A DNA stretch of 64,000 nucleotides from Acetobacterium woodii DSM 1030 (lineage in GTDB: Bacteria > Bacillota > Clostridia > Eubacteriales > Eubacteriaceae): positions 2,841,732 through 2,905,731 of the forward strand of contig NC_016894.1 in the NCBI RefSeq assembly GCF_000247605.1. Reading direction: 5' to 3'. Below the pieces are notes generated by a model. It ran no database searches. It saw only the letters and a list, made by a program, of their open reading frames with translations, and was not told where the DNA came from. Of the stretch, positions 1-64,000 are shown in pieces; within the stretch, counting starts at the first letter, position 1, and every line of letters starts with the position of its first letter. Position numbers and translations under genes: made by a program.

Positions 1-134
1 AATGTTAATAAAATTCGATGAATAGCTTGTTTGCGGCTGCCGACTTGAAGACCGACATTATCCCAATCTTCGGCTATTTTAGGCGGTGCGACGATTTCAA
101 CCGCCTGCATGATTTGACTTAATTTGATAGACAT
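1..134 (-). CDS. Nif3-like dinuclear metal-centre protein (N-terminal part)
   Basis: The 44 readable N-terminal residues begin MSIKLSQIMQAVEIVAP and contain EDWDNVGLQVGS, the signature of the Nif3/YqfO family (annotated as GTP cyclohydrolase I type 2-like, hexameric, two-metal site). The gene runs off the left edge, so the metal-binding histidines are not visible. Its ATG lies inside the end of trmK (16-base overlap), the TrmK-Nif3 pairing common in Firmicutes, which implies translational coupling. The biological role of the family is not settled. Confidence 0.85.
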   Translation of the reverse strand, partial: MSIKLSQIMQAVEIVAPPKIAEDWDNVGLQVGSRKQAIHRILLT

Positions 135-820
135 TTTTTAACCTCATTTAGTTTTTCTATAAACTGGCTACTGACAGCAAATTGTTGTTTAGCAACAGCT
201 GTCGTTTTCCCTTGTGTATTTAGGACAATTTTATTTTCCAAATAAATCTTACGATCGATTAAAGCTTTTAGCAAGGGATGCTGATGTTGATCATATTCAA
301 AACCTAATTCATATTCCAACGGATTGCTGATAACCATTTCTCCTGGTACGACCACCATGATTTCATAGATGCGTTCCATTTCCTGACATAAGTCTTCCTT
401 GATGATGCGATATCCCCGCTGTTCCAGATATTTTCGCAGCACAGCCTGGTTATTCATCGGTTGCAGCACCAGTTTTTTCATTTTCAGTGCTACCTGTCGA
501 TCCCTTTCCAACAAATCCCGAATCAGCAGTCCGCCCATTCCCGCCATTACCACAGCTTGTACCTCGCCCGGTTGAAGCACAGAAAGACCCGAACCAAGTC
601 GGGTCTCAATCAGTTTTTCTAATTTAAAATCGGCAATAATTTTTTCTGCCTTTTTCAGCGGTTTAGCATTTATATCGCTGGCAATTGCAAAATCCACCTG
701 ACCCGCTGCCACCAGTGAAACCGGCAGATAACCATGATCTGTTCCGATATCTGCCATTGTTTTTACTCCGGCAACGCAATTACCAATAACCGCTAACCGA
801 GGACTTAACTTGATCTTCAT
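119..820 (-). CDS. trmK: tRNA (adenine(22)-N1)-methyltransferase TrmK
   Basis: A 233-residue class I SAM-dependent methyltransferase. SAM motif I is near residues 24-40 (MADIGTDHGYLPVSLVAAG), followed by ASDINAKPLKKAEK, VVMAGMGGLLIRDLL and LVLQPMNNQAVLRKYL, the typical TrmK (YqfN) series with its DIGTDHGYLP motif. The family methylates N1 of A22 in tRNA. The start lies one base after the rpoD stop and has no strong ribosome binding site of its own, so translation is probably coupled to rpoD. The 3' end overlaps the nif3-like gene. Confidence 0.93.
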   Translation of the reverse strand: MKIKLSPRLAVIGNCVAGVKTMADIGTDHGYLPVSLVAAGQVDFAIASDINAKPLKKAEKIIADFKLEKLIETRLGSGLSVLQPGEVQAVVMAGMGGLLIRDLLERDRQVALKMKKLVLQPMNNQAVLRKYLEQRGYRIIKEDLCQEMERIYEIMVVVPGEMVISNPLEYELGFEYDQHQHPLLKALIDRKIYLENKIVLNTQGKTTAVAKQQFAVSSQFIEKLNEVKKCLSN

Positions 821-821
821 T

Positions 822-1970
822 TTAGGTTAAATAATCCTTTAATTTTTTACTGCGGCTGGGATGTCTCAGTTTTCGTAATGCTTTGGCTTCAATCTGACGA
901 ATTCGTTCCCGGGTAACGTTAAACTCTTTCCCTACTTCTTCCAGTGTTCGCGCTCTGCCGTCATCTAAGCCAAAACGCAACCGCAGCACTTTTTCCTCGC
1001 GTTCGGTAAGGGTATTTAAGACTTCAATCAGTTGCTCTTTCAATAAGGCATAAGATGCCGCTTCGGCCGGTGCCGGAGCGTCTTCATCGGGAATAAAATC
1101 ACCCAAATGACTATCTTCTTCTTCTCCGATTGGTGTTTCAAGCGAAACCGGGTCCTGGGCAATTTTTTGAATCTCTCTAACTTTTTCTTCCGAAAAGCCC
1201 ATTTCTTTACCAATTTCAGCCGGAGTTGGTTCGCGTCCATATTCCTGGAGTAATTGTCGCGATACGCGAATCAACTTATTAATGGTCTCCACCATATGAA
1301 CCGGGATTCGAATCGTTCTGGCCTGATCGGCGATAGCTCGTGTAATCGCCTGTCTGATCCACCAAGTCGCATAGGTACTAAATTTAAATCCTTTGGTATA
1401 ATCAAATTTCTCAACTGCTTTAATCAAGCCGAGATTGCCTTCCTGAATTAAATCTAAAAAAGACATGCCCCGACCAACATAACGTTTGGCAATACTGACC
1501 ACCAAACGAAGATTTGCTTCCGCCAGTTCTTTTTTGGCCGAATCATCACCCGCTTCCATCCGCTTGGCTAAAGCCATTTCCTGATCACCGGTCAACAATG
1601 GCACCTTGCCAATTTCTTTAAGATAAAGTCGAACCGGATCATTAACACTGACGGAGTCAGCCAGTTCAAGTTCTTTTTGATTTTCTTCTTCTAACTCGGC
1701 AGCTTCTAAAGCTTCCATCTCAAGATCTGAAAAAGAAATTTCAATGCCCTCTTTTTGGAGGAATAAATAAATGGAATCAATTTCTTCCGGATCAAGATCA
1801 ACCTTTTCCAGGATTTCTTCAAAATCATGATTATTCAAACTTCCTTTAGTTTTACCGCGTTTTAAAAGTTGTTGTACTTCCGGCATCAAATCTATCGGAA
1901 CTTTTTCAATTTCAACGTCATCGTCATCAATAATTGTGATAACTTCTTTTCTTACTTTTTCTGGCTTCAT
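822..1970 (-). CDS. rpoD: Primary sigma factor RpoD (SigA)
   Basis: A 382-residue group 1 sigma-70. An acidic N-terminal region 1.1 (about residues 1-100) is followed by region 1.2 ([16 protein letters not shown], from residue 111), region 2 with the -10 recognition helix ([20 protein letters not shown]), region 3, and region 4.2 ([20 protein letters not shown]) that reads the -35 element. The length is like Bacillus SigA. GGGAGG lies 7 bases before the ATG, inside the end of dnaG, giving the classic dnaG-rpoD order. It should direct most of the TTGACA/TATAAT-type promoters listed here. Confidence 0.97.
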
Positions 1971-1971
1971 C

Positions 1972-3753
1972 TTAGTGCCTCCCGTTTTCTTTCATCATTT
2001 TCTTAATTTCTATAAATTGATTGGTAAGCCTGGCCACTGCATCGTCATTGCCATTGGCTGATTCTCTTTTAATTTGTTCAGACAGCCCTTCGAGTTGGGC
2101 TTTATTATAAAAACGCTTCATTATTTCCAAAGCATCTTGATAATCCAACCGGGAGACCTCTTCGTCATTCATCATAAATGCAACTATTCTTTTTACTTCT
2201 TCCGAATCATCAAAATGCGCCATCAGCTGATTTATTTCAACTTTCATCCCTGCTTGACGCTTTTCTAAGACGGCTTGAAGTAATTCTTTATAAAAACGCT
2301 CGGTTAAAAAATCCATTGGGAATTCATCAATCATTTCTTCGGCCCTTAAACAATATCGGACCGCTAATTCTTGAGCCTTTCGATACGCCTTGGGGATCTT
2401 CTGCCCCAATCCATCGTCGTGACTAATATTAAACACAAGCGAATCGTTGCCCGGCGCTTTTGTTTTCGAACGAATCACTTCGCGTCGAATCACTTCCTGG
2501 TTAATGCCAGTTTCACGCGCAACCATTTTGCTGTAATAATCGATCTCCACCGATGTTTCTAACTGCTTTAATATTTTTATTGCTTCTTGTCCATAATGAA
2601 GTTTTCCATCGGTTTGTGAAAGATCATTGTTTCTTTTTAGCAGTTCCAATTCATATTCAACAATTGTTAACGCCTTAGAAACAACTTCATAAAAACCTTT
2701 TTGACCATTTTTTTGGACAAATGAGTCCGGATCTTCATTTGCTGGCAAGCTTAATATTTTAACATTTAAATTACTTTTTTTCAAGATATTCATTGCTTTT
2801 TCGGTTGCCGATTTACCAGCATTATCGCCATCAAAAGCAATAACCACTTCGCTGGCATAACGTTCCAGGATTTTACTATGAAACGGGGTAAAAGCCGTTC
2901 CCAGCGCTGCAACCGTGTTTTTAATGCCTTTTTCATAAAGTGAAATGACATCCATATAACCTTCAACAATAAAAAGCCTGCCATCTTCCATAAAATTTTT
3001 ACAATGATTTAAATTATAAAGTTCATAACTTTTAGAAAAAATGGAAGTTTCGGGAGAATTGAGATATTTGGGACCATTTTGTTCGGTTGTCATTAAGCGA
3101 CCCCCAAATCCAACAATCTGCCCCCTCGGATTCACAATGGGAAACATGATTCGACTGCGGAATCGATCATAATAGCGTTTGTTTTCAGAAACCAATGTCA
3201 ACCCGGAATCCAACAATTCATCTCTTGTAAATCCTTTACCGTTAAGAAAATCCGTTAGACTGCTCCACTCTTCGGTCGCATATCCCAGACCAAATTCTCT
3301 GATAATTTCGTGACTGATCATTCTTTTTTGCAAATATTCCTGCGCTGACCGATTTGTTTTTAAAACTTTATAATAATAATTTGCTGCCTGCCGATGCAAT
3401 TCGTAGAGGCGTTTCTTTTTTTCATAGGCCTGGTGATCTTCCTGCTCATTTTTCGTTTCCGGTAACACCATATTTACCCGTGCCGCCAGAAACTTCAGCG
3501 CATCCACAAACGGAAGTTTTTCCATTTCCATAATAAAGGTAATGACATTACCGCCTACCCCACAACCAAAACAATGATAAAGTTGCTTTTCCCTGGAAAC
3601 TGTAAATGATGCCGTTTTTTCATTGTGAAACGGACATTTTCCCTTGTAAGAATTCCCCGCGCGCTTCAAGGTCATATAACCTGAAGCAACCTCTACAATA
3701 TCATTCGCTTCGATAACAGCCTGTATTTGATCCTCGGAATAATATTTTGTCAT
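1972..3753 (-). CDS. dnaG: DNA primase DnaG
   Basis: A 593-residue primase that makes RNA primers for replication with the DnaB helicase. The N-terminal CHC2 zinc finger lies at residues 40-64 ([11 protein letters not shown], then [10 protein letters not shown]). The TOPRIM core follows with [16 protein letters not shown] (catalytic E) and [14 protein letters not shown] (DxD-type acidic residues). The C-terminal part is the helicase-binding domain. Length and domain order are normal. It is the first gene of the dnaG-rpoD-trmK-nif3 run and is divergent from the small gene at 3975. Confidence 0.97.
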
Positions 3754-3906
3754 TTGTGTTTTCCTTCGTTTATCAATAAAGACTTAGACTTTAAGGTCTA
3801 TTATTTCTATTCTAAATAAAATGACATTCTCCTTGTTTTAATATCCTTTATTTTAAAATTTAAACAAAAATAATCTTTCGCCACGCTTTAACCAGCACTT
3901 AAATTG

Positions 3907-3935
3907 TTTACAAAAGCCCTTTATTGGAGTATACT
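3907..3935 (+). promoter_or_regulatory. SigA-type promoter for the small acidic protein gene
   Basis: TTTACA, a 17-base spacer, then TATACT: five of six matches to each consensus hexamer. The predicted transcript starts about 30 bases before the ATG at 3975 and includes its AAGAGG ribosome binding site. Confidence 0.75.
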
Positions 3936-3974
3936 TAAACTAATCATAATATTATTAAGAAAGAGGTGTTTTTT

Positions 3975-4232
3975 ATGGAAAAGAAACGAATTATTGAAGT
4001 AGTTAATGAAAAAGTGAAAGTCGCCAGTTTCGATGATAAAGGTAAAGCTTACCTAAGTATGGCTGATGTCGAAGACGGCCAGATGATTATTGATGTGCTT
4101 GAAGATCTAAAAGTAGACAGCAAATTTAGTTTCGATTTTGATTTAGACAAAATGTTATTAACCGTTTATAATCCCGATGATGACCTTGATGGGTTTGCAA
4201 GAAGACACCCTTCCCCACAAAAATGCAAATAA
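3975..4232 (+). CDS. Small acidic protein of unknown function
   Basis: An 85-residue protein beginning MEKKRIIEVVNEKVKV. I do not recognise a family. It is rich in Asp and Glu in the middle (ADVEDGQMIIDVLEDLK, FSFDFDLDKM) and ends in a basic tail with a final Cys-Lys. It has no signal peptide or membrane segment. The start is the ATG with AAGAGG eight bases upstream; an in-frame GTG nine bases earlier overlaps that site and is not used here. A good promoter precedes it and a terminator follows, so it is a monocistronic unit divergent from dnaG. Alternating beta/alpha patterning suggests a small folded cytosolic domain, but that is only an inference. Confidence 0.8.
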   Translation: MEKKRIIEVVNEKVKVASFDDKGKAYLSMADVEDGQMIIDVLEDLKVDSKFSFDFDLDKMLLTVYNPDDDLDGFARRHPSPQKCK

Positions 4233-4275
4233 TTTTAGTATTATTAAATTCTCCCTTACCTTATCGACATTAAAT

Positions 4276-4329
4276 AAAAAAGAGCCATGATTCAATAATA
4301 AAATATTTTTGAATACCGGCTCTTTTTTT
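4276..4329 (+). terminator. Rho-independent terminator after the small acidic protein gene
   Basis: AAGAGCC (4280-4286) pairs with GGCTCTT (4318-4324), with an inner ATTCAA/TTGAAT stem, and a run of seven T follows. A-runs on the other side let it also work in the opposite direction. Confidence 0.85.
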
Positions 4330-4343
4330 GCGTCGATCACGCT

Positions 4344-4407
4344 GATCTTATGGCAAGATTTAGTACAAATTAAAATGATAATTTGTACTAAATCTTGCCA
4401 TAAGACC
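4344..4407. repeat. Nearly perfect 29-bp inverted repeat (64-base hairpin)
   Basis: Arms 4344-4372 and 4379-4407 are complementary at 28 of 29 positions, with a 6-base loop (AAATGA). There is no T-run on either side, so it is not a standard terminator, and it lies just outside the terminator of the preceding gene. It could be a miniature transposon-like palindrome, an RNase III substrate or a barrier between convergent transcripts. No coding potential is seen. Confidence 0.9.
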
Positions 4408-4425
4408 AATTATACCATCACATAA

Positions 4426-4489
4426 AATACGCAATTACAATTACATTTGCGTATTATTATGCAATTTATATATAATTTGCATAATAATA
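4426..4489. repeat. Two further AT-rich inverted repeats in the same intergenic region
   Basis: AATACGCAA (4426-4434) pairs with TTGCGTATT (4447-4455). A second stem of 13 bp pairs 4452-4464 (TATTATTATGCAA) with 4477-4489. The two stems share four bases, so only one can form at full length. With the neighbouring hairpin and the two flanking terminators they fill the 366-base convergent gap 4233-4598, in which I see no gene. Confidence 0.75.
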
Positions 4490-4535
4490 TAAATACACTT
4501 TTATTTTATCTTATTTTCATTATAAATTAATCAAA

Positions 4536-4585
4536 AAAAGAAACCGAAGCACTGCTGGCAAATACCAGCTGCTTCGGTTTCTTTT
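4536..4585 (-). terminator. Terminator of nifJ
   Basis: A long stem, AAAGAAACCGAAGCA against TGCTTCGGTTTCTTT, with an inner CTGG/CCAG stem, followed on the minus strand by a T-run. It lies 13 bases after the nifJ stop. Confidence 0.9.
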
Positions 4586-4598
4586 AAATATTATTTAA

Positions 4599-8222
<3,624 letters not shown>

Positions 8223-8387
8223 CACTTTATTAAGAGTAATTTTTTGTAGTAAATCGAGTCGTATTTTAGGATACGTTTAGTCGATCTTTATTAGCGTTAC
8301 GCTTTTTAAGTAATTAAACGATTTTTATGTAGATTAGATTCTTTTTGTGAGAGCAGATATCTTTTTAAATTGTTTTTTTAAGCATTC

Positions 8388-8444
8388 ATGCCGAATAAAT
8401 GACTGCAATATCGCGATATCGGTTAAACCAACTTTATCCGGCAT
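8388..8444 (-). terminator. Hairpin downstream of the alanine symporter gene
   Basis: ATGCCGAATAAA (8388-8399) pairs with TTTATCCGGCAT (8433-8444) at 11 of 12 positions, and the loop contains a second palindrome ATATCGCGATAT. On the minus strand the stem is followed by a short A-rich stretch, not a clear T-run. It may act as a 3' end or processing structure. Confidence 0.4.
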
Positions 8445-8466
8445 GTCTTTGATATTTAAAAACTTT

Positions 8467-9891
8467 TTATTTCTTTTTCATTTCTTTAAATGCCATTTTT
8501 TCCGGAATTAAATAATTTTTTTCAAATTCAAAACACTCTTTCGCCGTTACGCCACTTAAAACCAGAAGACTGATCAGATTCGGAATCGCCATCAACCCAT
8601 TCATGGCATCCGATAAATTCCAAACAATTTCCAGAGCCGTCGTTGCTCCCACAAAAACAACCAGGCAATAAAGAACCCGGTAGATGGTCACAGCTATTGG
8701 CGCTTTAATTAAATACTCCAGTGATTTTTCACCATAATATTCCCACCCCAATATGGTTGAAAAGGCAAAAAGAGCAATTCCAACAGTTACAATATAACCA
8801 CCGATCGGTCCCAATGCCGATTGAAAGGCCGCAATGGTAAGATTCGCCCCCATTAACATTTCACCACTGGCGTCCAATGTTCCCAGCGCCCCGGACGAAG
8901 CAATAACGAGACCGGTAATGGTACATACACAAATCGTATCAAAAAAAGTACCAGTCATATTAATATACCCTTGTCGTGAAGGATGGTCGGTTTTTGCAGC
9001 CGCTGCAGCAATTGGAGCCGAACCTAAACCTGCTTCATTCGAAAATACGCCGCGGGCAACGCCCCAACGCATCGATGTTAGCATTGACGCAATAATGGTC
9101 CCGCCAACCCCGCCGGCCATCGCTGTCGGTGAAAAGGCCATTGTAAAGATCTCGGCAATACCAGCCGGGATGTTTTCAAAATTGATGATAATGACAAGCA
9201 GTGCTGTTAAAACATAAAAAACCGCCATAAACGGTACGATCACGCCAGCTACTTTTCCAATACTCTTAATGCCCCCAAGAATAACCAAAAAGGCCAGCGA
9301 CATCAAAATCAGTCCGCTAATCCAGGTAGGCACGCCAAAAGAACCCTGGACAGCACTCGCAATTGAGTTCGCCTGAGTCATATTGCCAATCCCAAAAGAT
9401 GCTACGGTCGCAAATAATGAAAATAAAAAAGCCAGTGTCAAACCGATTTTTTTATTCTTGAAACCATTTTTCATCGCGTACATCGGACCACCAGCCATTT
9501 CCCCTTTGGCATTGGTTTCCCGATATTTAACAGCCAGAACGCTTTCCGCATATTTGGTTGAAAGACCAAACAACGCACTAATCCACATCCAGACTAAAGC
9601 CCCCGGACCGCCCAAGACCATCGCGGTTGCAACCCCAACAATATTCCCGGTGCCAATGGTCGCCGCCAACGCTGTCATCAGCGATTGAAAAGGTGAAATG
9701 TCCCCGCTGGAACTATCTTTTTTCGACTTATCCGATTTGGTGAACACTGATTTTAATGCAAACCCCAGATTGATCCATGGTTTGAATTTTAAACGTATGG
9801 TTAAGAAGATCCCTGTTCCCATTAGCAACGCCAACATAACTGGACCCCAAACAAAATTATTAACAGCTGAAATGATATCCGAAAAATTCAT
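8467..9891 (-). CDS. Sodium/alanine (glycine) symporter, AGCS family
   Basis: A 474-residue polytopic membrane protein with about ten hydrophobic segments. Family marks are the N-terminal NNFVWGPVMLALLMGTG, the TALAATIGTGNIVGVATA loop, GPMYAMKNGFKNK and GVARGVFSNEAGLGSAPIA. AGCS carriers (AlsT/DagA/AgcS) import alanine or glycine with Na+. The gene lies downstream of alanine dehydrogenase in the same direction, with a hairpin but no clear terminator between them, so the three genes lrp-ald-symporter probably form an alanine-use module. Substrate preference (Ala versus Gly) cannot be read from the sequence. Confidence 0.93.
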   Translation of the reverse strand: MNFSDIISAVNNFVWGPVMLALLMGTGIFLTIRLKFKPWINLGFALKSVFTKSDKSKKDSSSGDISPFQSLMTALAATIGTGNIVGVATAMVLGGPGALVWMWISALFGLSTKYAESVLAVKYRETNAKGEMAGGPMYAMKNGFKNKKIGLTLAFLFSLFATVASFGIGNMTQANSIASAVQGSFGVPTWISGLILMSLAFLVILGGIKSIGKVAGVIVPFMAVFYVLTALLVIIINFENIPAGIAEIFTMAFSPTAMAGGVGGTIIASMLTSMRWGVARGVFSNEAGLGSAPIAAAAAKTDHPSRQGYINMTGTFFDTICVCTITGLVIASSGALGTLDASGEMLMGANLTIAAFQSALGPIGGYIVTVGIALFAFSTILGWEYYGEKSLEYLIKAPIAVTIYRVLYCLVVFVGATTALEIVWNLSDAMNGLMAIPNLISLLVLSGVTAKECFEFEKNYLIPEKMAFKEMKKK

Positions 9892-9956
9892 ATTGCCCCC
9901 TTTAAATTTAAAAGATAGTGTTATCGTTTACACTTCTGTTCGAAAATTTACATAAT

Positions 9957-9994
9957 TAAGGGTTTCACCATTACTTGAAATAGTGTCACCCTTA
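9957..9994 (-). promoter_or_regulatory. Intercistronic hairpin between ald and the alanine symporter gene
   Basis: Outer stem TAAGGGT/ACCCTTA (9957-9963 with 9988-9994) and an inner stem CACTATT/AATGGTG on the minus strand. No T-run follows, so it is more likely a processing or attenuation structure than a full terminator. Confidence 0.5.
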
Positions 9995-10066
9995 TTATCT
10001 GTACCTTAGAGCTAAATTTTATGTCACATCTTTACGTTTTCAGTTTGTTTTTATTTGTTTCTGACC

Positions 10067-11182
10067 CTACAGTAGTTCTTCGGCCGGAACGTACTCTTTA
10101 TTTAATCCATCAGCTACCGCTTTATAAGTAACATGGCCCTTATACGTATTTAATCCCAACAACAATGCCGGATCATCTTTCATTGCTGCTTCAGCACCCT
10201 TATTAACAATATCAAGCAAATAAGGTAAGGTCGAACCCGTTAAAGCATAAGTTGATGTCTTTGGTACCGCACCGGGCATATTAGCAACTGAGTAATGAAT
10301 AACACCATGCTTTTCAAAACAAGGATTATCATGCGTTGTGCTATGATCGATGGTTTCCACTGATCCGCCCTGATCAATGGCAACATCAACAATAACCGAA
10401 CCCTTTTTCATGTCTTTTACCATCTCTTCGGAAACAAGTTTAGGCGCTTTTGCTCCGGCCACCAAAACACCGCTGATAAGCAGGTCGGATTTTTTAGTTA
10501 ATTGGGCCATATTATAAGGATTGCTCACTAATGTTGAGACCCGACCATTAAATACGTCATCGACATAGGTTAATCGTGGTTTGCTAATATCAATAACGGT
10601 AACATGGGCGCCTAAACCAACTGCCATTTTAGCAGCATTCATGCCCACTGTACCAGCCCCGATAATTGTCACTTCAGCTGGTAATACGCCGGTAACGCCG
10701 CCTAATAACATACCAACCCCACCATGATAACGCTGTAGCATTGTGGCCCCAACCTGGACTGACATTCTTCCCGCAACTTCACTCATTGGGATTAACAAAG
10801 GCAATGCCCCATTCGCTAATTGAACCGTTTCATAAGCAATGGCGGTAATTTTTTTCTTAATTAATATATCTGTTAATGGCAGGTTTGGTGCAAGATGCAG
10901 ATAGGTAAATAAAGTTTGTCCTTCTTTCATTAACGCATACTCGGATTCGATCGGTTCTTTAACTTTTACAATGATATCGGATTGGGCAAATACTTCTTTT
11001 GCCTGTTGCAGGATTAAGGCGCCTTCTGCCAGATATTCGCTATCTTCGATTCCACTTTCAATACCGGCCCCAGTTTCTACTAAAACTTTATGACCACTTT
11101 TTATTAACGCGTGAACACCAGCCGGAGTTACAGAAACACGAGATTCATTATTTTTAATTTCTTTAGGAATACCTACAATCAT
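10067..11182 (-). CDS. ald: Alanine dehydrogenase
   Basis: A 371-residue NAD-dependent alanine dehydrogenase (L-alanine + NAD+ to pyruvate + NH3 + NADH). It begins MIVGIPKEIKNNESRVSVTP (substrate-binding Arg and Lys region), then TLFTYLHLA, and the NAD-binding ATIIGAGTVGMNAAKMA-like segment near residue 170, VIDVAIDQGG and HYSVANMPGAVP. The start is the ATG with GGAGG eight bases upstream; an in-frame start 78 bases earlier would add a tail foreign to the family. It lies 58 bases after the Lrp regulator, which probably senses alanine, and before an alanine symporter. Confidence 0.96.
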   Translation of the reverse strand: MIVGIPKEIKNNESRVSVTPAGVHALIKSGHKVLVETGAGIESGIEDSEYLAEGALILQQAKEVFAQSDIIVKVKEPIESEYALMKEGQTLFTYLHLAPNLPLTDILIKKKITAIAYETVQLANGALPLLIPMSEVAGRMSVQVGATMLQRYHGGVGMLLGGVTGVLPAEVTIIGAGTVGMNAAKMAVGLGAHVTVIDISKPRLTYVDDVFNGRVSTLVSNPYNMAQLTKKSDLLISGVLVAGAKAPKLVSEEMVKDMKKGSVIVDVAIDQGGSVETIDHSTTHDNPCFEKHGVIHYSVANMPGAVPKTSTYALTGSTLPYLLDIVNKGAEAAMKDDPALLLGLNTYKGHVTYKAVADGLNKEYVPAEELL

Positions 11183-11240
11183 GATAAAACCTCCAAATTT
11201 TTTAGTTTTTAAATTTTGGGACAGGTAATTTAACAGCCAC

Positions 11241-11702
11241 TTATATTTCCATCCCTTCATAAGGGGGAATGGAATAGGTGTTTTTGACAGTTGACAAGGT
11301 TACAATTGTTTTCGTTTTCTGCACCCCGGGAACCGTTTTAATCCGATTTAAAACAACTTCCAAACTTTGTGTATCTTCAGTAATAATTTTAATTAAATAA
11401 TCAAAATCTCCGGCCAGATAACTACATTCGATAATTTCATTCTCTTTTTCTACCAAAGCGACAAAACCTTCGATATAATTAGGATGCTTAAGCGAAACGA
11501 ACATATAAGCAACCAGATTTTTTTTCATCTTTTGAGCAGACAGAATAATGGTATACTTTTGAATAATCCCCGTAGAATCCAACTTTTTTAATCGTTCACT
11601 GATTGCAGGTACCGACAAACTTACTTCGTTTGCAATTTGCGATGCTGTCACTCTGGCATTTTGCTGCAATAGTTTTAGGATTTCAATATCAATTGAATCC
11701 AT
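11241..11702 (-). CDS. Lrp/AsnC-family transcriptional regulator
   Basis: A 153-residue protein with an N-terminal winged helix (MDSIDIEILKLLQQNARVTA, then VSLSVPAISERLKKLDSTGI as recognition helix) and a C-terminal RAM ligand-binding domain (SYLAGDFDYLIKIIT). This family binds amino acids and regulates their metabolism. Its position directly before ald and the alanine symporter suggests that it is an AlaR/AldR-like sensor of alanine. AAAGGAG precedes the ATG. Confidence 0.93.
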   Translation of the reverse strand: MDSIDIEILKLLQQNARVTASQIANEVSLSVPAISERLKKLDSTGIIQKYTIILSAQKMKKNLVAYMFVSLKHPNYIEGFVALVEKENEIIECSYLAGDFDYLIKIITEDTQSLEVVLNRIKTVPGVQKTKTIVTLSTVKNTYSIPPYEGMEI

Positions 11703-11736
11703 AAAAAATCTCCTTTCTATTAAAATTATTGATTTA

Positions 11737-11765
11737 ATTATATCCGAAACTTCAAGTTATTTAAA
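11737..11765 (-). promoter_or_regulatory. Promoter of the lrp-ald unit
   Basis: On the minus strand TTTAAA, 17 bases, TATAAT, ending 35 bases before the lrp ATG. Confidence 0.6.
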
Positions 11766-11931
11766 CGTTTTCATATGATTGCCGAATAACTTTCCGTAAA
11801 TTTAACGATATTCCTTAAATGTTTAATCATACCTTACTTTCGATTCGATCGTTCCTTTAAATTTTTTATTCATTTTTTACGAATTAAATGCTGGTTTGAA
11901 TATTAATTAAAAAATCAGACAAAAAAATAGC

Positions 11932-12153
11932 CTTCTCACAAAGGCATTTGAGGTTGTCGATAAACGACCGTACCGACCAATTGTTAATCTGTTGTATGCA
12001 CGCAATTCGTACAGTTGCAATCAAAGCTTTAGCTGTAGATAACCTTTTCGCGGCAACTGTTCGCCTTGAGGCACACAACATGATCGAACAATTGTCGGTA
12101 CTACGTTATCTTTTTTGACAGTCTGAAATGCCTTCTCGCAAAGGCATTTCAGA
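11932..12153. repeat. Long imperfect inverted repeat, copy 1 of an intergenic hairpin family
   Basis: This 222-base segment folds on itself. GTACCGACCAATTGTT (about 11970) pairs with AACAATTGTCGGTAC (about 12088-12102), GATAA (11959) with TTATC (12106-12110), and TACAGTTGC with GCAACTGTTCG nearer the loop. The outer edges carry AAGGCATTT-containing hairpins (right one TGAAATGCCTT/AAGGCATTTCA, about 12126-12153). It shares AACTGTTCGCCT with the element at 33690 and CCGANNAATTGTTAATCT with the one at 32738. It lies in the 503-base gap 11703-12205, downstream of pap. The 65-codon frame inside is an accident of the repeat. Confidence 0.8.
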
Positions 12154-12205
12154 TCGATTATTTGGTTCTAAACGATATTGTTAAGTAACTTCCATTTTAT
12201 CAAAC

Positions 12206-13687
12206 TTATAAATTTAATCGTTTTTCAATTGCCGCAATGGTTTCATTTAAAACTTTAATTCTGGCATAATATTTATTTTGTGCTTCAATGATAACCCAGG
12301 GTGCATTAGCGGTTGATGTCTTCAGTAACATTTCATCCACCGCAATTTTATAGATTTCCCATTTTTCGCGATTTCGCCAATCTTCATCGGTGATTTTCCA
12401 TTCTTTTTCCGGGTTTTGTTCCCGTTCTTTAAAACGTCGCAGCTGCTCATCCTGATCAATTTGCAACCAGAATTTAATCACAATCGCACCTGCATCGGTC
12501 AGTTGTTTTTCAAATTCATTGATTTCCCGATAGCTGCGATCATATTCTGCTTGCGTACAAAAACCCTCGATCGGTTCCACCATCACACGGCCATACCAGG
12601 TGCGGTCCCAAATACCTAAATGTCCATTTTTGGGAATATCCCGCCAAAAACGCCAGAGATAATGGTGTTTCTTTTCAATATCACTAGGGCTGGCGGTTGG
12701 ATAAACCGTATAACCACGCGGATCAAGGTTTCGGGTTAACCGTTTAATACAGCCCCCTTTTCCGCCCGCATCCCAACCTTCAAATCCGGCAATCAGAGGA
12801 ATCCGCTCCCGATATAATTCATATTGCAGCAACCGAATTTTTTTCTGGGCTTCTTTAATTTCATTCTTATAGTCTTCTTCACTAACGACCTGATCCAGAA
12901 CGATGCCGTCCAATATTTTAGATCGAAACGGCCGATCACCGACATGAATCAGTGGTGCATGTTCAATTTTCGGAGCAGCTTTTGCTGCTTCAATCGCTTT
13001 TTCCAATCGCGCTTCGAGCACACTGAAGACCTTGATAATCGCATAATCTTTTTGTTCGCCTTCGACAATCGTCCAGGGCGCGCAACCACTGTCTGTTTGT
13101 TCAAGGCCACGGTTTGCTTTTTGATAAAGTTTATCATAATGCTTATTTTCTTTTTTATCCCGGGTTGTAACACGCCATGCGGTTGTATCGTTACCCAACA
13201 ATTTACTAAAACGTTTCTTTTGTTCTTTTTTACTGATATGAATAAAAAACTTTAAGATAATCATTCCATCTTCAGATAAAACCTGTTCAAATTCGTTGGC
13301 CTGTTTCATCATGTTTCGCAGATCCCGATCATTAATCGATTTACGGTAAATTAGATCACTGTAATAACTGCGATTAAAAATACCAATTTGACCATTCTCC
13401 GGAATTTTAGTCCAGTAACGCCATAAAAAAGGCCGAAATAGCTCATCTTCACTTTCCTTTTTTGTAAAATTATGTACTCTGAATGAGCGAGGGTCCATGG
13501 GCATCAGCAATTCATTGATCAAGGTTCCTTTACCCGCAGCATCCCAACCTTCAAAAATAATCAACACCGGAATTCCCATTTCGTGCAGCGTTCGCTGAAG
13601 CTCTCCTAAACGAATGGCCAAACGATCTTTCTCCGAACGATACGTTTCTTTATCAATTGTTACCCCTAAATCAATTTTCTCTAGCAT
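12206..13687 (-). CDS. pap: Polyphosphate:AMP phosphotransferase (two-domain PPK2)
   Basis: 493 residues made of two tandem PPK2 domains, each with its own Walker A loop: FEGWDAAGKGTLINELL (about residue 45) and FEGWDAGGKGGCIKRL (about 302). Each also has a Walker B/lid motif, FNRSYYSDL and WDRTWYGRVMVE. Known two-domain PPK2 enzymes phosphorylate AMP to ADP with polyphosphate. In PAP-type enzymes one of the domains is catalytically dominant; which one applies here is not decided. AGGAGG precedes the ATG. The gene stands alone between an upstream hairpin and the repeat at 11932-12153. Confidence 0.9.
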   Translation of the reverse strand: MLEKIDLGVTIDKETYRSEKDRLAIRLGELQRTLHEMGIPVLIIFEGWDAAGKGTLINELLMPMDPRSFRVHNFTKKESEDELFRPFLWRYWTKIPENGQIGIFNRSYYSDLIYRKSINDRDLRNMMKQANEFEQVLSEDGMIILKFFIHISKKEQKKRFSKLLGNDTTAWRVTTRDKKENKHYDKLYQKANRGLEQTDSGCAPWTIVEGEQKDYAIIKVFSVLEARLEKAIEAAKAAPKIEHAPLIHVGDRPFRSKILDGIVLDQVVSEEDYKNEIKEAQKKIRLLQYELYRERIPLIAGFEGWDAGGKGGCIKRLTRNLDPRGYTVYPTASPSDIEKKHHYLWRFWRDIPKNGHLGIWDRTWYGRVMVEPIEGFCTQAEYDRSYREINEFEKQLTDAGAIVIKFWLQIDQDEQLRRFKEREQNPEKEWKITDEDWRNREKWEIYKIAVDEMLLKTSTANAPWVIIEAQNKYYARIKVLNETIAAIEKRLNL

Positions 13688-13776
13688 AATAACCTCCTAA
13701 ATAAATATGATTGTGACCAGACAATAATTTGAAAAAAAGACTGATTTGTTATTTTTAGCTATTTCTTGTCGGCTAT

Positions 13777-13802
13777 AAACGGTGCCTTTGCAAGCACCGT
13801 TT
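13777..13802 (-). promoter_or_regulatory. Hairpin in the pap leader
   Basis: AAACGGTGC and GCACCGTTT form a perfect 9-bp stem with an 8-base loop, about 90 bases upstream of the pap ATG. No T-run follows on the minus strand. Function unknown. Confidence 0.45.
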
Positions 13803-13833
13803 AAGATTTGCATCCCACTTTGACTGTAACCTG

Positions 13834-13862
13834 CAAAAAAAGGGCGTCCAAAAGACGCCCCT
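13834..13862 (-). terminator. Terminator of the isocitrate dehydrogenase gene
   Basis: GGGCGTC/GACGCCC stem (13842-13860) followed on the minus strand by seven T. Confidence 0.9.
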
Positions 13863-13869
13863 TTATTAC

Positions 13870-15063
13870 CTATACAAATTTTTTATATTTCTCAGCCAAG
13901 TTAGGATCAGACAAAGTTTCCATGACATAATCTGCGTATTCGGCGCCGGTTGCACCGGTTTCCCGACCAGTCAGAACTAATTTTTTCTCGTACAATCCAC
14001 AAATATCGAGCGCTTTTTGAAGCATCTCGGCTTTTTCCTGATAGCCAATATGTTCAAGCAACATCCCGGCCGCACGAATGATACTGCAAGGGTCAGCATA
14101 TTGTCCCCGACCTTCGGTTACCATTCTGGGAGCCGAACCATGAATCGCTTCAAACATCGCATATTGCTTACCGATATTTGCTGAGCCCGCTGTTCCAACA
14201 CCGCCCTGGAATTCAGCCGCTTCATCGGTCAAAATATCACCATAAAGATTTGGCAGAACCATCACTTTAAATGAACTGCGACGTTTTTCATCTACCAGTT
14301 TGGCGGTCATGATATCAATATACCAGTCATCCATTTCAACCGTCGGATAATTTTTGGCAATCGCTTTGGCAGCATCTAAAAATTTACCATCGGTTGTTTT
14401 GATAACATTTGCTTTTGTCACCACGGTGACCTTATTTTTTCCGGATTTTTCGGCATAATCAAAAGCCGCTTTAATAATGCGGTCTGATCCATCCTGAGTT
14501 GTTACCGTAAAATCAATCGCTAAATCATCATTAATATGAATGCCTTTACTTCCTACCGCATAAGCCCCTTCAGTGTTTTCACGGTAAAATGTCCAGTCAA
14601 TATTTTTTTCGGGAACACAAACCGGACGAACATTGGCAAATAAATCCAATTCGCGGCGCATCGCTACATTGGCACTTTCAATATTCGGCCATGGATCGCC
14701 TTCGCGTGGGGTCGTTGTGGGACCTTTTAAAATCACATCACAGGTTTTGAGTTCGTCCAAAACATCATCTGGAATCGCTTTACCACAAGCGGCACGATTT
14801 TCAATCGTCAAACCATCGATAATCTTAAAAACAATCCGTCCGGTTTTAACATCATCGGCCAGTAAAAATTCCAATACCCGTTGCGCTTCGGCGGTAATAA
14901 ATGGCCCAATCCCGTCGCCACCAACAATCCCAACAATAATTTTATCTTTTGTGGTAAAATCTGTAAAATCTTTCTGAATCTTCATTTTTTCGATTCGAAT
15001 TAATTGTTCTTTAATCAATTCTCCAAAATGATTTTTAGCTCGCTCAATTTCTTCTTCGCTCAA
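13870..15063 (-). CDS. icd: Isocitrate dehydrogenase (isocitrate/isopropylmalate dehydrogenase family)
   Basis: 397 residues of the beta-decarboxylating dehydrogenase family. Visible marks: GGDGIGP, the isocitrate-binding Ser-Asn-Arg-Arg set in ESANVAMRRELDLFANVRPV, the catalytic Tyr region YRENTEGAY, the Mg-binding LTDEAAEFQGG aspartates and HGSAPR in the coenzyme loop. The Ser/Asn pattern favours isocitrate over isopropylmalate. The coenzyme loop after HGSAP reads RMVTEGRG, unlike the E. coli NADP (K-Y) pair and the classic NAD (D-I) pair, so cofactor choice is open. A TTG start with GGAGG is used. The role is probably 2-oxoglutarate supply for glutamate. Confidence 0.87.
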   Translation of the reverse strand: MSEEEIERAKNHFGELIKEQLIRIEKMKIQKDFTDFTTKDKIIVGIVGGDGIGPFITAEAQRVLEFLLADDVKTGRIVFKIIDGLTIENRAACGKAIPDDVLDELKTCDVILKGPTTTPREGDPWPNIESANVAMRRELDLFANVRPVCVPEKNIDWTFYRENTEGAYAVGSKGIHINDDLAIDFTVTTQDGSDRIIKAAFDYAEKSGKNKVTVVTKANVIKTTDGKFLDAAKAIAKNYPTVEMDDWYIDIMTAKLVDEKRRSSFKVMVLPNLYGDILTDEAAEFQGGVGTAGSANIGKQYAMFEAIHGSAPRMVTEGRGQYADPCSIIRAAGMLLEHIGYQEKAEMLQKALDICGLYEKKLVLTGRETGATGAEYADYVMETLSDPNLAEKYKKFV

Positions 15064-15126
15064 GTTATATCCTCCGTCAAATTTATTTATCAGTGTCAGC
15101 TATGCTTTGGTGACAATTATTGTCTG

Positions 15127-15633
15127 TTAAGCTCTTGACATCAAACTTCTAAGCCGTTTTATCGGCTGAGTTTTCTTAAATACCAATTCATTTGTTGCTA
15201 CCCATTTATCGACTGCTGTCACTACCCAGCTGCCCACATGTTTTGGTGGAATCGGCGTCAGGGGAAACATATGCTTAACAATCATATCGGCTTGGCGTTC
15301 ATCAATCTCAAAAAACTTCCGGGCATTAACCAACGCCGTCTTGGGGTGTGAAAAACCATGCATTTCCTTAATTCGTTTTAAACCTTTTCCGGTTTTTACT
15401 TTTCCCTGCCACGATTCAAGAAAAAAATCGTGGAGTATCGCGCCTCTGGCGATCGATCGACAATCCAAACCGAATAGTCTGGCGACCCGAAAAGAATAAT
15501 AACCAACTGCCACCGAATGTTGAAATAGGCCATTGCCATGGTGATCAATTTTTTTTAATTTTTGAAATTCATTATGTATTAATATATCGCCAACAATGGT
15601 TTCAAATTCGTCATAATACTTTCTTTCTTCCAT
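15127..15633 (-). CDS. HD-domain hydrolase
   Basis: 168 residues with an HD-superfamily metal site: FQHSVAVGYYSF (first His), AILHDFFLES (the His-Asp pair) and MIVKHMFPLTPIPP. The N-terminus (MEERKYYDEFETIVGDILIH) matches many Clostridial HDIG phosphohydrolases annotated only by domain. The substrate is unknown; there is no synthetase or sensor domain. AAAGG precedes the ATG. Confidence 0.8.
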   Translation of the reverse strand: MEERKYYDEFETIVGDILIHNEFQKLKKIDHHGNGLFQHSVAVGYYSFRVARLFGLDCRSIARGAILHDFFLESWQGKVKTGKGLKRIKEMHGFSHPKTALVNARKFFEIDERQADMIVKHMFPLTPIPPKHVGSWVVTAVDKWVATNELVFKKTQPIKRLRSLMSRA

Positions 15634-15814
15634 TGAGACCTTTCTTTGATTGTTTATTTATTCAGTTTAACTGAACATGAATTGTTATTATTATAGCATA
15701 ATATCTTTATTTTTAGTTAAAAGAATGGCTTCTGTTGCTAAAAAAAACAAAAACTAATTCAGTTATCGTGTTAATCGTGTTAAACTAAATAAAAAAGATA
15801 AGAAAGGATATCCG

Positions 15815-16273
15815 ATGAAAATTAAAAATCTATTTATTGGAGCTACCGCTGTTTTTATAACTGGTATGGCCCTTTACCATGCCACTGTGATCAAAAAAGC
15901 AAAAAACTTCGACGCCAGCCTGAATAAAGATCCTGACTCTCTGGATGAAACAATTTTGTATGGTGGCAAAATGAAAGACTACAAAGATCAACCGATGCAA
16001 GATGTGAAAATTGGTGCTTTCTTTGGCGGGATGCAATTGGATTTTTCAGATATTATTACTGAAAAGGACCACTATCAGATGGATATCACAATCCAAAACG
16101 GCGGTCTGAACATCATCGTACCGGATCGTTTTAAATTAAAAATTGACGATACCTGTAAAATTGGGGGAATCGCCGATAATACGGTCTGTTGTGATCCCGA
16201 CAATTCCGTTACTCTGGCAGTTTTTGCAGATATTACCTGTGGCGGCCTTAATTTTGAAAATGCACCGAACTGA
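15815..16273 (+). CDS. Membrane-anchored LiaF-like protein
   Basis: 152 residues with an N-terminal hydrophobic anchor (residues 5-22, LFIGATAVFITGMALYHA) and a C-terminal half of short glycine-turn beta strands (IGAFFGGMQLDFSDI, QNGGLNIIVPDRFKLKI, FADITCGGLNFEN). This pattern matches the C-terminal beta-helix-like domain of LiaF/YvqF cell-wall stress regulators (DUF2154-type). There is no LiaR/LiaS two-component pair nearby, so a stress role is only a family inference. AAGGATATCCG precedes the ATG. Three cysteines in the C-terminal domain are unusual for a protein of this kind. Confidence 0.7.
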   Translation: MKIKNLFIGATAVFITGMALYHATVIKKAKNFDASLNKDPDSLDETILYGGKMKDYKDQPMQDVKIGAFFGGMQLDFSDIITEKDHYQMDITIQNGGLNIIVPDRFKLKIDDTCKIGGIADNTVCCDPDNSVTLAVFADITCGGLNFENAPN

Positions 16274-16287
16274 TTATTACCACCTAT

Positions 16288-16325
16288 AAAAAACTGAAAT
16301 CAGCCTATGCCGATTTCAGTTTTTT
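16288..16325. terminator. Bidirectional terminator between convergent genes
   Basis: A 14-base stem AAAAAACTGAAATC/GATTTCAGTTTTTT with a 10-base loop. It ends the LiaF-like gene and overlaps the last codons of the EAL gene. Confidence 0.9.
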
Positions 16326-17801
16326 ATTAACAAAAGCTTCAAATTCTACAACTTTCATCGGTTTTGCGTAATAAAAACCTTGCGCAATATCGCAACCGCG
16401 TTCCTTTAGAAATTCCACTTGTTCTTTCGTCTCAACCCCTTCAGCGACGGTAACTAAATTTAGATCTCTCGCCATATTCAACATGCTGGTAATAATCTTT
16501 TTCCCTCGTTGATCATCCGCTGACTCACTAAAAAACGCTTTATCCAACTTTAAAATATCAGCCGGTAAATTCCGCAACGTATTGAGCGACGAATAAGCGC
16601 GTCCAAAATCATCGATGGAAATATGAAAACCAATATTTTTCAAATGTTTCATAATCTCAATCATCTGGATATCATTATCAAAAATTGTTCCTTCGGTCAG
16701 TTCGATTTCAATTTTTTGGGGATCGATTTTATAACGACTGGCAATTTCAAACAACTCTTCCGGCAAAAATAAATTATTTAAATGTACTCGGGAAAAATTA
16801 ACAGAAATAATCATATCCGTCAGCTGATCCATTTCAATTTTCCATTTATGAAGAAGTTTGCATACTTTTTCAAACATATAAGCATCGATTTTTTTGACAA
16901 ATCCATTTTTTTCAAATAACGGAATAAAATCATTAGGCGAAATTATTCCCAAAATCGGATCATTCCAACGAACTAACGCTTCAGCCCCGATAATTTTTTC
17001 ATCTAAAAACAGATATTTGGGTTGAAGGTAAAGCTCAAATTCTTCATTTCTTAATGCGGCTTCCATTTTGTTTTCAATTTCATTCTCACGAATCATCACC
17101 AGACGCATCGATTCATCATAAAAAGCATAACTTACCAGCGCGTTATCTTTGATTGACCGTTTCGCCATGTTGGCCCGATCACTAAAGTTACAAATACCCA
17201 GCTTTGCTTCTCCGATCAGATAAATCCCCATCGAAATATTAATTTTCCATTGATCAGAATAGCCATTAATCTCCCCGATCATTTTTTCAATCCGTTTGGA
17301 AAAAGTGAGATAATCTTGATATTTTATTAAGACATTAAAGTTATCCGTCGCTATCCGGGAGAATAATTCATCTTCGTTGATCTGTTTTTCCAGAATTTTA
17401 GCAATATCATAGAGAATCTTATCGCCCGTTTGATGTCCATGTAAGTCATTGATTGCCTTAAACTTGTCAATATCAAAAATAATCATCGCATAGGTCTGGT
17501 CTTTATTTTTTTCGAGAATTTTTTCACATTCTTTTTTAAATTTATTTCTACTCAAGCAACCGGTTAACCAATCACGCTCTTGCATTAACCTTAGCTGATC
17601 AACTTCTTTTTTTAAATCGCGATGCGCAAAATTACTAAAAACAACTTGCAAAAGCACACTCCCAAAAGCGACTCCAAAAATAACTTCGGCAATTATATCT
17701 TTATCGTAAATCTGCGAATTATATTTAAAAAAATAACTTCCAATGACTAAAATAAATAACGCAAAGCTAATTACTAAGGACTTTTTTTCACTATAATTCA
17801 C
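16305..17801 (-). CDS. Membrane c-di-GMP phosphodiesterase with degenerate GGDEF and intact EAL domain
   Basis: 498 residues: two membrane segments (about residues 9-27 and 37-58), a short linker, a GGDEF domain (about 75-230) and an EAL domain (about 240-495). The GGDEF signature is replaced by RIATDNF, so cyclase activity is unlikely, though FDIDKFKAINDLHGHQ is kept. The EAL domain has GAEALVRW, the ELTEG glutamate, SIDDFGRAYSSL and TVAEGVET, all expected for c-di-GMP hydrolysis. A GTG start with AGGAGG is used. A c-di-GMP-I riboswitch in the leader suggests that the second messenger controls its own breakdown. Confidence 0.92.
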   Translation of the reverse strand: MNYSEKKSLVISFALFILVIGSYFFKYNSQIYDKDIIAEVIFGVAFGSVLLQVVFSNFAHRDLKKEVDQLRLMQERDWLTGCLSRNKFKKECEKILEKNKDQTYAMIIFDIDKFKAINDLHGHQTGDKILYDIAKILEKQINEDELFSRIATDNFNVLIKYQDYLTFSKRIEKMIGEINGYSDQWKINISMGIYLIGEAKLGICNFSDRANMAKRSIKDNALVSYAFYDESMRLVMIRENEIENKMEAALRNEEFELYLQPKYLFLDEKIIGAEALVRWNDPILGIISPNDFIPLFEKNGFVKKIDAYMFEKVCKLLHKWKIEMDQLTDMIISVNFSRVHLNNLFLPEELFEIASRYKIDPQKIEIELTEGTIFDNDIQMIEIMKHLKNIGFHISIDDFGRAYSSLNTLRNLPADILKLDKAFFSESADDQRGKKIITSMLNMARDLNLVTVAEGVETKEQVEFLKERGCDIAQGFYYAKPMKVVEFEAFVNKKLKSA

Positions 17802-17825
17802 CGTTACCTCCTAAATCATTACCTT

Positions 17826-17903
17826 GATTCGAGTAACTGGCTAACTTATAAAAGTCCCTTTAGCTTTGCGTCACTGTTTCACAACAGCTTTGCCCTCTAA
17901 TTC
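17826..17903 (-). promoter_or_regulatory. c-di-GMP-I (GEMM) riboswitch
   Basis: The minus-strand leader of the EAL gene contains the conserved GEMM blocks in order: AGAGGGCAAAG, a GNRA-capped hairpin CTGTT-GTGA-AACAG, GACGCAAAGCTAAAGGG, and GTTAGCCAGTTAC, closed by a P1 helix GAATTAGAG/CTCGAATC. The GGG before CAAA agrees with Vc2-type c-di-GMP aptamers. It ends about 25 bases before the GTG start. GUUACUC at its 3' edge can pair with the GAGGUAAC ribosome binding site, which suggests translational control. A perfect 8-bp inverted repeat CTGCAGAG/CTCTGCAG (17917-17953) lies just upstream. Confidence 0.9.
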
Positions 17904-18040
17904 AGTATATTTTATCCTGCAGAGTCATTCTTTCCTGTAGAAATCCTCTGCAGTTTTAAATCGTTCTATTTGTATTACTTATTTTTCTATACTGTATCAT
18001 ATTTGTAACAGTTTGTCTTGCGTTTGTTAGTAAACTTTTT

Positions 18041-19498
18041 TTATTTTGCGTTCACTTCTGCGACTACACTTTCAAATTCAGCCGCAATTGACGCATCCGG
18101 CGTTGTAAAGAGATTAACAATTAAAATCGTCACACAATTTAAGATAAAGCCGGGCACAATTTCATACATCACTGAACTCAAACCGACATTTTTCCAAATG
18201 ACGACCGTGACCGCCCCGACCAACATCCCGGAAAGTGCCGCCTGCCAGGTCGTTTTCTTCGAATAAAGCGCAAAAATAACTAACGGTCCAAATGCTGCTC
18301 CAAAACCAGCCCATGAATAGGAAACCAGCCCCATAACGGTATTATTGGGCGAAAGTGCAAAAAATAACGCAATAATCGAAATCCCGATGACCGCCAAACG
18401 GCCAAACAGAACAACCTGTTGATCGGTTGGTTTCTTTTTCGAAAACACTTCAAAGATATCCTCGGTAAGCGCTGACGAACAAACCAGCAACTGTGAATCG
18501 ATGGTCGACATAATTGCCGCCATAATCGCCGCCAGAAAGATGCCCCCGATCCAGGCCGGAAAAAATCGTCGAATCATCAACATAAAGACCGTTTCCTGGG
18601 CCCCACCCGACAACCCGGGAAATAATGGAATCGCCAGAATTCCAACTAAAATAGCACCGACTAATGCAATGGCCACCCAGGCTATCGCAATTATTCTGGC
18701 TTTAGGTAATTCTTTAATGCTTTTTATCCCCATAAAACGGGCCAGAATATGTGGTTGACCAAAATATCCCAAGCCCCAGGCCATCGTCGAGATAATTGCA
18801 ACAACTGACAAACCACCATTAAACAAACTGGTTGATAAACCTTGTTCAGCCATCATCGTCATCGCTCCATCCATCGAACCCATTTCGATAATTGCCAATA
18901 CCGGCACCACCGTAATCGCGATAATCATTAACATTCCCTGAATTAAATCAGTCCAGCAAACCGCCAGATAACCACCTAAAAACGTATAAAATACAATTAC
19001 GACGGTTCCAATGATAACAGCCACGGTATAATCCCATCCGAACATCACCTGAAACAGTTTACCGGCGGCGACCATCCCTGATGACGAGTAGATCGTAAAA
19101 AATACCAGGATAATAATTGCTGAAATAATCCGGAGTGCCTTGGTCGGATCTTTAAAGCGATGATCAAAAAATGTTGACAACGTCAAGGCATTCGCCCGTT
19201 CAGTATAAACACGTAAACGTGATGAGATCATATACCAGTTGACAACCGTCCCGAAAAATAAACCGATGCCGATCCATACTTCTGATAGTCCGCCCAGATA
19301 AATAGCTCCGGGTAATCCCATCAGCAACCACCCGCTCATATCACTGGCTTGCGCTGAAATCGCCGTTACCCAGCTACCTAAACCACGATCACCTAACAGA
19401 AATCCGCCAATACTGGACGTTTTTCTGTAAAAATAAAGGCCGATTGCAATAAGCACTGCTAAGTAAACAATAAAAATAATAACTTCAATATTAAACAT
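18041..19498 (-). CDS. putP: Sodium/proline symporter PutP
   Basis: A 485-residue solute:sodium symporter with about 13 membrane segments. PutP marks are SIGGFLLGDRGLGSWVTAIS, QASDMSGWLLMGLPGAIY, EWIGIGLF-like SEVWIGIGL, and the Na+-site region SAEFSTIDSQLLVCSSALT-like STIDSQLLVCSSALTEDIF. It imports proline for nutrition or osmoprotection. AGGAG precedes the ATG. No co-transcribed proline catabolic gene is present. Confidence 0.93.
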   Translation of the reverse strand: MFNIEVIIFIVYLAVLIAIGLYFYRKTSSIGGFLLGDRGLGSWVTAISAQASDMSGWLLMGLPGAIYLGGLSEVWIGIGLFFGTVVNWYMISSRLRVYTERANALTLSTFFDHRFKDPTKALRIISAIIILVFFTIYSSSGMVAAGKLFQVMFGWDYTVAVIIGTVVIVFYTFLGGYLAVCWTDLIQGMLMIIAITVVPVLAIIEMGSMDGAMTMMAEQGLSTSLFNGGLSVVAIISTMAWGLGYFGQPHILARFMGIKSIKELPKARIIAIAWVAIALVGAILVGILAIPLFPGLSGGAQETVFMLMIRRFFPAWIGGIFLAAIMAAIMSTIDSQLLVCSSALTEDIFEVFSKKKPTDQQVVLFGRLAVIGISIIALFFALSPNNTVMGLVSYSWAGFGAAFGPLVIFALYSKKTTWQAALSGMLVGAVTVVIWKNVGLSSVMYEIVPGFILNCVTILIVNLFTTPDASIAAEFESVVAEVNAK

Positions 19499-19578
19499 CG
19501 TTCTCCTCTTCTTTCTTTTCGCAGCTGTGCGAAAAAGTCTCGAATACTATAATAGTATTAATTCTTATGAATGTAAAT

Positions 19579-19613
19579 AAAAAAAACCCATCAAAGTCCA
19601 AAATGATGGGTTT
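19579..19613 (-). terminator. Terminator of pgi
   Basis: AACCCATCA/TGATGGGTT stem with a 10-base loop, followed on the minus strand by an eight-T run. Confidence 0.88.
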
Positions 19614-19675
19614 GTTTTAAATAATCTTTCACGAATAACCAGTTAGTTTTTTCAACTTATCATTTTATCATAAAT

Positions 19676-21013
19676 TTATAAACGCTCTTCCAATTCAGCG
19701 GTTAATGCTTCATAACCTGGTTTATGTAGCAAAGCGAACATATTTTTTTTATACGCTTCGACCCCCGGTTGATCAAAGGGATTAACCCCCATTAAATAAC
19801 CATTTAAGCCACAGGCTTTTTCAAAAAAGTAAATCAACTTACCAATGTGAAAGGCATCCAACTTCTTAAGATGAATAATCCCATTCGGGACATCGCCATC
19901 GACATGCGCCAGTAATGTTCCCATATACGCTTTTTCATTAATGGCATCAATTTCCCACCCGGTCAGATAATTAAGCCCTTCCAGGTTTTTTTCATCCCGA
20001 AACACCTTGATGTCTGATTGATCATCGTCGATAACAATTACCGTTTCAAAATGATTTTTGGGACCATCCTGAATCATCTGTCCCATCGAATGGAGATCCG
20101 TTGAAAAATGAACAGAAGCAGGAAAAAGTCCTTTGCCATCTTTTCCGTCACTTTCACCAAACAATTGTTTCCACCACTCCGCCAGATATTCAAGTGAGGG
20201 ATCATAATCCACTAAAATTTCAATCTTTTTGCCACGATTGTAGAGTTCATTCCGATATAAGGCATATTGAAAACAGGGATTTTTTTCAAATTTCGGTTCA
20301 TTATAATCCTCATAAGCGGATTTTCCGCCCGCCATCAGAGCCTCAATATCGATCCCGGCCGTAGCAATTGGCAACAAACCGACGGCTGTAAAAACAGAAT
20401 ATCTTCCACCGATATCGTCGGCGATAACAAACGTTTCATAACCCTCTTCAGTGGCCATAAATTTTAGTGCCCCTTTAGCTTTATCGGTAGTGACAAAGAT
20501 CCGTTCCCTGGCGCCATCTTTTCCGTATTTTTCTTCCAGAAAACGTTTGAAAAAACGAAATGCTATAGCGGGCTCTGTGGTCGTCCCCGATTTGGAAATG
20601 ACATTGACACAAACGTCCTGATCCTTTAGTAAAGCCAACAAATTTTCTAAATATTTACCACTGATATTTTGTCCGGCAAAATAAATTTTAGGAGCCTTTC
20701 TTTTGGCACGGGGTTCTTCATTAAAAAAGGGACTCGTCAAAGCTGATATCACTGCTTTAGAGCCCAGATAAGATCCGCCGATGCCAATGACCACTAAAGC
20801 TTCACAACTATTTTGAATTTTTTGAGCAGCTTTTTTGATACGTCCAAATTCCTCTTTATCGTATTTAACCGGATAATCAACCCAGCCTAAAAAATCATTG
20901 CCAATCCCGGTTTTGTTCATCAATTCCTGGTTGGCTTTTGCCAACTGATCAAAACGGTTTTCAAATTCACAAGCGTCGATATCTGTGTAAGTGAGATCAA
21001 AACGAATACTCAT
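19676..21013 (-). CDS. pgi: Glucose-6-phosphate isomerase
   Basis: A 445-residue PGI interconverting glucose-6-P and fructose-6-P. Marks: [14 protein letters not shown] (about residue 80), [16 protein letters not shown] (sugar-phosphate SIS loop), [18 protein letters not shown] (PGI signature with catalytic residues), and [15 protein letters not shown]. It has the short Gram-positive form. AAAGG precedes the ATG. It stands alone, apart from the lower-glycolysis operon at 31-37 kb. Confidence 0.97.
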
Positions 21014-21228
21014 AATTTTTACCTTTCTTTCTAAATCCGATTGTGATGTATTTTTTTAGTACAGTTTATTTTACTACATGATTGATTAAGGTGTCAAATG
21101 CTGTTATCGTTGTTTATTTCTGAAAAAAAGTTGAAATTCGACACATTGTCTCGCGATTTTCTCATAAATAATGACTTTTTTTGTTTGATATGTTAAAATA
21201 AGCAAAATCAATAAAAAAGAGGTGCAAA

Positions 21229-22248
21229 ATGGAAACGCGAATACTGGGAAAAACCGGATTAGAAGTATCCCTTATTGGGTTTGGTGGTATTCCTATTCAA
21301 CGCTGTAACCAATGGGAAGTTGACGAAATTGTCGAGAACCTTTTTCTCGAGGGCGTTAATTTTATTGACACTGCCAGAGCTTACACAAATAGTGAAGAAA
21401 TGATTGGTGAAGCGCTAAAAAAATGGGGCCGGGATCATTTTTTTCTGGCTACTAAAACCCCCCAGCTCAGCTATGATGCAGTGATGGCTGATGTGCAAAC
21501 AAGCCTGAATGAACTCCAAACCGAAACCATCGATTTATATCAGTTCCACAATGCCAAAACCATGGCCGCTTATGAAACCATCATGAGCCCCAATAGCGGT
21601 TATGCCGCTCTGCAAAAATGCCAGGAACTCGGGCTGATTAAACATATCGGGATCACTTCCCACAGTTATGAAGTCTTAGACCGGGCTTTAGACGAAGAAA
21701 AATTTGAAACGATTCAGTTTCCATACAATATTGTCGAAAATAAAGGCGCTGCGCTTTTTGCCAAAGCCAAGCTTAAAAATGTCGGTGTCATCATCATGAA
21801 ACCGCTGGCCGGCGGTGCTTTTATGAATGCCGATTATGCCTTAAGATGGGTTGCCGAAAACCAGGATATCTCGGTCATTATCCCGGGCATGGACTCCGTT
21901 AAACAAGTGCTCGAAAACACTAAAGTCGGCAACGATTTTATCCCCCTATCGCATGACGAACGTAAAATCTTTGAAGCTGATGCCAATGCTCTGGGCAAAA
22001 CTTTTTGCCGCCGTTGCGGTTATTGTTCCCCTTGCCCGCAAGGGATTGACATTCCGATGCAATTTATCGTTGAAGGTTATTACCGGCGTTATGATCTGGA
22101 AGAATGGGCCCTCGATCGTTACCGCAGTTTTTCTGCCAACGCGTCTGATTGTGTTCAATGTGGCGAATGCGAACCACGCTGCCCTTATAATCTGCCAATT
22201 CGGGATATGTTAAAAAAGACCCGGGAACTTTTTGACCCGCTGATCTAA
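21229..22248 (+). CDS. Aldo/keto reductase with a C-terminal 4Fe-4S domain
   Basis: 339 residues: an AKR TIM barrel (about 1-280) with GKTGLEVSLIGFGG, the catalytic FIDTARAYTNSEEMIGEAL (Asp, Tyr) and GITSHS, then a cysteine-rich tail with CRRCGYCSPCPQGIDIP and CVQCGECEPRCPYNLPIRDM, typical of two iron-sulphur sites. Such fused AKRs are common in anaerobes, but their substrates are mostly unknown. AAGAGGTG precedes the ATG. It is monocistronic and convergent with gldA. Confidence 0.9.
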   Translation: METRILGKTGLEVSLIGFGGIPIQRCNQWEVDEIVENLFLEGVNFIDTARAYTNSEEMIGEALKKWGRDHFFLATKTPQLSYDAVMADVQTSLNELQTETIDLYQFHNAKTMAAYETIMSPNSGYAALQKCQELGLIKHIGITSHSYEVLDRALDEEKFETIQFPYNIVENKGAALFAKAKLKNVGVIIMKPLAGGAFMNADYALRWVAENQDISVIIPGMDSVKQVLENTKVGNDFIPLSHDERKIFEADANALGKTFCRRCGYCSPCPQGIDIPMQFIVEGYYRRYDLEEWALDRYRSFSANASDCVQCGECEPRCPYNLPIRDMLKKTRELFDPLI

Positions 22249-22358
22249 GCAAATTCCCAGTTTTTGCTTTCATGCTGGTTGATTAATCTAGATTATTTAT
22301 CCCCATTAACGTCTAAGTGTTATTCTCTTTAATTGCTTTTTTCCGAAATAAAAATACT

Positions 22359-22402
22359 AAAAGGTCAAAACCTCCTGTTTTAAATTGAGGTTTTGACCTT
22401 TT
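22359..22402. terminator. Bidirectional terminator between the aldo/keto reductase gene and gldA
   Basis: A 16-bp stem AAAAGGTCAAAACCTC/GAGGTTTTGACCTTTT with a 12-base loop. Confidence 0.92.
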
Positions 22403-22427
22403 TAATGGTTATAAAGAAAGATACGTC

Positions 22428-23525
22428 TTATTCACACAAATACAAACGGCCTAAGGCGTCTGCTGCCATAATAGCGGCATAAACGCTGTCCGCATCAACA
22501 TCAAAAGGCATGTTATGAATTGTTTCTCCGGGATCGGCTGCCGCTACCGCAACGGCCATAATTTTTTCAGGAGTTGGTTCGGTACAACCCAATTCAGCAA
22601 GGGTAATTGGTAGCCCCACTGATAAACAGAAATCAATCACTTCTTCAATATCTTCTGTTGATCTGTTTTCCATAATCAATTGAACCAGCGTTCCGAATGC
22701 TACTTTTTCACCGTGGTACATATGGTGACATTCCGATAACACGGTAAAGCCATTATGAATCGCATGAGCAGCTGCCAAACCGCCACTTTCAAAACCAACC
22801 CCACTGAGGTAGGTGTTCGCTTCAATAACATTTTCGACTGCTGGGGTACAGGTTGCTGCTTCAATGGCCAGTTTTGCCTTTAGTCCATCTTCGATCAAAA
22901 TATCATAACACAATCTGGCCAATGCCAGCGCTGATCGCGTCGGGTGCGCTCCTGACATGGTTGTTCCATTGGAGTCAACCGTCGCTTGAGCTTCAAAATA
23001 AGTCGCTAAGGCATCACCCATCCCCGAAATAAAAAGTCTGGCTGGTGCTGTTTTAATAATATCCGTATCCATGATAACAATTTCCGGGTTTTTAGGCAGT
23101 ACTAAATACTCGTCAAATACGCCATCTTCGGTATAAATTACCGAAAGTGCTGAGCAGGGAGCATCTGTTGATGCAATCGAAGGTGCAATCACAACCGGTA
23201 ATTTTTGATAATGCGCAGTTGCTTTAGCGGTATCCAACGTTTTTCCACCGCCAATCCCAACAATCACATCACACCCTTCAGCTTTGACAATTTCCTGGAG
23301 TCTGGCAATTTCAACTTTTGAACATTCGCCATTAAATTTTTCGGGTGTAAATTTAATTCCAGCGGCTTCAAAACTGGCTTTTAACTGATCCGCTTTGGTC
23401 CGCATCATGGTCCCGCTCATTAAAACAAGTGCCGATGATCCAAATTTTTCTACATGTTCCGGTAGTTTTCCAACTTCTCCAGCACCTTGAACATAACGGC
23501 TGGGAGACATAATTATTTTTTGCAT
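22428..23525 (-). CDS. gldA: Glycerol dehydrogenase
   Basis: A 365-residue iron/zinc-containing alcohol dehydrogenase of the GldA type (glycerol to dihydroxyacetone with NAD+). Marks: SPSRYVQGAGEVGKL at the N-terminus, VGIGGGKTLDTAKA (NAD loop), IAPSIASTDAPCSALSVIY, the metal ligands SGMGDALATYFEAQA and HAIHNGF, and HHMYHGEKVAFG. GGAGG precedes the ATG. No dihydroxyacetone kinase is nearby, so it could act on other small polyols. Confidence 0.93.
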   Translation of the reverse strand: MQKIIMSPSRYVQGAGEVGKLPEHVEKFGSSALVLMSGTMMRTKADQLKASFEAAGIKFTPEKFNGECSKVEIARLQEIVKAEGCDVIVGIGGGKTLDTAKATAHYQKLPVVIAPSIASTDAPCSALSVIYTEDGVFDEYLVLPKNPEIVIMDTDIIKTAPARLFISGMGDALATYFEAQATVDSNGTTMSGAHPTRSALALARLCYDILIEDGLKAKLAIEAATCTPAVENVIEANTYLSGVGFESGGLAAAHAIHNGFTVLSECHHMYHGEKVAFGTLVQLIMENRSTEDIEEVIDFCLSVGLPITLAELGCTEPTPEKIMAVAVAAADPGETIHNMPFDVDADSVYAAIMAADALGRLYLCE

Positions 23526-23785
23526 TTTCTACCTCCGAAAATATATTTATTTCGTTATTATTATATCAAAAAAAAGAAACCTTGAATTCGTTATCATCTA
23601 AAAAAAACAGTCAAAAGCGGGTATAATTCTCAGTCATATTTCTTTTTTTTAACCGGATCTTAATTTGATCAGTAATTTTTTGTATTTGGTCTGCTATTTT
23701 TTTAGTTTTTCCGAATTTCAAAAACGGTCACCATTGAATTTATAATTTGTATAATGAAATCATCACCTCATCAAATCTCTATTTC

Positions 23786-23814
23786 TTTATATTTTGCATA
23801 ATATATGATATGAT
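23786..23814 (+). promoter_or_regulatory. Probable promoter of the sugar aminotransferase gene
   Basis: TTTATA, 17 bases, TATGAT, about 80 bases before the GTG start. The rest of the gap 23526-23892 is AT-rich and shows no gene. Confidence 0.5.
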
Positions 23815-23892
23815 CTAGAAAACTAATTTGAATAATAACAACAAAATATTATTCTCAAACCCTTGAATAACCTTATCTCAGGAGGAAACATC

Positions 23893-25074
23893 GTGAACCA
23901 GAAATTCATCCCTTTATCCGTTCCTAATCTAAAAGGAAAAGAACTTACCTATATAACTCATGCCGTTGAAACAGAATGGGTATCCACTGGTGGACCATAT
24001 GTCGATGAATTTGAAACAAAGGTCGCCAAATATGTTAATTCAAAAAAAGCTGTATCTTGTCAAAATGGAACATCCGGTTTACACATAGCTCTTGAAATAT
24101 GTAATATCCATAACAATGATGAGGTTATCGTTCCAACCTTAACTTTTATCGCTGCCATTAACCCAGTATCCTATGTTGGAGCCAATCCAATTTTTATGGA
24201 TTGTGATGATACCCTTACCTTAGACGTCAAGAAGCTTCAATTATTTATAACGCAAGGTTGCACATTTAAAGATGGTCAACTCATTAACAATCAAACGCAT
24301 AGACCTATTAAAGCTATCTTAGTCGTCCATGTATTCGGCAATATGGCTGACATGGTCGGAATTATGTCGCTTGCCACGCAATATAATTTAAAAGTGATTG
24401 AAGACGCAACTGAAGCATTGGGAACTTATTATACTTCAGGAAAATATAAAAATAAATTTGCCGGAACAATTGGTGATGTCGGTGTCTACTCCTTTAATGG
24501 CAATAAAATTATTACCACTGGCGGCGGCGGAATGATTGTGTCCGACAACGAAAATTATTTAATTAAAGCCAAACATCTTACAACTCAAGCTAAAAGTGAT
24601 ACGCTTTATTATACTCATGATATGATTGGCTACAATTATCGAATGACTAATCTGCAAGCAGCTCTAGGACTAGGTCAAATGGAACAGTTAGAAACATTTA
24701 TTAACATCAAGAAAACTAATTACGAAAAATATCAATACGAAATTTCAATGATAGCAGGACTGGATTTACTGAAATTCAGAGCCAATACGAGACCAAATTA
24801 TTGGTTTTATGCCCTTTATATAAACGATATTTTTTCGATGAATCGCGATGAATTGATAACATACCTACTCTCAAAAAACATTCAAACTCGACCAATATGG
24901 GGATTGATCAGCGATCAGAAACCTTATCAAAAAAGCCAGACTTATCAGATCAGCCTAGCTAAAGATTACTGGCAACACGTAATTAACCTTCCCTGTAGTT
25001 CAAATCTTAGCTCCTCCGATATCACTTATATCATTGAGTGTTTAAAAAAATTGGTAAGGTCAAACTTAGATTAG
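23893..25074 (+). CDS. LegC-like DegT/DnrJ/EryC1 nucleotide-sugar aminotransferase
   Basis: A 393-residue PLP enzyme (fold type I). The start IPLSVPNLKGKELTYITHAV with EWVSTGGPYVDEFE is typical of the LegC family (4-aminosugar synthesis, legionaminic/bacillosamine-type sugars). Other marks: SCQNGTSGLHIAL, VIEDATEALGTYY, and SFNGNKIITTGGGGMI with the PLP lysine. A GTG start with CAGGAGG seven bases upstream is chosen over an ATG 30 bases earlier that has no ribosome binding site. It stands alone between its own promoter and a terminator, with no sugar dehydratase or cytidylyltransferase next to it. Codons are more AT-rich than neighbouring genes, so transfer is possible. Confidence 0.85.
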   Translation: MNQKFIPLSVPNLKGKELTYITHAVETEWVSTGGPYVDEFETKVAKYVNSKKAVSCQNGTSGLHIALEICNIHNNDEVIVPTLTFIAAINPVSYVGANPIFMDCDDTLTLDVKKLQLFITQGCTFKDGQLINNQTHRPIKAILVVHVFGNMADMVGIMSLATQYNLKVIEDATEALGTYYTSGKYKNKFAGTIGDVGVYSFNGNKIITTGGGGMIVSDNENYLIKAKHLTTQAKSDTLYYTHDMIGYNYRMTNLQAALGLGQMEQLETFINIKKTNYEKYQYEISMIAGLDLLKFRANTRPNYWFYALYINDIFSMNRDELITYLLSKNIQTRPIWGLISDQKPYQKSQTYQISLAKDYWQHVINLPCSSNLSSSDITYIIECLKKLVRSNLD

Positions 25075-25145
25075 CCTCGATACTCGTGCCTCAACAACTA
25101 TTATAGTAAAACTGTCTAAATTAATTTTACACTATCTTTACTTAT

Positions 25146-25190
25146 AAAAAAACCGCTTATAACAAATTTCTTTGTTATAAGCGGTTGGGT
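25146..25190. terminator. Terminator of clpB (also able to stop the aminotransferase transcript)
   Basis: A near-perfect stem ACCGCTTATAACAAA/TTTGTTATAAGCGGT with a 4-base loop; on the minus strand a seven-T run follows. Confidence 0.92.
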
Positions 25191-25202
25191 TTCTTGAACC
25201 GT

Positions 25203-27806
25203 TTAGACCATATAAAAATCGCCGTTGGCATCAACATCAATCGTGATGTTTTGTCCTTCGTGAACGTTTCCTTTGATAATCTCTTTTCCGACCATCGTTT
25301 CGATATGTTTTTGTAAATATCGTTTAAGTGGCCGTGCTCCGTAAGCCGGGTCAAAGCCCATGTCGATCACGGCGTCAATAGCTTTGGGCGTTAATGTCAC
25401 AGTAATTCGACGTTCTTCCAATCGTTTTTGTAATTCTTTTAAAAGCAACATCACAATTTCTCTAATGGCCGCTTTATTGAGTGGTTTATACAAAACAATT
25501 TCATCAATCCGGTTGAGAAACTCTGGTCTGAAATACCCCTTCAATAACTCCATCACTGCCGCTTCAGTTTTTTCGGTGATCTCACCATCGGCATTGATTC
25601 CTTCCAGTAAATATTCCGAACCAATGTTAGAGGTCATGATAATAATGGTATTTTTAAAATCAACCGTACGCCCCTGAGAATCGGTGATCCGCCCATCATC
25701 TAAGATCTGCAATAAGATATTAAAAACATCCTTATGGGCTTTTTCAATTTCATCCAGCAAAATTACACTATAGGGTTTACGTCTGACCGCTTCGGTAAGT
25801 TGTCCACCTTCTTCATAACCAACATATCCCGGAGGTGCTCCAATCAAGCGGGAAACCGAGAATTTTTCCATATATTCACTCATATCTATTCGAATCATAT
25901 TTTCTTCGGAATCAAATAAGGTCGCTGCCACCGCTTTGGCCAACTCTGTTTTACCAACCCCAGTTGGTCCTAAAAACAAAAATGAACCAATCGGACTATT
26001 GGGATTTTTAATCCCGGCCCGAGAACGGATAATGGCATCAACAACCTTGAGAATTGGTTCTTCTTGGCCAATCACCCGTTGTTTTAGGGTATCTTCCAGG
26101 GAAAGTAGTTTTTCCCGTTCGCCTGAAACCAGTTTACTTAATGGAATATTGGTCCAATCTGAGATGATTTCAGCAATTTCTTCTTCAGTGACTTTTTCGC
26201 GTTTTAATGTGTCATTATCCGCTTTTTCGTCAGCTTTATGTTTAATTTCTTCAATTTTAGCCATTTTTTCCGGAATCAAACCGTATTCCAACTCGGAAGC
26301 CTTTCGATAATCACCTTCACGGATCGCTTTTTCACGTTCATAATTAAGCTGATTGAGTTCTTCCTGCAGCAATTTTAAATTGTCAGCAGATTTTTTTTCG
26401 TTTTCCCATTGAATGCTCATGGTATTAAAACGTTCTTTAAATTCGGCCAGTTCTTTTTGCAGACGTTGCAAACGTTCCTTACTGAGGGTATCTTTTTCTT
26501 TTTTTAATGCCACTTCTTCAATTTCCAGTTGCATCATTTTACGTCGCGCTTCATCCATTTCTTCGGGCATCGAATCCATCTCCGTACGCAGTTTTGCACA
26601 CGCTTCATCAATTAAATCAATGGCTTTGTCCGGCAAAAAACGATCCGAAATATAACGACTGGAAAGTGTTGCGGCCGCTACTAATGCCGTATCCAGAATT
26701 TGAACCCCATGATACCGTTCGTAGGTATCTTTGAGGCCACGAAGAATCGAAATCGTATCTTCAACCGTCGGTTCATCTACTAATACCGGTTGAAAACGTC
26801 GTTCTAAAGCCGGATCTTTTTCAATATATTGTCGGTATTCATCAAGTGTCGTTGCCCCAATACAATGAAGTTCGCCACGTGCCAACATCGGTTTTAGCAT
26901 GTTTCCGGCGTCCATTGCGCCTTCTGTTTTCCCCGCTCCAACAATATTATGCAACTCGTCAATGAACAAAATAATTTCGCCATTGCTGTCCACGACTTCC
27001 TTTAATACCGCTTTGAGTCGTTCTTCAAATTCACCTCGGTATTTTGCCCCAGCTACCAGCGCTCCCAAATCAAGGGCGATAATGCGTTTGTCCTTTAACC
27101 CTTCAGGGACATCACCAGCCACTATTCGCATTGCCAAACCTTCCACAATGGCGGTTTTACCAACCCCGGGTTCACCAATTAGAACCGGGTTGTTTTTCGT
27201 CTTACGACTTAAGATTCGGATGGCGTGCCGAATTTCAGCGTCACGGCCAATAACCGGATCCAGCTTATTATCAATGGCATCCTGAACCAGATCATGGCCA
27301 TATTGAGCAAGTGCTTCATAAGTCACTTCGGGATGATCGTTAACGACCCGTTGTCCCCCACGTACCTCTTTTAATACGGCTTCAATCGCACTTTTAGTGA
27401 TATCATAACGTTCGAGAATTTCGACCGCATTGGATTTTTTTCCCAAACTATAAAGTGCCAATAAAATACATTCAACTGAAATATATTGATCGTCGAGTTT
27501 TTTGGCTTCCTTATAGGATTGATTCAGAACTTTATCGGTATCACTGCTGACATAGACCTTGCCTTGTTCTCTCCCTGGTCCGGAAACACTGGGTTTTCTT
27601 CCAATCTCCCGTCTTAGTTCTTCAGCAAGACTATGCGAGTTTTTACCCAAGCGGTCAAGAATCCTTCCGACTACGCCATTTTCCTGGGTAATTAAAGCCA
27701 TTAGCAAATGCTCCGGCTCAATTTCCATGTGATCATATTCTCCCGCTATTAATTCCGCCGTTTTAATGGCTTCTAATGATTTTTGTGTAAATAAATTCAT
27801 ATCCAT
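25203..27806 (-). CDS. clpB: ATP-dependent chaperone ClpB
   Basis: A 867-residue AAA+ disaggregase working with DnaK. In order: N-domain repeats (1-150), first AAA module with [14 protein letters not shown] (about residue 208) and [12 protein letters not shown], the long coiled-coil middle domain (about 410-525), the second AAA module with [14 protein letters not shown] (about 610) and a C-terminal D2 small domain. The middle domain and lack of an IGF loop separate it from ClpA/ClpC. AGAGGT precedes the ATG. I saw no CIRCE or CtsR operator upstream. Confidence 0.97.
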
Positions 27807-27923
27807 AATTGTACCTCTTTTATTTTAAAATAATGTTTAAATGTCTGTTGATTAATCCAGATCACCTCATGATGTTACCGATCAGATTAAACGATTGTTA
27901 GTGATCGCCGTGAGGCTTAAGCG

Positions 27924-28577
27924 CTAATTGTGATTTCGTTTAACATAATCTTCCCGATAAATGTTTTCCAATAATCTGATCAAATCATTTTTCGCGGTCT
28001 TATCGATTTTCGCAAAATATAAGTTCATGGCATGATCGATCATTTTTAAATAACAAGTGAGATTTTCAGTGACCGTCTCAATATCCTGAGTTAGTTCGGC
28101 TTCATCTTCAAAAGCACGGACAAATTTATGATTCGTCAAATTTTCAGCTGAATCGATATGATCAACTCTTTCTTCTTTTTCAATCCCAGTAATTAACTTA
28201 AAAAATTCATCAAAATGATCATTTAAATTTTCCGATTTAGTCCGTGAACTAACTTTAAGCACCGCATATTTGCCACGCTTACTGCTGATAAATTCATAAC
28301 TGTAACGGACTTTAGGCCGATACTTATATTTTAAACTTTTCCCAAATTGAATACTCGAATTTTTATTAATTTGGCTGACCGATAAAGTATCACTAAAATT
28401 CTCATCCAACTGCTCTAAAATCTTTTGGATTTTTTGTTCTGGAGTTACTAATCCTATTTTTTCTGCCAATATATCATTTATCAATTGAGAGCGGTTGGTA
28501 TTATTTTCATATGCTATTTGATCAATTTTTTCGACTATTTCGTCAAATAACATTAAACTGTATACGCTTTTTATCAT
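27924..28577 (-). CDS. Ribbon-helix-helix protein of unknown function
   Basis: 217 residues. The first 45 (IKSVYSLMLFDEIVEKIDQIAYENNTNRSQLINDIL) look like a ribbon-helix-helix DNA-binding motif: a short beta strand, then two helices with NRSQLIN in the turn. The remainder is mixed, with basic YKYRPKVRYSY and an acidic C-terminal helix-rich part, which I do not recognise. AAAAGGAGTG precedes the ATG, and an exact-consensus SigA promoter is directly upstream, so it is likely well expressed and may bind its own promoter. It lies between clpB and the hppA terminator. Confidence 0.75.
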   Translation of the reverse strand: MIKSVYSLMLFDEIVEKIDQIAYENNTNRSQLINDILAEKIGLVTPEQKIQKILEQLDENFSDTLSVSQINKNSSIQFGKSLKYKYRPKVRYSYEFISSKRGKYAVLKVSSRTKSENLNDHFDEFFKLITGIEKEERVDHIDSAENLTNHKFVRAFEDEAELTQDIETVTENLTCYLKMIDHAMNLYFAKIDKTAKNDLIRLLENIYREDYVKRNHN

Positions 28578-28597
28578 TTCATCACTCCTTTTAATAA

Positions 28598-28626
28598 ATT
28601 ATATTACGTATACTATAAATTGTCAA
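28598..28626 (-). promoter_or_regulatory. Exact-consensus SigA promoter of the ribbon-helix-helix gene
   Basis: On the minus strand TTGACA, 17 bases, TATAAT: 12 of 12 matches with ideal spacing. The spacer carries ATAGTATACGTAA, an alternating AT-rich stretch that could be a repressor site. Confidence 0.9.
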
Positions 28627-28730
28627 CTCATTTATATATATCAAATAGCATTTTATCATTTATCTCAGCTTTTATTAAGCTTATTACCTTCTTTGCATAC
28701 CCATTTTAAATTTAAATAATCTGCCCAAAT

Positions 28731-28772
28731 AAAAAAGACCCGAATGCACTTTGTGCATTCGGGCTTTTTTTA
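28731..28772 (-). terminator. Terminator of hppA
   Basis: An 11-bp stem CCCGAATGCAC/GTGCATTCGGG with a 3-base loop and T-runs on both sides. Confidence 0.92.
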
Positions 28773-28797
28773 TTTATTTAATCTTGTTATTATTTTT

Positions 28798-30768
28798 TTA
28801 AATTAAGAATAATGGTGCAAATACTAATGAAACAATTGTCATCAGTTTGATTAAAATGTTAATTGAAGGACCAGAAGTATCCTTGAATGGATCGCCAACG
28901 GTATCACCAACAACAGCTGCTTTATGAGCATCACTCCCTTTTCCGCCATGAGCGCCGCCTTCGATAAATTTCTTGGCATTATCCCATGCGCCACCAGCGT
29001 TAGCCATAAAAATAGCCATTAATACCCCAGTCACTAAAGCACCGGCTAATAGACCACCAAGTGCATCCGCACCAAGAATCAGACCCATTGCAAGCGGAGC
29101 CACAACAGCCATTAAACCCGGTACGATCATTTGTCGTAATGCTGCTGCTGTTGAAATGTCAACGCATTTTGCATAATCCGGTTTTTCGGTACCAGCCATA
29201 ATGCCCGGGAATTCGCGGAACTGACGACGTACTTCTTCGATCATTTCATTAGCCGCAGAACCGACTGCTTCCATTGTTAAGGCAGAGAATAAAAATGGTA
29301 ACATTCCGCCAATAAACATCCCGATAATAACATTTGGATTTAAGATATCAATGCTTTCCAAACCAACGGTTTGAGCATAAGAAGCAAATAAAGCTAACGC
29401 CGTTAATGCTGCCGAACCAATCGCAAAACCTTTTCCGATGGCTGCGGTCGTATTCCCAACGGCATCTAACTTGTCTGTAATTTCACGAACTGATGCTGGC
29501 ATTTCTGACATTTCAGCAATCCCGCCGGCATTGTCGGCAATTGGACCGTAAGCATCAACAGCGATTGTCATTCCACAAGTAGAAAGCATCCCAACGGCTG
29601 CTAAAGCAATCCCGAAAAGTCCAAAAGCTGAATAAGCAACAAAAATTGCTACTGCCATCGCTAAAATTGGGAACATTGTTGATTTCATACCAACAGCCAA
29701 ACCACTGATAATTGTCGTCGCAGCACCCGTTTCAGATTGTTGAGCAATATGCTGAACCGGTTTATAATGTTCTGATGTATAATACTCTGTTAATTTACCA
29801 ATAATAATACCAACTGCTAAACCAGCAATAATTGCAATAAACGCTGACAAACCACCGGTAAAATAGTTCGATAAAACGTATGCCGCAATCATAACCAGAA
29901 TCCCACTGACATAAGTTCCCATATCCAATGCCCGCTGTGGATTTCCACCTTCTTTACCACGAACAAAGAAAGAACCGATGATTGAAGAAAAAATTCCGCT
30001 GGCTGCTAAAAGCATTGGAAATAATATTCCATCAAAGCCACCAAGTGCCAGTGAACCTAAAGTAATTGCCGAAATAATCGAACCAACATAAGATTCAAAT
30101 AAATCCGATCCCATCCCGGCGACATCACCAACATTATCACCAACGTTATCAGCAATTACGGCCGGATTACGCGGATCATCTTCAGGAATGCCAGCTTCAA
30201 CTTTTCCTACCAGGTCAGCGCCGACATCGGCTGCTTTGGTGTAAATACCACCACCAACACGACCAAATAAAGCAATTGAAGAAGCACCCAAACCAAAACC
30301 GGTTACAATCGTAACATCACCAAATACTAAATAAAGTGTACTAACGCCAATCAGGCCTAAACCAACGACACACATACCCATAACGGCACCACCTGAAAAA
30401 GCAACTTGCAGTGCTTTATTCATACCGGTTGTTTGAGCTGCATTAGCCGTTCTGACATTAGCTTTTGTGGCAACCTGCATCCCGAAAAATCCGGCCAGGA
30501 TTGAAAAAATCGCGCCCACTAAAAAGCAAATTGCTGTTGTGATCCCTAAACCCGGCGTCACTGTTAAGATAACAAATAAGACAGCAACAAAAATTGCGAT
30601 CATTTTATATTCACGTTTTAAAAATGCCATCGCACCTTCGTGGATATATCCCGCGATTTCTTTCATTCTGTCTGTACCAGCGTCAACTGATATTACACGT
30701 TTTGCAAAAATAAGCGCAACAAGCAACGCCACGACTCCAATAACTGGAGCCAGAAACAATAATTCCAT
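28798..30768 (-). CDS. hppA: Membrane-bound ion-pumping pyrophosphatase
   Basis: A 656-residue, roughly 16-helix membrane pyrophosphatase coupling PPi hydrolysis to H+ and/or Na+ export. Catalytic marks: [19 protein letters not shown] and [20 protein letters not shown] in the PPi site, plus [10 protein letters not shown] and the C-terminal [15 protein letters not shown]. The alanine in [18 protein letters not shown] is the mark of the K+-dependent class (Lys there in K+-independent enzymes). Whether it pumps Na+ or H+ is not decided by what I can read. The ATG with AGGGGG nine bases upstream is chosen over a TTG that is too close. It follows secG and probably shares its transcript. Confidence 0.95.
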
Positions 30769-30819
30769 TCTCAATTTCCCCCTGTAAGTTTTTGCACCCC
30801 CAAAAACAGATGCCTGATT

Positions 30820-31047
30820 TTAGACGATTGAATAAACGAATGCCGACAACATGAATAAAACACCTGAAATTTTAGTAGCTTTTTCTAAAGCGCCTTCAAA
30901 TCCCTTTGCTTTTTTCTTTCCAAATAAGGTTTCCGCACCACCTGCAATAGCTCCAGACATCCCCGCTGTTTTTCCCGGCGACAGAAGTATCGCTGAAATA
31001 AGAACGAAACTGGAAATTATTAAAATAATCAGTAAAGCTGTTTTCAT
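30820..31047 (-). CDS. secG: Preprotein translocase subunit SecG
   Basis: A 75-residue SecG with two membrane helices (about 3-22 and 53-72) and the conserved loop SGAIAGGAETLFGKKKAKG between them. It is a part of the SecYEG channel. The start is the ATG with GGAGG eight bases upstream, not the GTG nine bases earlier. In many Firmicutes secG follows enolase. Here it follows gpmI but behind a terminator and with its own promoter, and leads into hppA. Confidence 0.93.
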   Translation of the reverse strand: MKTALLIILIISSFVLISAILLSPGKTAGMSGAIAGGAETLFGKKKAKGFEGALEKATKISGVLFMLSAFVYSIV

Positions 31048-31079
31048 TTGTATCACCTCCGTAAATAATCGTGCACGTT

Positions 31080-31108
31080 ATAATATCATACCCAAAAAAT
31101 ATTTTCAA
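31080..31108 (-). promoter_or_regulatory. Promoter of secG-hppA
   Basis: On the minus strand TTGAAA, 17 bases, TATTAT: five of six matches in each hexamer, about 33 bases before the secG ATG. Confidence 0.75.
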
Positions 31109-31111
31109 TCA

Positions 31112-31138
31112 TAAAAAAAGTCTCTAAGGAGACTTTTC
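31112..31138 (-). terminator. Terminator of the glycolytic operon after gpmI
   Basis: AAAAGTCTC/GAGACTTTT stem with a 4-base loop and a T-run on the minus strand, between gpmI and secG. Confidence 0.88.
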
Positions 31139-31171
31139 TCATGTAAACGGTCACATCTTTGTTTTTCGCCT

Positions 31172-32707
31172 TTATTTTCTCTCAATCAGCGTTTTTCCGG
31201 TCATTTCTTCCGGTTTGGGAAGGTCCATCAGCTCCAGCAATGTTGGTGCGACATCCGACAAACGTCCCCCTTCTCTTAATGTCACCGCACCATCACCAAT
31301 CAGAATGCACTTGACTTGATTCGAGGTATGCGCAGTAAAAGGTTGATGTGTTTGATAATCTATCATTTTTTCGGCATTGCCGTGATCCGCCGTTAAGATA
31401 ACCTTACCACCTTGTTCCAAAATTGCGGTGATAACTTTTTTTGAACATTCATCAACAACTTCCACGGCTTTTTCAGCCGCTTCAAAAATACCGGTATGGC
31501 CAACCATATCCGCATTGGCAAAATTTAATACCATCAACTGATATTTTTCACTTTTAATCGCTGCCACCGCTTTTTCGGCAACCTCATAGGCGCTCATCTC
31601 CGGCTGTAAATCATAAGTTGCGACGTGAGGTGAGGGCACTAATATGCGGTCTTCCAGCGGATATTGTTTTTCCAGCCCGCCATTGAAAAAGTAAGTGACA
31701 TGAGCATATTTTTCGGTTTCGGCAATTCTTAATTGCGGCACCCCTAATTTACTGAGGTATTCTCCCAGTGTATTAACAATCGTTTCCGGTTTATAAGCAA
31801 TGGCGACCTGTTTAAAGGATTTATCATATTGCGTCATCGTAATAAATTGATTGGCTAAAAATCCAGTTTTTCGAGTAAATTCGGAAAAATCCGGATCAAT
31901 AAACACGCGGGTTAATTCGCGCGCCCGATCGGGTCTAAAATTAAAAAAGATGATCGTATCATCAGCTTTAATGCGCTTATCTTCAGGGGTATCAATAACG
32001 GTTGGAATAACAAACTCATCGGTTATTTTTTCGCGATAGGTTTCTTCCATAACAGCCATGGCCGAACTGGCCAGATTGCCTTCTCCGGCAGTCATGGCGT
32101 TATAAGCTTTTTCGATCCGCTCCCAGCGATTATCGCGATCCATTGCGTAATAACGCCCCATAACTGTAGCAATCTTGCCAACTCCCAGTTCCGCCATTTT
32201 TGCTTCCAGTGATTTGATATGACCGATCCCACTGTCCGGCGCCGTATCTCGCCCATCCATGAAACAATGGACATACACCTTTTTAAACCCTTGTTTTTTA
32301 GCCAGGTTCAATAAGGCATAGAGATGACATTCGTGGCTGTGAACACCACCGTCCGACAACAATCCCATCAGATGTAAAGCACCACCTTTTTCTTTAGCCG
32401 TCCGAATGCCGGAAAGAAAGGCCTCATTTTCAAAAAAGTCACCATCTTCAATGGCTTTCGTAATCCGTGTCAATTCCTGATAAACAATTCGACCGGCGCC
32501 AAGGTTTAGGTGACCAACCTCTGAATTACCCATCTGGCCTTCTGGCAGACCAACACCTAAACCACTGGCAGTGATCAGCGTATGGGGATAATTTTGCGAA
32601 ATCATATTTAAAAAGGGACTTTTTGCCGCTTCAACCGCATTTCCTTCAGTACATTTAGTAAAACCATAACCATCTAAAATGATCAGGGCTGTTAATTTTT
32701 TGTTCAT
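31172..32707 (-). CDS. gpmI: 2,3-bisphosphoglycerate-independent phosphoglycerate mutase
   Basis: A 511-residue Mn-dependent iPGM of the alkaline phosphatase superfamily, converting 3- to 2-phosphoglycerate. Marks: LTALIILDGYGF, the catalytic serine in GQMGNSEVGHLNLGAGR (about residue 61), MDGRDTAPDSG, and metal ligands in NFANADMVGHTG and LTADHGNAE. The ATG with AAAGGTG eight bases upstream gives the normal family length; an upstream TTG would add seven residues. It is the last gene of the cggR-gap-pgk-tpiA-gpmI operon. Enolase is absent from this window. Confidence 0.97.
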   Translation of the reverse strand: MNKKLTALIILDGYGFTKCTEGNAVEAAKSPFLNMISQNYPHTLITASGLGVGLPEGQMGNSEVGHLNLGAGRIVYQELTRITKAIEDGDFFENEAFLSGIRTAKEKGGALHLMGLLSDGGVHSHECHLYALLNLAKKQGFKKVYVHCFMDGRDTAPDSGIGHIKSLEAKMAELGVGKIATVMGRYYAMDRDNRWERIEKAYNAMTAGEGNLASSAMAVMEETYREKITDEFVIPTVIDTPEDKRIKADDTIIFFNFRPDRARELTRVFIDPDFSEFTRKTGFLANQFITMTQYDKSFKQVAIAYKPETIVNTLGEYLSKLGVPQLRIAETEKYAHVTYFFNGGLEKQYPLEDRILVPSPHVATYDLQPEMSAYEVAEKAVAAIKSEKYQLMVLNFANADMVGHTGIFEAAEKAVEVVDECSKKVITAILEQGGKVILTADHGNAEKMIDYQTHQPFTAHTSNQVKCILIGDGAVTLREGGRLSDVAPTLLELMDLPKPEEMTGKTLIERK

Positions 32708-32737
32708 ATGATCACACCTTTCAGTCAATCTTTATTT

Positions 32738-32922
32738 AAACGCTCGCTATCAGAGCCATACCGATTAATTGTTAATCTTTGGGCAACGTCTAATTGGCTA
32801 TCTAAAATGCATCCGCTTGTCTGCTTCGCAATGCTCTGTGGTAACGGTTTTGCAAACCAAAGATAACAATTATCGATCCTGACTCTATCATTTTTCGCTT
32901 TTATCTTTGAGTAACGAGCGCT
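32738..32922. repeat. Long imperfect inverted repeat, copy 2, between tpiA and gpmI
   Basis: Outer arms AAACGCTCG/CGAGCGCTTT. The main arms TAATTGTTAATCTTTGG (about 32766-32782) and CCAAAGATAACAATTATCG (about 32858-32876) pair at nearly every position, with CTATCAGAG/CTCTATCA outside them. The core CCGATTAATTGTTAATCT is nearly the same as CCGACCAATTGTTAATCT in the element at 11932-12153. It fills the gap between tpiA and gpmI in the operon transcript. Confidence 0.8.
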
Positions 32923-33660
32923 TTAAAACTTCACGATTTCCGCAAAACTTGCTTTTAGTGCGGCTCCGCCAACCAAAGCACCGTCAATATTTTCCATCGC
33001 CATCAATGCTTTAACATTTTCGGGATTAACACTACCACCATATTGAATCCGAACTTTTTGAGCGGCATCTTCACCAAACATTTTGGCAATTGTTTGTCGA
33101 ACCCAACCACAAGCTTCATTGGCTTCTTCTTTACTCGCTGTTTTGCCAGTGCCAATAGCCCAGATCGGTTCGTAGGCAACAACAACTTTCGTTATCTCTT
33201 CAATGCCTTTTAATCCGGCTTCGATTTGCCCAACGATCTTCGCTTCAGCCTTCCCACTTTCACGTTCTGCCAGCGTTTCACCACAACAAACTATCGGTGT
33301 GATCCCTAAAGAAAGTGCCTTAATGGCTTTTTTGTTAACCGCTTCGTCGGTTTCATTAAAATATTCCCGTCGCTCGGAATGCCCAATGATTACATAATCA
33401 ACCCCGATCGCTTTGAGCATTTCGCCGGATACTTCCCCGGTGAAAGCACCGCTTTTTTCGTAGTGCATATTTTGTCCGCCAATTCCCACGTTGGAATCTT
33501 TAGCCATTTCCACTGCTTTTTGTAAACCTAAATAGGTGGGACAAAATACCACTTCCGCTTCTGCACCAGCTACCAGTGGTAACAGGGTATTCATTAATTT
33601 TTCGGTTTCGAAAATATCGTTATTCATTTTCCAGTTTCCGGCAATGATTGGTTTTCGCAT
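32923..33660 (-). CDS. tpiA: Triosephosphate isomerase
   Basis: A 245-residue TIM barrel interconverting glyceraldehyde-3-P and dihydroxyacetone-P. Marks: MRKPIIAGNWKMNND (catalytic Lys), VIIGHSERREYF (catalytic His), VAYEPIWAIGTGKTA (catalytic Glu and loop 6) and YGGSVNPEN. The ATG with AAAGGAG seven bases upstream is used; an open frame extends 78 bases further upstream but starts near the hairpin element and has no family match. Confidence 0.97.
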   Translation of the reverse strand: MRKPIIAGNWKMNNDIFETEKLMNTLLPLVAGAEAEVVFCPTYLGLQKAVEMAKDSNVGIGGQNMHYEKSGAFTGEVSGEMLKAIGVDYVIIGHSERREYFNETDEAVNKKAIKALSLGITPIVCCGETLAERESGKAEAKIVGQIEAGLKGIEEITKVVVAYEPIWAIGTGKTASKEEANEACGWVRQTIAKMFGEDAAQKVRIQYGGSVNPENVKALMAMENIDGALVGGAALKASFAEIVKF

Positions 33661-33689
33661 TATATTCTCCTTTGATTTGTTTATTTTAG

Positions 33690-33853
33690 GCAATTGCGAA
33701 AATACCGTGAGCTTGGGGCCCAGTTTCGCACGAAACAATTTCTACACGGTACGGCGGACAGTCTGTGAACTGTTCGCCTACATGTTACAAAATTGTTTGT
33801 GAAAACTGCACCCCAAGCAACCGTTGTTCGGTGTTTTTTAATTACGCAATTAC
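33690..33853. repeat. Long imperfect inverted repeat, copy 3, between pgk and tpiA
   Basis: Outer arms GCAATTGCG/CGCAATTAC; central arms GCTTGGGGCCCAGTTTCGC against a matching strand ending CTGCACCCCAAGC; AAACAATTT/AAATTGTTT; and a capped tip GGCGGACAGT-CTGTGA-ACTGTTCGCC. The tip shares AACTGTTCGCCT with the element at 11932-12153. The whole 164 bases can fold into one long rod in the operon mRNA. Confidence 0.85.
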
Positions 33854-33861
33854 CTATCTGT

Positions 33862-35052
33862 TTATTTATCTTGTAAGATTTCAATTCCCGGTAGTTTTTT
33901 ACCTTCAAGGAATTCCAACGATGCTCCACCACCGGTGGAGATATGACTCATGCCCTCTTCATATCCAAGGATTTTGACTGCCGCCGCTGAATCACCGCCA
34001 CCAATAATCGTAATCGCATCTGAATCCGACATTGCTTTAGCCACAGCTTCGGTTCCTTTTGCAAAAGCCGGCATTTCAAATACGCCCATCGGGCCATTCC
34101 AGATAACCGTTTTTGCTTCCAGAATTACTTTTGTATAAATGGCCGCCGTTTCCGGCCCAATATCCAGTCCCAATGAATGCGCTGGTATCGCATTAATATT
34201 AACAACAACAAAAGGGGCATCTGCCGCAAAAGTTTCGGCTGCCACCACATCTACCGGCAACAACAGCTTAACACCTTTTTCCTGCGCTTTTTTTACCAAT
34301 TCATTGGCCAACTCCATTTTGTCTGCTTCGAGCAGTGATTTCCCAATTTCATACCCTTGGGCCTTTAAAAAAGTAAACGCCATGCCGCCGCCAATGATCA
34401 AGGTATCAACCTTTTCCAGCAGATTGTTAATCACCCCGATTTTATCCGAAACCTTTGATCCACCTAAAATTGCCACAAAAGGACGTTCCGGTTTTTCTAA
34501 AGCTTTGCCCATAAAATCCAGCTCTTTTTGAATCAGAAATCCTGAAACACCAGGTAAAAACTCGGCAATGCCAACCGTTGAAGCATGGGCACGATGAGCG
34601 GTTCCAAAAGCGTCATTAACAAAAACATCACCCAAGTCTGCCAATTCTTTGGCAAAGCGATGATCATTTTTTTCTTCTTCCGGTCTAAATCGGGTATTTT
34701 GGAGCAACAGAATTTGACCGGGTTTTAAAGCGGCTGCCGCGGCAACTGTTACCGATCCGGTTACTGCCCCATCATCATTAAAGATAACTTCTTTTTTTAA
34801 CAACTCCGATAGTTTTTTGGCAACGGGTTCCAACGAAAATTTGGGATTAGGCTGATTTTTGGGTCGTCCCATATGCGACATTAAAATCAGTGCCGCCCCT
34901 TGATCCAGAATATAGTTAATAGTCGGCAACGCTGCGGTAATACGGGTTTCATCAGTAATCACTCCATTTTCATCCAATGGCACATTGAAGTCAGCGCGCA
35001 TTAAGACTTTTTTTCCTTTTAAGTCAATATCAGATACTGTTTTTTTACTCAT
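33862..35052 (-). CDS. pgk: Phosphoglycerate kinase
   Basis: A 396-residue monomeric PGK (1,3-BPG + ADP to 3-PG + ATP). Marks: [17 protein letters not shown] (PGK signature), [22 protein letters not shown], the [12 protein letters not shown] hinge segment and [12 protein letters not shown] in the nucleotide site. GAGGATAAG precedes the ATG. It is the second enzyme gene of the operon, after gap. Confidence 0.98.
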
Positions 35053-35156
35053 ATTCTTATCCTCTCGGGTTATAATTTTCTCGTTTGTTTCGGGTTTTAA
35101 TCCTGATTTTTGCTTTATTGCTTAATCGCTTTTTAAAATTTTTTCTTTATAAACAA

Positions 35157-35197
35157 TTTCAGAAGCAATTGCATTGTTTTTGCAACAGCTTCTGAAA
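35157..35197 (-). promoter_or_regulatory. Intercistronic hairpin between gap and pgk
   Basis: TTTCAGAAGC (35157-35166) pairs with GCTTCTGAAA (35188-35197), with an inner GCAA/TTGC stem. There is no effective T-run on the minus strand. It lies where differential mRNA processing of gap from downstream genes would be expected. Confidence 0.65.
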
Positions 35198-35257
35198 AGT
35201 TTTTTGATGGTTATTTATTATCTTTAATCGGATATTTATGTTTAAGCATTGGATTGA

Positions 35258-37379
<2,122 letters not shown>

Positions 37380-37410
37380 TGAATTACCCTTCTTTCGGAC
37401 ACATGCTCGC

Positions 37411-37462
37411 TTTTGTCCCGCTGGGACAAAATTATTATACATCATTTTAAATTTAAAAACAA
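37411..37462 (-). promoter_or_regulatory. cggR-operon promoter and CggR operator
   Basis: On the minus strand TTGTTT (37457-37462), 17 bases, TATAAT (37434-37439). Immediately downstream, around the start site, lies a near-perfect palindrome TTTGTCCC-AGC-GGGACAAA (within 37411-37431). It holds TGTC-N4-CGGGAC, the core of the Bacillus CggR operator, so autoregulation is likely. Confidence 0.8.
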
Positions 37463-37546
37463 GTTAAAAGAAAGCAAAAGCAAAAGAAACTTACTGACCC
37501 TGTTTTTCCTAAACGCTTCCCACTTATCCGATAGCTGTTTTATTTT

Positions 37547-39004
37547 TTACGATTGTCGATATTCTTTGCGCTTGGATGATGGTTGGATCAAAAGCGCTTC
37601 CCGGTATTTCGCAACGGTGCGCCTGGCCACATCCAAATTTTTTTGCTGCAATAATTCGGATATTTTCTGATCACTTAATGGTTTTTTCTTATCTTCCTGA
37701 TCAATCATATCGCGAATGTATCGTTTAATGGCATCTGAAGAGCGATCTTCTTCACCTTGAGCATAACCCCGCTTAAAGAAAAACTTCAACGGGAATGTCC
37801 CTTTCGGCGTTTGTACGTATTTCCCGCGAATCGCCCGACTGACCGTCGATTCATGCACATCAACCATCTCGGCAATTGTTTTTAGAATCAATGGCCGTAA
37901 ATCTCCGGCGCCTTCAACAAAGAAACAACGCTGAGATTCGGCGATCGCAGTAATTACTTTCTTGATTGTATCGCGGCGCTGTTCGATACTCTTGATCAAA
38001 AAAGCCGCACCATCCAGTTTTTTCTCTAAATAAACCTTTGTTTCTTCGTTTTTATCCGAATTTTTTAACAACTTTTTATAATAATTATTAATTTGCAACC
38101 GTGGTGCCGATACCTCATTGACCTTTACGACCAATTCATCATTAACAATTTCAATGCTGCCATCGGGAATAATATAAGAAATCTGTTCCGAACCGGAAAA
38201 TTCCCGCCCGGGTTTCGGCTCGAGCGTTTTTATCACTTCTTTAAATTCGTAGATTTCTTCGAGCGATAAACCCGTTTCCTGGGCTATCCGCTTAAATTGA
38301 TTATCGGCTAATTCAACCAAATGATGTTTGATAATATCCATATATACTTCATCGTCATCATATCCCATTTGCCGCAATTGAATCAATAGGCACTCCTCAA
38401 TATTTCGACAACCAATCCCACTGGGATCAAATCCCTGGATAATTGAAATCATCTTTTGAATACTTGCTTCATCAACGTCTAACACATTCACAATATAATT
38501 CATATCAACAATTAGATAACCATTATCATTGATACAATCGATCAAATATTCGCCAATTATTTTTTCCGAATGGCTCAGCTCCATTTCCAACATATTAAAT
38601 TGAAGATGCAGATATTCATGAAGCGTTTTCTCCTGAGAAGTAAACTTTTCAAAACCATATTCGTCTTCCGGAGCCGTACTGCATTGTGCCTGACTACGAT
38701 AATCAGCGTTTTCCATACTATTAAAATAGTCGTCCCATTGAATCGATTCTTTTAGCGGTTCTTGTGGTGACAAATCCTCTTGTGCCAGCTCGCCTTTAAT
38801 TGGTCCGTCCTCGTCATTATTCGGAGCCACATTTTTTATCGAAACCTCATTGAATTCCAAGACCGGATTTTCCATTAATTCAGTTTCAATGAGATTATTC
38901 AGTTCCATTGCGCTTAACTGCAGAATTTCAATCGATTGTCTCATCTCCTGAGTCATGATCAACTTTTGGGTTTGGTTAATGCTTAAGTCAAACTTGATAT
39001 TCAT
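37547..39004 (-). CDS. rpoN: RNA polymerase sigma-54 factor RpoN
   Basis: 485 residues. Region I is Gln/Leu-rich (LIMTQEMRQSIEILQLSAMEL), region II is acidic, and region III carries the core-binding part, an HTH (VHESTVSRAIRGKYVQTP) and the RpoN box ARRTVAKYREALLIQPSSKR, which reads the -24 element. It transcribes from -24/-12 promoters with help from an AAA+ activator. No activator or matching promoter was seen in this window. Confidence 0.97.
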   Translation of the reverse strand: MNIKFDLSINQTQKLIMTQEMRQSIEILQLSAMELNNLIETELMENPVLEFNEVSIKNVAPNNDEDGPIKGELAQEDLSPQEPLKESIQWDDYFNSMENADYRSQAQCSTAPEDEYGFEKFTSQEKTLHEYLHLQFNMLEMELSHSEKIIGEYLIDCINDNGYLIVDMNYIVNVLDVDEASIQKMISIIQGFDPSGIGCRNIEECLLIQLRQMGYDDDEVYMDIIKHHLVELADNQFKRIAQETGLSLEEIYEFKEVIKTLEPKPGREFSGSEQISYIIPDGSIEIVNDELVVKVNEVSAPRLQINNYYKKLLKNSDKNEETKVYLEKKLDGAAFLIKSIEQRRDTIKKVITAIAESQRCFFVEGAGDLRPLILKTIAEMVDVHESTVSRAIRGKYVQTPKGTFPLKFFFKRGYAQGEEDRSSDAIKRYIRDMIDQEDKKKPLSDQKISELLQQKNLDVARRTVAKYREALLIQPSSKRKEYRQS

Positions 39005-39034
39005 CTTTACACCTGATTATTTATATTTTCTACT

Positions 39035-39061
39035 AAAAAAAGACTAACTTTCGTTAGTCTT
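39035..39061 (-). terminator. Terminator after trxB
   Basis: AAGACTAAC/GTTAGTCTT stem closed by a GAAA tetraloop on the minus strand and followed by a seven-T run. Confidence 0.9.
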
Positions 39062-39075
39062 AATCATATCATAGT

Positions 39076-39990
39076 CTACTTAAGTTCTTCAATAAATTTA
39101 ATGACATTTACTGCGGCAATAGCCCCATCGCCGGTTGCCGTCACGACCTGCCTTAACGATTTATGTCTGATGTCGCCAGCCGCAAAAATGCCCGGTATGT
39201 TCGTTCGCATTTCATCATCTGTAAGCAAATAATCTCTGGCATCCCGTTCCAAAAGTCCGACAAAAGGTTCTGAATTGGGTTTTTGACCAACAAACACAAA
39301 AACACCATCAAGCGAGATTTCGGACAGTTCATTCGTTTTGACATTTTTAACCACAATACTTTCGACCAGACCGTTTCCTTTAATTTCTTCAACCACAGAA
39401 TCCAACAACAAGGAGATCTGATCATTTTCTTTGATTCGCTGCTGCAGAATTTTTGCTCCCCGAAGCTCATCGCGTCGATGGATGATAATGATCTCTTTAG
39501 CAAATTTGGTCAGATACATTGCTTCTTCCAAGGCCGTATCGCCACCACCAATGACCGCTACTTTCAAGCCTTTAAAAAAGTTGGCATCACAGGTCGCACA
39601 ATAAGAAACGCCCATCCCCCGTAATTCTAATTCACCTTTGCAACCAATCAGTTTAGGTTCCGCTCCGGTTGCCATAATCATGGTTTGGGTTTCCAAAGTC
39701 CCCGCATCCGTTTCGACAATAAAACCTTGCGTTGTTTTACGAGACGATAAATAAGTTCGGGTTGAAAACTCAACGCCAAATTCCTCACATTGCGCACGCA
39801 TTCGTTCGGTTAAACCAGGTCCGTTACTTTCCGCCGGAGCTCCCGGATAATTTTCAATTTCCCAACTGGTGGCAATTTGCCCACCAATACCGCCCCTTTC
39901 AATAATCAGAACCTTAAGGGCTCCACGCGCAGCATAAATTCCGGCCGTCAAACCAGCCGGCCCAGCACCAACTATAATTGTGTCATACAT
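39076..39990 (-). CDS. trxB: Thioredoxin reductase
   Basis: A 304-residue FAD/NAD(P)H disulphide reductase. Marks: IVGAGPAGLTAGIYAARG (FAD), GVSYCATCDANFFKG (redox CxxC), VAVIGGGDTALEEAMYL (NAD(P)) and GIFAAGDIRHKSLRQVVTATGDG. No thioredoxin gene adjoins. AGAGGTG precedes the ATG. It lies 38 bases after fliJ with no terminator between them, so it may ride on the flagellar transcript. Confidence 0.96.
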   Translation of the reverse strand: MYDTIIVGAGPAGLTAGIYAARGALKVLIIERGGIGGQIATSWEIENYPGAPAESNGPGLTERMRAQCEEFGVEFSTRTYLSSRKTTQGFIVETDAGTLETQTMIMATGAEPKLIGCKGELELRGMGVSYCATCDANFFKGLKVAVIGGGDTALEEAMYLTKFAKEIIIIHRRDELRGAKILQQRIKENDQISLLLDSVVEEIKGNGLVESIVVKNVKTNELSEISLDGVFVFVGQKPNSEPFVGLLERDARDYLLTDDEMRTNIPGIFAAGDIRHKSLRQVVTATGDGAIAAVNVIKFIEELK

Positions 39991-40028
39991 CTTCTTAACA
40001 CCTCTTTCAGACGATTTGATCTTTAATT

Positions 40029-40478
40029 TTAAGACCCATTTTTCATAATTTTTCTGGTCGTAATGAACTCTTCCATTTCTTTTTCGGTTTCTTTTAGCAT
40101 TTCTTTTTTATATTCATCGTATTTATTTTCTTTAACGATTTCTAAAGACCGCGTTTCAAGTTTCAGCCCTTTCACGACTTCAATTTGAAGATCAATTTTT
40201 TCAGTTATTTCATCGATTCTTTTTTCGACAATTTTAATCTGTTCTTTTAAAAAAGACATATAATGGATATAAACCTGACAAGCGGTTGGCGTAATCGCAT
40301 TCGCCATGTCCCGTTCGTAATTGATCCGACATTTTTCCTGCTGATCTTCCAGATCTAATTGCTTATCCATTTCATCACTTAATTGTCTGGTGAGTCCGCC
40401 CAAAATCATCATTTCATTTTCTAAATTCTGATCTTTGTAGGAAAGCAATTTTCCTAATTGAAATTGAAACTTTTTCAT
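40029..40478 (-). CDS. fliJ: Flagellar export chaperone FliJ
   Basis: A 149-residue, almost wholly coiled-coil protein (FQFQLGKLLSYKDQNLENEM start is typical of FliJ). FliJ sits in the FliI ATPase ring and cycles export chaperones. Its ATG overlaps the fliI stop (ATGA). Sequence is weakly conserved, so the name rests on shape and on the fliI neighbour. Confidence 0.85.
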   Translation of the reverse strand: MKKFQFQLGKLLSYKDQNLENEMMILGGLTRQLSDEMDKQLDLEDQQEKCRINYERDMANAITPTACQVYIHYMSFLKEQIKIVEKRIDEITEKIDLQIEVVKGLKLETRSLEIVKENKYDEYKKEMLKETEKEMEEFITTRKIMKNGS

Positions 40479-41779
40479 AAGACAGCCTTCTTCATCGCTT
40501 CAAGACTTTCATCATAAAAACACTTTTCATCTACTTTTTGCTGCAAATACTTATTGATCCCGCCAATTTTTTTAATCGCAATATCAAGACTCGGATTACT
40601 GCCGCTTTTGTAGGCTCCAATACTAATCAAGTCGTAATTGGTATCATAAACCGACATCATATTACGCATTGAGGAAGCCGCTTCCATCTGTTCCTTGCTG
40701 ACAATGTTTGACATTAACCGACTAACGCTGTTTAAAACATCAATCGCCGGATAATGATTTCTGGCCGCAATTTTACGTGATAAAACGATATGCCCATCGA
40801 TAATGCCTCTGACGGTATCGGCAACCGGTTCGTTCATATCGTCCCCTTCCACCAACACGGTATAAATTCCTGTAATCGAGCCGGTTTCAAAATTCCCACT
40901 CCGTTCCAGGAGTTTTGGCATCATGGCATAAATCGATGGCGTGTAACCTCTGGCGACCGGCGGTTCTCCGGTTGCTAATCCGATTTCCCGTTGCGCCATC
41001 GCAAAACGTGTTAATGAATCCATCATTAGCAAAACGTCATTTCCCTGATCTTTAAAATATTCGGCAATGGTTGTCGCCGTTAAAGCGCATTTCATTCGCT
41101 GCATCGGTGGTTGGTCTGAAGTTGCCACCACAATTACCGATCGTTCAAGTCCTTCCGGACCTAAATCATTTTCCAGAAACTGGCGAACTTCCCGGCCTCG
41201 TTCACCCACCAATGCGATTACATTTACCTGGGTTTTTACATTTCTGGCAATCATTCCCATCAAGGTGCTTTTTCCAACCCCACTACCGGCAAAGATACCC
41301 ATTCTTTGGCCTTTTCCAATTGTTAATAGACCATCGATGGCTTTCACCCCAAACTCAAGGATATCGTCAATGCATGGTCTCGAAAAGGGATTTGCCCCAG
41401 CACTTTGAATCTCATAAGGCATGGTGTTGGCAATCGGGCCGCCGCCATCAATCGGTTCGCCCATCGCGTTAACAACCCGGCCAATCATGTCCTGTGATAC
41501 GCCAATTCGCAAGGAAGAACCGGTTGGTTCGACAATATTGCCAAAACTAATCCCTTCCGGTTCTTCATATGGCATCAATAATACCTTATTTCCGCGAAAT
41601 CCAACCACTTCAGCCAAAATAAAGCGATCAGCATTTTGGTCAAATATTTTGCATAAATCACCAATGCTGCATTCCGGTCCCACTGATTCAATCATCATTC
41701 CGACAACTTTTTCAATTTTCCCAAAATATTGATAGGTTTCCGCACGCTGAATAGCTTTGCAAATCTCCGATTTATTCAT
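40475..41779 (-). CDS. fliI: Flagellum-specific ATPase FliI
   Basis: A 434-residue homologue of the F1 beta subunit. P-loop GIFAGSGVGKSTLMG (about residue 165), VIALVGERGREVRQFLE, Walker B DVLLMMDSLTRFAMAQRE and VLVEGDDMNEPVADTVRGI. It energises unfolding and entry of export substrates at the flagellar gate. GGAGG lies before the ATG; it is 13 bases after fliH. Confidence 0.97.
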   Translation of the reverse strand: MNKSEICKAIQRAETYQYFGKIEKVVGMMIESVGPECSIGDLCKIFDQNADRFILAEVVGFRGNKVLLMPYEEPEGISFGNIVEPTGSSLRIGVSQDMIGRVVNAMGEPIDGGGPIANTMPYEIQSAGANPFSRPCIDDILEFGVKAIDGLLTIGKGQRMGIFAGSGVGKSTLMGMIARNVKTQVNVIALVGERGREVRQFLENDLGPEGLERSVIVVATSDQPPMQRMKCALTATTIAEYFKDQGNDVLLMMDSLTRFAMAQREIGLATGEPPVARGYTPSIYAMMPKLLERSGNFETGSITGIYTVLVEGDDMNEPVADTVRGIIDGHIVLSRKIAARNHYPAIDVLNSVSRLMSNIVSKEQMEAASSMRNMMSVYDTNYDLISIGAYKSGSNPSLDIAIKKIGGINKYLQQKVDEKCFYDESLEAMKKAVL

Positions 41780-41792
41780 TTTCGCCTCCGTC

Positions 41793-42575
41793 TTAAGAAC
41801 TCTCTTCGATGGCTTTCTCCAACTGATTTAATTGTACCGGCAGACTCATATCAATGACTGAATCATTGGTTTCGACCATGATCTTATCCTCATCTTTAAG
41901 AATAATCACCTTGGATTTATGGGCTAGCTTTTTTAATTTTTCCGCCATTTCTTTGTTAACATGAAGATCCAATGTTTTCTGGTTTTCAGACAAATAAATC
42001 TTTAGATCCTCTTCATCCCCATGAATGACTTCATCAAAAAACTTTAAAAACAAATCTTTATCTTCTTGAACCTGATTTTTCATTATTTTTTTGGCAATCT
42101 CAAAAGCAATGTCCAGTAAATTTTGCTCCTGTTGATCGAGCGCATTTTGGCGTTCTTTAGCGATCAATTGATAAAGTTCGTTAATCTCCGTCAGTTTTAG
42201 ATCAAGCTCTGCCGCCGCCTTGGCCATCCCCTCATCAAGACCATCTCTGAGGCCGGCCTGAAACCCTTCCTGAGTGCCTTCCCGATATCCTTCTTCATGT
42301 CCCGTTGCATACCCTTGTGAAAAGCCTTCTTTATAACCAGTTTCCTGCGATTTTTCCTTGATTTCCTGACTGGCTTTAATCGCTTCTTTCATCAGCTCAT
42401 TGGCGGAACGCATTGCTTCCACACTTTCATCCTCAGCACTCTGATTCACCACCGTATCTTCAGTTTGATCCGGTTTCGATTCATTTTTTAGCTGCTTTTC
42501 AGGCTGTTTTTCAACCGCTATTCCGACTGGTTTGTCGATATGTGTAACCCACTTCGCTTTAACAATACTAGACAA
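41793..42575 (-). CDS. fliH: Flagellar assembly protein FliH
   Basis: 260 residues. It starts SSIVKAKWVTHIDKPVG, has an acidic middle and a glycine-repeat segment (GYKEGFSQGYATGHEEGYRE, then GTQEGFQAGLRDGLDEG) characteristic of FliH/YscL, then the C-terminal FliI-binding half. FliH is the stalk that inhibits and docks FliI. I use the TTG at 42575, with AAAGGA eight bases upstream; it overlaps the fliG stop by eight bases. Confidence 0.92.
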   Translation of the reverse strand: MSSIVKAKWVTHIDKPVGIAVEKQPEKQLKNESKPDQTEDTVVNQSAEDESVEAMRSANELMKEAIKASQEIKEKSQETGYKEGFSQGYATGHEEGYREGTQEGFQAGLRDGLDEGMAKAAAELDLKLTEINELYQLIAKERQNALDQQEQNLLDIAFEIAKKIMKNQVQEDKDLFLKFFDEVIHGDEEDLKIYLSENQKTLDLHVNKEMAEKLKKLAHKSKVIILKDEDKIMVETNDSVIDMSLPVQLNQLEKAIEESS

Positions 42576-43572
42576 TGATATCGTCCTTTCCACCCTTAGA
42601 CGTAACAATCTCGCCTTCTTCTTCCAGTCTTCGGATTACTGACACAATCTTTTGTTGCGCTTCTTCAACATCCCGGACTCTAACATTATGCAAGTATTCC
42701 ATTTCACTCTTAACCGTTTCACCCATTCGTTGGGACATATTTTCAAAGATAATATCCGCAACCGCTTTATTTGCACCTTTAAGAGCGACCGACATTTCTT
42801 TGGTATCAATTTCCTGGAGGAATCGTTGAATTGACATTGGATCAAGAATAACAATATCTTCAAATACAAACATCCGTTTACGGATTTCTTCTGATAATTT
42901 AGCATCGTTTTTACTGAGTTCGTCAAAGATGTATTTTTCAGTTCCACGATCGATATTATTCATAATTTCAGCAATATAGTTGATCCCGCCAACTTCCAGT
43001 AAGTCGAACGAAACAACGGATTCAAATTTACGTTCCAGAATCGTTTCTACTTGCCTGATAATTTCTGGCGAGGTACGATCCATCCGAGCGATCCGTTCAA
43101 CCACTTCAACCCGGATACTCTTGGGAAGTTCGGAAATAATTGCCGAAGCCTGGTCAGCTCTGGCATAAGATAAAACCAGAGCAATCGTTTGAGGATGCTC
43201 ATTCATAATCATATTCATTAAATTTTTATAATCGGCTTTGCGAATAAACTCAAAAGCCTTTGTTCTTAGGGTCTTTGTCACCCGTTCAAGAAGGGCACTC
43301 CCTTGCTGGATGCCAAAAGCTTTTTCCAGGACATTTCGGGCGTAGTTAATACCGCCTTCTATATATACCTTTTGGGCAACACAAAGACCATAAAACTCAT
43401 CAATAACCTGATCCGACACTTCCGGCGGGACACTTTCCTGGCGGGTGATCTCATAGGTTAAGATCTCAATTTCATCTTCCTGTAAATGTTTATAAATATT
43501 GGAAGCAATATCTGCGCCCAGGGAGATTACTACCTGGGCCGCTTTTTGTCTTGGTGTTAAACTAACATCCAT
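42568..43572 (-). CDS. fliG: Flagellar motor switch protein FliG
   Basis: 334 residues. N-domain (KAAQVVISLGADIASNIYKHL), middle-domain EHPQTIALVLSYARADQASA, and a C-terminal torque domain with the charged helix DIIFENMSQRMGETVKSEME. FliG links the MS ring to the stator. AAAGG precedes the ATG. Length equals the family norm. Confidence 0.97.
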   Translation of the reverse strand: MDVSLTPRQKAAQVVISLGADIASNIYKHLQEDEIEILTYEITRQESVPPEVSDQVIDEFYGLCVAQKVYIEGGINYARNVLEKAFGIQQGSALLERVTKTLRTKAFEFIRKADYKNLMNMIMNEHPQTIALVLSYARADQASAIISELPKSIRVEVVERIARMDRTSPEIIRQVETILERKFESVVSFDLLEVGGINYIAEIMNNIDRGTEKYIFDELSKNDAKLSEEIRKRMFVFEDIVILDPMSIQRFLQEIDTKEMSVALKGANKAVADIIFENMSQRMGETVKSEMEYLHNVRVRDVEEAQQKIVSVIRRLEEEGEIVTSKGGKDDIIV

Positions 43573-43600
43573 ATTTTCATTTCCTTTGTCACAGTCTTAT

Positions 43601-45196
43601 CTATTCACTTTCATTTTTTAACCACGATTTGAACAATTGAGCTGCAATTTCCGGATTGCTCGCTGCAAACTCTTTAACTTTTTCTTTTTTATCATCTTTT
43701 AATGCCTGAATCGGCTCTATGGGTGGTAGATGATCTTGGGCTAATGCGCCAAATAACTCATCGGTTTGAGCATCTTCCTCAGCAGCAAAACTTTCCTCGA
43801 TACCTTTTCCACGTTTTCCCCGCTTCTTTTTCTTTTCTTTGCCGTCCGCTTTTTTCTTTTTCCCGCGGGAAAGAATAAACAACAACACGAATAAAAGAAG
43901 CAGCACACCAGCGCCAATTCCACCAAATACAATTATTCGTTGCGTCGTCAATAACGGCTCTGCAACCGGTTCTTGCGCTGCCTGAACAAATTCAAAGTTC
44001 CGGACAGTTACGCTCTGCGGTGTTACCCCTGCTGCGAAAGCAACTAATTGAACCAGGTTTTCTCTGGCTACCGGGGTCATTGCCGGATCATTAATCGCGA
44101 TCCCAATGGATACTGTCTCAATAGCTGGATCTAACTTTTCAGTCTGGGTAATTTCCTGACTGACCGAATAATTTTTATCTTGATTAATTCCGGTAACAAC
44201 GCCACCATTCGTTAGCGCATTTTGGGCATAGGTTGTCACATCGGTATTGCCCGTTGTTCCCGCCACACCACCAACCGTCCCGTTAGTATTGGTAATGTCT
44301 AAACTGGATGATTCCTGATTGATAACCCCAGAATTCTGGCCATTTGCCGATGGGGTGTAAACCGTTGATTCCTGCTTGATCGCATCAGTATTTAGCGTTG
44401 CCGTTACCGACACCTTAAATTGACTGGGATCATAAGGGCCATCTAATACATTGTTAACTTTTTGGGTCAGATCATTTTCAATCGCCTTCGTTAACTTTAT
44501 TTTTGACTCACCAACACTCGTTGCGGTCGCACTATTAACCAGATCGTTACCTTCACCATCGGTTAAAGCAATGTTATCCGTTGATAAACCAGCAACAGAC
44601 TTTGCCACAAGGTTCTGGATTCCTTGAATTTGCTCTCTTGTTAAGGTATTCCCCGGTTCCATGTGAATAATCACCGAAGCTGTGGTATTTTCTGTTTCCT
44701 GCAAATAAAAAACATTTTCAGTGGGAACTGAAATCGTCACGACCGCATCTTTGACGCCATCCAGCGTTTTGATGCTCGCCCCGATCCGTTCCTGTAATTG
44801 CATGTTTTCATATTGTTTTCGCTCATAATCAGTCGAAAGTAAACTGCTGTTTTCTTTAATCACATAATAACTTAAACCATTTTTGGGATAGCCGGCAGTT
44901 GCCAGTTTCATTCGGATCGTTGACTCATCTGCCGCAGGTACGGTGATGTTGCCTTTCGCATCCAGCCTGACATCGACTGACATATCAGTAAGTGCCGCCA
45001 TTATTTCAGTAGTTTCAGCTTGCGTTAAATCTTCAAAAAGGGGCACATACTCTTTATTATTTAAAAAGATTGTTAAACCAAGAGAAACCAAAAGAACTAA
45101 GGCAACGCCGCCAATCATCAGCATCTTGATTTTTTTTGAAGTACCAGTCCAAAAATTTTTTATCTTTTCTAAAAAAGCTTTGATTTTTTCATTCAT
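43601..45196 (-). CDS. fliF: Flagellar MS-ring protein FliF
   Basis: 531 residues with two membrane helices, near residues 24-46 and 425-447 (IVFGGIGAGVLLLLFVLLFI). The periplasmic ring-building part between them carries YVPLFEDLTQAET, LATAGYPKNGLSYYVI and the YERKQYENMQLQERIG segment. A basic cytoplasmic stretch (KKKKADGKEKKKKRGKRGK) precedes the C-terminal FliG-binding peptide. The basic run is longer than usual. Confidence 0.95.
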   Translation of the reverse strand: MNEKIKAFLEKIKNFWTGTSKKIKMLMIGGVALVLLVSLGLTIFLNNKEYVPLFEDLTQAETTEIMAALTDMSVDVRLDAKGNITVPAADESTIRMKLATAGYPKNGLSYYVIKENSSLLSTDYERKQYENMQLQERIGASIKTLDGVKDAVVTISVPTENVFYLQETENTTASVIIHMEPGNTLTREQIQGIQNLVAKSVAGLSTDNIALTDGEGNDLVNSATATSVGESKIKLTKAIENDLTQKVNNVLDGPYDPSQFKVSVTATLNTDAIKQESTVYTPSANGQNSGVINQESSSLDITNTNGTVGGVAGTTGNTDVTTYAQNALTNGGVVTGINQDKNYSVSQEITQTEKLDPAIETVSIGIAINDPAMTPVARENLVQLVAFAAGVTPQSVTVRNFEFVQAAQEPVAEPLLTTQRIIVFGGIGAGVLLLLFVLLFILSRGKKKKADGKEKKKKRGKRGKGIEESFAAEEDAQTDELFGALAQDHLPPIEPIQALKDDKKEKVKEFAASNPEIAAQLFKSWLKNESE

Positions 45197-45340
45197 TGTT
45201 TTTTTTCATCCATCCGAAATATTTGATGTCATTATCACTTGTTAATTTTTGATCGCAAAGCTGAGGATGTTGTTCGCTGACAATTAAATTATTCGTTACA
45301 TCCAATTTTATTTCAAAATCATCTTTTGACGCTCCCAAAT

Positions 45341-45661
45341 TTATAAACCAGTATTCATAACGGTTTGATATGATTCTAAAACCTTATTTCGCAATTGCAC
45401 CATCGTTTGAAGGGCAACATCGGCCTTGGCTGAATTGATCATCATGGTATGCATATCATCCATATTGCCAATTGACAAATTATAAGCATCCACTTTCGTC
45501 GCGGCTTCCGTTTTTTCAACATTGCCAATAACATCCTGCAATACTGCTTTAAAATCGCCAGCAGCACCAGTGTCCGCGGTTGCGGCAGTTTTTCCTAAAT
45601 CACCGGCAACAGAACCAATGTTACTGCCACTAATGATTGAATTCATCGGTACTATAAACAT
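45341..45661 (-). CDS. fliE: Flagellar hook-basal body protein FliE
   Basis: 106 residues. The C-terminal half (YNLSIGNMDDMHTMMINSAK, then VALQTMVQLRNKVLESYQTV) is the FliE helix pair that joins the MS ring to the rod. AAAGGAG precedes the ATG. It lies between flgC and fliF in standard order. Confidence 0.93.
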   Translation of the reverse strand: MFIVPMNSIISGSNIGSVAGDLGKTAATADTGAAGDFKAVLQDVIGNVEKTEAATKVDAYNLSIGNMDDMHTMMINSAKADVALQTMVQLRNKVLESYQTVMNTGL

Positions 45662-45673
45662 TATACTCTCCTT

Positions 45674-46111
45674 TTATCGGCCAATTTCCAAGGCCTTTAG
45701 AACAATTGATTTTGTTGCATTAAATGCCGTTACGTTTGCTTCATAAGCTCGACTGGCACCCATCGCATCGGTCATTTCCTGAGCGGTATTCACATTGGGA
45801 TACATCACGTACCCCTCGGCATTCGCATCCGGATGCGTTGGATCATAAACCGGTACTAAAGCTGAAGGATCTGCTATAATCCCGTCAACCTGAACGCCTT
45901 CTTGTTGAACGACACCCGTTGCTGTTTTAAGGGCATCTTGAAAAGTCCCGGTGTTGACACTACTCAATACGGTCATTTTACGCCGATACGGCTGTCCGTT
46001 TTCAGTTCTGGTTACTTGCGCATTGGCAATGTTCTGTGAAATAATATCCAATCGATATTTTTGGGCTGTCATCCCAGATCCTGAAATATTAAAAGAACTT
46101 AAAAAACTCAT
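45674..46111 (-). CDS. flgC: Flagellar basal-body rod protein FlgC
   Basis: 145 residues with the rod-protein N-terminus (GMTAQKYRLDIISQNIANAQ) and C-terminal helix (AMGASRAYEANVTAFNATKS) that pair in the rod. It carries the extra segment typical of FlgC (YVMYPNVNTAQEMTD). Confidence 0.96.
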   Translation of the reverse strand: MSFLSSFNISGSGMTAQKYRLDIISQNIANAQVTRTENGQPYRRKMTVLSSVNTGTFQDALKTATGVVQQEGVQVDGIIADPSALVPVYDPTHPDANAEGYVMYPNVNTAQEMTDAMGASRAYEANVTAFNATKSIVLKALEIGR

Positions 46112-46114
46112 TGT

Positions 46115-46522
46115 TTATTTCCCTCCATTAATTGCTGTTTTTAATCTGGAATATGAATCGCTTACACCTCGAACAAGATAATAATATTGCAGTACCGATT
46201 TGGACATATCAATATTTTCTGATTCTAAATCCACATTGTTCTCATCTAAACGACTAGACGTAGCACCTTCATAAACATCAATATTACTGTTATTGATGGA
46301 TTGAATACTGTCCATTTTGTCAATAAAATCGCTATCATTGGAATTCGATCCACTTCGAAGCTTGTTCATCTCTGATTTTAGAGCGTCTTCAAAGTTTACC
46401 CTAATCGCTTTGTATCCGGGTGTTTCGGAATTAGCAATGTTGTTACTGATTGCCTTTTCCCGTTGCCAGGTACCATCCAATGCTTTTTGATATAAAGCCG
46501 TTGTTATTGAGTCACCGATCAT
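46115..46522 (-). CDS. flgB: Flagellar basal-body rod protein FlgB
   Basis: 135 residues. N-terminal AISNNIANSETPGYKAIRVNFED and the C-terminal YYLVRGVSDSYSRLKTAING helix are FlgB hallmarks. AGGAGG precedes the ATG. It is the first gene of flgBC-fliEFGHIJ. Confidence 0.96.
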   Translation of the reverse strand: MIGDSITTALYQKALDGTWQREKAISNNIANSETPGYKAIRVNFEDALKSEMNKLRSGSNSNDSDFIDKMDSIQSINNSNIDVYEGATSSRLDENNVDLESENIDMSKSVLQYYYLVRGVSDSYSRLKTAINGGK

Positions 46523-46581
46523 GTTAACCTCCTATCTTCTTTTTTAATAATTTATTTTTATTTTTAATAAATAACATAAAC

Positions 46582-46631
46582 AGTTTACGTGATATGTAAA
46601 CTTAAAACGAAATTCACTCATTTCGTTTTAA
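46582..46631. repeat. Two adjacent inverted repeats upstream of flgB
   Basis: AGTTTAC/GTAAACT with a 7-base spacer (46582-46602) directly abuts a perfect 12-bp inverted repeat with a 6-base loop (46602-46631, arms TTAAAACGAAAT and ATTTCGTTTTAA). They lie 60-110 bases before the flgB ATG in the leader of the flagellar operon. They could be an operator or an mRNA structure; no T-run follows. The 431-base gap 46523-46953 otherwise holds only the terminator at 46866 and AT-rich DNA. Confidence 0.75.
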
Positions 46632-46865
46632 CAATTTTTAGAACATCGCTACATTAAAGCTAAACACCTTTATGATAACATAAATTCAACAAAACAACAA
46701 TTATATTTATATTCAATTTTAGTTAAAACTAAAAAAATCGTTCTGAATTTTATATCAAACAGTTCTTATTTTCCGACAATTATAGCCAACTATTTTTCTT
46801 TGAGTTGCACTTTGTTTATTATAATATTCTAATCTTTTATTAATTGATTATATGGCAAAACAAAA

Positions 46866-46893
46866 TAAAAAGCAACTGGATACCAGTTGCTTA
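46866..46893 (-). terminator. Terminator of the fliD-fliS-fliT-like unit
   Basis: A 10-bp stem AAGCAACTGG/CCAGTTGCTT with a 3-base loop and a T-rich stretch on the minus strand. Confidence 0.88.
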
Positions 46894-46953
46894 TTACTAT
46901 ATCATATATTGACTTAGTTAAACTTAATTAAAGCTTTGTTTTTCACAAACCAT

Positions 46954-47349
46954 TTATTTTTTTGCGTCCAAAAAAGTTCCGTAATTCGGTGTTAAATTAA
47001 TCTGATAGTCAACTATCTTTTGATTATGCTGATTATTTTTTAAATCATTCATCGTTTTATCTTTTTCGTCTTGTATCAATTTGATACAATTTTTATCCAT
47101 ATCCAAAATCAGTTTAAGCAGATTATCAACTTGACTTTTTTCATCAGCACTACAAATCATATTTTCATTATTTTCTTGAGCATTTTTTTCTAAATTCTGC
47201 AACTGAATAATTAACTGATCCCGCTTCTCCAAAATTCCCGCCAATAATTCCCAATCCTCAATACTGCTAAGAATTTCTTCGCCTCTAGTGACATATTCTT
47301 TCAGAATTAAAATTTTCTGCTGACAAAATGTTCGCGAATTATTGTTCAT
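46954..47349 (-). CDS. Possible FliT/FlgN-like flagellar export chaperone
   Basis: 131 residues, strongly helical (KILILKEYVTRGEEILSSIE, KRDQLIIQLQNLEKNAQENN). I see no firm family motif. It follows fliD and fliS in one run, the normal place of FliT, and its size and charge fit a type III export chaperone. The ATG has AGAGGA seven bases upstream and starts one base after the fliS stop region. The function is inferred from position. Confidence 0.6.
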   Translation of the reverse strand: MNNNSRTFCQQKILILKEYVTRGEEILSSIEDWELLAGILEKRDQLIIQLQNLEKNAQENNENMICSADEKSQVDNLLKLILDMDKNCIKLIQDEKDKTMNDLKNNQHNQKIVDYQINLTPNYGTFLDAKK

Positions 47350-47350
47350 T

Positions 47351-47743
47351 TTAGAGTCCTCTGGATCTTTTCGGGTTACTGATTTTTTCGGCTTCTTTAA
47401 AAGAATCTTTAAGGTCATTAATTAATGATAACAGATCTTTTAATAATTGAACATCTCGATTAACATTGGCCTCGCCCAATTTATCAAAAATAAAATTGTA
47501 CATTTCGTTTAATTCAATTGAAATTGGATATTGCATATCTAAAGATAAATTTAATGAAGTAATGATTTTTTGTGCTTTCGCAATACAATTATAGGATTTA
47601 GCAATACTTTCCCGTTCAATAAGAATACTAGCCATTTTTACTTGTTTTTCAGCTTCTTCAAACAATTTAATAACCACTTCACCTTTGGACAAAGATTCAA
47701 TGGCATAGCGTTTGGATTCCTGATAAGCATTAGCATATTGCAT
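47351..47743 (-). CDS. fliS: Flagellin export chaperone FliS
   Basis: 130 residues, beginning MQYANAYQESKRYAIESLSK, with GEVVIKLFEEAEKQVKMAS, the four-helix FliS bundle that caps the flagellin C-terminus. The start is the ATG with GGAGG upstream; an upstream in-frame start would overlap fliD. It lies between fliD and the fliT-like gene. Confidence 0.94.
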   Translation of the reverse strand: MQYANAYQESKRYAIESLSKGEVVIKLFEEAEKQVKMASILIERESIAKSYNCIAKAQKIITSLNLSLDMQYPISIELNEMYNFIFDKLGEANVNRDVQLLKDLLSLINDLKDSFKEAEKISNPKRSRGL

Positions 47744-47765
47744 GACCGTTTCCTCCTTTCCGAGA

Positions 47766-49673
47766 TTATGAACTTGCTCCAAATGATGTAATCATCGCAC
47801 TTTGAGAATTCAATTGCTGTAATGCCGTTTCTAAAGCACTAAACTTGTTCCAATAATATGACTCTTGAGACTTAAGTTCAGCCTTTAATTTGGTGATGCT
47901 TTTATTTGTTTTAGTGATACTTGATGTTATACTATTTTCTGTATTCGAAAGTGTTGACTCATATCCGGCCAATTCAATTAAAGAACCTCTTGTTCCTTTT
48001 ACCCCACTCGTTTTTACGGCACCATTGATGATATCATTTAACCGATCTCCCAGTCCCGTTGTATCAGTACTAAACAATTCTTTGATTTCTGCGCCTTTTG
48101 TTTCAAGCGCTGTCACAAGTTTTTCATCATCAATTTTCAATTTTCCATTTTCAGTGTAACCTGCCGATGAAATCCCCATATTATATAAGCTGATCCCACC
48201 ACTTGTAGCCGAGCTATACATCAATGACTGCATCTTAGAAGTAATCCCTTTTAGAACATTATCGCCTTTTAACAAGCCAACTTTAGCTTTAGCTTCCCAC
48301 GCTTCGATTTGCTTTTCTGTCATATCGCCTTTTTGTTGCTCGGTTAATGGCGGATAATCCGAATCTACATTTTCTTTCACAAGGCCATTCATCAGATCGA
48401 TCATCGTATTATAATCTTCAACAAAGTTTTTGATCGTATCTTTTAATGAAGACGCATCTGTTTTCATCGAAATTTTTAATTCTTCATCTGTATCGGTTGT
48501 AGCTAACAAATCAATTTTAACCCCATCGACTTCAATTGAATTAGATGTTCGAACAATAGCTTGTCCATTTACCGTTAATTCGGCATTTTGTCCTGCCGTT
48601 GTTACTTTATCAACACCTTCAACTCCTGCCAAACCGAATGCTTTCATTAGACCATTCGCCTCATTATCCGTAACGACAATATTTTCTCCCGCACCACTCT
48701 TAGTTGATGTTAACGTAAATTTGTCGGTAATACTGGAATAACTCATTGTTACTCCAGCATCACTTGAATTGACTTTACTCATAACTGACGACAGGGAATC
48801 TGTGGTTTTAAAGGAAAATGCTTTGCCATTAATTGAAAACTTAAACTCACCGTCAACCGCTGTAGCTGATGTTGCTAATGAAAGATCGGCTAACGTTTTA
48901 TATGTATCTAAACGATCAGTTTGTCCATCCGTTAATCCCAATTTAGTAAGTGTCGCCGAATCCGAATTTAAGGCATTTACCGTCAATTGTGATCCTGATG
49001 CCGAAAAACCTAATTTACCATCTACCAATGAAACATCAACGACCGATCCGCCCCCAGACTTTTCACCAAAAGCACTATCAATTTTATCTTGTAATGCTGT
49101 TTGAAAATCTACTCCATTAGTTCCTGCCGCGGTAACAAAGTCAGCATCAAGTGTGATCGTCCGAACTTGACCGTCAAGTTTTAGTAAAAAAGACTTACTT
49201 CCATTCGTAATATCACTCAGCAGACCGCTAATATCAGCGGCTGCCGTTCCGGTCAACGGTGTAGTCGCACCATTTGTTCCGGTTATTGTTTGATTTGTCG
49301 CTAACTGGGTGACATTTGTAATTGTGATGCTTCCCGTATTCGCAGCACTTGTTGAAGCAACTGACAGTTTTGTTGATGTCGTTGAGGCGGCGACGGTATT
49401 AAATGCTGAAGCACTTCTAAAATTTGTCGTTGACAAAACATCCAAATATTTACTCTGAAATTCTTTTAGCGCTTTTGATACATTTCGATATGCCGTTTGT
49501 TTCCATTCCATCTTTTGAACACTCTGTTGCTGTTTGGCTATTTTAGAGCGACTGGAACTTGTTAGATTTTCTACTAATGTATCTGTATCCAAGCCGGAAA
49601 TCAGTCCAGCCATTCCCGTTTTTGCCGATAATGACGATGTTGTACTAGTTGTTGAATTAACTGAAGTTGACAT
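47766..49673 (-). CDS. fliD: Flagellar filament cap protein FliD
   Basis: 635 residues. The N-terminal D0 part (GLISGLDTDTLVENLTSSSR, QQQSVQKMEWKQTAYRN) and the C-terminal coiled part (KTNKSITKLKAELKSQESYY) are typical; between them lies a Ser/Thr/Ala-rich outer region with FliD repeats (FKTTDSLSSVMSKVNSSDAG). FliD caps the filament and allows flagellin to polymerise. GGAGGG precedes the ATG. A SigD promoter lies directly upstream. Confidence 0.94.
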   Translation of the reverse strand: MSTSVNSTTSTTSSLSAKTGMAGLISGLDTDTLVENLTSSSRSKIAKQQQSVQKMEWKQTAYRNVSKALKEFQSKYLDVLSTTNFRSASAFNTVAASTTSTKLSVASTSAANTGSITITNVTQLATNQTITGTNGATTPLTGTAAADISGLLSDITNGSKSFLLKLDGQVRTITLDADFVTAAGTNGVDFQTALQDKIDSAFGEKSGGGSVVDVSLVDGKLGFSASGSQLTVNALNSDSATLTKLGLTDGQTDRLDTYKTLADLSLATSATAVDGEFKFSINGKAFSFKTTDSLSSVMSKVNSSDAGVTMSYSSITDKFTLTSTKSGAGENIVVTDNEANGLMKAFGLAGVEGVDKVTTAGQNAELTVNGQAIVRTSNSIEVDGVKIDLLATTDTDEELKISMKTDASSLKDTIKNFVEDYNTMIDLMNGLVKENVDSDYPPLTEQQKGDMTEKQIEAWEAKAKVGLLKGDNVLKGITSKMQSLMYSSATSGGISLYNMGISSAGYTENGKLKIDDEKLVTALETKGAEIKELFSTDTTGLGDRLNDIINGAVKTSGVKGTRGSLIELAGYESTLSNTENSITSSITKTNKSITKLKAELKSQESYYWNKFSALETALQQLNSQSAMITSFGASS

Positions 49674-49750
49674 ATTTATCCCTCCATCCGTAAATTTGTT
49701 ACTAAACTTATATTATTATCCATAAATTTAATTCTTGTTTGTTATTGATA

Positions 49751-49777
49751 TTATCGACATGAAAAAGGAATACTTTA
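49751..49777 (-). promoter_or_regulatory. SigD (sigma-28) promoter of fliD-fliS
   Basis: On the minus strand TAAA, exactly 15 bases, GTCGATAA; consensus is TAAA-N15-GCCGATAA, so 11 of 12 bases match. The TAAA overlaps the cheR stop codon. The -10 element lies about 80 bases before the fliD ATG. Confidence 0.85.
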
Positions 49778-50587
49778 GCCTTCTTTTTGATAAATAGACG
49801 GTTTCACATATTTAAACGAATGCTCTACCGAAGCCAGTGATTCACTTTGACCAATAAAAAAGTAACCACCCGGCAACAAAGCATCATAAAATTTCTGGAC
49901 CACAGCATTTTTTGTTGGTTTGTCAAAATAGATCATTACATTTCTACAAAAAATCGCATGGAAAGGTTTCTTAAATTGGAAGCGGGACAATAAATTAAAA
50001 TTTCGATAGGCAACCCCTTTTCGGATTGAATCTGTAACCGATAAATATTCTTCATCATAGTCTTTAAAATATTTACGTTTCCATTCCATCGGGATTTTAG
50101 AAAGCTCCTCTTTGGAATAAACCCCCGATTTAGCCGTCATTAAAACCTTATCGGAAATATCTGAAGCTAAAATTGTACTATCCCAATTGGACAGTTTGCT
50201 GCCTAAATAATCATGCGTGATCATCGCCAGGGTGTAAGGCTCTTGGCCCGATGAACACCCCGCGCTCCATACCCGCAAATCTCTGTTTTTTTCCGTTTCA
50301 TCAACCCAAGGAAGAACCTGTTGTTTATAAAAATCGAAGTGTTCGCTTTCCCGTAAAAAATAGGTATGATTCGTCGTCAATTTATTGATGAGGACACTGA
50401 TTTCATCATTTTGTTTATCATTTTTTACATACTCAAAATAATCCATATAATTATCATAACCCAGTTGAGAAACATAATGACTTAAACGACCTTCAATCAG
50501 ATGCCGTTTTTTTCGTAAATCAACACCGTAATTTGTGTGCACATAAGATGTGATCGCTTGAAATTCATTTTCCTTCAATTTTATCAT
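49775..50587 (-). CDS. cheR: Chemoreceptor glutamate methyltransferase CheR
   Basis: 270 residues: N-terminal helical domain (YGVDLRKKRHLIEGRLSHYV) and a SAM-binding domain with VWSAGCSSGQEPYTLAMI, ILASDISDKVLMTAK and FHAIFCRNVMIYF. It methylates chemoreceptors for adaptation. GAGG precedes the ATG. It follows cheA. Confidence 0.96.
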   Translation of the reverse strand: MIKLKENEFQAITSYVHTNYGVDLRKKRHLIEGRLSHYVSQLGYDNYMDYFEYVKNDKQNDEISVLINKLTTNHTYFLRESEHFDFYKQQVLPWVDETEKNRDLRVWSAGCSSGQEPYTLAMITHDYLGSKLSNWDSTILASDISDKVLMTAKSGVYSKEELSKIPMEWKRKYFKDYDEEYLSVTDSIRKGVAYRNFNLLSRFQFKKPFHAIFCRNVMIYFDKPTKNAVVQKFYDALLPGGYFFIGQSESLASVEHSFKYVKPSIYQKEG

Positions 50588-50614
50588 TTTCTTTACCTCG
50601 TGTGATCTATTTAT

Positions 50615-52759
50615 CTAATACTTGTCCAAAATTGCAGGAATATCGACAATCAGGCTAATACTGCCATTGCCTAAAATTGTACAACCAGCAATACCGGCAT
50701 TCTGGATTGAATATCGGTTCAAATATTTAGGGATCGGTTTAACCACAATTTGATGCTTTTTAATTAGATCATCCATAAATAAGCAAGCAAATGTATCACC
50801 GGAATCAACTAACATCAAAATACCGTCTTCTATATTAGTCTCACATTTTTCATCTTCAAAGATATCATGTAGGCGAATTAGTGGATAACATACCCCACGG
50901 ATCATCACCATTTCATTTTTATCAGGATCAGTAATCAATTGACTGGTGGTAATTTTAAACGTCTCCCGAATATTACTGATGGGGATCTCATAAATATCCT
51001 CACCAACCAGAACTTCCATTCCCGAAATAATCGATAATGTCAGGGGGATTTTTAAGAAAATATTGGTTCCAGAACCTATTTCACTTTCAATTGAAATTGA
51101 ACCGCCAACTTTTTCAATATTCTTTTTAACAACATCCATGCCGACACCACGACCTGAAAACTCTGTCACAACTTCTTTCGTGGAAAATCCTGGTGCCATA
51201 ATCAGATTTAGTATTTCTTTTTCGGAGTACTCTTCCTCCGGCTTAATCAATAATTTCTTTTCCTTCGCTTTTTCCAGAATACCTGCCGGATCAAGACCTT
51301 TTCCATCATCACTGACCGAAATAATAATATCGCCGCCAACATTTTGGGCCGACAAGATTACCTTACCAACCGGATTTTTTCCGGCCGCAATCCGTTCTTC
51401 CTTATTTTCAAGGCCATGATCCATTGCATTTCTGACTAAATGCATCAGCGGGTCCGCAATCCCATCGATGATTGTTTTATCAACCTCGGTGCTTTCACCC
51501 ATGGTAATAAATTCAACTTCTTTTTTAAGCTTCTTGCCAACATCGCGAACAATCCGTTGCATTTTCTTAAATGTCCCAGCAATTGGAATCATTCGTATCG
51601 ACATGACGATGTCTTGAAGTTCATCGGTTAATTTCTGTAATTGAGTTGATGCTTTTTCAAAGCTTTCATCCCGTTCACCTTCCATCCCTACGCTGCCAAA
51701 AACCATCGATTCGGTGATCACAATTTCACCGATCAGGTTCATTAAGGTATCAAGCTTATTTAAATCAACACTGATAAGATTTTGAACGTTATTTTTTTGT
51801 TTGTTGGCATTTGGGTCTGGCACTTTTTCGGGCGCCTTTTTTGCAACTGTAACAACTTCCGGCTGCTCAACAACCTCAGTTTCCGATTCCTCAGCCTGTA
51901 AACAATCAACAAACTCAATACTTTTTACTGATAAAATCGACATCGCAATATTTTCGATGGTTTCCTTATTAGCAGTCGTTTCAAGATGACAATAAAAGCC
52001 ATTTTTTAAAATTATTCCGGCCGCTTCCGGATTATTATTCAACTGCTCCGGCTTCTTTTTTGATACTTTCCCAATGGACTCGAGTTTGTTAACCAACATA
52101 AACGCGCGAATATTCTCCATTTGAGAATCTTCTTTAAAACGCGTATGGATGCAATAGGTTTTTGGTTGTTCATCGCTTTGATTCGTTAAATCCGATGACA
52201 CTTCTGCAATTATTTCATCCGATTTGGCTTCAGCCAAACTGATATCATCAAAGCTGATTTCAGGTTCTGCTTTCTCAATCACTTCAGATTTAGTTTCATC
52301 TTCATCTGAAGTAGGATCAACTCCTTCTTTCGGTTTTTCTTGGGGTAAGCCTTTAATCCGATTAAGAAATGCGTCAGTTTCAGATATGAGTTCTTCGTTT
52401 TCATCTTGTAGCGTTTCATTATTTTGTATTTTTTCAACTTCACCTTTTAGGAAGGTTGAAAAATTGAGAACCAGATCCATCAAGTCCCCAAAATCCTCTT
52501 GTTTTATCCCATTCTCCCGGATAACAAAGAACAAATCCTCTAATTTATGGGCCGAATGTGCAAGCATGTCGAATTCCATCATTGCTGAAGACCCTTTTAT
52601 GGTATGCATAATCCGGAAGATTTCATTAATATCATCCGGAGTTAATTCCGCATTGTCTTCAGATTGAAGTAAAATTTCCTCTAATTGATCAAGCAGTGTT
52701 TCCGATTCAAAAATATACATTTCTAAAATCGAATCATTTCCAGAATCATAATTACTCAT
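50615..52759 (-). CDS. cheA: Chemotaxis histidine kinase CheA
   Basis: 714 residues: P1 HPt domain with the phosphorylated His52 in RIMHTIKGSSAMM, a long acidic linker, a P2-like domain, P3 dimerisation helices (LDTLMNLIGEIVITESM), P4 kinase with the N box HLVRNAMDHGLENKEER, G1 SDDGKGLDP and GRGVGMDVVKKN, and the CheW-like P5 domain. The ATG nine bases inside the longest frame is chosen because AAAGG then sits eight bases upstream. It is paired here with cheR; CheY, CheW and CheB lie elsewhere. Confidence 0.96.
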   Translation of the reverse strand: MSNYDSGNDSILEMYIFESETLLDQLEEILLQSEDNAELTPDDINEIFRIMHTIKGSSAMMEFDMLAHSAHKLEDLFFVIRENGIKQEDFGDLMDLVLNFSTFLKGEVEKIQNNETLQDENEELISETDAFLNRIKGLPQEKPKEGVDPTSDEDETKSEVIEKAEPEISFDDISLAEAKSDEIIAEVSSDLTNQSDEQPKTYCIHTRFKEDSQMENIRAFMLVNKLESIGKVSKKKPEQLNNNPEAAGIILKNGFYCHLETTANKETIENIAMSILSVKSIEFVDCLQAEESETEVVEQPEVVTVAKKAPEKVPDPNANKQKNNVQNLISVDLNKLDTLMNLIGEIVITESMVFGSVGMEGERDESFEKASTQLQKLTDELQDIVMSIRMIPIAGTFKKMQRIVRDVGKKLKKEVEFITMGESTEVDKTIIDGIADPLMHLVRNAMDHGLENKEERIAAGKNPVGKVILSAQNVGGDIIISVSDDGKGLDPAGILEKAKEKKLLIKPEEEYSEKEILNLIMAPGFSTKEVVTEFSGRGVGMDVVKKNIEKVGGSISIESEIGSGTNIFLKIPLTLSIISGMEVLVGEDIYEIPISNIRETFKITTSQLITDPDKNEMVMIRGVCYPLIRLHDIFEDEKCETNIEDGILMLVDSGDTFACLFMDDLIKKHQIVVKPIPKYLNRYSIQNAGIAGCTILGNGSISLIVDIPAILDKY

Positions 52760-53057
52760 TTTGTCCATCCTTTATATACACGAAATTTTTACCTTAATTT
52801 ATTATATCGGTTTTTTGTGCTAAATGCACTTCATTTTTCAAATTCAATTGTAATATACCCAAATTTCTATCATTTTATCAATCAAAATGATTCCGGCAAC
52901 CTAAAAATACCTCATTAATCTTTTCCATATTTATGATATCGACAAAATTAGCTGGATACTTTAGCGATTTGTCTCCAGTTGCCCCACTGATTCATCTTCT
53001 CTAAGTTTCTCTTAAATGATTGATTATCTTTTATGAATAAAGTATAATCTAAACTAA

Positions 53058-53084
53058 TTAACAAATAATAAGATTAGCCGATAA
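53058..53084 (+). promoter_or_regulatory. SigD (sigma-28) promoter of the ylqG/ylqH-like pair
   Basis: TTAA, 15 bases, then GCCGATAA (53077-53084), an exact match to the sigma-28 -10 box. It lies 37 bases before the TTG start. It is the only clear site in the divergent 361-base gap 52760-53120; on the minus side a TATAAT is present upstream of cheA without a convincing -35. Confidence 0.8.
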
Positions 53085-53120
53085 TATCTACAACACTTAT
53101 GATAGAAAGGAGCTCTCTAC

Positions 53121-54734
53121 TTGGATAGTATTAAAATCACCTCAACCGTATCGACCCCCAAAGTTAATGATATCCCCAGTAAACATACGCCAGGCGATTC
53201 AATTTTTGATATCAACAACCTTGATGAGGCCGTAAAAATTACCCCCGTTTCGGAAAACTATCAAAAAGAGAGTTTCCGTGAAACCCTGTTCCAAAACCTG
53301 CAAAAGGAAATTCTTAAGCCCCTGATGAACAGCACCACCGCTGAGGCTGATGCGCTGCGTAAGCTGGTGTTGATCTCGGAGCTTTTTGAGTCCTCCGCCA
53401 ATGCACTCCCCAAGGAACTACTGGACGGATTGTTTATCAACTCTCAAGATTTACTGAGTGAACTGATGTTACGGGATAAAACCGATTCTATTTTTAAAGG
53501 GACTTTTTTTGACAGTCTGCGAGCACTTGCTAAACTTGATGGATACCCTCAGTTAAAAGAGTCGATTGTTTCTATTCTGAGACATTATGACGCCTATGTC
53601 AACCGAAACAATACCCTTAATGGCATTTTTTTAGAAGCCAGTCGCCTGTTAATGACCCTACCTTCAAAAGAACGTGCCGTATTAGACCAGCAATTGGCTA
53701 ATCTCGAGGCCGTATTAAGCAAATCCACGCCCGAAGAATCCGATCTTGATAAACTGCTTAATCAAAATAATGCCGCAAATAAAAAAGGTCAAACCAGTCA
53801 GGAACTTCAAAACCTGATCAATTTAAAGGCGGCTCAAAATGGTAAACTAAGTAGTACCTCGGAACAACGGTTGTCACGGATCGAAGCGTTGTTAACCGCC
53901 AAAAATCTCAACTATCAGGAAATTCAACAGCTCTTGAAAAATGAAACCATTCCAGCCCTGCGCCAGATTTTGCAATCACAGGCCTATAGTGAAAAAACTT
54001 ATCAATCTGTTGCCACTATTATTGACCATATCGTCCGTTATGATAAAGGCAACCCGGAGCAGCTGGAAGCTGCGGTCTTGCGTTTTTCTCAGGCTTTAAA
54101 ACCGCTATCCAGTTTAACGGATAACGAAATTGTTGATATGAAAAACCAACTCTTTTTGCATGCCAAAGAAGCTGAAATTCTATCGGATCGATTAGAATCT
54201 TCACCTAAAAATGCCAGCGATATTGATAAGGTTTCCCTTTCCCAACTGCTGGAAAAGGCACTCGACGATAACAATTCCAATAAAATTATCAACTCCGCTC
54301 AGTCACTGTTGCAAACCATGGTGCGAAATGAAAGCCCGATTTTTACCTTGATGCATTTTTTAATTCCGCTACGGTTTCTGGATGAAAATTCCTATGGCGA
54401 ATTTTTTGTCGATAAAGATCCTACGGCCAAAAAAGGCGAGAAAGGCTCTTCTGAAGAAGCCACTGATATCTTTTTTACCATTCAATCGGATCGTTACGGC
54501 AACTTTGAAGTAGAATTGTTGGCGCGCGATAAAAAAATCACACTCAACATCAAATCTCCGGCACCGCTAGTCGATATTTTAAAATCAACCAAGGAACAGC
54601 TAAAAACGATTGTTGAAGAACAAGGTTATTCGCTTGCCGGGTATGGCGTCGGCGAATATTTAGAAAGCCAGACCATCCTGCAACGGTTTCCCAAATTGGC
54701 ATTCAGAAAGGTAGGCCTCGATGTCTCCATCTAA
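53121..54734 (+). CDS. YlqG/FliK-like flagellar protein
   Basis: 537 residues, largely helical and low in conservation, rich in Ser, Asn and Lys. The C-terminal 100 residues (DIFFTIQSDRYGNFEVELLA then KKITLNIKSPAPLVDILK) resemble the FliK C-terminal (hook length control) domain. It is followed by an FlhB C-terminal-like gene, as YlqG is by YlqH in Bacillus. A TTG start with AAAGGAG is used. A SigD promoter precedes it, supporting a motility role. Function is unproven. Confidence 0.72.
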   Translation: MDSIKITSTVSTPKVNDIPSKHTPGDSIFDINNLDEAVKITPVSENYQKESFRETLFQNLQKEILKPLMNSTTAEADALRKLVLISELFESSANALPKELLDGLFINSQDLLSELMLRDKTDSIFKGTFFDSLRALAKLDGYPQLKESIVSILRHYDAYVNRNNTLNGIFLEASRLLMTLPSKERAVLDQQLANLEAVLSKSTPEESDLDKLLNQNNAANKKGQTSQELQNLINLKAAQNGKLSSTSEQRLSRIEALLTAKNLNYQEIQQLLKNETIPALRQILQSQAYSEKTYQSVATIIDHIVRYDKGNPEQLEAAVLRFSQALKPLSSLTDNEIVDMKNQLFLHAKEAEILSDRLESSPKNASDIDKVSLSQLLEKALDDNNSNKIINSAQSLLQTMVRNESPIFTLMHFLIPLRFLDENSYGEFFVDKDPTAKKGEKGSSEEATDIFFTIQSDRYGNFEVELLARDKKITLNIKSPAPLVDILKSTKEQLKTIVEEQGYSLAGYGVGEYLESQTILQRFPKLAFRKVGLDVSI

Positions 54735-55071
54735 CGATAAAAAAACAAAGGCCGTCCATATTCAGGACGGCCAGATAAAAAATAATAACAACAACGATAC
54801 AACTAATCCCGATAAACCACTCAAGGTAACTGCCCTACGCTATGATCCCGAAAAAAACAATTCGCCAGTGATTGTTGCGGCCGGTACTGGTTTTGTCGCC
54901 CAAAATATCTTAAACGTCGCTGAGGAAAACGGCATTCCCATCTATCACGATGATTCTGCCGCAACCCTGCTTTCCAAGCTCCAGATGGGTCAGGAAATCC
55001 CTCCTGAGCTGTTTCAGATTGTGGTGAATATTTATGTATCACTGCTGAATTTAGCAGAGGAGAATGATTGA
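54721..55071 (+). CDS. FlhB C-terminal-domain-like protein (YlqH/FlhX type)
   Basis: 116 residues. The last 80 (KVTALRYDPEKNNSPVIVAA, VAEENGIPIYHDDSAATLLS, LQMGQEIPPELFQIVVNIY) match the cytosolic tail of the flagellar export switch FlhB, without its membrane part. The autocleavage NPTH motif is replaced (ALRYDPE). Such free-standing FlhX/YlqH proteins can substitute for the FlhB tail. The ATG overlaps the preceding gene by 14 bases. Confidence 0.85.
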   Translation: MSPSNDKKTKAVHIQDGQIKNNNNNDTTNPDKPLKVTALRYDPEKNNSPVIVAAGTGFVAQNILNVAEENGIPIYHDDSAATLLSKLQMGQEIPPELFQIVVNIYVSLLNLAEEND

Positions 55072-55211
55072 GTATTCCGCTGATTTATGATTCTTCCGCA
55101 TTATCACGTTTATTTCAAAATCCAAGCCAACAAGATCACATTATTGCTGAAATCCGATTTAATAAAAGTTCGAAAAATGGAAATTTGCGTATGAACCCCG
55201 CCACTCCGTAA
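55068..55211 (+). pseudogene. Truncated third gene of the ylqG/ylqH operon (unknown)
   Basis: A TTG start overlaps the ylqH-like stop, with GAGGAG a few bases upstream, and opens a 47-codon frame beginning SIPLIYDSSALSRLFQNPSQ. The first 37 codons look like ordinary coding sequence; then the frame ends within DNA that precedes the ISL3 element. I do not recognise the product. The likely cause is disruption by the mobile DNA that begins shortly downstream. The DNA to 55322 holds no other gene. Confidence 0.45.
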
Positions 55212-55322
55212 TATCCAATCCCTAACAGTGACTATCTGCATCAGCCGGAAGTTCTTGAAAAATATCTTCCATGATCTCAGGAATTGCCCGTGGTATGCAG
55301 ACTCAATCATAACTACAAAAAA

Positions 55323-55344
55323 TGCCTCAAAAGATGACGTATAG
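55323..55344 (+). repeat. Left outer inverted repeat around the ISL3 element
   Basis: 22 bases (TGCCTCAAAAGATGACGTAT plus AG) are exactly repeated in inverted orientation at 57209-57230. Beyond it TGAATATTTCGG recurs imperfectly in the right flank. Confidence 0.9.
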
Positions 55345-55392
55345 TAGGTTTGAATATTTCGGCTGAAAAAACCAGCCAGTCCGGAGGTTCGT

Positions 55393-57170
55393 GGTTCTTC
55401 CGCAAAAATCCGTTATCCAGTCTTTGAATGTGGATCATACATCAATTTTGCCGTCAATAATTGTTGACCACATCGACCATACATGGTTCGTTTTATCATT
55501 TTGAGCTTGTTGTTGATCCCTTCCACAAACCCGTTTGACAAATCACTTACAACAGCATTTTCAATTGCTTCAAAATCTTTTTCCAGATCGGTTGCAAATA
55601 TTGCCAGCGGCTTCAGCTCAGATTCTTTATATCGATCAATGAACAGATACAGCTGGGGCAGGCTTTTTTTTTGAAAATCTGACGAAATTCCTTGATGCAT
55701 TTGTAGAGCTTGCAAATAACCGGATAATTCACCATCAGAAAGTCACGGTGTTTGGGCGAAATATCTTCACTCATCCAGAGAAATCGAAAGATTTCTCTCC
55801 GGGACAGATGGTCAAATTTATTTAACTGTTTCTTTCGTTCGATAGCTTCAATTGAGGAGCTTCTGTTAACAGCAATTTCAATACCCTGGATCTGAATCAC
55901 CTTATTCATGTAATCATAGGCGGCAGTCATTTTTCCCGGATAACCCTGTTTTATAATCTCACGATAAATGTCCTTACGAATCATCCCAGCACTCAGTGAT
56001 TTTACAATGTAATCATAATAGCGATCCGCACAGCTCTGTGGTTCCCGACAACATAACGAATCAAAATCTCCGTTCATATAATTACGAACAGTCTTGCGAC
56101 TGCAATGGAGGAACTTTGCCGTTTGGTTGATGCTGAAACCGGCACTGATATACTCTTTAACTGCGTTATACAGCTGAATGCGCTTTTCATCATATTTGAG
56201 CATTTTTTTAAAACAATCATTTTTTTTTAGAACCTTCCTTCGCTGTTTGATTTACTTCTGGTGATTGAAAATCGGCCGGAATCTGATCAATCGGTATTTT
56301 TATATCCGCTGGCACAGCTGATTTGAGTACGTTCTGAATGACCTCCAGCAGATTCTGATGAAGATGGAACCGGTCAGCAATCTGCATAGCGTCAGGGAGG
56401 ATTTCCCCAATGGCGGAAGCATATGCTCCAGCCCTGTCTCTGGTGATGCGCTTGACCTGTTTGTTCTGCCGCAGCCAGACCTTGAGCGTATTGCTGTCAC
56501 GACCATCAAGAATGGCAACCGGTTTGTGCGTGGCTTCGTCAACAATTACCGTTCCGTATCGGCATCTTTTCTTGAAAGCAAAATCGTCGATACCGATTGT
56601 TTCACCACAAACTGGAGGTGGCTGATCTTCATAGCGTTCTGTCAGAAAGCGGATCACGCTGTCGCCGCTGATATAGAGGTTCATCGCCTGGCAGATCCGT
56701 GCGCACCCTTCACAACTGGTTTCCATTGCCAGCATACAGATGAAATCTTCGCAGCGTTGTGTCATTCTTCTGTTGGCATTGAGAAAATCATTAAATGTTT
56801 CGGCAACGGTTTGAACTGGGCATGCTTCATTGTCGCATACGTACTCATGGGCTTTAATCCGGAGTTGTACATTTTTTCCCAATATGGGAAGATCCTGAAC
56901 TTTTCTTGTATAGGTGCCGTGATAATGCTTAAGTGTCTAGTGGCACCTGGGACAGACACAGGTGTGGGTTACAGATTTCATATGAATAATGATTTTATCA
57001 TCAGTCTCAATTACTTCCGTGATCTTTAAAACATCGGATGGAAAGTAATGATCCAAAATCAGTGTGTTTGCTGATTCCATTTTTACCACCTTTTCTTTCT
57101 ATTTGATGTCTTTATTATATCACTTCAGGTTTAATAAATCGTTTAGTAAACGGCTTTTTACGGAAGAACC
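55393..57170 (-). mobile_element. ISL3-family insertion sequence (degenerate)
   Basis: A 1778-base element. Terminal inverted repeats GGTTCTTCCGCAAAAATCCG (from 55393) and GGTTCTTCCGTAAAAAGCCG (reading in from 57170) match at 18 of 20 bases and start GGTTCTTCCG, as in ISL3 elements. It carries one broken transposase gene. I found no 8-base target duplication next to these ends; a second pair of inverted repeats lies 38-70 bases outside. It separates the motility genes from the polysaccharide cluster. Confidence 0.85.
55413..57080 (-). pseudogene. ISL3-family transposase, broken in three places
   Basis: A 556-codon reading spans the IS. N-terminal zinc-finger region (CVCPRCH) is interrupted by a TAG at 56937-56939. 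The catalytic DDE part follows (GIDDFAFKKRCRYGTVIVD; DRAGAYASAIGEILPDAMQI; HLHQNLLE), then an internal helix-turn-helix block ([20 protein letters not shown]), and the C-terminal FVEGINNKLKMIKRTMYG with the last acidic residue. The frame shifts at two A9 runs (about 56218-56230 and 55662-55671), in opposite directions, so the outer parts share a frame and the middle does not. AAAGGTGG precedes the ATG. Probably inactive. Confidence 0.85.
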
Positions 57171-57208
57171 AGATTTAACCGAAATACTCAAGGTTTGGAC
57201 CCAACTTG

Positions 57209-57230
57209 CTATACGTCATCTTTTGAGGCA
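57209..57230 (-). repeat. Right outer inverted repeat around the ISL3 element
   Basis: An exact 22-base inverse copy of 55323-55344. The stretch between it and the IS end repeats the left flank only in part (AGTATTTCGG against GAATATTTCGG). Confidence 0.9.
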
Positions 57231-57264
57231 CTTACACGCTGTCAGGCACTAGCTCATTGCTAGG

Positions 57265-58017
57265 TTATCCTATAACTGCATAAGATACATACGGATCAAA
57301 GAAAAATCTTTTTATTTCCAAGTTTTTAATTCCAAGAACTTCATCTACGGCTTTTGTTTCTCCTGGAAATGTTTTTGCATTTAGTTCATCAAATGCAATA
57401 ATTGCACCTTTTGGCATATGAGGAACAAATATTTGCAACGCTTTTTTTGTAGGTTCGTATAGATCTAAATCCAAGTATAAAAGACTGATTACAGTATGAG
57501 GATTTTCTTCAATGTATTTTTCAGCAGTTTGACATAAATCTCCCTGAACTAATTCAACTTTAGGAATTTGGTTAATCGCTCTATTAATATCATAAACTTT
57601 GATCGCTTCAACGATTTCATTAAAAGAACTTCCTTTCATTCCCCCAATCTTCAAGTTTCCACTAATTCCAGTTTCAACATCGTTACCATGTATACTCGGA
57701 AATCCTTCGAAAGTGTCAAATCCTACAACCTTTCTCGTATGATTGACCGGTTCAAATATGCTACTTAATTTAGCCCATGTCAAAAGCCCATTTCCATGAA
57801 AAACACCACATTCAATAATTGAACCATTTACTTTAATTATCTTCTGAAATAATTCATACTTTGTAAGAAATTTAGCAATGCTTTGTCTTGATGCGTATTT
57901 TCCAAAACTCTCTATTTTCTCAATTAAATCAATATTTTCATTCGCGAAAAGCTTTTCTATTTCTTTAAATTGATTCAAATCCTCTTTATTCTGATATTTT
58001 TTTTCTTTACTAATCAT
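57265..58017 (-). CDS. TylF/MycF-family sugar O-methyltransferase
   Basis: A 250-residue SAM-dependent methyltransferase. Marks: SIIECGVFHGNGLLTWAKL (SAM loop), VVGFDTFEGFPSIHG, VELVQGDLCQTAEKYI, LLYLDLDLYEPTKKAL and IIAFDELNAKTFPGET, the metal-dependent TylF/macrocin-type signature. These methylate hydroxyls of deoxysugars or polyketide sugars. As last gene of the CDP-sugar cluster, it probably methylates a sugar of the surface glycan. Confidence 0.85.
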   Translation of the reverse strand: MISKEKKYQNKEDLNQFKEIEKLFANENIDLIEKIESFGKYASRQSIAKFLTKYELFQKIIKVNGSIIECGVFHGNGLLTWAKLSSIFEPVNHTRKVVGFDTFEGFPSIHGNDVETGISGNLKIGGMKGSSFNEIVEAIKVYDINRAINQIPKVELVQGDLCQTAEKYIEENPHTVISLLYLDLDLYEPTKKALQIFVPHMPKGAIIAFDELNAKTFPGETKAVDEVLGIKNLEIKRFFFDPYVSYAVIG

Positions 58018-58031
58018 AAGTCATATTACTC

Positions 58032-59138
58032 CTACTCATTTTTCCATTCAGGCGAGAATTCTTTTCCTATTTGTATAAATGATTCTTTGTTGTTCCAATT
58101 TGCAAAAGATGATTGATAACAGTTTTTGCACGAATTGTCCATTAAATTATTATTATTCACCCTTTTTCTAAAATCGACATATTCTTTTGAATTCCACATT
58201 TTATCAAAATCATCGTAATCATTAATATTAAACAGTTTCATCGGTGTTGACATGCAAGGTCTTACATAACCGTCTGATCCTAAGAAAAAATCTCGCCAAG
58301 CTACAAAACACTTCTTATGATAATTATTTTCAGCAATATCTTCACCTTGTATATGAGGTAATTTTATACTGATATCTAATTTATCCGCTAATTCCGTAGC
58401 TTGTGTAAAAATCCTACTGATATCTAACTCGGAATTATATAGAGATTCATGCAACATTCTTTCGTTAAATATTGTCATATAAACAACTTTTAGTTCTTGT
58501 AAACCTATCTTCTTCGTAAGTCTTACCATATCTGGAATTTGATGAAGATTCGATTTCATCGCTGTAAAAACGAAATTAATGTATGGTTTATCAGTATTTC
58601 TTTCTTTTTTTTCTTTAACAATTTCTTTCAACGAATTAATGATTTTATCAAAATCTGATCCTACCCTAATTTTACTATTACTCTCCGCATCTGCACCATC
58701 TAAACTAACTGCAATTAAATCAACATTATAGTCAAACAACGCTGATTTAATCTCATCAAGCTTCATTCCATTTGTACAAAAATACTTTCTAACATTATAC
58801 TTATCCATTTTTTCTAATATTTTTATGAATTTAGGATGCACTGTAGGTTCACCCCACCCCATGAGCGTCACTTCTTCAACATGTTTTAATACTGAATTGA
58901 ATTTTTCCATCCAATCGAGATCGAATACAGTTGGCTCAAATTCTGCATCATTTCTACCACACATAACACAACTTAGATTACATAAGTTTGTTAATTCAAA
59001 TACCAATCTTCTCGGATATGAATTCAACACTTCTTTATCATCATTAATCTCAGAAATATTTAACTTACTGTTCTTGTTTTGGATTTCATTCATATTGTTT
59101 GACTTAAATAATTCCAAAGTTTTAGCTCTTAAAACCAT
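58032..59138 (-). CDS. Radical SAM/SPASM-domain protein
   Basis: A 368-residue enzyme. The radical SAM cluster motif is CNLSCVMC (residues about 53-60) in FELTNLCNLSCVMCGRND, with GWGEPTVHPKFIKILE as the GxGEP motif. A C-terminal SPASM region carries cysteines (KCFVAWRDFFLGSDGYVRPC, then CKNCYQ). Related enzymes modify peptides or sugars; the substrate here is unknown, and the location within a glycan cluster favours a sugar or lipid-carrier substrate. The ATG is chosen over a TTG nine bases earlier that lies too near AAAGG. Confidence 0.85.
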   Translation of the reverse strand: MVLRAKTLELFKSNNMNEIQNKNSKLNISEINDDKEVLNSYPRRLVFELTNLCNLSCVMCGRNDAEFEPTVFDLDWMEKFNSVLKHVEEVTLMGWGEPTVHPKFIKILEKMDKYNVRKYFCTNGMKLDEIKSALFDYNVDLIAVSLDGADAESNSKIRVGSDFDKIINSLKEIVKEKKERNTDKPYINFVFTAMKSNLHQIPDMVRLTKKIGLQELKVVYMTIFNERMLHESLYNSELDISRIFTQATELADKLDISIKLPHIQGEDIAENNYHKKCFVAWRDFFLGSDGYVRPCMSTPMKLFNINDYDDFDKMWNSKEYVDFRKRVNNNNLMDNSCKNCYQSSFANWNNKESFIQIGKEFSPEWKNE

Positions 59139-59210
59139 ATTGTTCAAAACCTTTCAATTTTAATATTATATAAATAAAAACTAATTCATTTTTAATCCCC
59201 AAATTTAACT

Positions 59211-60506
59211 TTATTTATTGCAAAACACTTTACTCATATTATTTATTTTTTCTGCTATTTTTTTCCCACTAATTAAACTCTGGTCACTCCATAAGTAGTC
59301 CCATTCACCAAAACGACCTGCGTACTTAATATTTATCCTATCTAAGTAATTAAGTATCATCTCTCTATTTTCGTAAATATCTTTTGTAAATAAAACATTG
59401 GCATAATCGATTTGTCGAACATCACTTACGCAAATATCTATTTCTGAAAAACCCATAATTAGACTAAGCTTTTCAATCGTCTTCTCTAAGATCTCTTCTA
59501 AAGAATACTTTAGTGGATTCAGTTTTGAAAAATAATACTCCGCTTGAATTGAACTACATCCCTCAGGAACATTATTTATCGATTTTAAGCTAGGTGCATA
59601 AACCCTAGCCGGCAAAATATCTTCATCGTAGATATAATACCAAAGATATTTCGGGATATCCATTTTATTAAAACCTAATGATACAATAACACCAGACGTA
59701 TAGTTTAATTTTTCAGATGCCCTTAAAATTTCAGTCGGCACTCCCTTAATGACCTTGCATAATTCTGGTAAAGGTATCGTTGATACTAAATTTTCATAAT
59801 AGTACTTTTTTTTATTGTCTGTAATTATGCTTTTCTCGTCTGGATCGATTAACACTACTTTTGTGCTAAAATCGATATTATTTTCATCGACTAGTTCTTT
59901 TAGATAACTCTGATACCCACCTATGCAAGGATATTTCATTTCTTTAGCATAAAAACGATTAATCTCGTCTTCTTCAAAAGCCCCTTTGATTACTTCTTGT
60001 ATCGGTGCTTGGTAAACACGCTCTCCAACCCATTTCGTTTCAAGTTTTCTGGCCTCTACTGTCCAATATTTTTTTGTATATTGCATTGGAAAGTGTTCTG
60101 CAAAATAGTCGCCAAACTGAATTCGTAACCAATCCTCATAGTTTTTTTTAATAAATGACTTTCGATTAACGAAACCCATAATAATGCTTGTTTTTTCTTC
60201 GGATGTTAAAGAAAAAATGTTATTTTGTGCAGGATGCTTTATCCAATACCCATTATAATAATTGAAAGCCCTCGGTTTATGTTTAAAGCTGTGCGAACTT
60301 TTTTCAAATATTTCAACGACTTCATTCATCTCTGAAAATGAAAGATGAATGAATGTGTCAAATATAAACTCATTAATACTGAATGAATGACATAAGCCTC
60401 CCCAATAATTTTCTTTTTCAATAATAATATTTTCGGACTTTAAAAAATGTTGAACAGCCAGCCCTGAAATTCCGGCACCTAAAATAATTGTATTTAATTT
60501 TCGCAA
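59211..60506 (-). CDS. FAD-dependent oxidoreductase (amine oxidase/UDP-galactopyranose mutase-like)
   Basis: 431 residues. N-terminal FAD fold ILGAGISGLAVQHFLKS and ENYWGGLCHSFSINEF, then KYPCIGGYQSYLKELV, YYENLVSTIPLPELCKV and C-terminal KYAGRFGEWDYLWSDQSLIS. This arrangement is shared by protoporphyrinogen-oxidase-like and GLF-like flavoproteins found in polysaccharide clusters. The exact reaction is unknown. A TTG start with GAGGAG is used; it overlaps the upstream gene by 13 bases. Confidence 0.8.
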   Translation of the reverse strand: MRKLNTIILGAGISGLAVQHFLKSENIIIEKENYWGGLCHSFSINEFIFDTFIHLSFSEMNEVVEIFEKSSHSFKHKPRAFNYYNGYWIKHPAQNNIFSLTSEEKTSIIMGFVNRKSFIKKNYEDWLRIQFGDYFAEHFPMQYTKKYWTVEARKLETKWVGERVYQAPIQEVIKGAFEEDEINRFYAKEMKYPCIGGYQSYLKELVDENNIDFSTKVVLIDPDEKSIITDNKKKYYYENLVSTIPLPELCKVIKGVPTEILRASEKLNYTSGVIVSLGFNKMDIPKYLWYYIYDEDILPARVYAPSLKSINNVPEGCSSIQAEYYFSKLNPLKYSLEEILEKTIEKLSLIMGFSEIDICVSDVRQIDYANVLFTKDIYENREMILNYLDRINIKYAGRFGEWDYLWSDQSLISGKKIAEKINNMSKVFCNK

Positions 60507-61384
60507 TTGAACTCCTCATTATTCAACAAACACTTTATTCCCTGACAGAAATCCATTGTCAAGTCTATATTGTATCCTACACTTACAAGCGCATCTAAAT
60601 TTGCACTAGACTCCATCAATTCATTTTCACGATAATTCAGTGCTCCAAAATTTAAATCAATATTAGATTTTGTCGCTTTTTTTATGATTTTAACCGCATC
60701 TTTTATTTTAATCGAAGTACCTGTACCAATTTCAAATTCTTTGAAGTTGGCACTTTTAATCATTACGTTATTTAATAGAAAATTTATTATTTTCACTACA
60801 TCTTCAACATAAATAAAATCACGCTTCTGTTCGCCAAATGTCAAGTCAATTGAACTCATGTTAGATAAGCATTTCTTTAAAACATATGTTATAAATTTAT
60901 TATCATCATCAAGTCTTCCATATATATGTTCCATTTTCAAATTATAAAATTTTATTTTTTTCATCAAAGCTAAATCTCTACCCCAATCCTTAAATTGTTT
61001 CTTAGATAAAGCATAATGATTAGTATTCTTAAATAACACTGTATCAATATTCCAAAATTCTTCAACATTTTCTTGCGACGCTAATTCAAGTATTTCCAAC
61101 GGAAACACTAAGTTAGTGTTAATCATTTCTTTTAGACTTTCACCCTTACGTCCATAACACGTTGCCGTATGGAAAATTGTCCCAATGTCAGGATTTTCTT
61201 TAAAAACTTGTTTTAAATTTATTTTATCAACGTCATAGTACTTTACTTTAGAAATAACTTCTTTAATTCTAAAAAGATTCGATGTACTTCTCTTCAAAAT
61301 AATAACCTGGTAATTATTTTGGATAAACTCTTTTAAAAGATAACTTCCTAAGAAACCAGTAGCTCCTGTTAATAAAATTTTCAA
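60494..61384 (-). CDS. NAD(P)-dependent sugar epimerase/reductase (extended SDR)
   Basis: 296 residues. N-terminal ILLTGATGFLGSYLLKEF, catalytic YALSKKQFKDWG (Tyr-x3-Lys), GEQKRDFIYVEDVVKIINFL. Length and position after rfbH fit the RfbJ/CDP-abequose-type 4-reductases that finish 3,6-dideoxyhexoses. It is too short and has the wrong details to be certain as CDP-glucose 4,6-dehydratase (RfbG, about 360 residues). A TTG start is used, one base after rfbH. Confidence 0.78.
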   Translation of the reverse strand: MKILLTGATGFLGSYLLKEFIQNNYQVIILKRSTSNLFRIKEVISKVKYYDVDKINLKQVFKENPDIGTIFHTATCYGRKGESLKEMINTNLVFPLEILELASQENVEEFWNIDTVLFKNTNHYALSKKQFKDWGRDLALMKKIKFYNLKMEHIYGRLDDDNKFITYVLKKCLSNMSSIDLTFGEQKRDFIYVEDVVKIINFLLNNVMIKSANFKEFEIGTGTSIKIKDAVKIIKKATKSNIDLNFGALNYRENELMESSANLDALVSVGYNIDLTMDFCQGIKCLLNNEEFNCEN

Positions 61385-61385
61385 A

Positions 61386-62723
61386 TTATAACTCCACAGC
61401 TTCTTCTATCGTTTCAACCATATAATCAATCATTTCATCCGTCATTCCTGGATAAACCCCAATCCAAAACGTATCATTCATAATCACATCTGTGTTTTTC
61501 AACTCTCCAATAACTCTATAACCCACCCCCACTCTTCGCATTTCGTCGAAGCAAGGATGCTTGATTAAATTACCTGCAAAAAGCATTCTTGTCTGGATTC
61601 TTTTTTCCTCAAGATGTTGAATCACTTCATTCCTTTTTATTCCATTTTTACAAGTTATTAAAAAGCCGAACCAACTTGGTTTTGAGTTTTTTTCTGACTT
61701 AGGGAGTATTAACTTTTCTTCCAAACACTGCAATTTATTTTTTAATCTGTTAAAGTTATAACGCCGCTTTTCAATAAAAGATGATAATTTTCTCAATTGT
61801 GCAACCCCTATTGCTGCTTGTAAGTCAGTTGCTTTTAAATTATAACCAAAATGCGAATAAACATATTTATGATCGTACCCCAGTGGAAGCTCACCAAACT
61901 GTTTATCAAAACGATGCCCACAAAAATTATCTTTTCCTGATGGACAAGAGCACTCCCTTCCCCAATCTCTAAGTGATCTAATGATTTTATTTAAAAGCGC
62001 GTTATTAGTATATACTGCTCCACCCTCACCCATTGTCATATGATGAGGAGGGTAAAAACTAGATGTGCCGATATCTCCAATTGTACCTGTGAATTTTTCT
62101 TCTCCATTAATTAAATATCGTGCTCCTAAAGCATCACAATTATCTTCAATCAGCCAAAGGTTATACCTGTCGCAAAAGTTCTTTACTGACTGTATGTCAA
62201 ACGGATTTCCCAAAGTATGGGCGATCATAACAGCTTTCGTTTTTTTTGAAATTGCATTCTCTAAAAGCGAAACGTCAATATTATACTCAGGAATTGTCAC
62301 ATCTACAAAAACAGGTATCGCACCATATTGAATAATTGGAGCAACAGTTGTCGGAAAACCGGCAGCAACAGTTATTACTTCATCCCCAGGTTTAATAGCC
62401 CTATCCTCTAACATCGAAGAAGTTAACGCCATAAATGCTAGTAAATTTGCCGATGAACCTGAATTAACAAGACTACAGTAATTGACATTTAAATAGGCCG
62501 AAAACTCACGTTCGAAAACAGCAGTATATCGACCTGCCGTAAGCCAAAATTCTAATGCACTATCAACTAAATTAAACATTTCTTCTTTATTGTAAACACG
62601 GTTTGCATAGGGTATCCGTTGCCCATTCTCATAATTTTTAGTTTTATGATATTGTTCACAGTATTCATCTACCAACTCCAATATTGAAGTTTTAGCCTCT
62701 TGTTCTGTCATATTTTCAAACAT
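61386..62723 (-). CDS. rfbH: CDP-4-keto-6-deoxyglucose 3-dehydrase (RfbH/DdhC)
   Basis: A 445-residue PMP-dependent DegT-fold enzyme that removes the 3-hydroxyl on the way to 3,6-dideoxyhexoses. The usual PLP lysine is replaced by histidine in SSFYPPHHMTMGEGGAV, the hallmark of this dehydrase. CSCPSGKDNFCGHRF supplies cysteines for its [2Fe-2S] cluster. Also YCSLVNSGSSANLLAF and ITVAAGFPTTVAPI. The ATG with AAGGAG six bases upstream is used, not an earlier in-frame start. Confidence 0.94.
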   Translation of the reverse strand: MFENMTEQEAKTSILELVDEYCEQYHKTKNYENGQRIPYANRVYNKEEMFNLVDSALEFWLTAGRYTAVFEREFSAYLNVNYCSLVNSGSSANLLAFMALTSSMLEDRAIKPGDEVITVAAGFPTTVAPIIQYGAIPVFVDVTIPEYNIDVSLLENAISKKTKAVMIAHTLGNPFDIQSVKNFCDRYNLWLIEDNCDALGARYLINGEEKFTGTIGDIGTSSFYPPHHMTMGEGGAVYTNNALLNKIIRSLRDWGRECSCPSGKDNFCGHRFDKQFGELPLGYDHKYVYSHFGYNLKATDLQAAIGVAQLRKLSSFIEKRRYNFNRLKNKLQCLEEKLILPKSEKNSKPSWFGFLITCKNGIKRNEVIQHLEEKRIQTRMLFAGNLIKHPCFDEMRRVGVGYRVIGELKNTDVIMNDTFWIGVYPGMTDEMIDYMVETIEEAVEL

Positions 62724-62916
62724 TAATCGCTCCTTAATGTAATACAATTACACAGTCAAATTATAATATTATACAATTTTCTTCTTTCATATGGTCAATA
62801 AGTCTATCACAAAATCTATTGTTCTCAATTTTTTTAAATGAACTAACGATTATTTAAAATAGCATATATCAAACCAAATTATTCTAAGCCGATCACTTTT
62901 AAAACAAAAATTAATT

Positions 62917-63690
62917 TCACCATTTTATCCATGGAGCTTTTTCGGTTATCACCAATTCTTCAAGTAGTTTTTTTTCCCGAAGTGTATCCATACATTGCCA
63001 AAAGCCATGATGTTTGTATGCAACAAGTTCGTTACGACGAGCGCATTCTTCCAAAGGAAAATTCTCGAATATCGTCTCATCATCTTTAATAAGTTTGAAT
63101 ATTTCTGGCTTTAAGACCATAAAACCACCGTTTATCCAGCCACCATCTTCCCTTTTTTTTTCTTGAAAGTTCGTTATAACTCCATCTACTTCAATATCAA
63201 GAATGCCAAATCTGCCACCTGGCTGAATCGCTGTGATAGTAGCAATTTTATCCTGCTTTTGATGGTATTCTTCTAAAACATTCAGATTTACATCACAAAC
63301 TCCATCACCATATGTAAGCATAAATGTTTCACTTTCTACATATTTTTCTATACGTTTTACTCGACCGCCAGTCATTGTATTTAAACCGGTATCAACTAGT
63401 GTGACTTTCCAAGGTTCTGCAACATTATTATGTATGGTTAACTCATTTGCATTCGCAAAATCAAATGTCACATCACATCTATGTAAGTAATAATCTGCAA
63501 AATATTCTTTAATTGAATGCGATTTGTAACCACAACAAATTATAAATTCATTATAACCATAATACGAATATGATTTCATAATATGCCAAAGAATTGGTTG
63601 TTCACCAATCTCAATCATTGGTTTTGGTTTCAAATGAGACTCTTCAGAAATACGTGTTCCAAATCCACCTGCAAGAATTACAACTTTCAT
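62917..63690 (-). CDS. rfbF: Glucose-1-phosphate cytidylyltransferase
   Basis: 257 residues, the exact family length. MKVVILAGGFGTRISEESHL (nucleotide loop), KPKPMIEIGEQPILWHIMK, LTYGDGVCDVN and WQCMDTLREKKLLEELV. It makes CDP-glucose from CTP and glucose-1-P, the first committed step to CDP-dideoxyhexoses. The ATG has AAAGGTGG five bases upstream. It is separated from rfbH by 193 bases with no gene, where rfbG is normally found. Confidence 0.95.
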   Translation of the reverse strand: MKVVILAGGFGTRISEESHLKPKPMIEIGEQPILWHIMKSYSYYGYNEFIICCGYKSHSIKEYFADYYLHRCDVTFDFANANELTIHNNVAEPWKVTLVDTGLNTMTGGRVKRIEKYVESETFMLTYGDGVCDVNLNVLEEYHQKQDKIATITAIQPGGRFGILDIEVDGVITNFQEKKREDGGWINGGFMVLKPEIFKLIKDDETIFENFPLEECARRNELVAYKHHGFWQCMDTLREKKLLEELVITEKAPWIKW

Positions 63691-63731
63691 ACTTTCCACC
63701 TTTCTAATAAACTAGAAACTAACAATATAAT

Positions 63732-64000
63732 CTACCTAAATACATACTCAATTATTATTCTTGACAACTCTTGATTACTTATAATTTGTGCTTTATTCCG
63801 TTTAAAAGTACGATCAATATCCTTATGTTTATCTTTATTCTGAAAAAGCAAGAGAAAACTATCGATTAGTTTTTTTTTGAACAATTCAAAATCGCCATGT
63901 TTTATCTTCCTATCTTTTTTGCAATCATCGTATAAACGATATAAGTGTTCAAAGCGTAGAACGAATTTATCAATTTGACTACTATCTTTCTCAGAGCCAT
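63732..64000 (-). CDS. C-terminal end of an unrecognised protein (partial)
   Basis: A frame enters from the right edge and stops with TAG at 63732-63734, giving about 89 residues rich in Lys, Asp and Phe (e.g. FVLRFEHLYRLYDDCKKDRK, SFLLLFQNKDKHKDIDRTFK). The other two minus-strand frames are closed. Charged helical tails of this kind end some glycosyltransferases and polysaccharide proteins, but I cannot name the family. It lies 41 bases before rfbF and could share its transcript. Confidence 0.5.
   Translation of the reverse strand, partial: GSEKDSSQIDKFVLRFEHLYRLYDDCKKDRKIKHGDFELFKKKLIDSFLLLFQNKDKHKDIDRTFKRNKAQIISNQELSRIIIEYVFR

What the first reader, a model, noticed from the sequence alone, without database searches (positions are those of the whole stretch)
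11932..12153. Intergenic long-hairpin family with three copies in the window
The segments 11932-12153, 32738-32922 and 33690-33853 each fold into one 160-220-base imperfect rod. They are not merely similar in shape: copies 1 and 2 share CCGANNAATTGTTAATCT, and copies 1 and 3 share AACTGTTCGCCT near the tip plus AAACAATT...CGGTAC-like arms. None has coding capacity or a terminator-style T-run. This looks like a repeated structured element (MITE-like, REP-like or a structured RNA).
Basis: seen in the sequence. Interest (0 to 1): 0.7.

Follow-up and report, generated by a model that had tools for sequence, protein, structure and literature searches.

The report
Mobile element that duplicates transcription terminators
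The hairpin is one of dozens of copies of a small transposon that inserts into the stop signals of genes (transcription terminators) in acetogenic bacteria and duplicates the whole terminator hairpin as it does so, which seems to let it spread without breaking the signals.

Summary
The hairpins are real but are not one three-copy family. Copy 1 (element 11950-12125) belongs to F1, a 176-bp MITE with at least 43 places in its own genome and matches in 19 of 19 genomes of the genus, own included. Copy 3 (33687-33856) belongs to another MITE family, F3. Copy 2 is a decayed F1-type remnant.

F1's target-site duplication (TSD) is an entire intrinsic-terminator hairpin. In 48 of 100 copies examined a 17-29 bp direct repeat abuts the element ends exactly; its centre coincides with the hairpin axis (43 of 48 within 0.5 bp; random windows 82 of 779) and its length follows the stem. 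At six sites, 17 of 20 chosen orthologous regions in relatives are empty.

IS1182-family insertion sequences of the genus carry F1's outer 15-bp end, and two of three show the same hairpin duplication. IS1272, of that family, is known to target hairpins but removes them; a 2017 model drew duplication as an alternative. F1 looks like that alternative. An RNA function is not supported: 3 of 56 pairs show compensatory change.

The parts
11950..12125 (+). F1 element, 176 bp: A end GAGGTTGTCGATAAACGACCGTACCGACC.., B end (minus strand) CAGACTGTCAAAAAAGATAACGTAGTACCGAC..
   Evidence: alignment of 30 copies, ends and length, alignment A1 of 27 copies
11926..11949 (.). left copy of the duplicated terminator hairpin (24 bp, AATAGCCTTCTCACAAAGGCATTT)
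   Evidence: direct repeat anchored at the element end
12126..12149 (.). right copy of the duplicated terminator hairpin (24 bp, AAATGCCTTCTCGCAAAGGCATTT)
   Evidence: direct repeat anchored at the element end; folds as a 9-bp stem
11921..11927 (-). A-run = U-tract of the terminator for minus-strand transcription; its last two bases overlap the left hairpin copy
   Evidence: read in the sequence; A-tract scored beside the left copy, neighbouring ORFs both on minus strand
   Evidence: single copy in genome; F1-type inner boxes in the same gap in 4 of 14 relatives read, with a trace in a fifth
33687..33856 (+).

Best explanation
F1 is a non-autonomous transposon (MITE) of the IS1182 group whose targets are intrinsic transcription terminators. 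SHOWN: it sits in a terminator hairpin with one complete copy of that hairpin on each side, so the target duplication is the hairpin itself, 17-29 bp as the hairpin dictates; relatives without the element carry one hairpin at the site; IS1182-family elements in the same genus have the same outer 15-bp ends, and two of three have the same kind of flanking duplication. [quoted passage not shown] gap repair then copies the stem-loop to both sides. INFERRED consequence: the left copy keeps the A-tract and the right copy keeps the T-tract, so termination survives and the insertion is close to neutral. The element's own rod would then be a by-product of its long inverted arms and not an RNA under selection.
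For: 43 or more places in the own genome, fragments and chimeras included; matches in 19 of 19 genomes of the genus, own included. Of 100 copies examined, 48 (23 of 43 own) have an ungapped direct repeat exactly abutting both ends; in the first 82 copies 43 did, and 0 of 1622 mispaired left/right flanks reached that score. The better of the two hairpin copies folds at -5 kcal/mol or lower in 43 of 48; counted singly, the left copy does in 38, the right in 40, both in 35, against 8.7% of same-length control windows. A-tract left or T-tract right in 43 of 48, control windows 17%. Pairing across the repeat is 0.80 in register and 0.31-0.43 when shifted by 1-6 bp. Best dyad within 0.5 bp of the repeat centre in 43 of 48, 41 of 48 with the right copy alone, against 82 of 779 random windows. 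Repeat length follows GC-stem span, Spearman 0.69, Pearson 0.48, n=45. 17 of 20 chosen orthologous regions lack the element. 0 of 44 assessable copies lie between divergent ORFs. Partner-type ISs of 1488 bp: L241 (474-aa ORF, IS1182 model 362.5 bits, cut-off 270) and L225, with F1's outer end and 22- and 20-bp palindromic duplications.
Against: 52 of 100 copies show no repeat over the threshold; many are decayed or truncated, but some have intact ends. The partner-type IS shares only the outer 15 bp with F1, not the inner GTACCGACAATTGTT box, and none of the six IS1182-model matches in the own genome has these ends. The third partner-type IS (L233) has a hairpin on each side but they do not match as a repeat, and the L225 site is AT-rich: 73 of 300 shuffles fold as well. 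In 8 of 28 tandem settings the tract is missing on the strand of the upstream ORF, and in 14 of 28 there is one on the other strand. Three outliers have a repeat shorter than the detected stem span. The 20 orthologous regions were picked from the listing largely because their gap lengths suggested an empty site, so 17 of 20 is not a rate; sites with larger gaps (for example L122 in G017, L077 in G009) were not fetched.
Confidence: 0.84

Rival explanations
1. Same MITE, same terminator targets, but no folded DNA: the transposase cuts ordinary duplex DNA at a variable stagger, and only insertions that happened to duplicate the whole terminator survived selection.
For: The duplication keeps a terminator, so selection would favour exactly these events.
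Against: Selection needs the stem inside the repeat but does not centre it; the dyad lies within 0.5 bp of the repeat centre in 43 of 48 (random windows 82 of 779) and the length follows the stem. Other IS1182 subtypes in the genus also sit in palindromes but duplicate only 9 bp or nothing, which argues for structure as the cue.
Confidence: 0.25
2. The element is mobilised by an IS1202-like (ISNCY) transposase, known for unusually long TSDs.
For: IS1202-group TSDs of 16-28 bp (passages of PMC10132070); F1 ends contain TGTC five bases in, and ISAjo2-type ends are TGT; a decayed IS1202-like ORF exists in G017.
Against: None of the 27 fetched loci with NF033594 matches (L126-L152) shows F1 ends beside the match at the cost limit used (one, L138, has a weak F1-like pair elsewhere in the locus). 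Of five plasmid loci with IS1202-like genes two gave a direct repeat, 17 bp and about 19 bp, neither a hairpin by inspection. F1's outermost bases are GAG/CAG, not TGT.
Confidence: 0.06
3. A structured RNA or RNA-processing element copied for function.
For: Strong folds; high copy number.
Against: 3 of 56 pairs have compensatory changes, covariation term -0.1; no Rfam family at these places; element absent at orthologous terminators in relatives.
Confidence: 0.03
4. No duplication: F1 inserts between two pre-existing tandem terminators, or the hairpins are part of a larger mobile unit.
For: Hairpins sit at the same place at every well-kept copy.
Against: Hairpin sequences differ from locus to locus but match across each element; of 17 orthologous sites without F1, 15 have one hairpin by a lenient count and two have two matches to a 19-mer, with the gap length of about one copy.
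Confidence: 0.02

Closest known systems
IS1272 / TnSha1 (IS1182 family), PMC4923244 and PMC5678879
   Same: Targets are stem-loops without sequence consensus, some of them terminators; transposase of the IS1182 family; 16-bp terminal inverted repeats (passages read).
   Different: IS1272 deletes or replaces the stem-loop and leaves no TSD; F1 and two partner-type ISs keep and duplicate the whole stem-loop.
Pathway b of the structure-dependent transposition model, PMC5678879, Fig. 13 legend and Discussion (first of two parts read)
   Different: In the text read it is a drawn possibility without an example; F1 supplies dozens of candidate instances and empty sites.
IS1202 family, long-TSD group (PMC10132070 and PMC10045372, passages)
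   Same: Unusually long TSDs of overlapping length.
   Different: Different transposase and ends; no target found there; the two repeats seen here are not hairpins by inspection.
Group IIC introns (recalled, not tested)
   Same: Insert at intrinsic terminators recognised as hairpins.
   Different: Ribozyme and reverse transcriptase, inserted beside the hairpin, no TSD.
REP/REPIN sequences with RAYT (recalled)
   Same: Intergenic palindromic repeats moved in trans.
   Different: Much shorter, single-strand mechanism, no TSD.

Membership tests
MITE (kind of element) | short, high copy, too short for a transposase | tested here: met
   176 bp (other lengths between 93 and 251 bp in relatives), 43 or more places in own genome
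MITE (kind of element) | terminal inverted repeats and target-site duplication | tested here: met
   empty sites
MITE (kind of element) | moved in trans by a related IS transposase | not testable with these tools
   only shared ends and shared insertion mode
IS1182 family (as a non-autonomous derivative) | ends shared with an IS whose transposase is IS1182-type | tested here: met
   15-bp outer end, 0-1 mismatches at both ends of L241, L225, L233; L269 ORF (same place as L241) matches NF033551 at 362.5 bits, cut-off 270
IS1182 family (as a non-autonomous derivative) | insertion into palindromic stem-loops (reported for some members) | tested here: met
IS1182 family (as a non-autonomous derivative) | homology to the partner IS beyond the terminal repeat | tested here: not met
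   the 40-44 nt end models found nothing in L223-L252; not required for a MITE but leaves the exact partner open
IS1272 subgroup | stem-loop removed, no TSD | tested here: not met
   stem-loop kept twice
IS1202 family | 5'-TGT at the outermost end, IS1202-type transposase | tested here: not met
   outermost bases GAG/CAG; no such transposase found beside F1 ends
Structured RNA family | compensatory base changes | tested here: not met
   3 of 56 pairs, covariation term -0.1; no Rfam match there
REP / REPIN | 20-40 bp palindromes, no TSD, RAYT transposase | tested here: not met
   176 bp with a TSD; RAYT not searched; definition partly recalled

The most novel reading that the evidence does not exclude
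F1 and its IS1182-type partner show that a DDE transposase can read a folded target: the two strand-transfer sites are fixed at the feet of an extruded hairpin, so the length of the target duplication is set by the target's secondary structure and not by the enzyme. Within one genus, IS1182 subtypes would use different attack points (feet: whole-hairpin duplication; loop: 9-bp duplication; apex: no duplication), which would make the family a natural series for cruciform-directed transposition that spares host terminators.
Probability: 0.5. Interest if true: 0.75.

Novelty: new variant of a known kind. Interest (0 to 1): 0.56.

Why it matters
Target duplications are usually taken as a fixed fingerprint of a transposase. 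Here their length follows the target hairpin, which is what a folded-target model predicts and a simple duplex model does not. The case makes a model that was only drawn for IS1272 testable with a small element, natural target variants and known empty sites. It also shows a way to be harmless: landing in a terminator and duplicating it leaves a stop signal in place, which could explain how dozens of copies persist in a compact genome. For users of acetogens it annotates a common intergenic repeat that may add a long rod to many 3' ends.

Tried and rejected
IS1202/ISNCY partner: the five NF033594 matches in the own genome are copies of a ~3-kb repeat carrying TnsB- and TnsC-like ORFs (my reading of the ORFs), with other ends; fetched genus matches carry no F1 ends beside them. 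A bipartite pattern with wrongly counted spacing gave 2 matches and 1 in its control, no information. blastn found no F1 in plasmid and phage records at E 1e-5. Unpaired F1 ends in the own genome turned out to be chimeras with F3 or truncations. The first attempt at correlating hairpin span with repeat length let stems run into the flanks and was redone. G018/G010 copies were mostly too old for clean repeats. The first extraction of the window copy's site in relatives missed reversed loci and was completed. Paper searches for terminator-targeted MITEs or ISs showed none in the rows listed; searches with IS1182 led to the two IS1272 papers; a search with six terms including family names found nothing; Acetobacterium searches listed nothing on these repeats in the rows shown. 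These searches cover only the open library and the rows shown, so absence in print is not claimed; a review that I looked up by DOI (Siguier et al., cited by both IS1272 papers; the DOI is recalled) is not held.

Full report
Observation. The three segments fold as rods, the first and third far better than shuffles, the second weakly (z -7.0, -6.4, -2.6). Searching it splits the three. Copy 1 has 40 places at 83-100% identity (40 of 62 candidates scored), and end patterns add three more. Copy 3 has 40 other places (40 of 176 candidates scored). Copy 2 has no further copy. So there are two families, here F1 and F3, and a remnant.

Anatomy of F1. Alignment of 30 copies with flanks shows a conserved 176-bp unit with ends GAGGTTGTCRATAAACGACC.. 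and, on the other strand, CAGACTGTCAAAAAAGATAAC.., followed inward by a common box GTACCGACAATTGTT. In the window it occupies 11950-12125. Relatives have other lengths with the same ends, for example 93, 141-143, about 160 and 225-251 bp. All 19 genomes searched in the genus, own included, have matches.

The flanks. At well-kept loci the sequences left and right of the element are near-identical short palindromes that differ from locus to locus. For 100 copies (43 own; 39 of 48 relative loci with both ends recognised; 18 of 20 loci) I asked, without using symmetry, for an ungapped direct repeat exactly abutting both ends. 48 pass (23 of 43 own), length 17-29 (mean 23.5, sd 2.5), mean identity 0.889. 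With the first 82 copies 43 passed, and 0 of 1622 mispaired flanks did. Most relative copies were taken from best hits, which favours well-kept ones, and 52 copies do not pass.

The repeats are terminators. The better of the two copies folds at -5 kcal/mol or lower in 43 of 48; singly, 38 left and 40 right copies do, 35 both; control windows 8.7%. 43 of 48 have an A-tract before the left copy or a T-tract after the right copy, against 17% of control windows. Using long ORFs as stand-ins for genes, 0 of 44 assessable copies lie between divergent ORFs (16 convergent, 28 tandem, 4 undetermined). In tandem settings a tract is on the strand of the upstream ORF in 20 of 28, and on the other strand in 14 of 28; of 16 convergent settings 8 have both tracts and 14 at least one. 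In the window both neighbours are on the minus strand and the A-run at 11921-11927 is their U-tract; transcripts coming from the right would now carry the rod and end at the left hairpin (inference).

Structure sets the repeat. Pairing across the repeat averages 0.80 in register and 0.31-0.43 when the window is shifted by 1-6 bp either way. The best dyad lies within 0.5 bp of the repeat centre in 43 of 48 when the better copy is used and in 41 of 48 with the right copy alone, against 82 of 779 random windows. Repeat length follows GC-stem span (Spearman 0.69, Pearson 0.48, n=45, with three outliers).

Empty sites. A query of flanks of nine copies was searched in 19 genomes. I picked 20 orthologous regions covering six of the nine sites, mostly because their gap lengths suggested an empty site, so the count is not a rate; larger gaps such as L122's in G017 and L077's in G009 were not fetched. 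17 of the 20 lack F1 ends and have about the length of a single-hairpin site (within 13 bases of the prediction, one 31 longer); 15 of these hold one hairpin match and two hold two at a lenient threshold for a 19-mer. Of the other three, G008 carries an F1 of another length at the same terminator, G010 an unrelated insertion between two hairpins, and G011 lacks F1 ends but is longer and was not resolved. At the window copy's own site six relatives could be read: none has F1 ends, and each has a terminator-like hairpin there by inspection, but of another sequence, so that site is consistent without being an exact empty site.

The mobiliser. An IS1202-type transposase was the first idea because of its long TSDs, and it failed. 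The literature pointed to IS1182: PMC4923244 (passages) reports that IS1272/TnSha1 targets hairpins, including terminators, and deletes part of the target; PMC5678879 (abstract, passages and the first part of the Discussion) reports stem-loop replacement and draws alternative pathways, one of which (attack at the 5' feet) would duplicate the whole stem-loop. The IS1182 model NF033551 matches in 17 of 19 genomes. Three of the loci fetched, in G016, G017 and G013, are bounded at both ends by F1's outer 15 bp with 0-1 mismatches. Two of them, each 1488 bp, are flanked by palindromic duplications of 22 bp (one mismatch) and 20 bp that abut the ends exactly; the third, 1474 bp, has hairpins on both sides that do not match as a repeat. 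The G016 ORF has 474 aa with DUF772 and DDE domains and passes the IS1182 cut-off; the G017 frame has a stop inside. All six IS1182-model matches of the own genome were looked at and none has these ends, so F1's mover there is absent, lost or more diverged.

Other IS1182 subtypes in the genus behave differently but also use palindromes: a GGGACC-ended subtype shows a 9-bp duplication within a palindrome in 3 of 4 cases, and a GGGGCTGTCGGG-ended one sits at the apex of palindromes without duplication in 2 of 3 (the third runs off a contig). For two further subtypes the picture is weak, and several of the reconstructed sites fold no better than a fair share of shuffles.

Not an RNA. On 27 aligned copies the consensus fold has 56 pairs; 3 have a compensatory change and the covariation term is -0.1 kcal/mol. 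Rfam has no match at these segments.

Copy 2 and F3. In 4 of 14 relatives whose gap between the tpiA-like and gpmI-like genes was read (among them A. dehalogenans and A. fimetarium), with a trace in a fifth, the gap holds F1-type inner boxes that align with the window's copy 2, so copy 2 is best read as an old insertion. F3 is a 171-bp MITE with ends TAGGTAATTGCGAAAAT; 26 of 27 copies examined reach a repeat score of 6 or more, at 9-13 bp (mostly 10-12), against 21 of 702 mispaired flanks. Its mover was not sought. F1 and F3 share the tip AACTGTTCGCC, and two chimeras joined near it exist.

Verdict. F1 is a new MITE family of the IS1182 group. Its notable property is duplication of a complete terminator, which matches a pathway that, in the text I read, was only drawn. 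That the transposase reads a folded target is the best reading but remains inference.

Noticed in passing
window 33687-33856; L031-L050, L065-L070: F3 family: 171-bp MITE, ends TAGGTAATTGCGAAAATG, mostly 10-12 bp TSD, 40 or more copies; several sit just upstream of a Shine-Dalgarno-like sequence. Partner IS unknown.
   Followed up: partly
L061 1530-1686 and L059 1506-1687: Chimeras: F3 left part joined to F1 right part, and F1 left part joined to F3 right part, near the shared tip AACTGTTCGC. Not reciprocal by their flanks.
   Followed up: partly
L226, L227, L252, L232, L242: Other IS1182 subtypes of the genus sit in palindromes with a 9-bp duplication or with no duplication.
   Followed up: partly
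L077 flanks: The two hairpin copies (AAGCACCCGATGGGTGCTT / AAGCACCCATCGGGTGCTT) are reverse complements of each other, so one copy may have inverted after insertion.
   Followed up: no
L213 about 310-520: In G010 the terminator used by F1 in G018 holds a different insertion, about 170 bp, again between two hairpin copies.
   Followed up: no
L216 about 296-504: In G008 an F1 of another length occupies the same terminator that a 232-bp F1 occupies in G004: shared ancestry or a hot spot.
   Followed up: no
own genome 148424, 1663860, 2006555, 3942219, 3963009: Five copies of a repeat of about 3023 bp with TnsB-like and TnsC-like ORFs and ends TGTTAATTAG.
   Followed up: partly
window 17829-17904, minus strand: c-di-GMP-I riboswitch (Rfam RF01051, 53.9 bits).
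   Followed up: no
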